A stretch of 50,014 bases of DNA from an uncultured Acidimicrobiales bacterium (lineage in GTDB: Bacteria; Actinomycetota; Acidimicrobiia; Acidimicrobiales; SZUA-35): the NCBI GenBank assembly GCA_938021675.1, contig CALIFY010000011.1:1-50014 (forward strand). Reading direction: 5' to 3'. Under the pieces are notes generated by a model that saw nothing but the letters and a program-made list of their open reading frames with translations, had not been told where the DNA came from and ran no database searches. Numbering within the stretch: the stretch's first letter is position 1; each line of letters starts with the position of its first letter. Both the position numbers and the translations under genes were made by a program. Of this stretch, positions 1 through 50,014 are shown in pieces.

Positions 1-2
1 CG

Positions 3-641
3 CTGGCTCAAACGCAGGCCGAGGCTCTGGGTCAGGCCCAGGCCCAGGCCCAGGCTCTAGAAGTCACGCTGACCGCTCGGATACCGGATCCGGCTGGGGC
101 CGTGGACCCGGCTCAGGTCGAGTCTCCAGGCGCTCAAACCCACGATCCGCTTCTCGCTCAGGAGCAGCCGTTGATCCAAATCCGGAGGCTGGTTGACGAT
201 CTAGCCACGGCTCGGGCTCGCCTTCAGAACGAGGCTCAGCAACTCGCCTGGGCAGATGTTCGGGCTGAGCGTCGGAACCTTGAGGTTCTGACTTGGTTTC
301 AGCTCCAGGCCGAGGCTGGAGCTGACGGTCTGGCCCTCGCACGGGAACAGGCTGACGCTTCCGTTACTGGTCTTAGCGACATGGAAGCTCACCTTCAGGC
401 CAACATCCGCCAGATGGATGAAAACCCAAATCCGCCGCAAGGCCAGGCTCGAATTTACGGCACAACGCAGGCCCTGCATCTGGCGGTACGTCGGCTCCTG
501 GACCAGGCTCAGGCGCGAAGCCGGGATTTGGCTCAAGACGACGCGGTGGCTGCGGCCCTACTTCGATTCCAGGCCAGAGCCCAAGCTGTGTACCTGCTGG
601 AAGCTCGGGCTCGGGCTCGGGCCCTGGCTCCGCCAAGCTAG
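3..641 (+). CDS. Possible Ala/Gln/Arg-rich coiled-coil protein, 3' part only
   Basis: One forward frame is open from the window edge to a TAG at 639-641, about 212 codons. The left part reads as alternating Gln-Ala and is built on short CAGGCC/CAGGCT/GGCTCG units. The rest is rich in Ala, Leu, Gln and Arg and looks helical, with a clean stop just before the rplQ terminator, towards which it runs. I recognise no domain. Other frames here are broken by stops, which favours this one, but low-complexity DNA can stay open by chance and the codon pattern is noisy. The usual truA gene downstream of rplQ is not here. It may be the end of a real gene or a decayed repeat region. Confidence 0.35.
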   Translation: MAQTQAEALGQAQAQAQALEVTLTARIPDPAGAVDPAQVESPGAQTHDPLLAQEQPLIQIRRLVDDLATARARLQNEAQQLAWADVRAERRNLEVLTWFQLQAEAGADGLALAREQADASVTGLSDMEAHLQANIRQMDENPNPPQGQARIYGTTQALHLAVRRLLDQAQARSRDLAQDDAVAAALLRFQARAQAVYLLEARARARALAPPS

Positions 642-681
642 AGTTTCTTGTCGAATCTCCCGAGAACATGAACTTGACAGT

Positions 682-706
682 AAAAAGACCCCCGAAAGGG
701 GGCCAT
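682..706 (-). terminator. Intrinsic terminator of the alpha-operon (after rplQ)
   Basis: Read on the minus strand, a five-pair G/C stem (689-693 with 698-702) closes a four-base loop and is followed directly by a run of T residues (TCTTTTT). It lies about 35 bases past the rplQ stop and is the clearest intrinsic terminator in the window. Confidence 0.87.
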
Positions 707-738
707 TTCACATTGCTCTTGAGATACGGGTGGACGAG

Positions 739-1092
739 CTACACGAGTTCGATACGAGCCATTGGGGCGTTATCGCCCTTGCGAGGCCCGAGCTTGAGGA
801 TGCGGGTATAGCCACCGGGACGAGTTGCGTACCGGGGTCCGACCTCGTCGAACATCTTGGTGGTCATCTCGACATCACCCAAGTAGGCCAGAACCTGACG
901 GAAGTTGTGCAAACCGCCCTTGCGTGACTTGGTGATCAGCTTCTCGGCAACCGGGCGAATGGCCTTCGCCTTGGCCTCGGTGGTCACGATGCCCTCCGCC
1001 GCCACCAATGAGGCGACGAGGTTGGCCATCATCAGCTTTTGGTGCTGGGCCGAACCGCCGAAGCGGCGGGACTTGCGGGGACGTCCAGGCAT
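739..1092 (-). CDS. rplQ: 50S ribosomal protein L17
   Basis: L17 (117 aa) binds 23S rRNA near the polypeptide exit tunnel. The start MPGRPRKSRRFGGSAQHQ and the stretch LVASLVAAEGIVTTEAKAK are typical of the family, and the length matches short bacterial L17. It is the last gene of the infA-rplQ unit, 63 bases after rpoA, and is followed by the terminator at 682-706. The C terminus ends MARIELV with no extension. Regulation is presumably with rpoA. Confidence 0.96.
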   Translation of the reverse strand: MPGRPRKSRRFGGSAQHQKLMMANLVASLVAAEGIVTTEAKAKAIRPVAEKLITKSRKGGLHNFRQVLAYLGDVEMTTKMFDEVGPRYATRPGGYTRILKLGPRKGDNAPMARIELV

Positions 1093-1155
1093 GATTACTT
1101 GCTCCTCAAAATCGTTCTTGTATCGCGAGATTCCGGCGGTGGCCGAAACTCACGC

Positions 1156-2097
1156 CTAGCGGGCGCCACGCAGGGCAAGGCCACGCTCGTCGAGCTTGGC
1201 GGTCACTTCATCCAGCGACTTCTGGCCGAAGTTTGTGATGGCCAACAGGTCATCCTGGTTCTTGGTAAGCAGCTCGCCAATCGTATTGACCTGAGCCCGC
1301 TTCAAACAGTTACGAGGCCGCTCTGACAGGTCGAGGTCCTCGATCGGCAGGTCGAGATCGGGTGAGCCCGATGCCGCTGCCGGTGCCTCACCGAGCGTTA
1401 GACCCTCGGGTTCCTCACTCATCTCCTCGACGAGCTGGAAGAGGGAACGAACGGTTGAGCCGGCAGATGCCAGGGCATCTCGCGGTGGTGTAGAGCCGTC
1501 GGTCTCGACATCGAGAATCAATCGATCGAAATCCGTCGACTGATCGACGCGGGTCGGTTCAACCGAAATGGCAACTCGACGGATCGGGCTGTAAATGGCG
1601 TCGATCGGGATAACCCCGATGGGGTTCGACTCGTTGGCCCGCTTGCTGGCCGGCATCCAGGCCCGGCCACGCTCGACGGTGAGATCCATGGCCAAGCGTC
1701 CCTGATCGCTCAGAGTCGCAATCAGGGTGTCACGGTTGAGGATCTCCACCTCGGGTGGACACGAGATATCGCCGGCGGTAACCGAGCCGGGGCCACGAGC
1801 GTCTAGACGAAGCACGATTGGCTCTTCGCTCTCGCTGACTACCACAACATCTTTAAGGTTAAGGATGATGTCGGTGACGTCTTCGAGCGCACCCGGAATG
1901 GTGTCGAACTCATGAAGAGCGTCGTCGAATCGAACCGAAGTGACGGCTGCACCAGGCACCGACGACAGCAGGGCCCGCCGAAGCGACGTGCCAAGCGTGT
2001 GACCGAAACCGGGCTCAAGCGGCCCAATAGCGAACCGGCCGCGGTTGGATTCGCCATCGTCGAGCTGTTCAACTGTAGGACGCTGAATAACCAGCAT
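1156..2097 (-). CDS. rpoA: DNA-directed RNA polymerase subunit alpha
   Basis: RpoA (313 aa) nucleates RNA polymerase assembly through its N-terminal domain and contacts UP elements and activators through its C-terminal domain. The N-terminal half contains EPGFGHTLGTSLRRALLSS. The helix-hairpin-helix C-terminal domain is at about residues 245-310 (ERPRNCLKRAQVNTIGELL, then ITNFGQKSLDEV). An acidic linker separates them. The ATG at 2097 follows an AAGGA ribosome binding site at good spacing. It sits between rpsD and rplQ, the standard alpha-operon position. Confidence 0.97.
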   Translation of the reverse strand: MLVIQRPTVEQLDDGESNRGRFAIGPLEPGFGHTLGTSLRRALLSSVPGAAVTSVRFDDALHEFDTIPGALEDVTDIILNLKDVVVVSESEEPIVLRLDARGPGSVTAGDISCPPEVEILNRDTLIATLSDQGRLAMDLTVERGRAWMPASKRANESNPIGVIPIDAIYSPIRRVAISVEPTRVDQSTDFDRLILDVETDGSTPPRDALASAGSTVRSLFQLVEEMSEEPEGLTLGEAPAAASGSPDLDLPIEDLDLSERPRNCLKRAQVNTIGELLTKNQDDLLAITNFGQKSLDEVTAKLDERGLALRGAR

Positions 2098-2144
2098 GAT
2101 GATGATTCCTTGTGTGTGAGAGGTGGCGTTCGGGTGACGGAAAG

Positions 2145-2765
2145 TTACTTGGAGTACAGCTCAACGATGAGCTGTTCGCGCAGGGGCACGTCGATTTGCT
2201 CACGGATCGGTTCGGCATACACCTTGATGGCGAAGTCGTTGTCGCCCCGCTCCAACCACAACGGTGGTGTGCGGTCGAGCACGTCGGCGTTCCATTGAAC
2301 GATCGGATTGGTGCGGGTCTTTTCTTTGACCTCGACCACATCGCCCTTGCGGACCCGGTACGACGGAACGTTTACCCGCTTGCCGTTTACGATCACGTGA
2401 CCATGAGACACGAACTGTCGAGCCTGAGGCCGGGTCGACGCCCATCCTGAGCGATAGACGACGTTGTCGAGCCGGAGCTCAAGAGCGCGCAGCATGTTCT
2501 CGCCGGTCACGCCCTCTTTGCGAGAGGCTTCATCATAAATCCGGCGAAACTGCCGCTCGTTCAGGCCATAGGTGAAGCGTGCTTTCTGCTTCTCCTGCAG
2601 CTGCATCAAATATTCGGTGTTGTTGTTGCCCCGTCGGCGAGTTCGGCCGTGGATCCCTGGCGGGTAGGGCCGTTTCTCAAGAGCGATCGTTTCGCCCCGG
2701 GTACCGAAGATGTTGGTACCAAGACGACGGGAAACACGAGCCCGAGGGCCGGTATAGCGAGACAT
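2145..2765 (-). CDS. rpsD: 30S ribosomal protein S4
   Basis: S4 (206 aa) is a primary 16S rRNA-binding protein that starts assembly of the small-subunit body and is often the translational repressor of its own operon. I place the start at the ATG at 2765 (MSRYTGPRARVSRRLG), two bases after the rpsK stop. A longer frame to 2798 would overlap rpsK and lacks family similarity. The S4 domain (RLDNVVYRSGWASTRPQARQ, VNGKRVNVPSYRVRKGD) is clear. There are no cysteines, so this is the zinc-free form. Confidence 0.96.
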   Translation of the reverse strand: MSRYTGPRARVSRRLGTNIFGTRGETIALEKRPYPPGIHGRTRRRGNNNTEYLMQLQEKQKARFTYGLNERQFRRIYDEASRKEGVTGENMLRALELRLDNVVYRSGWASTRPQARQFVSHGHVIVNGKRVNVPSYRVRKGDVVEVKEKTRTNPIVQWNADVLDRTPPLWLERGDNDFAIKVYAEPIREQIDVPLREQLIVELYSK

Positions 2766-2767
2766 AC

Positions 2768-3166
2768 TCAGACCCTCCGACGCTTGGGTGGGCGACAACC
2801 GTTGTGTGGCACTGGAGTGACGTCTTTGATCCCCGTCACTTCAATCCCTGCGTTCTGAATGGATCGTATGGCGGTCTCACGGCCGGAACCGGGGCCCTTC
2901 ACCTGCACATCCACCTTGCGGACGCCATGCTCCATAGCCTGACGAGCCGCGACCTCAGCCGCCTGCTGGGCGGCGTACGGAGTCGACTTACGAGAACCGG
3001 TGAAGCCGACGTTACCGGCTGACGACCAGGCCAGAATATTGCCCTCCTGGTCGGAGATAGCAATAATCGTATTGTTGAAACTCGACTTGATGTGAGCGAC
3101 GCCGTATGTGACGTTCTTACGCTCACGCCGCCGCGGCCGGCGACCTCCTGGTCCAGGCTTGGCCAT
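2768..3166 (-). CDS. rpsK: 30S ribosomal protein S11
   Basis: S11 (132 aa) sits in the 30S platform near the E site. Family signatures are [19 protein letters not shown], the central [20 protein letters not shown] and the C-terminal [18 protein letters not shown]. Length is normal. It lies 34 bases after rpsM and 2 bases before rpsD, so it is translated in the alpha operon. Confidence 0.97.
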
Positions 3167-3200
3167 TACTTACACACCTTCTCATTCGGGTTTGGCCGGA

Positions 3201-3578
3201 TCACTTCGCAACCTTCTTCTTACCGGCCACAGTCTTCTTCGGGCCCTTGCGAGTACGGGCGTTTGTTTGGGTGCGCTGTCCACGAACAGGCAAGCCCTTC
3301 CGATGCCGGATGCCTTTGTGGCAACCGATTTCCATCTTTCGTTTGATGTCCTGACTCACCTCTCGCCGAAGATCACCTTCGGTCTTGAGGTTGGAGTCGA
3401 TCCAGGCCCGGATGCGCATGACCTCATCGTCGGTCAAATCCTTTACCCGGGTCTGAGAGTCGACGCCGGTGGCGTCGGTGATTTGCCGAGAAACGGAACG
3501 ACCGACGCCGAAGACGTAGGTCAACGCAATCTCGGTTCGCTTGTCTCGTGGGATGTCAACGCCGGCTATGCGAGCCAT
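3201..3578 (-). CDS. rpsM: 30S ribosomal protein S13
   Basis: S13 (125 aa) lies in the head of the small subunit, contacts the P-site tRNA and bridges to the large subunit. The start is the ATG at 3578 ([14 protein letters not shown]); an upstream in-frame start would overlap rpmJ. The helix-two-turn-helix segment ([16 protein letters not shown]) and the C-terminal [18 protein letters not shown] tail are typical. It is one base from the rpmJ stop, indicating translational coupling. Confidence 0.96.
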
Positions 3579-3579
3579 G

Positions 3580-3693
3580 TCAGCCCTGCCTCTGCTTGTG
3601 TCGAGGGTTTTCACAGATAACCCGGATCGTACGATTGCGCCGGATCACCTTGCACTTTTCACACATCGGTCTGACGCTTGGACGAACCTTCAT
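3580..3693 (-). CDS. rpmJ: 50S ribosomal protein L36 (zinc-ribbon form)
   Basis: This 37-residue gene begins with ATG at 3693 and reads [19 protein letters not shown] at its N terminus. Cys11, Cys14, Cys27 and His32 form the zinc ribbon, so it is the zinc-containing (C+) form. It lies between infA (133 bases upstream) and rpsM (1 base downstream), the standard location. Confidence 0.95.
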
Positions 3694-3826
3694 CGGATTT
3701 CCTGTGGCTGGTTGGTGGATATGTATCGGTGGAATACGTCCAGCCGAAGCCGGACCAACGAGGGCGCACCCTCTAGTGGTTTGTGGCGGCAGGTCACCCC
3801 TGCCCCTTACTTCGTGTTATTCGTGG

Positions 3827-4066
3827 CTACTTGTAGCGGTAGGTGATCCGGCCCCGGGTGAGGTCGTATGGCGTCAGTTCGACTTGGACCTTGTCTCCGG
3901 GGAGGATGCGGATGTAGTGGCGCCGCATCTTTCCAGAGATATGGCCCAACACATTGTGACCATTCTCAAGCTCAACCCGGAACATGGCGTTCGGGAGCGA
4001 CTCGGTAATGGTGCCTTCGAGCACGATCGCATCTTCTTTGTGCTTTGGCAGGACAAGCCCCTTCAT
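3827..4066 (-). CDS. infA: Translation initiation factor IF-1
   Basis: IF-1 is a small OB-fold protein that binds the 30S A site during initiation. The core ([20 protein letters not shown], then [17 protein letters not shown] and [13 protein letters not shown]) is unmistakable. The ATG at 4066 gives 79 residues, slightly longer than the usual 72-73 because of an N-terminal [17 protein letters not shown] at 4078 is an alternative and neither start has a strong ribosome binding site. It is now first gene of its own unit, because a 20-kb block separates it from adk. A good promoter lies at 4169-4197. Confidence 0.94.
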
Positions 4067-4168
4067 GATCGGGCGCAACCCCAGTTACTCGGGGCTGCCT
4101 GGCTACGCCGCTCGTACACTCACTCCGCAGGAAAATGCGGGCAGGGTGCAGAAGCAGACCAGCTCCCC

Positions 4169-4197
4169 ATGCTAAAGGGCCAAACCGACTACCCCAA
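4169..4197 (-). promoter_or_regulatory. Predicted promoter of the infA-rpmJ-rpsM-rpsK-rpsD-rpoA-rplQ unit
   Basis: Read on the minus strand, a TTGGGG -35 element (4192-4197) and a TAGCAT -10 element (4169-4174) are separated by exactly 17 bases. This predicts a leader of roughly 95 bases before infA. It makes sense because the alpha operon here cannot rely on the distant secY-adk unit. Confidence 0.5.
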
Positions 4198-4303
4198 CGT
4201 GTTATCGCGGCTCACCATCACGGAATGTCTGCGGTTCAACCGATCTGCACAAAACAAGCACATCACGGACAGGACTCCTCAGCGGACCACGATCTAGCGT
4301 AGT

Positions 4304-4361
4304 GGTTGAGCAAACGAGTTGGCTCGCTCAACCCGATGGAAATAAAACCACCATCGTGGTT
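4304..4361. other. Two inverted repeats between infA and the response regulator gene
   Basis: The 405 bases from 4067 to 4471 contain no gene I can support. Besides the infA promoter they hold two hairpins. In the first, GGTTGAG (4304-4310) pairs with CTCAACC (4327-4333) and an inner CGAG/CTCG pair. In the second, AACCAC (4346-4351) pairs with GTGGTT (4356-4361). On the minus strand the second is followed by TTATTT, so it resembles a weak terminator. It could insulate infA from other minus-strand transcription or act as an operator for the divergent regulator gene. Confidence 0.35.
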
Positions 4362-4471
4362 CGAGCCGAAATCGAGGAAAATCATCGATGGGAAGCAGTT
4401 CGCCGATGACTGGGGTTCAGACCTATGAAGAAGAGTCTCGTGAGTAAGCGTTCGATGAGTAGGCGGTTCCG

Positions 4472-5173
4472 ATGAGCGGCGAGGTCATCCTCGTCGTCGA
4501 AGACGAGCCAACCATCGCCGAAGCCATCGCCTCCCGCCTCCGCAGCGAGGGATACGAAGTTTCGGTCGCCATCGATGGTCCTGGAGCGGTCGAGCGGTGC
4601 TCGGAACTGGCGCCAGACCTGGTGGTTCTCGACCTGAACCTCCCCGGGTTCGATGGAATCGAGGTATGCCGACGGATTCACTCCTTTCGGCAAGTTCCGG
4701 TGGTGATGTTGACAGCGCGCGACGACGAGACCGACATGTTGGTTGGACTCGGCGTTGGCGCCGACGATTACCTCACAAAACCGTTCTCCCCTCGCGAGCT
4801 GGTGGCCAGGATCAAGGCGGTGTTGCGACGGGCCGCCGCAGCCGGCAGCGGCACAGGGCCCACGTTGTCGTTCGGCCCGGTGAAGATCGACCCCTCGACC
4901 CGCCGAATCACCGAGGCCGGCGGCGATGTCCATCTCACACCAACCGAGTTCGACCTTCTCCGGGCCCTCGCAGAGGCAGGCGGCGCGGTGCTCAGCCGGG
5001 AGCAACTACTGGCGATGGTGTGGGGGTACCGGGACGGATCGGGCGCCCGCACGGTCGACAGCCACATCCGGTCGGTCAGAGCGAAGATCTCGACCGACCT
5101 CATCCGAACGGTCCACGGCGTCGGGTATGCACTCAACAAGGCAGCAATCCCTGATCGGGGGGCCACGAGATGA
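4472..5173 (+). CDS. OmpR/PhoB-family response regulator
   Basis: This 233-aa protein has a receiver domain (about 4-118) and an OmpR-type winged-helix DNA-binding domain (about 135-226). The receiver carries acidic residues Asp11/Glu12, phosphoacceptor Asp54 in LVVLDLNLPG, Thr81 and Lys103 in YLTKPF, so all key residues are intact. The output domain shows LTPTEFDLLRALAEAGGAVL and RTVDSHIRSVRAKI. It overlaps the following kinase gene by four bases (ATGA), so they form a two-component operon. The target genes are unknown; the neighbouring DUF4173 gene is a reasonable guess. Related to MprA/PhoP-type regulators, but I cannot assign an orthologue. Confidence 0.93.
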   Translation: MSGEVILVVEDEPTIAEAIASRLRSEGYEVSVAIDGPGAVERCSELAPDLVVLDLNLPGFDGIEVCRRIHSFRQVPVVMLTARDDETDMLVGLGVGADDYLTKPFSPRELVARIKAVLRRAAAAGSGTGPTLSFGPVKIDPSTRRITEAGGDVHLTPTEFDLLRALAEAGGAVLSREQLLAMVWGYRDGSGARTVDSHIRSVRAKISTDLIRTVHGVGYALNKAAIPDRGATR

Positions 5174-6237
5174 CCCTCCCCCGCCCGCTCGAACAAATCC
5201 CGTCGATCAAAGTCAAGCTGTCCATCCTGATCGTGGCCGCGGTAGCCATGACCGCCACCACCTCTCAGATCGGATTCTGGCTCGGGTGGCCGGTTTGGAT
5301 CCGACCGATCGTGTCTGGAGCCGCCGCTCTACTCATGGTCCAGTTTCTAGCCCGAGGCATGACCCAGCCGCTCCGATGGATGGCCGAGGCGGCGACGGCG
5401 ATGGCCGAGGGCAACTACAGCCGCAGAGTGAACGATGCAGCCGCAGATGAGGTCGGCGACCTCGCCCGGTCATTCAACGCCATGGCCGCCGAACTGGCCG
5501 AGACCGACCGGCAACGCAAAGAGTTTGTCGCCAACGCCTCACACGAGTTGCGAACACCGGTCGCCGCGTTACGAAGCATGTTGGAGAACCTGGTCGACGG
5601 CGTCGGACAACCCGATACCGACACGCTCAACCGGATGCTGGCGAGAGCAGAACATATGTCAACCCTCGTCGGTCAACTTCTCGACTTGTCCCGGCTGGAC
5701 TCGGGGCTCGGTCTAGACAACGTTCGTCCGGTCGACCTTGGCGACCTCCTCCACGAGGTGGCCGAAGAGGTAATGACCACTCACCCTCGCTCGTCGGTGA
5801 TCGTTCGGTCGCCGATGGGACTCCGAATCGATGGTCACCCCGATCGACTACGGCAGGTGTTCGTAAACGTCGTCGGGAACGCGGCCCGATTTTCCCACCC
5901 CGGCGAGCCGGTGCTGGTAACCGCCACCCAGCACGACGGCTCTGCCGGGGTGGCGATTCGTGACACCGGCCCCGGCATACCGGCCGAGGAGCGACACAAG
6001 GTCTTCGAGCGTTTCTGGCAAGCCGGGGGAACAGCACGCACCGGTGGTGGCGGCGCCGGACTGGGGTTGGCCATAAGCAAACAGATCGTCGATCAACACG
6101 GCGGAACGATCGAACTGAGCGAAAACAAGCCGACGGGAGCCTGCTTCGTGGTGACCCTGCCCCGAGTCCAACCGATCCACCCCACGGCCGCTCCGGCCAA
6201 CGAGCAAGCGATCCGACCGATCCGCCTCGTCTCCTAG
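5170..6237 (+). CDS. Membrane sensor histidine kinase without a large sensor domain
   Basis: This 355-aa kinase has two closely spaced hydrophobic segments (about 15-36 and 44-62) with only a few residues between them, so there is no periplasmic sensor domain. A HAMP domain (about 62-115) follows, then the dimerisation/phosphoacceptor helix with His125 in ANASHELRTP. The ATPase domain has the N box (NVVGNAARFSHPG), G1 (DTGPGIP) and G2 (GGGGAGLGLAI). It is translationally coupled to the response regulator. It probably senses within the membrane or through a partner protein. Confidence 0.92.
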   Translation: MTLPRPLEQIPSIKVKLSILIVAAVAMTATTSQIGFWLGWPVWIRPIVSGAAALLMVQFLARGMTQPLRWMAEAATAMAEGNYSRRVNDAAADEVGDLARSFNAMAAELAETDRQRKEFVANASHELRTPVAALRSMLENLVDGVGQPDTDTLNRMLARAEHMSTLVGQLLDLSRLDSGLGLDNVRPVDLGDLLHEVAEEVMTTHPRSSVIVRSPMGLRIDGHPDRLRQVFVNVVGNAARFSHPGEPVLVTATQHDGSAGVAIRDTGPGIPAEERHKVFERFWQAGGTARTGGGGAGLGLAISKQIVDQHGGTIELSENKPTGACFVVTLPRVQPIHPTAAPANEQAIRPIRLVS

Positions 6238-6333
6238 CTCCGCCATCCGTCGGGGGCTTCATCGGCTCGGTCCCCGTAGTTCGGCGCGCCAGAACTCGAG
6301 CTGTCCCCAACCGATCACGAAAGGTACCCATCG

Positions 6334-8169
6334 ATGAACTCGACATCTGACTCCCACCATCGACCGGAGCCCGAGGGGGTTTGGGGTCCGCCACCAACCC
6401 GGGCTGCAACACCACGACGAACGGCGGCCGAGACCGACACCCCGTCACCGACACCGCCCACCTTTCCGCTACATCGATCACCGACGACGGCGACCGAGCC
6501 CCAACCCGGTGCGCTCAACCCCCGACCACAATCAGCGGTCGGCATACGAGATCCACTCCCACCGCCGCCAACGCCCGGTAGCCGGCTACTCTCGCCGCCA
6601 CCAGCCGGTTTCTCCAACCCCTCACATCGTGGCGGTTCCGGGTCGCCAACCCCGCGGCCGAGCGGTGACGGCGCCCCATCGCCGACCATCGATGCCGAGC
6701 CGAACCGGACCCTTCCGACGCTCACGGTGACCACCGGGGCTTGGCTGGTGTCCGCAGCCGTCGCCGCCAACCTCGCCGCACAGAATCGTGTCAACTCGGT
6801 CGCCACCTTCGTCGCCGTAGCCATCGTGGCCGGGCTGGTGGTGACCGGTCGGCCAACCCGTCGGCTAGCCGACATCGCTCCTGCTGGAATTGCCGTTTCG
6901 GCCGCCGCCTTGAGTGTGTTCCGAGCATCACCGTGGATCGTCGGCCCGGCCGCGGCGGTAGCGATGACCGGCCTTGTCGCCGCCGCCCATGGGGTACTAG
7001 CGACCGACCGACGGCTGGCCCGCACCGCGCTCGACGCCATCGATGACCTGGTGGACACACCGGCGTGGCTCGCCCGACCCATCCGAGCGACTGCGACGAG
7101 CACAACCAATCGGGGCATAGCACGAGGTGTCGTCCTGGCCAGCCTCGCCGTCCTACCGCTAACGCTCCTGTTGGCCGCCGCCGACGCCGCGTTCGGGCAG
7201 CTCCTCGTCGGATTGGTCCAGCAAGGATTTTTGGTTCACCTCGCCATCTCTGCGGTGCTGCTCGTTCCCGTCGGCGGCGTCGTGCTCGGGTCTCGGCGCG
7301 CCGATCGCACAGAGCGCTCCGTCAACCCGGTCGAACGATCGCCGTGGTTCCCGACCATGACCGAGGGCACGATCGTACTCACCGCAGTGGTCGTGCTATT
7401 CGGAATCTGGGGGGCAACCCAAGTGGTGGTTGCCCTGGGCGGAGCCGAACGGCTCTTAGCGGCCGCCAACCTGTCCGCAGCCGAGAACGCTCGCCAAGGG
7501 TTCTTTCCCTTGGTTGCGGTAACGGCGATCGTCGCCGGGCTTCTGGTGGCCGTCGACCGGATGACGACGCGAGCCACGGCCGCCGATCGGCGACGGTTTC
7601 GACTCCTCACCACGATAATCGGTGTCGAGACGGTCGGTCTCGTGGTCGCCGCCTTCAGCCGCCTGGCGCTCTATATCGACGGCTTTGGCCACACCATGCT
7701 TCGATTGTCGGTCGCCTGGTTCCTGGCTTTCCTCGCCGTGGCCGTCATCGCCCTCGTCGTTGGTATGAATCGCCGGTCCGTAGGGGTTCGGCGGTCGCTG
7801 GACTCCCTCGCACTGTTGGCCGGCGTGTGGGTGTTGGCCTTCGGACTGTTTGGCCCGGAGGCCTTCATCGCCAACCGGAACATCGATCGGTCCATCACCG
7901 TGTCGAGCGAGGCGGCCGACCCACCTTCGGCTACCGGCGAGTCGGAGAACCGTCAACCACAACTGGACGCGACCTACCTCGCGTCGGACCTCGGAGCCGA
8001 TGCCGTGCCAACCGTCGTATCCCGGCTCGGAGAACTCGATGCCGATTCGATGGTGGCGATACGCGATGCCCTTTGCCTTGGCCACGACAGCGGATCGGTC
8101 GGCATCGCCGGGTGGAACCGGGCCGAGCAACGGGCGGCCGACGCCATCGCCACCCTGAACTGCCGGTGA
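6334..8169 (+). CDS. DUF4173 (DUF4153-like) integral membrane protein with Pro-rich N terminus
   Basis: This 611-aa protein has about 130 N-terminal residues rich in Pro, Thr and Ser with no membrane segment, followed by roughly ten hydrophobic helices. The family is recognised from ENARQGFFPLVAVTAIVAG, from TMLRLSVAWFLAFLAV and from the terminal LFGPEAFIANRNIDRSI segment. About 90 residues with a Cys-containing small helical region follow the last helix. It starts at ATG 6334 behind AAAGG, about 100 bases after the histidine kinase on the same strand, so it may be part of that operon. DUF4173 proteins have no defined biochemical role; similar proteins often lie beside two-component systems. 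Confidence 0.8.
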   Translation: MNSTSDSHHRPEPEGVWGPPPTRAATPRRTAAETDTPSPTPPTFPLHRSPTTATEPQPGALNPRPQSAVGIRDPLPPPPTPGSRLLSPPPAGFSNPSHRGGSGSPTPRPSGDGAPSPTIDAEPNRTLPTLTVTTGAWLVSAAVAANLAAQNRVNSVATFVAVAIVAGLVVTGRPTRRLADIAPAGIAVSAAALSVFRASPWIVGPAAAVAMTGLVAAAHGVLATDRRLARTALDAIDDLVDTPAWLARPIRATATSTTNRGIARGVVLASLAVLPLTLLLAAADAAFGQLLVGLVQQGFLVHLAISAVLLVPVGGVVLGSRRADRTERSVNPVERSPWFPTMTEGTIVLTAVVVLFGIWGATQVVVALGGAERLLAAANLSAAENARQGFFPLVAVTAIVAGLLVAVDRMTTRATAADRRRFRLLTTIIGVETVGLVVAAFSRLALYIDGFGHTMLRLSVAWFLAFLAVAVIALVVGMNRRSVGVRRSLDSLALLAGVWVLAFGLFGPEAFIANRNIDRSITVSSEAADPPSATGESENRQPQLDATYLASDLGADAVPTVVSRLGELDADSMVAIRDALCLGHDSGSVGIAGWNRAEQRAADAIATLNCR

Positions 8170-8244
8170 GAAGCCGGGCCGACAGACCCTAGTCGGTCGA
8201 TAACCACCCCCACGCCCGATGCCGAGGCCAGCCCGAGGAGACCG

Positions 8245-8250
8245 TATTCT
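8245..8250 (+). promoter_or_regulatory. Predicted -10 box for a leaderless pirin transcript
   Basis: TATTCT lies seven bases before the ATG at 8258, and there is no ribosome binding site. The geometry fits a leaderless mRNA starting at or next to the ATG. No convincing -35 element is visible. Confidence 0.35.
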
Positions 8251-8257
8251 TCGCTGT

Positions 8258-9334
8258 ATGACATCGACCGGCCGCGACGTGGTGCAGCAGACGTTTCCTC
8301 TCGGCCCGCAGTGGCCAACCATCGACCCGTTCCTGTTCGTCGCCCATCACCTCGATGTCTACCCGAAGGCCAACGACCGTTTTGGTCCCGATGCGACGCT
8401 CGACGGTCGCCAGGTCGGGCAGGACTTCGCCGGCATCGACGGCTGGAACATGTATCACGGCTCGGTCGTTCCCGGCTTCCCCCAACACCCCCACCGCGGG
8501 TTCGAAACGGTGACCTACGTCCGCCACGGGCTGATAGATCACGCCGATTCCCTCGGCGCGACCGCCCGGTTCGGTCGCGGTGACACCCAGTGGATGACGG
8601 CAGGCTCAGGGATTCAACACGCCGAGATGTTTCCGTTGCTCGACCGTTCGAACCCGAACCCGTTAGAAATGTTTCAGATCTGGCTAAATCTCCCGGCGGC
8701 CAACAAAATGGTCGACCCCTACTTCACCATGTTGTGGAGTGACACCATCCCCCGATTGACCATGACCGACACCGATGGTCGGACGTGCGAGATCACCGTC
8801 GTCGCTGGGTCGTTGGCCGGCGCCGAGCCGGCCAGCCCACCGCCTGACTCCTGGGCAGCCAAGTCCGACGCTGAGGTGGCTATTTGGCACCTCTCGTTTG
8901 AACCCCATGCCACCTGGGTCATGCCGGCCGCCTTGGGAGAAACGACCGGCCGCACCCTCTATGCCTTCGAAGGCTCATCGGTATCGATCACCGACATCGG
9001 CGATCACGGCAAGCCGTCGTGTCCGGCCACATACCTCGATGCCGGCACCGGTGCCATCGTCGACGCGACGACCGACCTGCGGCTGACGGCGGGCAACGAC
9101 GGGGTGGAGTGCGTTGTGCTCCAGGGTCGGCCCATCGCCGAACCGGTGGTGCAGCACGGTCCGTTTGTCATGAACACCCGAGCGGAGATCAACCAAGCCT
9201 TCGACGACTACCAGCGCACAGGGTTTGGCGGCTGGCCATGGCCAGATTCTGCGCCAAACCACGGCGCCGATGCTGGTCGGTTCGCCATCCACAGCGATGG
9301 CCGTCGCCAGGCAGTATCACCCAACTCACCGTAA
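8258..9334 (+). CDS. Pirin-family bicupin protein
   Basis: This 358-aa protein has the pirin N-terminal cupin with the metal site intact: His77 and His79 in HPHRGFETVTYV, then His121 and Glu123 in WMTAGSGIQHAEM. A second cupin-like half and a C-terminal NQAFDDYQRTGFGGWPW segment follow, as in bacterial pirins. I chose the ATG at 8258; the longer in-frame start at 8219 lacks a ribosome binding site and adds no conserved sequence. Some bacterial pirins show quercetin dioxygenase activity and others act as regulators, so the substrate cannot be given. It has a slightly longer middle than short pirins. Confidence 0.9.
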   Translation: MTSTGRDVVQQTFPLGPQWPTIDPFLFVAHHLDVYPKANDRFGPDATLDGRQVGQDFAGIDGWNMYHGSVVPGFPQHPHRGFETVTYVRHGLIDHADSLGATARFGRGDTQWMTAGSGIQHAEMFPLLDRSNPNPLEMFQIWLNLPAANKMVDPYFTMLWSDTIPRLTMTDTDGRTCEITVVAGSLAGAEPASPPPDSWAAKSDAEVAIWHLSFEPHATWVMPAALGETTGRTLYAFEGSSVSITDIGDHGKPSCPATYLDAGTGAIVDATTDLRLTAGNDGVECVVLQGRPIAEPVVQHGPFVMNTRAEINQAFDDYQRTGFGGWPWPDSAPNHGADAGRFAIHSDGRRQAVSPNSP

Positions 9335-9376
9335 ACACCCTCAACGCGGCGACCTGTAATACTTTGGCGTAGCAGC

Positions 9377-9382
9377 TACACT
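9377..9382 (+). promoter_or_regulatory. Predicted -10 box before the M15 peptidase gene
   Basis: TACACT sits eight bases before the ATG at 9391, which has no ribosome binding site. This fits a leaderless transcript. A convincing -35 element is not seen. Confidence 0.33.
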
Positions 9383-9390
9383 GTTTTGTA

Positions 9391-10779
9391 ATGGTCGACA
9401 AGGTGAGTCCACCGGCCAGGGCGGAATCGCAGAGTGTTCGGCGCCGTGCCATATGGTACGCGCCCGCCCAAATCAGCCGGGTGGTAATAGTCACTGTTGC
9501 GCTCTTGCTCTTTGGGAGCACGGCTGGCGTCGCCAGCTCCGATGAGTCGACCCCCGCATCGGAGCCCTCGACAACACCAGAGTCCTCCACTACCCAAGCT
9601 CCTCCGAGTACGGCAACGCCGTCGGGAAACAGCGGGGGCGCAACCGAGGAGGAGCGGGAGCGAGTCGACGCGGCCAAGGCCAAGAACGCGAAAGAACTCG
9701 ACGTGGCCGATGCCGACCTCAGTGAGGTCACGGCGGCGCTCGCGACCTTGCAAGAAAAAATCGAGGCACAAAAGATAGAGGTCGAGATCGCCAAGAAGCG
9801 GGTGACGCAAGCCCAAGCGGTTGTCGAGGGTATGCAGGCCGAGCTCACCGAGTTCGAGGCCGAGGTAGCAGTACTCGAAGCCGGGGTCGAACAGCAAGCC
9901 CTCCAAGCGTTCAAAGACGTCGATCTCGGTCCAACGGTGTTCGTCTCTCAAGACCCGAATCGAGCCATTCGAATGGACAACTTGCTGGCCAAAGCAACCC
10001 GATCCGATATCGATTTCGTCGCCACGCTGGCCGCAGCAAACGAAGACCTCAAGGATCGCCGGATCAGGGCCGGGATAGCGGTAGAAGCAGCCGCCGAACT
10101 CCAACGTGAGCAAGAGCGCCGGCTCGCAACGCTCAGAGACGATCAGGATGCCCAGGCCAGAGTGGCGGCTGACGCCGAACGACGACTCGATCATCTCCTC
10201 GCAGAACGCGCCGCCATCGCCGCCCTCGGCGAAGAACTCGAACCCGACCCGGCGACCGCCCCGGGGGCCGACACCGACCCGGCCACCGACACCTCTGCCG
10301 AAGACGATCTCGTCGACGAACTGAACAAGGTCCCCCCTCCCCCGCCGCCTGAAGAGGATCCAGCGCCGCCAGCACAGGTCGGCAACGCCGACATGCGAGA
10401 GGCGGGCAAAGGCATCGTGGTCCACAGTGACATCGTCGATGACGTCCGCCGGCTACTGAGCGCGGCCGACGCGGCGGGTGTTGATCTGGCCGGCGGCGGG
10501 TATCGGGATCCCGAGGCCCAGATCGCTACCAGGCGAAACAATTGCGGTACCAGCAACTATGCGATCTATGAAATGCCGGCCAGCCAGTGCAGCCCGCCGA
10601 CGGCGCGACCTGGAACGTCGATGCATGAGCAAGGCAAAGCCATCGACTTCACATACAACGGCAGCCTGATCCGCAGCCGATCCGGCGCCGGTTGGGAATG
10701 GCTCCGGGCCAACGCCGACCAATACGGGCTCTGCAACCTTCCGAGCGAGCCCTGGCACTGGTCGACGAACTGCCGCTAG
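9391..10779 (+). CDS. Secreted coiled-coil protein with C-terminal M15 (VanY-type) peptidase domain
   Basis: This 462-aa protein starts with a basic stretch and one hydrophobic segment (about 30-47) that is a signal peptide or anchor. A Ser/Thr/Pro-rich spacer follows, then about 190 residues of coiled coil (about 85-280), an acidic Pro-rich linker with a poly-Pro run, and a C-terminal peptidase domain (about 345-462). The domain has SxHxxGxAxD as SMHEQGKAID (His412, Asp419) and EPWHW (Glu453, His456), which are the zinc ligands and catalytic Glu of D-Ala-D-Ala carboxypeptidase/L,D-peptidase M15 enzymes. It probably trims peptidoglycan stem peptides outside the membrane. The coiled coil recalls the regulatory arms of PcsB/RipA-type hydrolases. 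Four Cys in the domain could form disulfides. Confidence 0.86.
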   Translation: MVDKVSPPARAESQSVRRRAIWYAPAQISRVVIVTVALLLFGSTAGVASSDESTPASEPSTTPESSTTQAPPSTATPSGNSGGATEEERERVDAAKAKNAKELDVADADLSEVTAALATLQEKIEAQKIEVEIAKKRVTQAQAVVEGMQAELTEFEAEVAVLEAGVEQQALQAFKDVDLGPTVFVSQDPNRAIRMDNLLAKATRSDIDFVATLAAANEDLKDRRIRAGIAVEAAAELQREQERRLATLRDDQDAQARVAADAERRLDHLLAERAAIAALGEELEPDPATAPGADTDPATDTSAEDDLVDELNKVPPPPPPEEDPAPPAQVGNADMREAGKGIVVHSDIVDDVRRLLSAADAAGVDLAGGGYRDPEAQIATRRNNCGTSNYAIYEMPASQCSPPTARPGTSMHEQGKAIDFTYNGSLIRSRSGAGWEWLRANADQYGLCNLPSEPWHWSTNCR

Positions 10780-10867
10780 TCCCCTCCGGCACCGCCCCCA
10801 ACTGACTCGCTACTGTGGCGAACACACGGTTCGTCGCTTATGGTCGGCGGCAGGAGGAACCGACATC

Positions 10868-11863
10868 ATGGACCTGTACGCACGACTCAACATTCTCGGC
10901 GGGCATTCGGTCCGGCTGCCCCGGGGCGACCTCGCAACCGCCATCCGGCTCGACAACGATCCGATCTCCCGGGCCAAAAGCTGGGCCGCCCAGGGGGCAG
11001 ACGTCATCCACGTCGTCGATCTCGACGCTGCAGCGCACCGCGACTACCGCAACCGGGCCATGATCGATCAACTGATCAAAGAGGTCGAGCTGCCGGTCCA
11101 AGTGGCCGGTGGTGTCCGGTCACCGCGGGAGGCGACCCGGCTGATCGAAGCGGGCGCCGATCGGGTGGTGATGGGCACCGCAGCGATCGAGAATCAAAAC
11201 ATGGTGTGGGAATTATGCAGAGACCTTCCGGCCAAGATCGTGGTGTCCATCGATGTCCGCCCAGACGACGAGATCGCTATCCGAGGATGGGCAGTCAACT
11301 CTGGACGCTACATGGAAGAGGTTCTCCTGGAGATGTCCGATGCCGGCGTCTCGGCGTTCCTTATCGCCGAGGCAGGCCGCAACGCCTTACTCGAACCGCC
11401 GAACGTCGGCATTTTGGCTCGAGCGCTCACCGCGGTCGACGATGATGTCATCGCCGCCGGAGGGGTACGGCACATAGACGACCTTCAAGACGTCATGGGA
11501 ACGACCGCCGATGGGAAAAGGGTCAAGGGCGTCATCGTTGGCCGCGAAGTAACCCACGGGCGATTCACCCTCGACGAGGCGCAAGCGGTATTGGCCACCG
11601 GGCCCCCGGTGAGAGATGCCGCGGCCCAAGAGGCCGCAGAGGAACCGGATCCAGCAATCGTCGAGTCAGCTCAGCGATACCAGATGTTGGCAAACGAGTT
11701 AGAACGGGCGGCGGCCCAGGCTCGTAATTCGGCTCAGCGTATGCTCGACGGCGAAGTGGCCAGAGGCCAGGCTCACGGTCTGAGTACTGTCGGACATATT
11801 CGCCGGTCCCAACAGCTGATGGACGAGATCGCTATCGACGCCGCCACCCAGCGCACCACCTGA
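10868..11863 (+). CDS. HisA/HisF-like TIM-barrel protein with altered active site and C-terminal extension
   Basis: Residues 1-245 align through the whole barrel with phosphoribosyl isomerase HisA/PriA: SVRLPRGD, DVIHVVDLDAA, VQVAGGVRS, IVVSIDVR, VIAAGGVRHIDDL and GVIVGRE. The first catalytic Asp of HisA, at the end of strand 1 (PA-x-D in the family), is Asn8 here (ARLNIL). The second, Asp129, is kept. The phosphate-binding loop usually reading DGT reads Asn172-Ala-Leu. Residues 250-331 form an extra Ala/Glu-rich helical tail. The ATG follows AGGAGG. No other his gene is nearby. It is probably a paralogue with a different role rather than the histidine enzyme, although activity is untested. 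Confidence 0.8.
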   Translation: MDLYARLNILGGHSVRLPRGDLATAIRLDNDPISRAKSWAAQGADVIHVVDLDAAAHRDYRNRAMIDQLIKEVELPVQVAGGVRSPREATRLIEAGADRVVMGTAAIENQNMVWELCRDLPAKIVVSIDVRPDDEIAIRGWAVNSGRYMEEVLLEMSDAGVSAFLIAEAGRNALLEPPNVGILARALTAVDDDVIAAGGVRHIDDLQDVMGTTADGKRVKGVIVGREVTHGRFTLDEAQAVLATGPPVRDAAAQEAAEEPDPAIVESAQRYQMLANELERAAAQARNSAQRMLDGEVARGQAHGLSTVGHIRRSQQLMDEIAIDAATQRTT

Positions 11864-11878
11864 CGACCAGACCCCATC

Positions 11879-11884
11879 TACGAT
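11879..11884 (+). promoter_or_regulatory. Predicted -10 box before the DUF1295 gene
   Basis: TACGAT lies six bases before the ATG at 11891, with no ribosome binding site between them, as expected of a leaderless transcript. It lies just downstream of the HisA-like stop codon. Confidence 0.35.
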
Positions 11885-11890
11885 CGTTCC

Positions 11891-12766
11891 ATGGCTATCA
11901 ACGCGCTTACCCAGACCGGCGTCGCCGCCTTACTCGGGCTCGGCATGGCACTGGCCGGCGGCCACCGTGGCGAAGAGGTAGGTACTATTCCGCTGTTCTT
12001 GCTGCTCGCCGTCGTGGCATACGCCATCCAATGGTTGGTGTACATCCCGTCGTTTCTGGCCAGAACCGAGCATTACTACGACCTAACCGGCTCGATCACC
12101 TATCAACTGATCGCTGTTCTGGCCCTCATCCTTACCGACGTCCGCGACCTTCGAACCATTCTGCTCAGCGTGATGATTCTCGTCTGGGCGCTGCGGCTTG
12201 GCACGTTCCTATTCGCCAGGGTCCGCAACGCTGGCAAGGACGGGCGCTTCGACACCATCAAGAACAATTGGGCCCGCTTTCTGGTGGCCTGGACCACCCA
12301 AGGGCTGTGGATCGTCATGACCGCGGCGGCGGCCTTGGCAGCCATGACATCGGGAACGAAACAATCGTTTGGCATCGTCGGGTTCTTGGGTTTCGCCATC
12401 TGGGCCAGCGGGTTCGCCATCGAGATCGTGGCCGACCGACAGAAGTCAACATGGCGGGCCGACCCGGCGAACGAAGGAGACTTCATCACCGTCGGTCTGT
12501 GGGCGTGGTCCCGCCATCCAAACTATTTCGGCGAGTTCATGTTGTGGGTCGGCGCCGCCATCGTTGCGCTGCCGGCGCTGGGCGGCTGGCAATACCTGAC
12601 GCTGGCGTCGCCGGTGTTTGTCTGGGTGTTACTGAATCGGATCAGCGGTGTACCGCTGTTGGAAAAACGATCGGATGCCCGGTGGGGAGGTCAGGAAGAC
12701 TACGAGGCCTACAAAGAAACGACACCGGTGTTCTTCCCCCGTCCCCCTCAACATGAGCCGGTTTGA
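11891..12766 (+). CDS. DUF1295 / steroid 5-alpha-reductase-like membrane protein
   Basis: This 291-aa protein has about seven hydrophobic helices and the C-terminal DUF1295 signature: ADRQKSTWRADPANEGDF, then GLWAWSRHPNYFGEFMLWVG, then a terminal region with LEKRSDARWGGQEDYEAYKE. The Arg-His-Pro-Asn-Tyr motif is the hallmark shared with the isoprenylcysteine methyltransferase / steroid reductase group and probably binds a cofactor. The substrate is unknown. It ends 19 bases from the convergent winged-helix gene. I see no separate terminator in that gap. Confidence 0.86.
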   Translation: MAINALTQTGVAALLGLGMALAGGHRGEEVGTIPLFLLLAVVAYAIQWLVYIPSFLARTEHYYDLTGSITYQLIAVLALILTDVRDLRTILLSVMILVWALRLGTFLFARVRNAGKDGRFDTIKNNWARFLVAWTTQGLWIVMTAAAALAAMTSGTKQSFGIVGFLGFAIWASGFAIEIVADRQKSTWRADPANEGDFITVGLWAWSRHPNYFGEFMLWVGAAIVALPALGGWQYLTLASPVFVWVLLNRISGVPLLEKRSDARWGGQEDYEAYKETTPVFFPRPPQHEPV

Positions 12767-12785
12767 GCGGCCTCTTTCTCGCCCC

Positions 12786-13988
12786 TCAGGACGCCGATAG
12801 TTTCTTCTGAAGCGGCGTTGGGAAGCTTGGCTTCACGACAACGTCACCAACAAAGTTGGTCACTCGCTCGACCTCCCTATCGATGAGCGCTCGATGGTCG
12901 GTCCCGACCGCTTCGAGAAGTTCTACGACCACCGCACCATCGCGTTGTTGCGACCACCCTCCGACGATCCGACCATCAACCCAGACGGTCGGTCCGATGT
13001 TGCCGTTGCGATCGAAGAGGCAGCGCTCATGTTCGCCGAGAAACCACCCCCGTTCCTTCCAACCCATGGGAGTCGGGTCGAGCGACGGAAGCAGCGTGGC
13101 CCACGGCGCATCCGAATCGAACGTCTCCAAGTCGTCGATATTCGAATCGGGGAGCACGAATCCGGTTGTCTCCCCTCCCAGCGAAACTTCGACGGGGTCG
13201 ATGGCCGCGAGGGCCGCTCGGGTTTTCGTTTTGGTCCAGCCGGTCCACCACGCGATATCGGTCAACGTTCCCGGCCCGAAGCGAGCCAGCCACCGACGCA
13301 CCAGTTCACTCGATGCCACCGTGGGGGTGGGGTCATCGGGCGGCGGCGCCCCGTTGGCCAGCCACCGGTCTCGGCGATGCCATCGATACTGTCGACCGGT
13401 CCAGTTTCCGGCCGGACGGCCTCGGGCCAACAGTCCCTCGACGGCCATCAAGGCCAGCACTCGGCTGGTAGCACCGGCTTCGACGGCGTTCTTTGTTCCC
13501 GCCCCCATGGTGATCTTGGTTCCCAGTGACGGAATCGCCGACGTCAACTCCCGAGCCGATCGGCCCTCGTCTCCAAGGGCGTCGAGAACGTCGGCTGACA
13601 CGTCGGCCAACCAACGGTCCGGTTTTTCGAGACCTGAGTCCGACAGAAAGCGGAGCAGTCGTCGCCGCTCGACGGCAGCCACATCGATCGACGACGATCG
13701 CTCAACCACCGGTAGGGCGTCGAGCGATGCCACGAACAAGGTGCGCCGCATCGCCAGGGTGCGGAGTAACGTCCGCCGCTCGAACAAGGCCGCCTCGATG
13801 TCACCGACCGTGACGCCAGCCACCCTGGCCCCAACCGACAAGAAGATGGTGGCCGGATCGGTGGCGTGAAGAACCACGAGGTCATCCACCACTCCTTCCA
13901 CGGCACCTTGGGCCAGGTCGGTCGGTCTGGCCAGTCGATGCCGTTCGGCCAACAAGGCCCGTCGCTGTTCGACCGAAATGCGCTGCAC
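12786..13988 (-). CDS. Winged-helix DNA-binding protein, AlkZ-like (HTH_42) family
   Basis: I start this 400-aa protein at the GTG at 13988 (VQRISVEQRRALLAERHRL), preceded by a strong GGAGG. A longer upstream frame lacks similarity. The family is recognised by the N-terminal segment just cited, by FLSVGARVAGVTVGDIEAALFERR and by the late LLPSLDPTPMGWKERGWFLGEH. AlkZ-type DNA glycosylases that unhook crosslinks carry a Gln-x-Gln motif after the first helices. At the corresponding place this protein has His41-Ala-Thr43 (LHATDPAT), so it belongs to an AlkZ-like branch whose activity I cannot state. It lies downstream of the giant DUF11 gene on the same strand, separated by a hairpin. Confidence 0.8.
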   Translation of the reverse strand: MQRISVEQRRALLAERHRLARPTDLAQGAVEGVVDDLVVLHATDPATIFLSVGARVAGVTVGDIEAALFERRTLLRTLAMRRTLFVASLDALPVVERSSSIDVAAVERRRLLRFLSDSGLEKPDRWLADVSADVLDALGDEGRSARELTSAIPSLGTKITMGAGTKNAVEAGATSRVLALMAVEGLLARGRPAGNWTGRQYRWHRRDRWLANGAPPPDDPTPTVASSELVRRWLARFGPGTLTDIAWWTGWTKTKTRAALAAIDPVEVSLGGETTGFVLPDSNIDDLETFDSDAPWATLLPSLDPTPMGWKERGWFLGEHERCLFDRNGNIGPTVWVDGRIVGGWSQQRDGAVVVELLEAVGTDHRALIDREVERVTNFVGDVVVKPSFPTPLQKKLSAS

Positions 13989-14016
13989 GCAACGACCTCC
14001 ATAGCATGTTGGTCCG

Positions 14017-14043
14017 CTGACTCCGGTCACATGCCGGAGACAG
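14017..14043 (-). terminator. Hairpin between the giant DUF11 gene and the winged-helix gene
   Basis: Arms CTGACTCCGG (14017-14026) and CCGGAGACAG (14034-14043) pair over ten positions with one mismatch around a seven-base loop. It lies about 25 bases past the DUF11 stop. No T run follows on the minus strand, so it may be a weak or factor-assisted terminator or an mRNA-stabilising structure. Confidence 0.4.
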
Positions 14044-14068
14044 CTTGCGCTAGCTACGGTACCGACAC

Positions 14069-17000
14069 CTACACCGAGGAACGTTCGGTCCCCCACCAAC
14101 GATTTGCCGCGGTCAGTGTCAGGCCGAGCATGAGCAGCCCAATCGCCGCCACGAACAGCGCACCGGAACGGCTACCGGTGATTGGCAAGAAGGGTATGGG
14201 CACCGGTGGCTGACCATCAACATCCGATTGGATTTCGGCGGTGACCGAGGCGACCACCGGGTCGATCCCGTCGCCGGCAACGCTGGCACGATTCACCAAC
14301 TCCAAACCGGGCCGATCTTCGGCGACCGCGGTCACCACCACCGACACGGGCTCGGAGACCGCCACCGAACCAAGGTCACATCGAACGGTGACGCCATCGA
14401 GGGCACACGAACCGGAATCGGAGGCAACCGATGCACCGACGAGTGTCAGGCCATCGGGCATCTGATCCTCGACGACAACTCCGGTGGCGCGAGCCGGTCC
14501 GAGATTGTCGACGACGATGGTGTAGCTGGCGGTCGCCCCTGGCGCCAGCGACGTGTCGTCGACCAGCTTGTCTAGGGCGAGTGTCGATTCCCGGCCAACT
14601 TCGCCGGTCACCGACGCCGTGTTGCCGTCCGGGTCGGGGTCGGCCACATCGCCCGATACCGAAGCCGAGTTGGTCAGCGAGCCCGTCGCCCCCTCTTCGA
14701 CGTTGACGGCCACGACGACCGAAGACGTACCGTTGGCTGGCACGGTGCCCAGTGAACAGGTGACCGTCGCTCCAGCGGCGATACACGAGGGATCACTGTC
14801 CGCCGACTCGAAACTCAGCCCGACCGGCAGGTCGTCGGTGACGACCACGCCAGGCGCATCCGATGGACCGGCGTTTGTCACGGTCAGTTCGTATTGGGCC
14901 GGTCGGCCGGCCGACAGCTCACCGGCCAACGTCTTCTCCAACGAAAGGTCGGCGATCGCTTCGACCACCGACTCATCGGAGGTTGCGTTGTTTGTAGGAT
15001 CTGGGTCGGGGGTCGAGGAGCTGACCGCGGCGTTGTTGGCCAGCTGAAACTCGTCGCTGACGAACGGTTCGACGAGTCCGGTCACCTCGAACGACTCTGT
15101 GGCCCCTGCCTGAACGGTGCCCAGTGGACACTCGATCGCTCCGCCCGATGCCTCACACCCACCGGTGTCCGATACGTAGGTCACTCCGGCCGGCAGTGCG
15201 TCGGCAACGACAACGTCGAGAGCATCGGAAGGTCCGGCGTTGGCCACCGTTATCACCCAGCTCAGCTCTTGACCGGCCACCGGATCGTTCACTCTGTCTT
15301 TGGTAATCAACAGATCAGCCGACGTGTCTACTTCGACCTCTTCCCCTTCGGTGCTTGGTGGGGAGTCGTCACCGGTGGCGGTCGCCTCGTTGACCAAACT
15401 CGACTGCTCCACCGTTGCCGAGTCGACCAGAACCGTTATCTCGAAGTCGGTAACCTGGCCCACACCGAGCGTGCCTACGACGCAACTCACCGTCGATGTC
15501 GTAGCCCCCGGATTGTTGGTGCATCCGGCCGAGGCGGAAACGAAAGAGGTTCCGGCCGGTAGTTGGTCGACGATCGACACGTTATCGGAGACCGACGGGC
15601 CAACATTTGTCACCGACAAGGTGTAGGTCAGCGCCTCACCAGCCACTACGGGTTGCGGGGCGGCCGTCTTTGTCAGCTCCAGACCGGCGCTGCGTCCGAC
15701 GGTCGAGTCGTTTGTGTCGCCGTTGTCGCTTGGGTCCGGGTCGGCGGTATCGGAGGAGACCGCCGCGTCGTTTGTGATCACCGCCCCCTCTTCGAGCGAG
15801 TCATCGACGGCCACGGTTACGGTGACGACGATCGAGGCGCCAGCCGGGATCGTTGCATACGTGCATGAGACTGCGCCTGTGCAGGCACCGTCGTCTACCG
15901 AAACCAATGTCGTTCCGGCCGGAAGGTTGTCGACCAGTACCGCGTTCTGGGCGTCCGATGGGCCGTGGTTTTCGATGGTGATGGTGTAGTCGAACTCGCT
16001 ACCGGCCACCACCGGTTCCGACGGACCGGACTTCACCACCGACAGGTCGGCGCTGGCCACCACCGGCGTCTCCTCGTCTTCTGTGTTGTCGGACGGGTCG
16101 GGGTCCGGCGTGTCTGAGGTAACCGACGCCTGGTTTTCCAGGGTTGAACCATCGATCACGTCGCTGTCGAGGATGAATGCGATGACGACCGAAACGGTTT
16201 CTCCCGCTGGGACCACCGGGACGGTGCACACAACGTTTGAGCCCACCAGCCCACAGTTGGCGCTCGATGTCGTGGGATCGAACGTCGCACCGGCTGGCAC
16301 TGGGTCGGTCACCACGATGCCGAGCGCGTCGGACGGACCGTCATTGGTCACCGTCACGTCGTAGCTGATCGGATCGCCGGGAACCGCCGGTGAGGTCAAG
16401 GCGGTTTTGACGAGCGATAGGTCGGCTTCTGGCCCAACGCCGGCCGTGTCATCGCCGTCGTTGTTCGATGGGTCTGGGTCCGGCGTATCGGAGGTGACCG
16501 AGGCGGAGTTGGCGATCGGATCGACCGTCGCCGGATCGATGTCGGCCACGATGGTAAAGATGATCGTTTCGCCGGCCAGTAGGTCGGCTTCGGTGCAGGT
16601 CACGTCTTGAGGGGCGGCGGGAATGGTCGAGCAGGCCGTTGAAGACGACGGCACGCCGGGGGCGGGCACGAAGGTCAACGATGGCGGCAGGCTGTCGGTG
16701 ACCGAAACGTTGTTGGCGATCGACGTACCGGCGTTGGTTACCTCGATTTCCCATGTCATGGGCTCGCCGGGTACCGCCGGGTCGGTTACCGCTCGCTTGA
16801 TCAACGACAGGTCGGCTTCGAAGGTAACTTCGGTTTCGTCATCATCGGTGTTGTTGGCCGGGTCGGGGTCCGGGCTGTCGGACGTCACCGTGGCCGAGTT
16901 CACCGTTGGGGTCGCCGCCGAGTCCGTCACGAAGACTTCAATGTCGAACGTCACCGCGTCGCCGGCGGCGATGGTGCCTAGTACACACGTGACCAGGCCG

Positions 17001-20000
17001 GCTGAAGCCGAACAACCCGGGTTTGTCGACGAGACGAAGTTCATCCCGATCGGCAAGAAATCGGAGACCTCAACGCCGTCGGCGTCCGACAGGCCGTCGT
17101 TGGTCACGGTCAGCGTGTACACGTGGTTGGTGCCGGCCACCACCGCACCGTCGGATGTCTTGTCCATCACCAGGTCGCTCTGGCGGTTGACGGTCGTCGT
17201 CTCCGTGGCGGTCACCGGGTCGCTGGAGTCGCTGTCGACGGTCGCCTCGTTCGAGAGTACCGTCGGGTCGGCCAATGACGAGTCGACATCGGCGGTGACG
17301 ACGATAGTTTCCGAATCGCCGGCGGCGATGGTCGGGAACAGGCACGACACCGTATTGACCGACGTCGAGCAGTTGGACGTATTGTCGACACCGACCAGGG
17401 TTACCCCAACCGGGAGCGCATCGACGATCGTTACATTGTCGGCATCGGACGGACCGAGATTGACCACCTCGATCGCCCACTGAACCGGCCCGCCGGCGAC
17501 GACCGGATCGACCAGATCCCTTTTGTCGATGTCGAGTTCGGAGTCGCGTATCACTCCCGCCGTGTCGGAACTGGTGTTGTTGTCGGGTTCGGGGTCATCG
17601 GTGTCGGAGGTGATGGCGGCCTCGTTCAACAGTCCGCTGCCGGCGGCTTCATCCGAGTCGACGTCGACCACGATGGTCAGGGTGTCGCTGGCCAGGGCGG
17701 CCAACGTGGGGACCACGCAGGTGAGCACCTGATCAGCCGCCGTGCACCGGCTATCGGAGGAAACCGCATCGAACGTTGTTCCTACGGGCAGCGTGTCGGT
17801 CACTACCACGTTTTCGGCATCCGATGGGCCAGCGTTTTCGATGGCCAAGTTCCAGGTGTACGGCAGACCGGCGGTGGCGAACCCACTGCCGTCCTTGACG
17901 ATTGAAAGGTCTGCTGAGTTCTCGACGGGAGTCTCGACATCGTCGTCATTGTCGGTCGGGTCGGGATCATTCTCGTCGGCTGAGACAGACGCCGAGTTTG
18001 TCACCGCCCCTCCATCGGGGAAATCGGCTGGAACGTCGACGACGATGTTTAGTGAGAGGGATCCGCTCGCCGCCACAAGGGGAACCAGGCAGGTCACCGT
18101 GGTCCCGGCCGCCGAGCACGACGAATCGGACAGCGCGGGATTGAACGTCGTGCCGGCCGGAATGGTGTCGGTCACTACTACCGAGGTTGCGGAACTGGGA
18201 CCGGCGTTTGAGATCGTCAGCTGATACGGATGGAACTCGCCGGCTACCAAGACTGGTTTCGTGGTCGATTTGGCCAGGGCGATGTTGGCCGCCTTCTCCA
18301 CATCGACGTCTACCGAGTCACCATTGTCCAATGGGTCTGGATCGTCGGTATCGGACGAAACCGAGGCGTTATTGGTCAGGGTCGAGCCGTCGACTTGCTC
18401 GGGATCGACGTCGGCCACGACGGTGACGACTGCGGTGCCGCCGTCGACGAGGGTGGCCTGGGTACACGTGGCGGTCTGGCCGGAGTCCCCGCAGGTCATC
18501 GTCGGCGAGGTCACCGAATCGATTGTCAACCCGGTGGGCAAGGTGTCGGTCACCGAGACGGCGAGCGCATCGGACGGGCCGTCGTTTGTAACGGTCAGAA
18601 CGTAGGTGACGGTCTGGCCGGCAACGACCGGATTCGGCGTTGCGGTCTTGGCCAGCCGCAGGTCGGCCTCGGCGGCCACCGTCACATCGACCGAATCCTC
18701 GTTGTTCGACGGGTCGGGGTCGGGGTCTGAGCTCGTGGCCTGAGCGGTATTGGTCAGTATTGTGTTGTTAGCGACCGACGAATCGATGTCGACATCGACG
18801 GTGATGGTGACGGTGTCTCCGGCCGCCACGGCGAGGATGGAACAGCCGAGGTTGGTTCCGATTCCAGAACATGTGCCATCGGTGGTGTTGACGCCGGTGA
18901 TGGTCATGCCGGTGGGCAGGGTGTCCGCAACCACGACGTTCGAGGCATCGGATGGCCCGGCGTTCGACACGGTGAGAGTGAACGTGGCATTGCTCCCGGC
19001 CACCACCGTTGAGCTCGACGCCGCTTTGTCGATTGAGAGGTCTGCTTCGCGGTCGACCTCGGTCTGGGCTGAGTCGTCGTTGTTCGACGGATCGGGATCG
19101 GTGGCGTCGCTCTCGACCGACGCGTCATTCTCGATCGATGTGCCATCGGGGACCGATGAGGCGACGTCGGCGACGACGGTCAGATTGACGACCTGACCTG
19201 GTGTCAAGGTTCCCAGGTTGCAGGTCACGGTGGCGTTGCTCGACGTGCATTGGGGGCTCGAACCGGTGGGCTGAAAGCTCAGGCCTGCGGGGAGTGTGTC
19301 GGTCACCACGGTTCCCGCCGCGTCGGACGGCCCGTCGTTGGTGACCGTGAAGGAATAGGTGACGGTCTCCCCCGCTACCGCCGTGGCTGGAGCGGTCTTG
19401 GTTAACGACAGGTCGGCCTGTGGGAGGGCGGGAACGGTGTCGGTACTCTCGTCGTTGTCGGGATCGGGGTCGGGGGTCGGTGAGGACACCGTTGCGGTGT
19501 TACCGATCGGCCCTGATGCATCGGCTGCGACGTCTACCACCAGGGTCAACACAACCTGGCCCGATGGCGGGATGGTGCCGAGGGTACAGACCACCCCGGC
19601 CGCACATGAAGCACTCGACCCGGCAGGATTGAAGGACAGCTCGGGTGGCAACACATCGTTCACCACCACGTTCAGCGCGTCGGACGGTCCGTTGTTTATC
19701 ACCGTGATGGTGTACGTGCCCGTCGTTCCTGGAACCAGGCTCGGGGCGTCGGCCTCTTTGATGATTTCCAGATCGGCTTCTTCTCCGACTTCGATGTCGG
19801 CCGAGTCATCGTTGTTGCCCGGATCGGGGTCGGTCTCGTCGGCAGCCGCGGTGGCCTCGTTGGTGTAGGTCGCGGCGGCGACTCCAGGGTCGACGTCGGC
19901 GACGATGGTGAACGTCACCGGTGCGCCGACAGCCAACGTCGCCGCCGAGCAGGTCACATCGGCCGGAGCGGTACCGGCGACACAGGCGCTGTCCGACAGG

Positions 20001-23000
20001 GCCGAATTGAATGTGAACCCGGCCGGGAGGTCGTCGTCGACACTAATGTTTGTCGCCGTCGATGGGCCGTCGTTGGTTACCGTTACCGAGAATGTGGCGA
20101 CGCCTCCAGCCAGGATCGGTGAGGTCAGGGTCGACTTGGCGGTGACCAGATCGGCTTCTTTCCCCACGGTCGTCTCGACATCGTCGCTGTCGTTACTCGG
20201 GTCGCCGTCCGGGGTGTCGCTGCCGACGGTCGCCGTATTGGTCAGCAACGTTGCGTCGGCCGTTGCCGGGTCGATGGTGACGGTGATATCGACGGTTACC
20301 GTGGCCCCGGCGGCCAAGGTGGCGGTCGTACAGGTCACCATGGCCCCCGAATCGGTACACGTGGCGGTGCCGGCGGTGACGGTTGCGGAGTCGAACGACG
20401 TGCCTCCCGGCAGCGTGTCGCTGATCTCCACCGCCTGAGCATCGGACGGGCCATCGTTGTAGACCGACACCGTGTAGGTCACCTGGTTGCCAGCCACCGC
20501 CGTGGCCGGACCGGTTTTCGTCATTTGCAGGTCGGCTGCGGTGTCGACCGTGGTCTCTTCGGTGTCGTCGACCTGGGGGCTGACGTCTCCCGATGCCGAT
20601 GCGGTGTTCGAGATGATGGTCCCGTCGGCCAGGTCGGCTCCGACGATCGCCGTAATCTCCACGACGTAGGTGTCTCCGGCGGCCAGCACACCGATGGTGC
20701 AGGTTACGGTCCCGCCGGATTCGGCACAGTTGGTTGGGTCATCGGTGCTGTCGAATGTCAGGCCGGCCGGAAGGGCGTCGGTGAGGGTCACCCCCGAATC
20801 GTCGGACGGGCCGAGATTTTCGACCTCGATACGATAGGTCACGGTTTGGCCGGCGAGCACGGGATCCGACAAGTCGTCTTTGGCGATTCGCAGCTCGGAA
20901 TCCCGGTCGATGTCGGTGGTCACCTCGGAGTCATTGTCCAAAAGGTCGGGGTCGGTCTCGTCACCGGAGATCGATGCCGGGTTCAGCAGCTGGGCGGTGT
21001 CGGCCAAGCTCGAGTCGGTGTCGACGACAAAGCTGACGGAGCCGCCGGTACCGGCCGGGATGGCGCCGACGGCACAGGTGACGGTGCCCCCGGATTCGGT
21101 GCAGTCCGACGATGAGCTAAAGGTGGCGCCGACCGGCAACGTGTCGGTGATGACCACTCCGGACGCGTCGGACGGGCCCTCGTTCTGATAGGTGAGGGTG
21201 TAGGTGATTTGGGTCCCGGCCACAATGGTGGTCGCGTTGTCGTCTTTGACGATCGACAGGTCGGCTTGCCGTTCAACGGTGTCGGTCGTCTCGCCCGTGT
21301 CATTCGACGAGTCGGGGTCATCGGTGGTACTCGACACCTCTGCGGTGTTTTCGATCGTTGCCCCGTCGGCGAGATCTGAGTCCACGTCGAACACCAACGT
21401 GAACGACTCGGTCGCACCGTCGGCCACGGTGCCCGCGGCACAGGTAATAGTGCCGACACTCAAGGTGCAGTCGCTGCTGCTGAGCGATGCATCGAAGGTC
21501 AGGCCGGTCGGCACCGCGTCGGTCACCGTCACCGCCTGGGCGTCCGATGGACCGTTGTTGGTGACCGAGATGTCGTAGCTGATCGTGCCCCCGGCCACCA
21601 CCGGCGAGGTCAGCGTCGTCTTGTCCACCGCCAAGTCGGCTTCGGTCACGACGGTCGTTTCGACGGTGTCGGTATTGTTCGATGGGTCGCCTTCGGGGTC
21701 ATCGCTGGTGGCGTCGACCCGGTTCTCCAGCGTCGTGCCTGCGGTGGCTGACGGTGGCACGGCGACCACCACGACGATCGTTTCGGTACCTCCGTCGGCA
21801 ATGGACGGCCAGGTACAGGTCGGCGTGGCGTCGCACGACCCGGAGCCCGACGGGGTCGCGCTGACCAGGGTGGCCCCCGACGGCAGCGAATCGGTGACAC
21901 TGACGTTCTGGGCGTCGGACGGTCCGTCGTTCGACACCGCGACGTTGTAGGTGAGTTGGTTGCCGGCCACCACGGTTGCCGGCCCGGTCTTTTCGACCAC
22001 CAAGTCGACTTCTCGTTCGACGTCGGTGCATTCCCGGTCGAGGTTGTCATCGAGGTCGTGTTCGTGGGTATCAGAAGTAACCGAGGCCGGATTGCAGATG
22101 TTCGGCACGGTCAGTGCGCCGTCGACATCGACCACGATGGACGGCGTCTCGCTATCTCCGGCCGCCAACGACGGGTAGGTGCAGGTCACGGTCTCCGGCG
22201 GGCCGGCGGCGGTCACCGAGCACGCCGGGTCTGACAGTGAGGCGTCAAATGTTGTTCCGACCGGAAGGGTGTCGGTTATCGTCACGTTCTGGGCGACCGA
22301 CGGACCCTCGTTTTCTATGGTGACTTCGTAGGTGAGTTGTTCCCCGGCGAGGACGGGGTCGGACAGATCGACCTTGTCGATCGTGAGGTCGACGAGGGGC
22401 TCGACCGGGTCGGTCGTCGTGTTGCTGTCTGCGCTGAACGGTTCGTTTATGAATTTGGCGATGTAGTCGAGCTGGGCTTGGTTGACGATGTCGGTGCCCT
22501 CGGTGCCGGGATCGACCGTTACCTGATAGGAGACCTCGTATCCGTGACCTCCTTGGGAGAGAGGCGCCACCTCACCACCGACCGCTGCGGTCGCCCCAAC
22601 CCCGACGTTGAAGTTCACCGCCGATCCGTCGAACCAGGCCGTGTCGTCACCGGCGGCGTCGGTCCGCCCACCGACTGGAGAGTCGTCTTCGATGATCGTC
22701 AGGCTGCCCGGCACGTAGGTGGTGCCAGCAGGGATGACATCGGCCAGGGTGGTCTCGATCGATGGGTCATCCCCGGTGTTGTCGAAGCTGAGGTTGTATT
22801 GGATGACGTCGCCGGGATGAACCTGTTCACCGTTTAGGTCGGTCGATTCCTTTTCGAAGTTCACGGTGAGGTTGGGAACGTAAATATCGATGTTGGTCGT
22901 CACCGCGGTGGGAAAGAATCCGTCACCGTCTGTCCCGATGGTGACCGTGGCGGTGGTCGACCCCGGTGGCACCAGCCCCGACGTCTCGATGATGTCGGCG

Positions 23001-23905
23001 TCGAAGCCGAGGGTGTTGGCCGGATATGACGGGTTGAGTCCGCCGTTGTAGACGGCGTTGTTCGTCAACGACGAATTGAAAAAGTTGTCTGGTGGGTTCG
23101 TAGCGTTCGTCAGGGGCGTTCCATTGAACTCGGCATAGTCGCCGGCGAAGCCGATGTCGCCTTCGGAGGCGACGACACCGATCTCAGCATCGATCGGCCC
23201 CACCGGAGGGGCGGTGAAGCCACTGACCGGAATATTGATGACCCCACCGCTGCCGACGAACTGAAAGCCATGGTTGACCGTCAGGTTCCGCCATGGCTCG
23301 GCCGGGTCCTCCTCGACGACGATCAGTGTCCAGCCCCCGTAGGTGGCGCCCGAACCGGGGGTGACCGCGATGTCGCCAACCCCGTAGGTGCCGGTCCCGC
23401 CGGCCTGGACCATGGTGGTTACGTCGACAAAGCCGGTGTAGTAGTTGTCGTTGCCGTTCCAGTCATCGAAGAACGAAGCCGTCAAGTTGACGTAACCACC
23501 GCTGGCCGGGGTGGAGAACTTGACGTCGTCTTTGTCGTCGTTGGCACCGGTGTAGTACCCGGCCCAGTACAGGCCGGCCCACAGAATCGAGCCTCCGGCC
23601 GGCAGCGTGTACGTCGCGGTGCTTGACGTGGTGGTGGTCGGGTCGCCGTCGACATCGATCAAGACCATGTTGGCCCCAAACGCATTGTTTGTGCTGTTTC
23701 CGCCGGCCTGAGCGGCGGCGCATGTGGCGAGCGCGGCACTACAGGTGGCCACGGTATTGGCCACGTACTCGATGTCGCCTGGGGCGTTTATCGAGAATAC
23801 GGGGGCGAAGGCGGTGTCGGCGGCGGCTGGAGCTGGCGGTAACGCCACCGCCACTGCCGCCACCACTACTAGGGTCGCTATTGCCGCGCTAAGAAACCGG
23901 GCCAT
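14069..23905 (-). CDS. Giant secreted DUF11-repeat surface protein with LPITG sorting signal
   Basis: This gene encodes 3278 residues without interruption. It has a signal peptide (1-29, cleavage expected after Ala27-Ala28-Ala29), then an N-terminal domain (about 30-350) of the type that heads large DUF11 proteins (INAPGDIEYVANTV, LPAGGSILWAGLYWAGY). There follow 23 DUF11-type beta-sandwich repeats of about 115-125 residues, each opening ADLSxxK and containing TVTNDGPSDAxxVxVTDxLP. All but the first carry a Cys pair 5-16 residues apart. The linkers are acidic (TPDPDPSNNxD). The C terminus has LPITG at 3240-3244, a hydrophobic helix and NRWWGTERSSV, a class of cell-wall sorting signal. It is probably a sortase-anchored adhesin or stalk; no sortase gene is in this window. 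It starts 69 bases after adk on the same strand, with no convincing ribosome binding site or terminator between them. Confidence 0.9.
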   Translation of the reverse strand: MARFLSAAIATLVVVAAVAVALPPAPAAADTAFAPVFSINAPGDIEYVANTVATCSAALATCAAAQAGGNSTNNAFGANMVLIDVDGDPTTTTSSTATYTLPAGGSILWAGLYWAGYYTGANDDKDDVKFSTPASGGYVNLTASFFDDWNGNDNYYTGFVDVTTMVQAGGTGTYGVGDIAVTPGSGATYGGWTLIVVEEDPAEPWRNLTVNHGFQFVGSGGVINIPVSGFTAPPVGPIDAEIGVVASEGDIGFAGDYAEFNGTPLTNATNPPDNFFNSSLTNNAVYNGGLNPSYPANTLGFDADIIETSGLVPPGSTTATVTIGTDGDGFFPTAVTTNIDIYVPNLTVNFEKESTDLNGEQVHPGDVIQYNLSFDNTGDDPSIETTLADVIPAGTTYVPGSLTIIEDDSPVGGRTDAAGDDTAWFDGSAVNFNVGVGATAAVGGEVAPLSQGGHGYEVSYQVTVDPGTEGTDIVNQAQLDYIAKFINEPFSADSNTTTDPVEPLVDLTIDKVDLSDPVLAGEQLTYEVTIENEGPSVAQNVTITDTLPVGTTFDASLSDPACSVTAAGPPETVTCTYPSLAAGDSETPSIVVDVDGALTVPNICNPASVTSDTHEHDLDDNLDRECTDVEREVDLVVEKTGPATVVAGNQLTYNVAVSNDGPSDAQNVSVTDSLPSGATLVSATPSGSGSCDATPTCTWPSIADGGTETIVVVVAVPPSATAGTTLENRVDATSDDPEGDPSNNTDTVETTVVTEADLAVDKTTLTSPVVAGGTISYDISVTNNGPSDAQAVTVTDAVPTGLTFDASLSSSDCTLSVGTITCAAGTVADGATESFTLVFDVDSDLADGATIENTAEVSSTTDDPDSSNDTGETTDTVERQADLSIVKDDNATTIVAGTQITYTLTYQNEGPSDASGVVITDTLPVGATFSSSSDCTESGGTVTCAVGAIPAGTGGSVSFVVDTDSSLADTAQLLNPASISGDETDPDLLDNDSEVTTDIDRDSELRIAKDDLSDPVLAGQTVTYRIEVENLGPSDDSGVTLTDALPAGLTFDSTDDPTNCAESGGTVTCTIGVLAAGDTYVVEITAIVGADLADGTIISNTASASGDVSPQVDDTEETTVDTAADLQMTKTGPATAVAGNQVTYTVSVYNDGPSDAQAVEISDTLPGGTSFDSATVTAGTATCTDSGAMVTCTTATLAAGATVTVDITVTIDPATADATLLTNTATVGSDTPDGDPSNDSDDVETTVGKEADLVTAKSTLTSPILAGGVATFSVTVTNDGPSTATNISVDDDLPAGFTFNSALSDSACVAGTAPADVTCSAATLAVGAPVTFTIVADVDPGVAAATYTNEATAAADETDPDPGNNDDSADIEVGEEADLEIIKEADAPSLVPGTTGTYTITVINNGPSDALNVVVNDVLPPELSFNPAGSSASCAAGVVCTLGTIPPSGQVVLTLVVDVAADASGPIGNTATVSSPTPDPDPDNDESTDTVPALPQADLSLTKTAPATAVAGETVTYSFTVTNDGPSDAAGTVVTDTLPAGLSFQPTGSSPQCTSSNATVTCNLGTLTPGQVVNLTVVADVASSVPDGTSIENDASVESDATDPDPSNNDDSAQTEVDREADLSIDKAASSSTVVAGSNATFTLTVSNAGPSDASNVVVADTLPTGMTITGVNTTDGTCSGIGTNLGCSILAVAAGDTVTITVDVDIDSSVANNTILTNTAQATSSDPDPDPSNNEDSVDVTVAAEADLRLAKTATPNPVVAGQTVTYVLTVTNDGPSDALAVSVTDTLPTGLTIDSVTSPTMTCGDSGQTATCTQATLVDGGTAVVTVVADVDPEQVDGSTLTNNASVSSDTDDPDPLDNGDSVDVDVEKAANIALAKSTTKPVLVAGEFHPYQLTISNAGPSSATSVVVTDTIPAGTTFNPALSDSSCSAAGTTVTCLVPLVAASGSLSLNIVVDVPADFPDGGAVTNSASVSADENDPDPTDNDDDVETPVENSADLSIVKDGSGFATAGLPYTWNLAIENAGPSDAENVVVTDTLPVGTTFDAVSSDSRCTAADQVLTCVVPTLAALASDTLTIVVDVDSDEAAGSGLLNEAAITSDTDDPEPDNNTSSDTAGVIRDSELDIDKRDLVDPVVAGGPVQWAIEVVNLGPSDADNVTIVDALPVGVTLVGVDNTSNCSTSVNTVSCLFPTIAAGDSETIVVTADVDSSLADPTVLSNEATVDSDSSDPVTATETTTVNRQSDLVMDKTSDGAVVAGTNHVYTLTVTNDGLSDADGVEVSDFLPIGMNFVSSTNPGCSASAGLVTCVLGTIAAGDAVTFDIEVFVTDSAATPTVNSATVTSDSPDPDPANNTDDDETEVTFEADLSLIKRAVTDPAVPGEPMTWEIEVTNAGTSIANNVSVTDSLPPSLTFVPAPGVPSSSTACSTIPAAPQDVTCTEADLLAGETIIFTIVADIDPATVDPIANSASVTSDTPDPDPSNNDGDDTAGVGPEADLSLVKTALTSPAVPGDPISYDVTVTNDGPSDALGIVVTDPVPAGATFDPTTSSANCGLVGSNVVCTVPVVPAGETVSVVIAFILDSDVIDGSTLENQASVTSDTPDPDPSDNTEDEETPVVASADLSVVKSGPSEPVVAGSEFDYTITIENHGPSDAQNAVLVDNLPAGTTLVSVDDGACTGAVSCTYATIPAGASIVVTVTVAVDDSLEEGAVITNDAAVSSDTADPDPSDNGDTNDSTVGRSAGLELTKTAAPQPVVAGEALTYTLSVTNVGPSVSDNVSIVDQLPAGTSFVSASAGCTNNPGATTSTVSCVVGTLGVGQVTDFEITVLVDSATVEQSSLVNEATATGDDSPPSTEGEEVEVDTSADLLITKDRVNDPVAGQELSWVITVANAGPSDALDVVVADALPAGVTYVSDTGGCEASGGAIECPLGTVQAGATESFEVTGLVEPFVSDEFQLANNAAVSSSTPDPDPTNNATSDESVVEAIADLSLEKTLAGELSAGRPAQYELTVTNAGPSDAPGVVVTDDLPVGLSFESADSDPSCIAAGATVTCSLGTVPANGTSSVVVAVNVEEGATGSLTNSASVSGDVADPDPDGNTASVTGEVGRESTLALDKLVDDTSLAPGATASYTIVVDNLGPARATGVVVEDQMPDGLTLVGASVASDSGSCALDGVTVRCDLGSVAVSEPVSVVVTAVAEDRPGLELVNRASVAGDGIDPVVASVTAEIQSDVDGQPPVPIPFLPITGSRSGALFVAAIGLLMLGLTLTAANRWWGTERSSV
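14174..14188 (-). other. Codons for the LPITG sortase motif
   Basis: The five codons encode Leu-Pro-Ile-Thr-Gly, followed by about 18 hydrophobic residues and a short tail with Arg and Glu. The order motif, membrane helix, charged tail is that of Gram-positive cell-wall sorting signals. Confidence 0.8.
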
Positions 23906-23974
23906 GGCGCACCATCGGCCGTTCTCGTTCGCTGAGAAGCGCGCGCCGCGGTTTTTGCCGAGAAAGTTATCTAT

Positions 23975-24571
23975 TTAGTGGGTTACCCCGCCGTCGATGG
24001 CGGCGAAGAGTCGATCACTTACTTCATGCTCGGCACCGATCCCGTCGACCCTTAGCACCAATCCCCGTTCATCGAACCAGTCGATGACCGGAACGGTTTC
24101 GCGGTCGTACAGCGCCAGGCGTTTGGCGATCCCCTCATCGGTATCGTCATTGCGGCCCCTGGACTTCATACGTGCCGTCACCTCTTCTAGAGCGACTTCG
24201 AGGTTGACTACGGCATCCAACGACGCCCCCGATTCGCTCAGCAGCCCGAGCAACGCATCGGCCTGGCTCGTCGTCCGCGGAAATCCGTCGAGCACAAACC
24301 CGGATTCTTGGACGTCGGAGTGGGCCAGTCGCTCCCGCACGAGGGCAATGGTTAGGTCGTCGCTCACCAAGCCACCGGCGGCCAAAATGGGTGCAACCTG
24401 GCTGCCGATTTCGCTCCCGGCGGCGATCGCGGCCCGGAACATGTCGCCCGTCGACAGGTGTACGACGCCGTACTGTTTCACTATCCGGTCGCACTGTGTG
24501 CCCTTGCCGGCGCCCTGGCGACCGAAAATAACCAGACGTAATGGCTCAGACCGATGCTCGTTCGCGCTCAT
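23975..24571 (-). CDS. adk: Adenylate kinase
   Basis: This 198-aa enzyme interconverts ATP + AMP and 2 ADP. The P-loop is GRQGAGKGT (17-25). LSTGDMFRAAIAAGSE and GFVLDGFPRTTSQADAL form the AMP-binding part. The lid is the short type (KSRGRNDDTDEGIAKRLALY), without a zinc finger. I prefer the ATG at 24571, after AGGGTGG; a GTG at 24583 would add VVHP. It follows secY by 94 bases, the standard place. The map gene that normally follows is missing, and the giant DUF11 gene follows instead. Confidence 0.95.
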   Translation of the reverse strand: MSANEHRSEPLRLVIFGRQGAGKGTQCDRIVKQYGVVHLSTGDMFRAAIAAGSEIGSQVAPILAAGGLVSDDLTIALVRERLAHSDVQESGFVLDGFPRTTSQADALLGLLSESGASLDAVVNLEVALEEVTARMKSRGRNDDTDEGIAKRLALYDRETVPVIDWFDERGLVLRVDGIGAEHEVSDRLFAAIDGGVTH

Positions 24572-24665
24572 GGGGTGTACCACCCTACACCGAACGGCTC
24601 CGCTATCCCCATCTCCATTCGCACTGCGCCCACGACGGCGCAGCGAGCCCCGAACACCCGGTCGG

Positions 24666-26003
24666 TTACTTGAGGAAGCCTTCGTAGTTTCGAGCCATCA
24701 GCTGGCTGTTGACCTGCTTCATCAACTCCAACGAGACGCCGACGCCGATCAGGATCGAGATGCCGGAAAAGCCCAACAGCCCGGCGTTGTTGTTTCCTGC
24801 ACCGATGAGCTGGAACAGTAACGCCGATGGAATCAGAGCGATTCCCGCAACCCACATCGCCCCGGGGAGGGTGATCCGGTTCAAGATTTTCGACAGATGC
24901 TGTTCGGTTTGGGGCCCCGGCCGGACGCCGGTGATGAAGCCGCCAGACTTGCGGAGTTCGTCGGCTCGACGAGCCGGGTCGAACGCGATGGCGTTGTAGA
25001 AGTAGGCAAAACCGACGATCAGAAGGCCGAACACCACCAGATAGGCGGGATCGGTTGGTGTGAAGAGACGATCTTGGATGAACGTGCGTACGTTGTCGCC
25101 CCAGTTGGGGTCAAGCTGGTTCCCGCTGGTCGGCAAGCTGGTGGCAATAAGGCTTGGTAGCTGCAGAAGTGAACTGGCAAAGATGACCGGAATGACGCCG
25201 GCCTGGTTGACCTTGAGCGGAATGTACGTCTTATTGCCGCCATATTGCTTGCGGCCGACAACCCTCTTCGGGAAGTTGATGGGGATCCGACGCTGGCCTT
25301 GTTCGATGAAGACGATGCCGAGGCAAAGACCGACCAAAAGGAGCAGAGCGACAGCCAACCACACCCAACCGCGAAGCTGGTAGATGTTGACTCCGAGCCC
25401 GGGGAGACCAGCCACCACGGAAGCGAAGATCAGTACCGACATACCGTTGCCGAGGCCCTTTTCGGTTACCAGTTCACCCATCCACATAAGGATCGCCGTT
25501 CCGACGGTCACGCAGCTGATGGCCAGCAACATCCGTCCGATCGAACCGTCTGGGAACAGGCCAGGGTCGTAGCCAAAGATCTGTTCCGGGCTCCGGTTGA
25601 TCAAGAACACCAGGCCAGAACTCTGGATCAAGGCAAGGGCCATAGTGACGTATCGGGTCCACTGGGTAATCTTTCGCTGACCCACCGCCCCCTGAGACTG
25701 CCATTCCTCAAGCTTGGGAACGGCCACCGTCAGAATCTGGATCACGATCGATGACGTGATATAGGGCAGAATGCCAAGCCCGAAGAGGTTGAGCACACCG
25801 CCGCTGCCGGTGAAGATCGTGAGATACCCGAACACACCGCCCTGGTTCTCGTCTGCCCGGTTTCTCAACGTCTCGATCCCATCGAGGCTGACGCCGGGGG
25901 CTGGGATCTGAGCTCCCAGTCGATAGAGCACGATGACGAAGAGGGTGAACAGGATCTTGTTCCGCAACTCCGACGTGCGGATGACGTTGAGAAGCGTTTC
26001 CAT
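24666..26003 (-). CDS. secY: Protein translocase subunit SecY
   Basis: SecY (445 aa) is the channel of the Sec translocon. The N terminus (METLLNVIRTSELRNKILFT), the periplasmic IPAPGVSLDG region, ten hydrophobic helices and the cytoplasmic loops (WTRYVTMALALIQS, RRIPINFPKRVVGRKQYGG) match the family. The C terminus ends MARNYEGFLK. It lies 137 bases after rplO and 94 before adk. It will also export the downstream giant protein, which may share its transcript. Confidence 0.96.
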   Translation of the reverse strand: METLLNVIRTSELRNKILFTLFVIVLYRLGAQIPAPGVSLDGIETLRNRADENQGGVFGYLTIFTGSGGVLNLFGLGILPYITSSIVIQILTVAVPKLEEWQSQGAVGQRKITQWTRYVTMALALIQSSGLVFLINRSPEQIFGYDPGLFPDGSIGRMLLAISCVTVGTAILMWMGELVTEKGLGNGMSVLIFASVVAGLPGLGVNIYQLRGWVWLAVALLLLVGLCLGIVFIEQGQRRIPINFPKRVVGRKQYGGNKTYIPLKVNQAGVIPVIFASSLLQLPSLIATSLPTSGNQLDPNWGDNVRTFIQDRLFTPTDPAYLVVFGLLIVGFAYFYNAIAFDPARRADELRKSGGFITGVRPGPQTEQHLSKILNRITLPGAMWVAGIALIPSALLFQLIGAGNNNAGLLGFSGISILIGVGVSLELMKQVNSQLMARNYEGFLK

Positions 26004-26140
26004 AGTCGTAGCTACCTTAGAAGAAGGGTCAGAACGAGAAGATGTTCAAGACGAAAAGATACTCAGTAAGAATCTAGAGCCATGCCGAATCAAAGCCGTT
26101 CAGGCGGACCGGCCGACAAGCGGCCAAGCCCACCAGCCGA

Positions 26141-26626
26141 TCATCGGTTGGTCAGTGCATTTCCTTGGGCCGCCGGCCGCACGCTGAAGGGCAGCGGAAG
26201 CTTCTCCACCGTACCACCAGCACCGGTGATGGCGGCTTCGGCTGACGCCGAGAACGCATGGGCCGACACGCTGACCGCGCCGGAAAGCTCTCCCCGGCCA
26301 AGGATCTTGACCAGGGCGCCCTTGCCGATCAATCCTTTGTCAAACAAGGTCTCCGGTGTGATCTCGGTAAGACCAGATTCAGCGATCGTGTCCAGGTTGA
26401 TGGCCTGGTACTCGACACGAAACGGGTTGTTGAAGCCGCGAAGCTTGGGCAACCGCTGCTGGAGCGGGAGCTGTCCACCTTCGAACCCGACCCGGACAGT
26501 ATTTCGGGCGCGCTGACCCTTGGTCCCTCGACCGGCCGTCTTGCCACCTTTGCCACCGATACCGCGACCGACGCGCTTGCGCCGCCGCCGCGATCCTTCG
26601 ACTGGCTGTAGATCATGGATCTTCAT
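26141..26626 (-). CDS. rplO: 50S ribosomal protein L15
   Basis: L15 (161 aa) binds 23S rRNA late in assembly. The N terminus [20 protein letters not shown] and the glycine-rich [18 protein letters not shown] stretch are diagnostic, as is [15 protein letters not shown]. Length is normal to slightly long. The start overlaps rpmD by four bases. An imperfect inverted repeat (26133-26151) covers its stop codon, just before the 137-base gap to secY, and might attenuate expression there. Confidence 0.95.
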
Positions 26627-26820
26627 GACGACGCCTCCGGCGTTGAAACCTCGACGAGGTGCGGTACGCGGGCAATCATGCCCCGGATTTCTGGTCGATC
26701 GGGCAGAACGTTCGACTGTCCGATCTTACCGAGACCAAGCGCCCGCAGCGTTCCACGCTGTTTCGGCTTCGTCCCGATCATCGACCGGGTCTGGGTTACG
26801 AGAAGATCGGATGCGGTCAT
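26623..26820 (-). CDS. rpmD: 50S ribosomal protein L30
   Basis: L30 (65 aa) is recognised by [20 protein letters not shown] and [17 protein letters not shown], with a terminal [14 protein letters not shown] strand. It overlaps rpsE and rplO by four bases each (ATGA), so the three are translationally coupled. Confidence 0.94.
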
Positions 26821-27407
26821 GACCTTGCCTTCGCTCCGGACTTGTCGAGACGGAGCGAACGCTCACGCTCGGTGTACGCCTCGAGCATGCCGGTCGGAGT
26901 GAACTCCGAGGCGTCGAGACCACGAAGCCGAGCGACGTCATCGGGCCGCTTCAGACCTCGAAGCGCGTTGATGGTTGCCCGGGCCACGTTTATCTGGTTC
27001 GCCGATCCAAGCGACTTGCAGAGCACATCGCGGATTCCGGCTTCCTCAAGAATGGCGCGGGCTGCACCACCGGCGATAACGCCGGTACCGGGAGCGGCCG
27101 GTTTGATCAGCACCCGTCCCGCACCTTGCTCTCCGATGATCTCATGGGTGACGGTGCCACCGGCCATCGGCACGTCGAACATCAACTTCCGTGCTTCCTC
27201 GGTGCCCTTTTGGATAGCGAGGGGCACCTCCTTGGCCTTTCCGTAGCCAAGGCCAACTCGGCCGTTACCGTCTCCAAGCACCACCAACGCGGTGAATGCG
27301 AAGCGACGGCCGCCACGAACTACTTTAGCCACCCGGTTGATGGCGATAACTCTGGAATCGCGGCCATCGCCACGGTCGTTCCGGTCGTTTCTGTCATTGG
27401 GGGCCAT
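26817..27407 (-). CDS. rpsE: 30S ribosomal protein S5
   Basis: S5 (196 aa) takes part in decoding fidelity near the mRNA entry channel. The double-stranded RNA-binding-like N domain shows [20 protein letters not shown] and [19 protein letters not shown], followed by the C domain ([20 protein letters not shown]). It starts [17 protein letters not shown], a short charged extension before the core. It overlaps rpmD by four bases and lies 34 bases after rplR. Confidence 0.96.
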
Positions 27408-27441
27408 CGTGTCTCCTCTAGTTCCCCTAGGGCTCTGGTTA

Positions 27442-27810
27442 CTAGAACTTCAGCCCGGCATCGCGGGCTGCATCGGCCAGGGCCGCGACGCGGCCGTGGT
27501 AGCGGTTACCACCGCGGTCGAAGACCACGGTGTCTACTCCGGCAGCGGAGGCCCGCTCACCGATGAGGCGTCCCACCGCGGATGCGGCGGAGACGGTTCC
27601 TGTAGCTCCAGACGAACGCACATCGGCCTCGTAACTTGAGGCCGCGGCCATCGTATGGCCGTTTGAGTCGTCGATTAACTGCACACTGATGTGCTTGTTC
27701 GATCGATATACCGCCAGACGGGGTCGCTCGGTAGTACCGGAAACCTTCTTGCGGACTCGCCGTTGTCGGCGCGACCGTGCTGCTTGGCGACTGACAGTTC
27801 TGCTCGCCAT
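27442..27810 (-). CDS. rplR: 50S ribosomal protein L18
   Basis: L18 (122 aa) binds 5S rRNA in the central protuberance with L5. The signatures [35 protein letters not shown] and [20 protein letters not shown] are present. It overlaps the rplF stop by one base (TAATG), a coupling arrangement. Confidence 0.96.
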
Positions 27811-28349
27811 TACTTGCCAGCCTTTCCAGCTTTGCGAAGTACGCGCTCGCCTCGGTAGCGAACGCCCTTGCCCTTGTAGGGCTCGGGCTTCCGGTAGCTG
27901 CGGATTTCCGCCGCAACCTGCCCGACGACCTGCTTATCGATCCCGATTACGCCAATCTTCGTCGGCTCGGGGACATCGAACTCGATTCCCTCCGGTGCCT
28001 GGACGGTGACCGGGTGACTAAACCCGAGCGCAAGTTCGATCTTGTTTTTTCCACTGGCGATTGCTCGATAGCCGACGCCAACGATTTCGAGGTCCTTTCG
28101 GAACCCCTCGCTGACACCGGTCACCATATTGTTCAACAGCGAGCGAGTCAGACCGTGAAGTGCCTTTAGATCGCGCTCGTCACTGGCCCGGCTCACGGTG
28201 AGCACGCCATCGGTAATATCGAGGGCGATGTCTTCTGGCATGGTGTGGGTAAGCGTGCCTTTTTGGCCCGTCACCGTGACCTCCGGTCCAGAGGTCGAGA
28301 TATCGACTCCAGACGGGACACTAATGGGTGCGTTTCCGACGCGTGACAT
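27810..28349 (-). CDS. rplF: 50S ribosomal protein L6
   Basis: L6 (179 aa) sits near the sarcin-ricin loop. I start at the ATG at 28349 ([18 protein letters not shown]); the frame runs further upstream into rpsH, which is not family sequence. The two repeated domains and the C-terminal signature [20 protein letters not shown] are clear. It lies ten bases after rpsH. Confidence 0.96.
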
Positions 28350-28359
28350 ATCGCTCCTC

Positions 28360-28764
28360 CTACCAGACGTAACAGACGACTTCGCCACCGACCTTGGCCT
28401 TACGAGCGGCCCGATCGGTGATAAGTCCCTTGTTGGTGGACAGGACAGCGACACCAAGACCCCCGAGAACTCGCGGGATCGTGTCGTTCTTCGAGTAGAC
28501 GCGGAGACCGGGTTTCGACACCCGTTTGATTCCGCTGATAACCCGTTGACGCTCGGGTGAATACTTCATGGCGATGGTCAACGTCGAACCGGGTTTACCG
28601 GTGTTGTCCTCAGCCTCGTAGCCCTCGATGTAGCCCTCTTTCTCGAGGACGTCAGCCAGAGCGAGCTTGAGCTTGGAAGACGGCATGCTGACCTCGTCGT
28701 GCATCGCAACATTGGCGTTGCGAATGCGAGTGAGCATGTCGGCGATGGGATCTGTCATAGTCAT
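28360..28764 (-). CDS. rpsH: 30S ribosomal protein S8
   Basis: S8 (134 aa) binds the central domain of 16S rRNA, and in many bacteria represses spc-operon translation. The start [19 protein letters not shown] and the C-terminal [20 protein letters not shown] are diagnostic. The ATG at 28764 is preferred over the one two codons later because CCTCC-complement GGAGG lies 11 bases before it. Confidence 0.96.
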
Positions 28765-28783
28765 CGGTACATCAACCTCCCCG

Positions 28784-28969
28784 TCACCAGCTGGCCTTGG
28801 TCACACCGGGGATTTCCCCGGCATGGGCCATTTCCCGAAGACAAATACGACAAAGATTAAACCGGCGGTACACCGACCGCGGTCGACCGCAGTTCACGCA
28901 CCGGGTGTATGCCCGGACCTTGAACTTTGGGGTCTCGCGCTGCTTATTCTTCAGTGCCTTTTTGGCCAT
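28784..28969 (-). CDS. rpsZ: 30S ribosomal protein S14, zinc-binding short form
   Basis: This 61-residue S14 has Cys-x2-Cys (CVNCG) and a second Cys-x2-Cys (CRICL), forming the zinc knuckle of the type Z protein, followed by [17 protein letters not shown]. The short form in the spc cluster is common in Gram-positive bacteria. It lies two bases after the rplE stop. Confidence 0.96.
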
Positions 28970-28971
28970 AG

Positions 28972-29595
28972 TTACTGGGCCTGCCCTTCGCGCCGGAATG
29001 GGAAGTTGAAGGCTTCGAGCAACGCCCGGCCTTCAGCGTCGGTTCGTGCAGTGGTGACAATAGTGATGTCCATGCCGCGTGGGGCATCGACGGTGTCATA
29101 GTCGATCTCGGGGAAAACCAATTGCTCGGTCAACCCGAAGGTGTAGTTGCCATTCCCGTCGAAGGACTTCGAACTCAGACCACGAAAGTCTCGAATCCTA
29201 GGAATAGCCAGAGTGACGACGCGGTCGAAAAACTCCCACATCTGGTTGCCACGTAGCGTCGTTTTACAACCGATGGCGTTGCCCTGCCGAAGCTTGAAAC
29301 TGGCAAGAGACTTCTTGGCCGTCGTAACGACTGGCTTTTGGCCGGCGATAAGTGCCAGGTCGGCCACCGCCGATTCGAGGTTCTTACGGTTCAATAGGGC
29401 TTCGCCCACGCCGATGTTGACGACGATCTTCGACATGCGCGGGACCTGCATGATGTTGGCAAACTGCATGTCGGCCATCAGCTGGTCGCGAATCTGCTCG
29501 TTGTACTGGAGCTTCAGCCGGGGGACAGAACTCGGTTGTCCTGACGCCGGGACCGGTTGGTCAAGGGTTTCGGCTTCTGTGTCACTCATCGTCAC
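28972..29595 (-). CDS. rplE: 50S ribosomal protein L5 with acidic N-terminal extension
   Basis: L5 (207 aa) binds 5S rRNA and contacts P-site tRNA. The core starts at about residue 25 ([17 protein letters not shown]) and shows [39 protein letters not shown] and [11 protein letters not shown]. The preceding acidic segment ([16 protein letters not shown]) makes it longer than the usual ~180 residues. It overlaps rplX by four bases. Confidence 0.95.
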
Positions 29596-29909
29596 TCGGC
29601 CTCCGGAATCTTCTCGCCGGTGCGTTTACAGATACGGATCTTCTCGTCGCCGTCCATGGCGTAGCCGACACGGGTCGGTTTCCCGTCGGAGGGGCTGAGC
29701 ACCGCGACGTTCGATACCGGGAGCGGCATGTCTTTGTCGAGTATGCCGCCAGGGTCTTCCGCGCTTTGAGCCCGAGTGTGCCGTCGAGCAACATTGCACC
29801 CTTCGACGATCACTTTGCCGGTCTCGGGGAATGCGGCAGACACTACGCCTTCGCGACCGCGATCCTTGCCGGACAGCACCTGAACTTTGTCTCCCTTGCG
29901 GATCTTCAT
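29592..29909 (-). CDS. rplX: 50S ribosomal protein L24
   Basis: L24 (105 aa) initiates 50S assembly. The KOW motif is [20 protein letters not shown], followed by [17 protein letters not shown] and the C-terminal [12 protein letters not shown]. Length is normal. It lies 79 bases after rplN; I see nothing notable in that gap. Confidence 0.95.
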
Positions 29910-29988
29910 ATCAGATCACCGCCTTTGGCGTGTCGAACTGGGCGTTGCGTTACAGAATTCGCTTCGATGCGTACCGTCGGGCTCATCA

Positions 29989-30357
29989 TCAGATGACCTC
30001 GGGTGCGAGGCTTACGATCTTCATGAATCGCTTGTCTCGAAGTTCGCGGCCGACGGGGCCGAAGATACGGGTACCTCGCGGTTCAAGGTTGTCGTTGATG
30101 ACGACTGCCGCGTTTTCGTCGAAACGGATATACGAACCGTCCGGCCGACGGCGTTCCTTGGCTGTCCGGACGACAACGCATCGTACGATTTCGCCCTTCT
30201 TGACCGCCGCGCCGGGCATGGCGTCTTTGACGGTAGCGACGAACACATCGCCGATACCGGCATAGCGGCTGCGCGAGCCTCCAAGCACCTTGATGCAGAG
30301 GACCTCACGGGCGCCGGAGTTATCGGCGATCCGAAGTCGGGATTCTTGCTGGATCAT
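29989..30357 (-). CDS. rplN: 50S ribosomal protein L14
   Basis: L14 (122 aa) lies at the subunit interface. I start at the ATG at 30357 ([20 protein letters not shown]), which overlaps the rpsQ stop by four bases; the frame runs further upstream without family similarity. [20 protein letters not shown] and [20 protein letters not shown] are typical. Confidence 0.96.
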
Positions 30358-30626
30358 CGGGCACGCTCCAACACTTCGAGGAGACGCCAACGCTTCTTGG
30401 CCGACAGTGGCCGAGTTTCGACAATCCGGACCCGGTCGCCCTCGTTGAGGTCGTTTTCCTCATCATGGGCGTAGTAGCGTTTCGACTGCTGGACAGTTTT
30501 GCCGTACTGCGGGTGACGAGAGCGACGGACGACCTCGATCACGACGGTCTTGTCCATCTTGTTCGAGACGACGATGCCCTCACGGACTTTGCGGTTACGG
30601 GAACGATCAGTTACTTCGCTCATCAC
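30354..30626 (-). CDS. rpsQ: 30S ribosomal protein S17
   Basis: S17 (90 aa) binds the 5' domain of 16S rRNA. The OB-fold signatures are [20 protein letters not shown] and [19 protein letters not shown], then [20 protein letters not shown]. It overlaps both neighbours by four bases. Confidence 0.95.
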
Positions 30627-30892
30627 GCATCACTCTCATTCTCGGCTGCGCTCTTCTTCTCGGCACCGCTCGGAGCCTGACCGGCCAGCGCTTCGGCGGC
30701 CGAGATCTCCCGACCCCGCATTTCGGTCTTTGCTCTTGCAACCTCTTTGCGGACGACGCTCAAACGGGCGGTGTTTTCAAGTTGGCCAGTGGCCATTTGA
30801 AAGCGGAGGTTGAACAGTTCCTTTTTCGCATCGTCATGAAGCTTGACGAGCTCGGCATCGGTGATTGCACTAATAGCTGCATCGCTAGCCAT
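30623..30892 (-). CDS. rpmC: 50S ribosomal protein L29 with C-terminal extension
   Basis: L29 lies at the exit tunnel and docks trigger factor and SRP. The core ([20 protein letters not shown], then [16 protein letters not shown]) is normal, but the protein is 89 residues against about 65, because of an Ala/Glu/Ser-rich tail ([20 protein letters not shown]). It overlaps rplP by eight bases and rpsQ by four. Confidence 0.94.
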
Positions 30893-31307
30893 CGAAACCT
30901 ACCTCCCGAGTCACGATCCGCGCCTTGATAGGCAACTTCTGAATTGCACGATTCAGAGCCTGACGGGCCACGGTGTCGTCCGGGTATGTCAGTTCGAGCA
31001 TGATCCGCCCGGGCTTAACCACGGCGACCCAGTGTTCGGGGTTTCCTTTACCTGAACCCATCCGAGTCTCAGCCGGCTTTGCGGTCACCGGCTTATCGGG
31101 GAACACGGTGATCCACACTTTGCCGCCTCGACGGACGTGGCGGGTCATGGCAACACGGGCAGCCTCAATTTGGCGGGCCGTAATCCATGCAGGCTCTAGG
31201 GCTTGAATGCCATAGTCGCCGTATGACACCTTGTCAGCGCCTTTGGCCCGGCCGGTGGTCCGGCCACGGTGCTGCTTACGATGCTTTACTTTCTTCGGCA
31301 TCAACAT
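30885..31307 (-). CDS. rplP: 50S ribosomal protein L16
   Basis: L16 (140 aa) helps form the A-site tRNA binding region. [40 protein letters not shown] and [20 protein letters not shown] are diagnostic. It could start at the ATG at 31307 (MLMPKK) or 31301. It lies six bases after rpsC. Confidence 0.96.
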
Positions 31308-31313
31308 GATGGA

Positions 31314-32252
31314 TCAATCACCATCCTCGGGCCCGAAGCGAAGGTCTTCGCCACCCGTCTTGCCCTTGAGCGACTCCTCGATAGCCTCTTCTTCGGCTAG
31401 GAGGCGTTCGAACTCAGGGTCGGCTTCCTTCACCAGCGGTGCTGGCTCTTCTTCGGCTGGGGTCTCGACCACCACTTCCTCCACGGGAGCAGCTTCTGGG
31501 GCCACTACCGCTTTCGGGCGACGGGACGACGAGACGACGGTTCGAGGGCCATCGGCAGCACCGGCGGCCTCGCCGACCGCCATGGCCGCTTCCTTGGCTG
31601 CCTTGTCGGTCGTGGCCTTATAGGGAAGAATGTCGCCCTTGTAGAGCCAGACCTTGACACCGATTCGGCCGTAGGTGGTGTGTGCCTCACGGAGGCCGTA
31701 ATCGATATCGGCTCGGAGGGTGTGGAGCGGCACGCGGCCTTCGCGGTACCACTCGGTCCGGCCCATCTCCGCACCGCCGAGGCGGCCAGAAGATTGGATT
31801 CGGATGCCCTTGGCCCCGGCCTTCATAGCGTTCTGCATGGCCCGCTTCATCGCCCGGCGGAATGCCATACGACCCATGAGCTGGTCGGCGACTCCCTGAG
31901 CGATAAGTGCGGCGTCGAGCTCGGGTTGTTTGATCTCGACGATATTGAGCTTGACCCGGGCGTTGCCGGTGAGCTTGGTGAGGCCAGCGCGAAGGCGATC
32001 GGCCTCCGAGCCCTTTCGGCCGATCACGATTCCGGGGCGAGCGGTGTGGACGTCAATCTGCAGCTTGTCCCGGGTGCGTTCCACCTCGATACGGCTGATC
32101 GCCGCGTTCGGAAGCTGCTCCATCAAATAACGACGAATGGCTTTGTCTTCGGCAAGGTAGTCGCGATACTCCTGCCGATCGGCAATCCAACGCGATTTCC
32201 AGTCTGTGGTGACCCCGAGGCGAAAGCCATAGGGGTGGACTTTCTGACCCAT
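31314..32252 (-). CDS. rpsC: 30S ribosomal protein S3 with long acidic C-terminal tail
   Basis: S3 lines the mRNA entry channel with helicase-active residues. The start [18 protein letters not shown], the KH domain with [10 protein letters not shown], and [20 protein letters not shown] are diagnostic. The family core ends near residue 213; here a further ~100 residues follow, first Ala-rich and basic, then strongly acidic ([30 protein letters not shown]). Total length is 312 aa. It abuts rplV with no gap. Confidence 0.96.
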
Positions 32253-32966
32253 CTACCCTTCCTCCTCTTTCACTTCCGCATCAGCGCCAGAAGCATCTTC
32301 CGTAGCGGTGTCTTCAACCGTGGTGTCTTCAACTGCGGCTTCAGCGGTTGGCGAGTCGTCGGTTGATCCGGAATCAACATCGGAAGCCGTATCGGTGACA
32401 TCGGCTTCGGTTTCTTGGATGTCATCGACGACATCTTCGGAAGTCTCCTCGGCGTCGGACGGCTGTTCCGCTGCCCGAGATTTGGCGACCCTCCGGGAAC
32501 GATCGCCGCCACCGGACCGTTTCTTCGATGACGCCCGGGACTGCCGGCCTTCATCTTTCAGTTCTGACCGGCGACGAGCCTCATCCAGTTCGTCATCGCT
32601 CAGTCGGCTGACTTCGATGGTGATGTGGCAGGTCTGCTTGTGGATCCGACCGGCCCGGCCACGGGCACGGGGTCGAAATCGCTTCAAGGTCGGGCCCTGG
32701 TCCGCATAGCAAGCGGACACAAACAGCTCTTCCTCGGGGATGTCTTCGTTGTGTTCGGCGTTGGCCACCGCTGAACGAAGACACTTGGCGATCGGCTCGG
32801 CGGCCAACCGCTCGCTGAACTCAAGGATCTCCATCGCTGCGCCAACCTGCTTGTTACGAATGAGGTTGAGCACGACACGAGCCTTCGAGGCCGACATCCG
32901 CAGATAGCGGACCTTGGCCTTTGTCTTGGGACGCTCCAACGTGCCGGAACCGGATGCAGCCGCCAT
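32253..32966 (-). CDS. rplV: 50S ribosomal protein L22 with ~105-residue acidic tail
   Basis: L22 lines the exit tunnel with a long beta hairpin. The core (about 15-130) shows YLRMSASKARVVLNLIRNKQ, SAVANAEHN and RPRARGRAGRIHKQTCHITI. Normal L22 is about 115-130 residues. This one is 237, because of a tail that is first basic (SRASSKKRSGGGDRSRRVAK) and then strongly acidic with repeated Glu-Asp-Thr units near the end. The tail continues the same frame with good codon use and no stop, so it is not a readthrough error. It overlaps the rpsS stop by one base. Confidence 0.95.
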   Translation of the reverse strand: MAAASGSGTLERPKTKAKVRYLRMSASKARVVLNLIRNKQVGAAMEILEFSERLAAEPIAKCLRSAVANAEHNEDIPEEELFVSACYADQGPTLKRFRPRARGRAGRIHKQTCHITIEVSRLSDDELDEARRRSELKDEGRQSRASSKKRSGGGDRSRRVAKSRAAEQPSDAEETSEDVVDDIQETEADVTDTASDVDSGSTDDSPTAEAAVEDTTVEDTATEDASGADAEVKEEEG

Positions 32967-33244
32967 TAGCGACGACCTCCCCGTTCCTGACCAGCGTGAA
33001 ACTTGAAGGTGCGGGTTGGTGAAAACTCGCCAAGTTTGTGACCGACCATCGACTCGGTGATGTACACGGGCACATGCTTGCGCCCATCGTGCACCGCAAT
33101 CGTGTGGCCGACCATGTCGGGAATGATGGTCGAACGGCGGGACCAGGTTTTGACGACCCGCTTTTCGTTCTTGTCGTTTAGCGCGTCGACCTTGCGCAGC
33201 AAATGCTCATCGACGAACGCGCCCTTTTTGAGACTACGTGGCAT
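32966..33244 (-). CDS. rpsS: 30S ribosomal protein S19
   Basis: S19 (92 aa) is in the 30S head near the A site. [40 protein letters not shown] and [16 protein letters not shown] identify it. It lies two bases after rplB. Confidence 0.96.
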
Positions 33245-33246
33245 AA

Positions 33247-34083
33247 CTACCTCCGACCCCCACGCTTACGCCTGCGACGGATGATGAGATCATCTGACTT
33301 CTTCCCCTTTTTGCGGGTTCGACCTTCTGGCTTTCCCCACGGTGAAACCGGGTGACGACCACCGGATGTTTTACCCTCACCGCCACCATGGGGATGATCG
33401 ACGGGGTTCATGGCTACGCCACGGGTTTGTGGTCGCTTGCCCTTCCAACGAGAGCGGCCGGCCTTGCCTACCTTGACCAACTCGGCCTCGGCGTTGCCGA
33501 CGCTACCGATGGTGGCTCGACAATCGATCGAGACACGTCGCATTTCAGTGCTGGGCAGTCGAAGCGTTGCCGTGGTGCCTTCCTTGGCCACCAACTGAAC
33601 GCTGGTGCCGGCAGAACGGCCCATCTTCGCTCCGCCACCAGGCTGAAGCTCAACGGCATGGACGACGGTCCCGACCGGGATGTAACGGAGCGGAAGTGCG
33701 TTACCGGGCCGAACGTCGGCGCTCGAACCGGACATCAGGCGATCTCCGACCGCTAGGTCGCGAGGGGCCAAGATATACCGCTTCTCTCCATCGTGGTAGT
33801 GGAGAAGCGCGATGCGACTGTTGCGATTCGGGTCGTACTCGACCGAAGCGACCGTCGCCGGCACATCATCCTTATTGCGTCGAAAATCGATGACCCGGTA
33901 GCGGCGTTTATGACCGCCTCCCCGGTGTCGAGCGGTCTTGCGACCGTGATTGTTCCGGCCACCGGTCGAGTGCTGCTTGGCCAACAACGACTTCTCGGGC
34001 GACGACGTAGTGACGTCGGAGAAGTCGGAACTGGTTTGAAAGCGGCGCCCGGGGCTGGTTGGTTTGCGTTTACGAATGGCCAT
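33247..34083 (-). CDS. rplB: 50S ribosomal protein L2
   Basis: L2 (278 aa) is needed for subunit association and peptidyl transfer. I start at the ATG at 34083 ([16 protein letters not shown]); the frame extends upstream into rplW without similarity. The key C-terminal [17 protein letters not shown] contains the conserved His. [20 protein letters not shown] and [19 protein letters not shown] are also typical. Confidence 0.97.
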
Positions 34084-34102
34084 GATGATGCGTCTTCCGT
34101 GC

Positions 34103-34396
34103 TCAGTTCGAGTACAGGTCGATTTCACCCTCAGAGAGGGTGACGATGGCCCGTTTGGTCGTCTGACGGGTTGAGAAGGTGTTGTTCTTCCGGTTTCTGA
34201 CCCGCTTACCTTTTCGGTTCAAGGTATTGACTCTCGCCACCTTGACCCCATCGAACATCGCCTCAACGGCATCGCCGATCTCGGGCTTACTCGCCGCGGC
34301 GGCTACCTCAAAGGTGTATGCGTTCAATTCCTCAGCGGCAACGAACGACTTCTCGGACACCACCGGCCGGATGATCACGTCGTGCGGATCTTTCAT
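34103..34396 (-). CDS. rplW: 50S ribosomal protein L23
   Basis: L23 (97 aa) is the exit-tunnel docking site for trigger factor and [43 protein letters not shown] and [15 protein letters not shown] identify it. It overlaps rplD by four bases. Confidence 0.95.
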
Positions 34397-35031
34397 GCGT
34401 TCGCGCTTTCTGTGCTGGCCGGTGAGGCGGTGGGAAGCGTATGGGCGGCAAAGACGACGTAGTCGCTGACCAGGACGTCGTAAGCGTTGAGCTGTCCGGT
34501 CTTCAGAAGGTGGACGTTCGTCAGGTTCCGAAAGCTGCGGATTGCGTTTTCATCATCGTCGCTGACGACGACGAGCGCCCGACCCTCGACTTTGAGAGAC
34601 TCGAGGATGGCCTTGGCCTTCTTGGTGCTCGGCGTCTCGAAATCCCATGACTCGACGACAACTACTTTGCCGTCTGCGGCCCTATCGGACAGTGCCGACC
34701 GGAGCGCCAGCTTGATCATTTTCTTGTTCGTGCGCTCGGCATAGCTTCGGGGCTTCGGTCCGTGGGCGATTCCGCCACCAACCCAGATCGGCGAACGGCT
34801 GGACCCGGCACGGGCACGACCCGTCCCTTTTTGTTTCCACGGCTTCGCGCCGCCGCCGCGTACCTCGCTACGGGTCTTGGTGCTGTGCGTACCGGCCCGC
34901 CGAGCGGCTAGCTGGGCGTTGACCACCTGGTGCATGACGGGGACGTTTGGCTCGACTCCGAACATGTCATCATCGAGATCGACCGAACCACCATTGCCGC
35001 CAGAATGCGTCTTGATCGTGACGGTAAGCAT
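34393..35031 (-). CDS. rplD: 50S ribosomal protein L4
   Basis: L4 (212 aa) binds 23S rRNA with a tunnel-reaching loop, and in some bacteria regulates its own operon. The loop GGGAKPWKQKGTGRARAGSS and the following PIWVGGGIAHGPKPRSY are diagnostic. It overlaps rplC by one base and rplW by four. Confidence 0.96.
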   Translation of the reverse strand: MLTVTIKTHSGGNGGSVDLDDDMFGVEPNVPVMHQVVNAQLAARRAGTHSTKTRSEVRGGGAKPWKQKGTGRARAGSSRSPIWVGGGIAHGPKPRSYAERTNKKMIKLALRSALSDRAADGKVVVVESWDFETPSTKKAKAILESLKVEGRALVVVSDDDENAIRSFRNLTNVHLLKTGQLNAYDVLVSDYVVFAAHTLPTASPASTESANA

Positions 35032-35690
35032 CAGGCGTCACTCCCCTCGTTGCTCGCATGTTTGATGGCGTTGCGGATGACGACGGTGCCGCCCTTTGGG
35101 CCGGGAACCGAACCCTTGACCAACACAACGTTTCGTTCGGTGTCGGTTTTTACGATTCGCAGGCTCTGGGTGGTCACACGCTCGCCGCCCATTCGACCGG
35201 CCATGCGAGTTCCTTTGAATACCCGAGCCGGGGTTGCGCACTGACCAATAGCGCCAGGCATCCTATGGACGAGGTGGGCACCGTGGCTGGCCCGCTGGCC
35301 GCTGAAGTTGTGGCGCTTCATGACACCGGCGAAGCCTTTTCCCTTGCTGGTGGCGATGGCGTCGACCACCTCGCCGGCTTCGAAGATGTCGGCACCAAAC
35401 TCGTGACCGACGGTAAATCCCGACACGTCGTCGAGGCGGAGTTCTACAAGTTCCGTGCCGGCTTCGACACCGGCCTTGGCAAAGTGCCCGGCCTCAGGTT
35501 TCGTGAGCTTGCTGGCGTCTTTGGTCCCGACGGTCACCTGGATAGCCGAATAGCCATCGGTGTGAGGCGTCTTGACTTGTACCACTCGGCATGGCGTCAC
35601 CTTGACGACGGTGACGGGAACAACTTTGTTGTCCTCGTCCCACACCTGTGTCATGCCGACTTTCTCGCCGACAATCGCCTTTTGAACCAT
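35031..35690 (-). CDS. rplC: 50S ribosomal protein L3
   Basis: L3 (219 aa) reaches the peptidyl transferase centre. I start at the ATG at 35690 (MVQKAIVGEKVGMTQVWDED), preceded by GGGAAAGAG; the frame extends upstream without similarity. KGKGFAGVMKRHNFSGQRAS and GAIGQCATPARVFKGTRMAG are diagnostic. It is normally just downstream of rpsJ, but here rpsJ is 8 kb away, so rplC heads its own transcription unit. Confidence 0.96.
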   Translation of the reverse strand: MVQKAIVGEKVGMTQVWDEDNKVVPVTVVKVTPCRVVQVKTPHTDGYSAIQVTVGTKDASKLTKPEAGHFAKAGVEAGTELVELRLDDVSGFTVGHEFGADIFEAGEVVDAIATSKGKGFAGVMKRHNFSGQRASHGAHLVHRMPGAIGQCATPARVFKGTRMAGRMGGERVTTQSLRIVKTDTERNVVLVKGSVPGPKGGTVVIRNAIKHASNEGSDA

Positions 35691-35761
35691 CGCGTTCTCT
35701 TTCCCGTCAGAGGGCCCGGCCACCGTGTTGCCCGCGTAGGCAGACAGCAACTTCACCAAGC

Positions 35762-35775
35762 CGTTCACGTGAACG
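35762..35775. repeat. Perfect 14-bp palindrome upstream of rplC
   Basis: CGTTCACGTGAACG is a perfect palindrome about 70 bases before the rplC start, in the 281-base gap to the MFS gene that must hold the rplC promoter. I see no other gene in this gap. It could be an operator or a chance palindrome. Confidence 0.35.
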
Positions 35776-35971
35776 CTCCGTCAGCGTGCGTGCTGCGGAG
35801 CGGTTTTCGGTTGTGCCACCTGGTTCTCTGCGGCAGCAATGCCCGGAGCCTTGGTGGACGTCGTTTTTGCGGTTCAACCGGGACACGGCTCGAACCAGGA
35901 CCACATGATCCTAACGTCGCAGGGAGGGCCTTCCACCCATCTTCGGTCCGGCGACGTGTCGTTTCCGGCGA

Positions 35972-37420
35972 TCAGTCAACAACGACCGGATGAAGAACGC
36001 AAAAGAGCAGACCGGGATCTCGCTGATCGCCTGAGGATAAGGCGACCGAATCCCCATCGCTCAGTTCCTGCCCGACGAGCGTGACGAGGATCACCGCGGC
36101 GACGACGGCACCGGCCACCGGGGCGACACCGACCGGAGAATCGCGCTCGATGAGGGCCGGAGGCGCCGGCCGCTCGTCGATCATGAGGTGAACGACGGCG
36201 GCGAACAGTCCGAGACCGACCGAGACCCACCACACCGGAAGGTAGCTGCTGGCTCGGTCGGCCAGTTCCCCGCCGATCCATGCGCCGCCGAATGCACCGA
36301 GCTGGTGCGACAAAAACACGATGCCAAACAAGGTCCCGGCGTGCGTGGTGCCGAACAACGTATTGACGATGCCGCCGGTCAACGGCACCGTGGCAAGCCA
36401 CAACAGCCCGATCGATGCGCCAAACACAATCACCGTTGCCCCCGACGTCGGAATCAACACGAACCCGGTGATGACAACCGCTCGCATGGCGTAGATGGCG
36501 GACAGAAGGTACGTCTTGGTCATTCGGCTGCCGAGGTACCCGGCGGTGAGAGAACCGATGATGTTGAACAGGCCGATGATGGCAAGGCCGGTCGTTGCGG
36601 CCCCCACCGTCACCCCGGCGTCACCGGCATAGGACACCAAATGAGTGCCGATGAACGTGACGTGGAACCCGCAAACGAAAAAGGCGGCGTTCAACAAAAC
36701 GAACGCTCGAGACCGAGCGGCCCGACGAAGCTCGGACCGGAGCGGGCTGGCAGCGACCGCCTGGCCATCGTCACCCGGCGTTGGCCGGGCCGACCCTTGT
36801 TGCTCACCAGCGTTGCCCCGCATGATCGGAGACAGCGCAGCGATAAGGACGACTATGGCCGCCATCACCACGACCGTCGATCGCCAGTCGACACTGCTCA
36901 AGAGTCGTTGAGCGAACGGAACGAGGAGGAACTGACCAACCGAGGCCATGGCCGTCACGATGCCAAGGGCCATCGGAACATGACGAGGCGGTGCCATTCG
37001 CCCGATGGCGGCCAGCACCAACGAGAAGCTGGCGGCTCCGGTTGCCACCCCGGTCAGCACGCCGGCCGACAAGATAAACAACCCTGTCGATTCGGCCGTC
37101 GACATGATCAGTAACGCCGCCGCGTAGCCAAGACCCCCCGACGCCAAAACCCGAGCCGATCCGAACCGGTCGGCGATGGCACCAGCGACCGGCTGACTCA
37201 AACCCCACAACAAGTTTTGGACGGCGATCGCCAGGCTGTACGTACCTCGATCGGTGCCGAGGCTGTCGATGACCGGGTCGAGGTAGACGCCGAACGTCGA
37301 CCTCACACCTAGGCCGATGGAACTCATCACGCTGCCAACGGCCACAACCACCAAGAGGTTGCGGCCGTTACGGGTTCGGATCGCGTTTTCGGGTCGGAAG
37401 ATCTTGGCGCTTACGGTCAT
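35972..37420 (-). CDS. MFS transporter
   Basis: This 482-aa protein has about 12 hydrophobic helices split by a cytoplasmic loop (about 195-235, GNAGEQQGSARPTPGDDGQA). The first half contains FGVYLDPVIDSLGTDRGTYS and QPVAGAIADRFGSARV, the second half GYLGSRMTKTYLLSAIY. It resembles the monocarboxylate/oxalate-formate-like MFS group, but I cannot name the substrate. I start at ATG 37420 (MTVSAKIFRPENA), because the upstream stretch lacks features and overlaps a divergent promoter. It lies opposite the HAD gene. Its C terminus has an extra helix and a short tail. Confidence 0.85.
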   Translation of the reverse strand: MTVSAKIFRPENAIRTRNGRNLLVVVAVGSVMSSIGLGVRSTFGVYLDPVIDSLGTDRGTYSLAIAVQNLLWGLSQPVAGAIADRFGSARVLASGGLGYAAALLIMSTAESTGLFILSAGVLTGVATGAASFSLVLAAIGRMAPPRHVPMALGIVTAMASVGQFLLVPFAQRLLSSVDWRSTVVVMAAIVVLIAALSPIMRGNAGEQQGSARPTPGDDGQAVAASPLRSELRRAARSRAFVLLNAAFFVCGFHVTFIGTHLVSYAGDAGVTVGAATTGLAIIGLFNIIGSLTAGYLGSRMTKTYLLSAIYAMRAVVITGFVLIPTSGATVIVFGASIGLLWLATVPLTGGIVNTLFGTTHAGTLFGIVFLSHQLGAFGGAWIGGELADRASSYLPVWWVSVGLGLFAAVVHLMIDERPAPPALIERDSPVGVAPVAGAVVAAVILVTLVGQELSDGDSVALSSGDQRDPGLLFCVLHPVVVD

Positions 37421-37540
37421 ATAAGACCGCCGAGTCTCCCACAGCTGCAAACGGAAACGAAACTGGCCGGCAGCCCATGGCGATTGGCCTTGCCACAAGC
37501 CGAGCATCAACGGCCGGCGCGCCGCCAATGGCGAAATCGA

Positions 37541-37546
37541 TACCCT
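37541..37546 (+). promoter_or_regulatory. Predicted -10 box before the HAD gene
   Basis: TACCCT is six bases before the ATG at 37553, with no ribosome binding site. This is consistent with a leaderless transcript starting in the divergent MFS/HAD gap. Confidence 0.33.
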
Positions 37547-37552
37547 TCACCC

Positions 37553-38329
37553 ATGACGATTCGGCTGATCGCCAGCGATCTCGACGGGACGCTACTGGCC
37601 CCCGACCATCAGCTGTCGGAGCGAACCATCACCGCCATCGCGTCGGCGCGAGCTGAGGGTATCGACGTGGTACCCGTTACCGGTCGTGGCCATCGAACCG
37701 CCATCGAGCTGATCCGCCATGCCGCCATCGACCTCGCCATTTGCTCGAATGGCGCGCTGGTCTACGACCTGCGAGCCGATCGGGTTACCGATACACGACC
37801 GATCGATGGGCCGATGGCCAGACAGGTCGTCGAGTCGATCCGGTCCAACATGCCGGAGGCATCCTTCGGTTGGGAGACCACGTCGGCGGTCAGTTTCGAA
37901 CCGGAGTTCCACACCGATCACCGATCGGGACAAGCGGCCGAAGAGACGATCGACGGCATCGATGGGGCGATCAAGCTATTCGTCCGACACCCCACGATCG
38001 TCGAGTCCGACCTGCAACATACGGTGGCTCCTCTACTCCCCCCTGGAATGGCGGTGTCTACCTCCGGGGCGCCCTTTGTCGAGGTCACGGCCGAAGGTGT
38101 CGACAAGGGAACCGCCCTGGCTGCATTGGCGACCGCCCGCGGCTTGACCAGCAACCAGGTCATCGCCTTCGGTGATCAAATGAACGATCTCTCCATGCTT
38201 GAGTGGGCCGGCACCGGGGTAGCCATGGGCAATGCGAGATCGGAAGCGCGTGAGATCGCCGATCGTGTGGCCCTGACCAATGCCGAAGACGGCGTTGCTC
38301 TCGTTATCGAGGAGATCCTGGTCAGCTGA
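37553..38329 (+). CDS. Cof-type HAD-IIB family hydrolase
   Basis: This 258-aa phosphatase has the nucleophile motif DLDGTLL with Asp9 and Asp11, motif II VVPVTGRGH (Thr/Ser-Gly-Arg), a Cof-type cap domain in the middle and the C-terminal IAFGDQMNDLSMLEWAG (metal-binding Asp pair). These enzymes dephosphorylate sugar phosphates, nucleotide or vitamin phosphates; the substrate is unknown. I start at 37553, since the upstream frame is Arg/Gln-rich and has no similarity. It ends 23 bases before the ligase gene. Confidence 0.9.
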   Translation: MTIRLIASDLDGTLLAPDHQLSERTITAIASARAEGIDVVPVTGRGHRTAIELIRHAAIDLAICSNGALVYDLRADRVTDTRPIDGPMARQVVESIRSNMPEASFGWETTSAVSFEPEFHTDHRSGQAAEETIDGIDGAIKLFVRHPTIVESDLQHTVAPLLPPGMAVSTSGAPFVEVTAEGVDKGTALAALATARGLTSNQVIAFGDQMNDLSMLEWAGTGVAMGNARSEAREIADRVALTNAEDGVALVIEEILVS

Positions 38330-38352
38330 CTTCGGTCTGATAAAACATCGAA

Positions 38353-39669
38353 ATGCACGGCACCGCAGGTAACGGCGAAGTGGGATACGAACCGATCGAG
38401 ACCGCATCGATCGATGAGCTTCGGGCAGTGCAAACCGAAAGACTCACGACGACGATAACGACGGCGTATGAGCGTGTTCCCCACTACCGCCAAGCGTTCG
38501 ACAACGCCGGTATGCGACCGGCCGACATACAACACCTAGACGACCTTCGGCATCTGCCGTTGTTGACGAAAGAAGATCTTCGACACAACTACCCATACGG
38601 CATGTTTGCCGTTCCCCGAGAGGAGGTCGTTCGGATCCACGCGTCGTCGGGGACGACCGGTACACCAACCGTCGTCGGGTATACGCGGGACGACATCGAC
38701 ACGTGGGCCACCGTGATGGCGCGCTCCATCGTGGCGGCCGGAGGGAGGCCGGGCGACGTGGCCCATATCGCCTACGGCTATGGCTTGTTCACCGGCGGGC
38801 TTGGGGCCCACTACGGCGCTGAGAAACTGGGATGCACGGTGATACCTGTTTCGGGTGGCCAAACCGAAAAGCAAGTCACGCTCATCACCGACCTCCAACC
38901 GCGAATCATCCTGGTCACGCCGTCGTACTGTCTTAACCTGATCGATGAGATGGAACGAACAGGGGTCGACCCCAAGTCGACATCGCTTGAGGTCGGCATC
39001 TTCGGGGCCGAGCCGTGGACCGACGAGCTGCGGCACGAGATCGAGGTGAGGCTTGGCATCGATGCGGTCGACATCTACGGCCTCTCAGAGGTTATGGGTC
39101 CCGGTGTGGCGCAAGAGTGCGTCGAGAGCAAAGACGGTCCAACCATCTGGGAAGATCATTTCTACCCGGAGATCATCGATCCGGATACCGGCGAGGTCTT
39201 GCCCGATGGCGTCGACGGCGAACTGGTCTTCACGTCTCTTACCAAGCAGGCGTTCCCCGTCATCAGATACCGGACTCGGGATCTGACCCGGTTGTTGCCC
39301 GGCACGGCGCGAACGATGCGGCGGATGGCCAGGATCACCGGACGATCAGATGACATGCTGATCGTCCGCGGGGTAAACGTATTCCCCTCTCAGATCGAAG
39401 CGGAGGTGCTCAAGGTGGACGGCCTCACGCCCCACTTCCTGATGGAGATCGGCACCGACGGCAACATGACTGCGATAACGGTCCGAGTCGAACGGCTACC
39501 GGACCTGGCCGGATCCTCACCCCGGCAGATGGCCGCCGATCGGCTACGTCGACATATCAAAGACAACGTCGGCATTTCGGCCGAGGTCATCGTCGAGAAC
39601 CCCCACTCGCTCCCCCGGTCCCAAGGCAAAGCACAACGGGTTGTCGACACCACCAGCGGCCAAACCTGA
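38353..39669 (+). CDS. Phenylacetate-CoA ligase family (AMP-forming) enzyme
   Basis: This 438-aa adenylating enzyme has the P-loop ASSGTTGTPTVVGYT (about 97-111), AYGYGLFTGGLGAHYG, DIYGLSEVMGPGVAQEC, the ATP-binding YRTRDLTRL segment and the C-terminal PRSQGKAQRVVD lysine motif. Length and motifs match phenylacetate-CoA ligase (PaaK), which activates phenylacetate with ATP and CoA. No other paa genes are nearby, so the substrate could be a different aryl acid. It overlaps no gene; the AEC-type gene follows by 31 bases. Confidence 0.88.
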   Translation: MHGTAGNGEVGYEPIETASIDELRAVQTERLTTTITTAYERVPHYRQAFDNAGMRPADIQHLDDLRHLPLLTKEDLRHNYPYGMFAVPREEVVRIHASSGTTGTPTVVGYTRDDIDTWATVMARSIVAAGGRPGDVAHIAYGYGLFTGGLGAHYGAEKLGCTVIPVSGGQTEKQVTLITDLQPRIILVTPSYCLNLIDEMERTGVDPKSTSLEVGIFGAEPWTDELRHEIEVRLGIDAVDIYGLSEVMGPGVAQECVESKDGPTIWEDHFYPEIIDPDTGEVLPDGVDGELVFTSLTKQAFPVIRYRTRDLTRLLPGTARTMRRMARITGRSDDMLIVRGVNVFPSQIEAEVLKVDGLTPHFLMEIGTDGNMTAITVRVERLPDLAGSSPRQMAADRLRRHIKDNVGISAEVIVENPHSLPRSQGKAQRVVDTTSGQT

Positions 39670-39700
39670 TGGCGGCCAACACCAACCACAGCCACACCTG

Positions 39701-40603
39701 ATGGCCATCTTCACCGTGGTGTTGGATGTACTTGCGCCGGTCGCGGTTCTGGTTCTGCTCGGGGCTGTCGCCGGGCCGCGACTCGGGGTCGAGGCTGGCT
39801 CACTCTCCCGGTTGGCCTACTGGATCTTCGGACCGGCGTTCGTCTTCGCCCTGTTGGCCGATGCCGACTTCGAGCGGTCGGTAGTCGTCCGGCTCATCCT
39901 CGCCGCCTTCGCCGGCATGGTGGCGGCCGGCCTGGTTGCCGGCCTTTGGGCCGCGCTCACCGGTGCCAGCTACGAGGTCGGGGCGGCCACGGTGATGACC
40001 GGCGTGTGGGGCAACGTCGGGAATGCCGGACTGGCCATCGTGGCCTTCGCCCTCGGCGACGACGCGCTTCCTCTCGCCGGGGTCTTGATGATCACGATCA
40101 ACCTAACAGCGCTAGTGCTTGGCGTCGGACTCGCCACCGCTCGATCCTCATCGATCGGGACCGCTATCTTTCGCGGTCTGTCGGCTCCGATGACCGTAGC
40201 CGGCGCCGCCGCCCTCGTTGTCAACTTGACCAACCTCGATGTACCCCTGCTGGCCGACCGGTCGATCGGGCTCATGGCCAACGCGCTCATTCCGGTCATG
40301 CTGTTTACGTTGGGGTTGCAGCTGCGGGCCAGCGGACGGCCCCGTTTCGGCGGAGACCTCGGTGTCGTCGTGTTAGCAAAGTTGGCGGTAGCACCACTCG
40401 CCGCAGGGTTGGTTGGCGCCAGGCTCGGTCTTTCCGGAGACGCCATACGGGCCGTCGTCATCCAATCCGCCATGCCCCCGGCGGTCTTCTGCATGGTCGT
40501 AGCCACCGAGAATGACTTGGTTCCGGATCGGGTAACCGCTGCGGTCGTTGTGACCACCCTGGCATCGATCGTCACCCTTCCCGTCGTCCTTTTGGTTGTC
40601 TAA
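39701..40603 (+). CDS. AEC-family permease (auxin efflux carrier-like)
   Basis: This 300-aa protein has about ten hydrophobic helices, starting MAIFTVVLDVLAPVAVLVLL, with the AEC signatures YWIFGPAFVFALLADADF, TGVWGNVGNAGLAIVAFALG and the C-terminal IQSAMPPAVFCMVVATEND. AEC carriers export or import organic acids such as malate. I start at ATG 39701, because the longer frame from 39641 overlaps the ligase gene. Its place behind the ligase suggests aryl-acid or organic-acid transport, but this is inference. Confidence 0.86.
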   Translation: MAIFTVVLDVLAPVAVLVLLGAVAGPRLGVEAGSLSRLAYWIFGPAFVFALLADADFERSVVVRLILAAFAGMVAAGLVAGLWAALTGASYEVGAATVMTGVWGNVGNAGLAIVAFALGDDALPLAGVLMITINLTALVLGVGLATARSSSIGTAIFRGLSAPMTVAGAAALVVNLTNLDVPLLADRSIGLMANALIPVMLFTLGLQLRASGRPRFGGDLGVVVLAKLAVAPLAAGLVGARLGLSGDAIRAVVIQSAMPPAVFCMVVATENDLVPDRVTAAVVVTTLASIVTLPVVLLVV

Positions 40604-40699
40604 CGCCAGCGGAAATCACCGTTGGCGTCGAGCCCGGGTGGCGACGTCGGGGTCCGGAAACCGCCGGCCATCGCCAGCGACCGAGCCTACGCTGGGGCC

Positions 40700-40732
40700 T
40701 GGTTACGTACTTGGTTACGTACTTGGTTACGC
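40700..40732. repeat. 12-bp tandem repeat before the PEP mutase-like gene
   Basis: The unit TGGTTACGTACT occurs at 40700-40711 and 40712-40723 and partly at 40724-40732, about 2.7 copies. Each complete copy holds a TACGTA palindrome. The repeat ends about ten bases before the strong GGAAGGAG ribosome binding site, so it lies in the leader or promoter. I see no gene in 40604-40753. Confidence 0.85.
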
Positions 40733-40753
40733 AGTTGACCGGAAGGAGTTGCT

Positions 40754-41599
40754 ATGGGCATCGATCGAGGAGCCGAGCTACGGGCGCTCCATGTCGCAGG
40801 TCGTCCGTTCATTCTGGCTAACGTCTGGGACGCAGGTTCGGCCCGGATGCTCGTGGCCCGCGGGGCGCGGGCTCTTGGCACGTCGTCGGCTGCCCATGCC
40901 TTCACCCTCGGCCGGCCCGATCTTGGCCAGGTAACTCGAGATGAAGCGCTCGCTCATGCTGAACAGCTGGTAGCTAGCGTGCCGGTACCGGTGTCCGGCG
41001 ATTTTGAAGACGGGTTTGGGGCCGATCCAGAGGTCGTCGCCGAAACCGTGCGGCTAGCGGCCGAAGTCGGTCTGGCGGGAATCTCCATCGAGGATACGGA
41101 TCTACCGGGGACCGAGCCGTATCGGTTCGAGTCGGCGGTAACCAGGATCGAGGCTGCTGTCGACGCTGCCCGGTCGTTGCCCGGCGACTTTGTTTTGTTG
41201 GCACGGGCCGATGGGGTGATGCATCGGTCCTACGACCTTGCGGAGGGAATTCGTCGAATCAAGGCGTTCGAGAAGGTCGGGGCCGACGCTGTTTACGTGC
41301 CGATGCCGCCAGGGGTTGACGGCTTGGCCGAGGTGTGCCGATCGGTAACAGCTCCGGTGAACGCCCTCGCTGCCGGTTCGTTCACCAAACTTTCCTATGA
41401 CCGATTCGCCGAGATCGGGGTGGCCCGAATCTCCCTCGGTTCCTCGCTGGCCAGACTCGTCCACCGCACGATCGACGACACCGCCAAAGCGCTGTTCGAG
41501 GACGGCGACTTCAGTCTCCTCGCCGACGGCATGTCCGGCGAGGACGTCGATTCGTTACTGATTGATCCGGGACACCTAGGCGAAGCCGGCCGCTCTTGA
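40754..41599 (+). CDS. Isocitrate lyase / PEP mutase superfamily enzyme
   Basis: This 281-aa protein has an alpha/beta barrel with ILANVWDAGSARMLVARGAR, the metal-binding VPVSGDFEDGFG, the substrate-loop ISIEDTDLPG and FVLLARADGVMHRSYD. The C-terminal region has VNALAAGSFTKLSYDRFAEI and helices. These enzymes make or break C-C or P-C bonds next to a carboxylate (for example PEP mutase, 2-methylisocitrate lyase); the length matches the short bacterial 'PEP mutase/ICL family' proteins of unknown substrate. The ATG at 40754 follows GGAAGGAG and the 12-bp repeats. Confidence 0.88.
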   Translation: MGIDRGAELRALHVAGRPFILANVWDAGSARMLVARGARALGTSSAAHAFTLGRPDLGQVTRDEALAHAEQLVASVPVPVSGDFEDGFGADPEVVAETVRLAAEVGLAGISIEDTDLPGTEPYRFESAVTRIEAAVDAARSLPGDFVLLARADGVMHRSYDLAEGIRRIKAFEKVGADAVYVPMPPGVDGLAEVCRSVTAPVNALAAGSFTKLSYDRFAEIGVARISLGSSLARLVHRTIDDTAKALFEDGDFSLLADGMSGEDVDSLLIDPGHLGEAGRS

Positions 41600-41609
41600 G
41601 CGGACCGAT

Positions 41610-42206
41610 TCAATCAGCGGCTGGTGTCTGGCGTGCGAGGTAGGCGATACCCCGTGGAGACAGCTCGTAGCCGATCTTGAGGCTCAGCGTGAGCCCCAGG
41701 TTCTTCAACTTGCGGACGTCGAGCTTGAACGGTTTGGTCTCCCGTCCGACCATCTCGGCCAAATCGGGCGCTCGTCGCCCAGGGTGGTCAGCGATCAAGC
41801 GAAGGGTGGCGTGGGTCCAGGGGCCATGGCCACTCGACCCATCGAACCGTTCGAGGCGGGTAGCGATCGCCTGGAGATCGTCGGCGCTCAGGTTATCATC
41901 GGCCGCTAGTACGGCCCGAGGGTCCGGCTCGTCGAGGAGGCGAAACTCCACCCGGTAGAGCGAGCGATCGGCGGCCGGCGGAGGAAGGGCAGCGTGAAGC
42001 TCTCCAACCGACGCGTACCCGGCCTTGACTGCGTCCTCAGTACCCAGCTGCTCGTGGTCGATCTGGTCGACAGAAATCACCTCTACCCGTCCCCCACCGG
42101 TCCGATAGGGCCGCCCGACAACGACGGTTGGCTTCTTCCACCGTCGGATGGCCACCGTGACCGAGCCGTCGCCAATTCCGGCCCAAAACGGCTTGGTAAA
42201 TCGCAT
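41610..42206 (-). CDS. ASCH/PUA-like N-terminal domain protein with C-terminal winged-helix-like part
   Basis: This 198-aa protein starts MRFTKPFWAGIGDGSVTVAI, then RPYRTGGGRVEVISVDQID, a beta-rich segment resembling ASCH/PUA domains that bind RNA or act in nucleotide handling. A central acidic helix region (LSADDLQAIATRLERFDG) and a C-terminal part (about 130-198, HATLRLIADHPGRRAPDLAE, then VRKLKNLGLTLSLKIGYELS) look like a winged helix. It converges on the PEP mutase-like gene ten bases away. The function is unknown; a regulatory or RNA-linked role is inference. Confidence 0.72.
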   Translation of the reverse strand: MRFTKPFWAGIGDGSVTVAIRRWKKPTVVVGRPYRTGGGRVEVISVDQIDHEQLGTEDAVKAGYASVGELHAALPPPAADRSLYRVEFRLLDEPDPRAVLAADDNLSADDLQAIATRLERFDGSSGHGPWTHATLRLIADHPGRRAPDLAEMVGRETKPFKLDVRKLKNLGLTLSLKIGYELSPRGIAYLARQTPAAD

Positions 42207-42219
42207 CAGCGGTGACCGT

Positions 42220-42297
42220 TCAGTTCCCGAAGAACCGGATCGGGGTGACCGGGGCGGCGGCGCGCTGTTCGGTGGCTAGGCCCTCGATGTCCAACAT
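42220..42297 (-). CDS. Possible 25-residue small ORF upstream of the ASCH-like gene
   Basis: ATG at 42297 opens MLDIEGLATEQRAAAPVTPI and ends at a TGA 13 bases before the ASCH-like start, on the same strand. A weak GGTAG precedes it. It could be a leader peptide or chance. No family is recognised. Confidence 0.22.
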   Translation of the reverse strand: MLDIEGLATEQRAAAPVTPIRFFGN

Positions 42298-42458
42298 CTC
42301 TACCACACGGGCAGCCTACTGCGAACGGGCGTTTCCAAATGGGTGAACCGCAAGAGAGCCGGCGCCTGGGCCGGCGACGACCGGCGCCGGCCGGGTCTAC
42401 CCTCGGGGGTATTGTCGGCATGCCGAAGCGGCGTCGACGGAACCGAACCGGAGAGCAC

Positions 42459-43037
42459 ATGATGAGCAGAGTCCTGAAGATCTCGATCGCCGCGTTGCTG
42501 TTAGTCGCCGCGAGCTGCGGAAGTGACGACTCGACCACCGACGAGGCGACCGACGCCGTGGCCAACGCAACCGAGACCGGCGACGAGGTGCTCGAAGATG
42601 CAACGGCCGACGTCGACGATGCCGGGAGCGGGGAAGCGGCCGAAGCGGAAGCGGCCGTGGCTGCCGGAGCAGCCGGCGACCTCACGATCTCCAGCATCAC
42701 CTTCGACACTTCAGAGGTAGAGATCGCCAACAACACCGACGCCGACATCGATCTCTCGACGTTCCACTTCTGCAATCGCCCTGATTACGCTCAGATCGGC
42801 GATGCGCCCGTCGTTCCGGCCGGTGGCTCGGTAACCGTCACATCACCGGTGGCGATACCGCTTGAGAGCGGCGAGCTCGGTCTGTACTCCGAGGCCAGCT
42901 TCGATAACCCCGATGCCATCGTGGCCTACGTCGAGTGGGGCGAAGGCGAGCACGGTCGCTCCCAGGTGGCCGTCGACGCCGGCATTCACGATGGAACGCC
43001 GGCCATTGTCGACGGCGGAATCTTGATCGGCGGCTAG
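42459..43037 (+). CDS. Secreted lipoprotein with lamin-tail-like C-terminal domain
   Basis: This 192-aa protein starts MMSRVLKISIAALLLVAASC, a lipoprotein signal peptide with the lipid-anchored Cys at position 20. Then comes an Asp/Ala/Glu-rich linker (about 21-70) and a compact C-terminal beta-rich domain (VEIANNTDADIDLSTFHFCN, VPAGGSVTVTSP) that resembles lamin-tail-domain folds. It ends GGILIGG. ATG 42459 follows GGAG. Its substrate or partner is unknown; it probably faces the outside of the membrane. Confidence 0.78.
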   Translation: MMSRVLKISIAALLLVAASCGSDDSTTDEATDAVANATETGDEVLEDATADVDDAGSGEAAEAEAAVAAGAAGDLTISSITFDTSEVEIANNTDADIDLSTFHFCNRPDYAQIGDAPVVPAGGSVTVTSPVAIPLESGELGLYSEASFDNPDAIVAYVEWGEGEHGRSQVAVDAGIHDGTPAIVDGGILIGG

Positions 43038-43066
43038 CCGCACACCAGCTTTCCTATCGTTGGAAC

Positions 43067-43145
43067 GGCCATGGCCCCTGGGATCTTATGACACCGGGAG
43101 CCATGGCCGATTACGTCTGGGCTGAGTCGAGCCGTATTGGCTCGA
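43067..43145. terminator. Two hairpins between converging genes
   Basis: GGCCATGGCCCCTGG (43067-43081) pairs with CCGGGAGCCATGGCC (43094-43108), 15 positions with two mismatches that could be wobble pairs. TCGAGCC (43127-43133) pairs perfectly with GGCTCGA (43139-43145). They lie between the lipoprotein stop and the YciI-like stop, where bidirectional terminators are expected. No T runs are seen. Confidence 0.4.
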
Positions 43146-43164
43146 TGTATCTGGCGATTGGCCT

Positions 43165-43482
43165 CTAGATGTCGATCGCTTCGGAGACTTGCACCCGTCC
43201 GCCGCCGGCGAGAACAGGGCAACCTTTTGCGATGTCGCATGCTGCTTCCATGCTGTCGGCAGAAACGATCCCGTAGCCACCGAGCTCGGCCGCCGGGCCG
43301 CCGGAGTCGGCCGAGCCGTCCGGGCCGACCGTCACATGCTGAGCAAATGGGTTCCCGGGGTCGACGAAACCGTTCCGTTCATCGGACATCCATGCGCCCC
43401 ACGCCGCCATCTGCTGCTCTTGCTCTTCCGGGGTCTCCGCCATTCCGGCGCCACCGTGATAGGTGAATACATACTTCGTCAC
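43165..43482 (-). CDS. YciI-like (YCII-related domain) protein
   Basis: This 105-aa protein starts at a GTG (43482) that follows GAGGAG; a longer upstream frame lacks similarity. VTKYVFTYHGGAGMAETPEE and WGAWMSDERNGFVDPGNPFA, then GGYGIVSADSMEAACDIAKG, match the small alpha-beta YCII-related (DGPF) family, which occurs near sigma-70 genes and in metabolic clusters. The catalytic role is not known. Confidence 0.82.
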   Translation of the reverse strand: MTKYVFTYHGGAGMAETPEEQEQQMAAWGAWMSDERNGFVDPGNPFAQHVTVGPDGSADSGGPAAELGGYGIVSADSMEAACDIAKGCPVLAGGGRVQVSEAIDI

Positions 43483-43606
43483 GACTTCTTCTCCTCGTAG
43501 GTCGGGCGGGACGATCGTCCCCCTCTCACCCCCACGACGATCGGCACCGGACGACATCGACACCTCGACCCAAAAAATCTTCGGCCACGAGCAGGAGAAC
43601 GCAGAA

Positions 43607-43645
43607 GGCCCGATCACAACACCAAAACCGGTGTGCAATCGGGCC
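43607..43645 (-). terminator. Hairpin terminator after rpsJ
   Basis: GGCCCGAT (43607-43614) pairs with ATCGGGCC (43638-43645), with further inner pairs (CACC/GGTG). It lies about 30 bases past the rpsJ stop. The arm extension AGAAG/CTTCT-like on both sides makes it potentially bidirectional. The T tract is weak, so it may be only partly efficient. It supports rpsJ as the end of its transcript. Confidence 0.55.
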
Positions 43646-43676
43646 CTCTTCGCGAAGCTGAGCTCTGGCGGCGGAA

Positions 43677-43994
43677 CTACAGCTCCTGGATTTTCAGTTC
43701 GATATCGACACCGGCCGGCAGCTCTAGCCGCTGCAGAGAGTCGACGGTTTTTGGGTTTGGTTCCAAGATGTCGATGAGCCGCTTGTGGATCCGCATCTCA
43801 AAGTGCTCGCGTGAGTCCTTATCTTTGTGAGGTGAGCGGATCACACAAAAACGATGCTTCTCGGTAGGAAGCGGGATCGGTCCCCGAAACTCGGCGTTTG
43901 TCCGAGCGACGGTTTCAACGATCTTCTTGGTCGACTGGTCGACAATCTCATGATCGTAGGCTTTAAGTCGAATTCGGATCTTCTGCTTGCTCAT
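43677..43994 (-). CDS. rpsJ: 30S ribosomal protein S10
   Basis: S10 (105 aa; NusE) also takes part in transcription antitermination with Nus[41 protein letters not shown] and [20 protein letters not shown] identify it. It normally heads the S10 operon, but here it ends the str-type group and is followed by a hairpin and 8 kb of other genes. It lies about 108 bases after tuf. Confidence 0.96.
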
Positions 43995-44102
43995 CGTCTA
44001 TCCATGGTTTCTTGTCAATCCCTAGTTCTTAGGCAGCCGCAGCTGATAGTGAGGCTTCACCGAACGCCCAAGGAACTGAGGGGCAAGCGAAGCAAGGCAT
44101 CT

Positions 44103-45290
44103 TTACTTGATGATTTTGGTTACCCGTCCAGCGCCCACAGTACGACCACCCTCACGAATAGCGAACCGCAAACCCTCATCCATCGCAATCGGATTAATCA
44201 ACTCCACCGTCATCTCAGTATTATCACCCGGCATACACATCTCCGTACCATCAGGAAGACTCACCGTCCCAGTAATATCCGTAGTCCGAAAATAAAACTG
44301 AGGACGATAATTCCCAAAGAACGGCTTATGACGACCACCCTCCTCCTTCGTCAACACATACACCTGAGCCTCAAAATCAGTATGCGGCGTAATCGAACCA
44401 GGCTTCGCTAACACCTGACCCCGCTGCACCTGCTCCTTCTCAACCCCCCGCAACAACGCACCAATATTGTCCCCAGCCTGACCCTGATCAAGCAACTTCC
44501 GGAACATCTCAACACCAGTACACGTCGTCTTCTGCGTGTCCTTAATACCAACGATCTCAATCTCATCGCCAGTATTCACAACACCCTGCTCAACCTTACC
44601 CGTCACCACCGTCCCACGACCCGTAATCGAGAACACATCCTCAATCGGCATCAAAAACGGCTTATCCAAATCACGCTCAGGCTCAGGAATATACGAATCA
44701 ACCTCACCCATCAATTCCATAATCTTGTCAGCAGCAGCATCATCACCCTCAAGAGCCTTCAACGCCGACACATGAACAACAGGAACATCATCACCAGGAA
44801 ACTCATACTCAGTCAGAAGCTCACGAGCTTCCATCTCAACAAGCTCCAACAACTCCTCATCATCAACCATGTCAGACTTATTAAGCGCCACAACAATAGC
44901 CGGCACCCCAACCTGACGAGCCAACAACACATGCTCACGAGTCTGCGGCATCGGACCATCAGCAGCCGAAACCACCAAAATCGCCCCATCAACCTGCGCC
45001 GCACCCGTAATCATATTCTTGATGTAATCAGCATGCCCCGGCATATCAACATGCGCATAATGACGAGCACCCGTCTCATACTCAACATGGCTCACATTAA
45101 TAGTGATACCACGCTCACGCTCCTCCGGCGCCTTATCAATATCCTCAAAAGCAGTCGCCTGCGACCCCGAAACCCGATCCGACAAAACCTTCGTAATCGC
45201 AGCGGTAAGAGTCGTCTTACCATGATCAATATGACCCATCGTGCCGACATTCACATGCGGCTTATTGCGCTCGAACTTCTCCTTGGCCAT
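44103..45290 (-). CDS. tuf: Elongation factor Tu
   Basis: EF-Tu (395 aa) delivers aminoacyl-tRNA to the ribosome. GHIDHGKT (19-26), DMPGH and NKSD are the GTPase motifs; domains 2 and 3 are complete ([40 protein letters not shown]). From about codon 19 to about codon 385 the codons end mainly in G or T (GTT, GAT, ATT, GGT, TTG), while the first ~18 and last ~10 codons and all neighbouring genes prefer C-ending codons. That makes the gene look mosaic. It lies 32 bases after fusA. Confidence 0.97.
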
Positions 45291-45322
45291 GACGGCGCTT
45301 CCCTTTCAATCAATTCCGGGCT

Positions 45323-47422
<2,100 letters not shown>

Positions 47423-47479
47423 GAGTGGTGTCCTCAGGAAGATTTAGGGGGGACTCGGAGCGACACAGCTACCGCACTG

Positions 47480-47950
47480 TTACCAGCGGTAGTGGGCGAA
47501 GGCCTTGTTGGACTCGGCCATCTTGTGGACGTCTTCACGACGCTTGGCCGATGCACCGACGCCGTTTGAGGCGTCCAGGATCTCGTTGGCCAGCCGTTCG
47601 GCCATCGTGCGTTCACGACGGTCACGGGAGTAGCTAACGAGCCAGCGAACAGCCAACGTCGTTGCACGGCGAGGGCGCACCTCGACCGGGACCTGGTACG
47701 TGGCACCACCAACGCGGCGGCTCTTGACCTCAAGCTGAGGCCGGACGTTGTCGACAGCCCGCTTGAAGGTTGCGACCGGGTCTCCACCGGTCTTTTCACC
47801 AACGATTTCGAGGGCGCCATAGACGAGTCGCTCAGCGGTGGTCTTCTTACCGGAGAGCAGGACTTTATTGATCAGTTGGGTGACGAGAACCGACCGGTAG
47901 ACCGGATCGGGTTCGAGTTCACGGCGTGGAGCGGGTCCCTTACGAGGCAT
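47480..47950 (-). CDS. rpsG: 30S ribosomal protein S7
   Basis: S7 (156 aa) nucleates the 3' domain of 16S rRNA and in enterics represses the str operon. [40 protein letters not shown] and [20 protein letters not shown] identify it. It lies two bases after rpsL. Confidence 0.96.
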
Positions 47951-47952
47951 AG

Positions 47953-48321
47953 CTAGTCCTTCTTCACGCCGTAGCGGCTACGGGCCTGCTTGCGGTCACG
48001 GACGCCGGCGGTATCGAGCGTGCCACGAACGATCTTGTAACGAACACCGGGGAGGTCCTTTACACGACCCCCACGGACGAGCACGATCGAGTGCTCCTGA
48101 AGGTTGTGTCCCTCACCTGGGATGTAGGCGGTGACCTCAATCCCGGTCGTGAGCCGGACACGGGCTACCTTCCGAAGTGCCGAATTGGGCTTCTTCGGAG
48201 TAGCGGTGTAGACGCGAGTACATACTCCCCGACGCTGGGGAGAACCCTGGAGCGCCGGTGTGGTGCCCTTCTTCGACTTGGTCTGGCGGCCCTTGCGGAC
48301 CAGCTGTTGTATGGTTGGCAC
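47953..48321 (-). CDS. rpsL: 30S ribosomal protein S12
   Basis: S12 (122 aa) is at the decoding site. I start at the GTG at 48321 (read as [20 protein letters not shown]), preceded by GAAGG; the frame extends 48 codons upstream without similarity. [10 protein letters not shown] carries Lys43 and GGRVKDLPG carries Lys88, the residues whose change typically gives streptomycin resistance, so this allele is wild type at both. It heads the rpsL-rpsG-fusA-tuf-rpsJ group. Confidence 0.96.
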
Positions 48322-48699
48322 TCGGTACCTTCTTGTCCAGGTTCTCTGGTTATTGTTTTGGCAGTATGCCGGTCGGCGTGTGCAATGACTCCAAAAGAGC
48401 CAGGGCGTTCGCGTCAGGAAATCTTGGTGGACTCGGGGGCCCAAGTAAGGTGCCGACACTCTCATCCTGGCGCCCGACCGTGAAGGCCGTTGGGAGCGGG
48501 CGGGTGGGAGACCGACGATGCTACTGAGCTACCGTGGCGCGCTCACCGCAACACGGTGAATATGCCAGCTCCCTAGGCTACGGGCCGCTGTCGGGCATCA
48601 CAACGCTCGTTGGCCACGATGATCGGGCCATCGTTGGATGCTCTGGCGGTCCGGAACACGAGGACCGGCCAGGCCGAGACACTGTCTATCATCTTTTCG
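48322..48699. other. Intergenic region between rpsL and the lipoprotein pair
   Basis: These 378 bases separate the divergent str group and the lipoprotein genes. I find no convincing gene or RNA. An inverted repeat TCACCG/CGGTGA is at 48543-48559. The promoter of rpsL must lie here, but no -35/-10 pair with correct spacing stands out to me. Confidence 0.5.
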
Positions 48700-49299
48700 G
48701 TGACGGCGGGAAAGCGGATTATTGCCACAGTCGCCAGTATCACTCTATTTGTAGGGGCGTGCGGCAGCGAAACCGAAGACGAAACCGACAGCACCCAAGC
48801 CGCCAGGTCGACCTCGACAACATCAACTGAGGCGACCGCCACAACCACGGCCACGCTGTCCGAACAAGACAAGGCCGAAGCCGAAGTCGAACAACTGGTC
48901 ATCGACTGGTGGACCTCGCCGATCGATAGTTCGCTCGGCGAGGACGAACCACGACACGCATACGTCACCGGTCTTCTCCGAAAACGGTCGATCGACAACG
49001 GCAACGAGTTAGCCATCGAAGGTCAATCTCTGTTCGGCGAGGGTGACGGTCGGATTCAGGTCACCGAAGTGCTAATCGATCTCGACGCCGGACGTGGTGA
49101 ACTCAACGCCTGCACCGGCGATGACTCGTCGATCGTCGACGCAGCGACCGGTGAACCGGTTAGCGAGATTGGCGACCCAAGCTTTACGTTCACCAGCGAG
49201 TTCCTCGTAGAACTCACCGACGACGGGTGGAGGATCCACGAGTGGTACCCGTCGTACAACACCGGCAACCCCATCGAATGCACGATCGAAAGCGAGTGA
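48700..49299 (+). CDS. Secreted lipoprotein, first of two tandem paralogues
   Basis: I start this 199-aa protein at the GTG at 48700 (VTAGKRIIATVASITLFVGAC), by alignment with the second copy. The lipobox LFVGAC anchors the Cys. An Asp/Glu/Thr/Ser linker (CGSETEDETDSTQAARSTST) precedes a compact domain with SEQDKAEAEVEQLVIDWWTS, LRKRSIDNG and a terminal region ending WYPSYNTGNPIECTIESE. I recognise no known family. It probably has one extracytoplasmic domain with two conserved Cys residues. Divergent from rpsL. Confidence 0.75.
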   Translation: MTAGKRIIATVASITLFVGACGSETEDETDSTQAARSTSTTSTEATATTTATLSEQDKAEAEVEQLVIDWWTSPIDSSLGEDEPRHAYVTGLLRKRSIDNGNELAIEGQSLFGEGDGRIQVTEVLIDLDAGRGELNACTGDDSSIVDAATGEPVSEIGDPSFTFTSEFLVELTDDGWRIHEWYPSYNTGNPIECTIESE

Positions 49300-49328
49300 T
49301 TGCCACTAAGCGGCGAATGTCTTGTCCC

Positions 49329-49343
49329 TCGCTGCGGCAGCGA
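49329..49343 (+). terminator. Short hairpin between the tandem lipoprotein genes
   Basis: TCGCTG (49329-49334) pairs perfectly with CAGCGA (49338-49343) around a three-base loop, about 30 bases after the first stop. No T run follows, so it is a weak terminator candidate. Confidence 0.3.
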
Positions 49344-49402
49344 AGCGCTCTCTTGACCTAACCAGGTAGTCAAACGCCGCCACCATTGGACAAGGCGCGC
49401 CT

Positions 49403-50014
49403 ATGATTCTCTCAATGACGGCGGCAAAGCGGACTATCGCAACGATCGCGGCTCTTTCCCTGTTGATCGGGGCGTGCGGCAGCGACCAAGAAGACGAAAC
49501 CAGCGACACCACAGCCAATACCTCGTCGACCACAACAACAATCGAAGCCACGACGACAACGACGGCGGCCACAACTACGACCACGCTGTCCGAACAAGAC
49601 GAGGCCGAAGCCGAAGTCGAACAACTCGTCATCGACTGGTGGACCTCGCCGGCCGATAGCTCCCAAGGCGAGAACCAAGAGCATCTAAAGTACCTCACGG
49701 GTCTTGTCCGAAAGCGCTCTATCGATAGCAGCGCAGCGCGGACAGAAGACGGTCAGATTCTAGTGAGCGACGGCGATCGGCCGATCGAGATCACCGATGT
49801 TCTCGTCAGCCTCGAAACTGGCCGCGGGCAAGTCGACGCATGTACCGGCGACAATGCATCAGTCGTTGATGCCGAGACCGGTGAAGAGGTTGGCGGACAG
49901 GGCGACCCTACCTTTACGTTCACCAGCGAGTTCCTCGTAGAACTCACCGACGACGGGTGGAAGATCCACGAGTGGTACACATCCTTCAACACCGGCGATC
50001 CCATCGAATGCACT
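49403..50014 (+). CDS. Secreted lipoprotein, second of two tandem paralogues (3' end outside window)
   Basis: The frame is open from ATG 49403 to the window end (204 codons). The signal peptide MILSMTAAKRTIATIAALSL ends in the lipobox LLIGAC. A Thr-rich linker follows, then the same domain as the first copy: SEQDEAEAEVEQLVIDWWTS, LVRKRSIDSS, FTFTSEFLVELTDDGWKIHE. Over about 45 bases near the 3' end the two copies are nearly identical at DNA level. This suggests a fairly recent tandem duplication or gene conversion. Function unknown. Confidence 0.78.
   Translation, partial: MILSMTAAKRTIATIAALSLLIGACGSDQEDETSDTTANTSSTTTTIEATTTTTAATTTTTLSEQDEAEAEVEQLVIDWWTSPADSSQGENQEHLKYLTGLVRKRSIDSSAARTEDGQILVSDGDRPIEITDVLVSLETGRGQVDACTGDNASVVDAETGEEVGGQGDPTFTFTSEFLVELTDDGWKIHEWYTSFNTGDPIECT

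Follow-up and report, generated by a model that had tools for sequence, protein, structure and literature searches.

A giant gene for a putative fibrillar adhesin, probably inserted between adk and an AlkZ-like gene in an Acidimicrobiales genome

The giant gene described here lies directly behind adk at a break of a ribosomal gene cluster, and it probably encodes a fibrillar adhesin from a patchily distributed, presumably mobile family and was probably inserted between adk and an AlkZ-like gene. The window analysed (50,014 bp) is an entire contig of an uncultured Acidimicrobiales bacterium, whose genome consists of 99 contigs (4.45 Mb). The protein would be exported by Sec and held to the wall by sortase through its LPITG motif, and a stalk of 22–23 DUF11/CLIPPER-type domains would carry the conserved N-terminal head at its tip. 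Each of these domains is presumably closed by an isopeptide bond, probably together with a disulfide. The family is patchy and is probably spreading among the genomes of the order, and the putative insertion site falls within an adk–infA interval that was variable already. The ancestral control was probably exerted by an own WhiG/flagellar-type promoter just before a leaderless start codon; this promoter is apparently weakened in the window's copy, thus some read-through from adk is possible, though unproven.

Architecture of the giant protein

The open frame is uninterrupted and starts with ATG. As the first-pass annotation had described, its translation is a sortase-type surface protein with a signal peptide (MARFLSAAIATLVVVAAVAVALPPAPAAA, identified by eye) and a C-terminal end read off as LPITGSRSGALFVAAIGLLMLGLTLTAANRWWGTERSSV, which comprises LPITG, a membrane helix and a tail (Table 1). 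The PF01345 (DUF11) profile of Pfam scored 1508 bits against a gathering threshold of 24.6 and matched 22 stretches, and TIGR01451 of NCBIfam likewise counted 22 DUF11-type repeats. Reading of the translation revealed an Ig-like segment at about aa 348–504, upstream of these stretches, thus the 23 repeats counted in the first pass correspond to 22 profile-supported ones and a divergent one. Three further giant DUF11 frames of 3297, 3049 and 2439 aa (L168, L169 and L170) were found on contigs C50, C5 and C67 of the same genome.

Table 1. Positions of the features discussed, in order along the window
Feature	Position	Strand	Basis or remark
infA	3833..4039	-	resumption point of the ribosomal cluster
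Two-component system adjoining infA	4472..6237	+	both genes have relatives at 11 of the 35 adk loci
AlkZ-like gene	12786..13988	-	likely start GTG at 13988, GGAGG from 14000
GC-rich 6-bp hairpin in the giant/AlkZ interval, without T run	14021..14039	-	partly by reading
Giant sortase-type surface protein, 3278 aa	14069..23905	-	translation and Pfam/NCBIfam profile matches
LPITG sorting signal, membrane helix and short tail, including stop codon	14069..14188	-	reading of translation
DUF11 (CLIPPER) repeats, n = 22, aa 505–3228, K/D/N triad and Cys pair	14222..22393	-	
Divergent first Ig-like domain, aa 348–504	22394..22864	-	reading of translation
Head domain, aa 29–347, 319 aa	22865..23821	-	relatives (not the window's copy) match DUF3344; no PDB match
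Signal peptide, about aa 1–29	23819..23905	-	direct reading of translation, without signal-peptide predictor
adk–giant gap, 69 nt	23906..23974	-	without consensus promoter or terminator
GCCGATGG, WhiG/flagellar-like -10 octamer	23912..23919	-	spacing as in relatives; whole-promoter score at background
adk	23975..24583	-	NCBIfam; likelier start ATG at 24571, by reading
secY	24666..26003	-	NCBIfam

Five residues (K7, D40, N97, C57 and C66) were invariant across all 22 repeats. In a second alignment, where the Lys belonged to the pattern used for cutting the repeats, one cysteine was kept in 21 of the 22. The residue types of the triad are the same as those of the Lys/Asp/Asn triad bonded in PDB 9IFR, which is reported in the available text of the paper that renamed DUF11 as CLIPPER (PMC12617251). 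An AlphaFold2 model of one repeat reached a pLDDT of 96, and the Foldseek search with this model returned integrin alpha domains, the BcpA pilin and 9ifr, the latter at rank 10 (E 1.9e-6, TM 0.69). We infer from the conserved residues that an isopeptide bond is formed in each repeat, and the cysteine pair would probably form a disulfide in each of them.

Pfam and PDB searches with the window's own head gave no match, and even at E 1 DUF3344 was not reached. Twelve of the 20 aligned head relatives matched PF11824 (DUF3344) at E 1 or better, the best of them at 1.3e-8. The head modelled alone by AlphaFold2 had a pLDDT of 32.5, thus this model was unusable. This conserved head may be the adhesive part of the protein.

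The search for a class E/A sortase in the rest of the genome, suggested along with the first description, was successful: four sortase loci were found, one of class E and one of class F scoring above the cut-off and two class F-like ones below it. By reading, the giant has all the attributes of an LPXTG protein, namely the signal peptide, the LPXTG motif, the membrane helix and the charged tail, and its relatives end with the sorting motifs LPLTG, LAFTG, LPFTG, LPRTG or LALTG. The protein is accordingly a candidate for covalent wall anchoring via LPITG.

The adk–infA interval

The genes for L15, L6, S8, L5, S3 and EF-Tu are located upstream of secY and adk, and the giant gene follows on the same strand 69 nt behind adk, in agreement with the first-pass annotation, whose naming of secY and adk was confirmed by the NCBIfam profiles. 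Beyond the AlkZ-like gene, plus-strand genes were found for the two-component system, DUF4153, pirin, VanY, a HisA-like protein and DUF1295. The HisA-like protein (10868–11863) scored 178 bits, under the equivalog cut-off of 229, and may have another role. The distance between adk and infA is 19.9 kb, and the best map match lies on a different contig of the genome. Consequently, the original placement of the giant inside the ribosomal spc cluster holds in that the gene adjoins adk, but the cluster is not intact here and the gene sits at its break.

When adk was searched for, it was present in 57 of 61 genomes including the window's own, and 35 adk loci were taken from the 60 relatives searched. 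Six of these pieces stop within 4 kb of adk, one of them after 412 bases. The comparison of the locus in related genomes, which had been proposed as a check of the operon idea, went against it: neither the head nor the repeats nor the C-terminus of the giant had a match at E 1e-5 anywhere in the 35 pieces (the six short ones included), thus the position of the giant in the spc/ribosomal operon is not kept. No report of a giant gene behind adk was found in the searches of open-licence papers either.

infA was located in 28 of the 35 loci, the contig ended first in six, and in L073 it was not found. Measured between alignment ends, the adk–infA interval ranged from 1.7 to 13.4 kb in eight loci of the same genus, from 180 bp to 10.9 kb in 16 loci from other genera of the family, and from 130 to 277 bp in four loci from other families. 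Within the family, the junction (180 bp to 19.9 kb, the window included) is therefore an open, variable interval. Its annotated contents also vary, including ABC-transporter genes, an MFS transporter, a GMC oxidoreductase, an amylase and peptidases, among others. The response regulator and histidine kinase of the window have relatives in several of these loci (Table 1), on the strand opposite to adk, and this pair may be settled residents of the interval. Among the 35 loci, the window genome's own map protein had a match only in L073, which represents another family, immediately behind adk.

In three genomes of the same genus (G001, G003 and G011), an AlkZ-like gene lies directly behind adk. 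The SecY of these genomes, in the part fetched, is 87–90% identical to that of the window, compared with 69–78% in the other eight genomes of the genus. Since AlkZ directly follows adk in the three congeners closest by SecY, the giant gene was probably inserted between these two genes. A false join at 23.9 kb, by which the piece carrying the giant would have been attached to adk in error, had been raised in the first-pass annotation as a possible refutation. The draft state of the genome (99 contigs) and the repetitive nature of the gene could favour such an error, but adk and AlkZ, which flank the giant here, adjoin in these three relatives with their order and orientation unchanged, and an error would therefore take two false joins, both of them precise. 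In addition, there is no jump in GC content. Thus, we regard an assembly artefact as very unlikely.

Considering the place of the gene and its relatives, a lasting coupling of the giant to SecY or ribosome synthesis is not supported. The results correct the tempting idea of operon coupling. They also show how a wall-anchored adhesin gene can end up within one of the most highly conserved bacterial gene clusters, the adk–infA junction having already been open to insertions in this family.

Distribution and phylogeny of the head-type giants

Counting the window's own genome, the head was present in 10 of 39 genomes of the family and, in wider searches of the order, in 22 of 298 and then in 26 of 397 genomes. 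DUF11 itself occurred in 10 of the 12 genomes of the window's genus. The best head match came from another genus (G025, 82% identity), followed by two genomes of another family (G179 and G330, 68%) and G017 (65%), while the sole congeneric copy (G009) was only 49% identical. In another genome of the order, G169, a head-type gene was found whose open frame spans 5239 aa and whose head is 32–37% identical to that of the window.

The giant and its G025 counterpart are collinear, with 58% identity over 3110 aa. The identity is 82% in the head, and it drops from about 63% to 44% along the stalk toward the wall. At the DNA level, the two genes are 62–66% identical and the matches are confined to the gene. 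Between the same two genomes, RpoA is 80%, SecY 65% and adk 57% identical. The annotated neighbours of the giant are GSDH and DUF4143 in G025, PIG-L, YdjC and a HerA-like protein in G017, and a protein kinase, MFS and an SdrD_B protein in G009, and they are unrelated to one another and to adk.

The head tree included 20 heads; G041, G042, G100, G113, G218 and G298 remained outside it, as did the second match from each of G089 and G169 and three genomes found later (G329, G330 and G339). The window paired with G025 (100/97), next to G017 (97/93) and to G179 of another family (100/98), while the congeneric G009 paired with G269, again from another family (100/100). The latter two giants (L129:3979-14964 and L146), which are close in the tree in spite of belonging to different families, perhaps represent a second transfer.

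Since the relatives of the head cross genus and family lines, the tree suggests horizontal spread, and the 57% and 65% identities of adk and SecY between the window and G025 make an interspecies transfer likely, though unproven. The alternative is an ancient gene of the order that was lost from most genomes and relocated in the present one, with no transfer between species. The low DNA identity of the copies, which in our reading counts against transfer, and the collinearity of the proteins would fit this history, and a patchy head tree would also be obtained from old duplication and loss. It is opposed by the two congeneric copies, which lie in separate, well-supported branches, each beside another genus or family, and by the heads of the window and G025 being more alike than their SecY or adk. 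Hence, purely vertical descent seems improbable to us, and horizontal transfer of the giant is likely.

The upstream element and comparison with known systems

The absence of a convincing terminator between adk and the giant, reported previously, was reproduced, as our scan found no terminator-like site in the 69-nt gap. A sigma-70 consensus scan of 13500–26500 detected no promoter, the RNA fold of 23880–24000 was no better than that of shuffles (z +1.10), and the Rfam scan of the whole window gave nothing at gathering scores, the matches in the adk–giant region being far below them. The lack of a new ribosome binding site was also borne out, since no Shine–Dalgarno-like word precedes the start, yet the same is true for 396 of 575 control starts.

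A CCGAY element (CCGAT or CCGAC) beginning 13–15 nt before the start was found at 8 of 14 head-type genes, including that of the window, versus 10 of 575 control starts, the motif having been noticed first and tested afterwards on 14 genes that are related to each other. With any five-letter pattern having one degenerate place, at all positions, 400 control draws yielded a maximum of five. Five of the 14 starts had been missed by the automatic rule and were supplied manually, L168 was excluded because its N-terminus is not of the head type, and the controls were those 575 of 731 that had ORFs of 150 aa or more. The element was absent upstream of the giant DUF11 frame on C50 (L168), and its strict form was found in neither of two further relatives (L200 and L201). 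Among more distant heads, it was absent at the likely starts (12 of 15 loci gave a result, several without a clear start), and L187 and L194 had CCGAY at the right spacing, but before unlikely starts.

The -35 spacing and the distance to the start were taken as they are commonly known for flagellar and WhiG promoters. The -10 of these promoters is GCCGATAA, and a published rule for WhiG allows at most two mismatches to the -35 TAAA and this -10 (PMC8325347, available text). The CCGAY element resembles this -10, and RNA synthesis would start about at the start codon. The window's candidate keeps GCCGAT with no matching -35; its best whole-promoter score is five mismatches, which 299 of 575 controls equal or better, thus it fails the two-mismatch rule. 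Its closest relative (L126) has two mismatches and L127 and L129 have three; one control out of 575 satisfies the rule as L126 does. At four mismatches or fewer, the enrichment was modest (7 of 14 head genes versus 84 of 575 controls). Taken together, the motif data and the weak score of the window make an own promoter plausible for the head family and weakened in the window's copy, so that adk read-through is possible.

The head-type giants may be WhiG targets that answer c-di-GMP via RsiG, as the type IV pili of Rubrobacter do, and we put this forward tentatively as something possible rather than probable. The window genome encodes a WhiG protein just above the cut-off (344.1 versus 343 bits), FliA_WhiG exceeded the cut-off in all 39 genomes of the family, and L126 obeys the rule of PMC8325347, where RsiG is also reported in three of four Acidimicrobiales; moreover, one species of the order is described without flagella genes in the available part of PMC3910706. 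The modest whole-promoter enrichment and the failing copy of the window weaken the case. So do the consensus sites of the own genome: GCCGATAA-N6-8-ATG occurred nine times versus once in a reversed control and three sites start ORFs of more than 300 aa, but in the first 120 residues none looked surface-protein-like by reading, thus a WhiG surface-gene regulon could not be recognised. The whiG gene (L198:7867-8952) is located between dprA on one side and rpsB on the other, rpsB being preceded by at least one unnamed ORF. For giant adhesins, a connection to WhiG, so far known from sporulation and pili, can thus be put to the test.

The first-pass annotation proposed that expression may be tied to the ribosomal/secretion operon. 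Part of this survives in a reading where the gene lost its own promoter on landing behind adk and owes most of its transcription to read-through from the ribosomal cluster, in step with growth. The common strand, the short gap free of terminator-like sites, and the background score of the window beside the two mismatches of L126 are consistent with such a capture, but the window's copy still has the -10 core at the spacing seen in relatives, and none of the 35 adk pieces has the same arrangement. In GC-rich actinobacteria, moreover, the lack of a consensus terminator is hardly informative. We therefore judge capture by the operon unlikely; read-through from adk is possible, but a designed link to the operon or SecY is unsupported. 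More speculative still, and quite improbable in our estimation, is the combined scheme of a WhiG-switched giant-adhesin family with leaderless promoters, probably responding to c-di-GMP, of which the window's copy lost its -35 and was rewired from c-di-GMP control to the ribosomal operon; if true, it would be a natural promoter capture by an adhesin gene behind adk. The preferred reading thus remains an inserted adhesin gene with a weakened promoter of its own.

Compared with the WhiG/RsiG-controlled type IV pili of Rubrobacter, as presented in the available text of PMC8325347, the shared traits are the presence of WhiG and the GCCGAT-type -10 near the starts of the relatives; here, however, a surface adhesin is concerned, and the window's promoter falls below the published rule. 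The LPXTG surface proteins of Ilumatobacter coccineum, for which 13 ORFs are reported (PMC3910706, available part), come from the same order as the giant. The DUF3344 cluster listed among predicted fibrillar adhesins, with a function termed ambiguous in the accessible text of PMC9210967, is linked to the giant through the 12 of 20 head relatives matching PF11824, while the window's head itself has no match at E 1. The giant also resembles the DUF11/CLIPPER adhesins, where CLIPPER domains form part of the stalks (PMC12617251, available text; 9IFR): the tandem DUF11 stalk with a Lys/Asp/Asn triad in each repeat, the signal peptide, the sorting signal and the similar fold found by Foldseek are in common, and the giant differs in its very long stalk (22–23 domains), the cysteine pair per repeat and a head that itself matches nothing in Pfam or PDB. 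Apart from its great size, the giant is an ordinary adhesin of a known type; its address is unusual and was seen in this genome alone.
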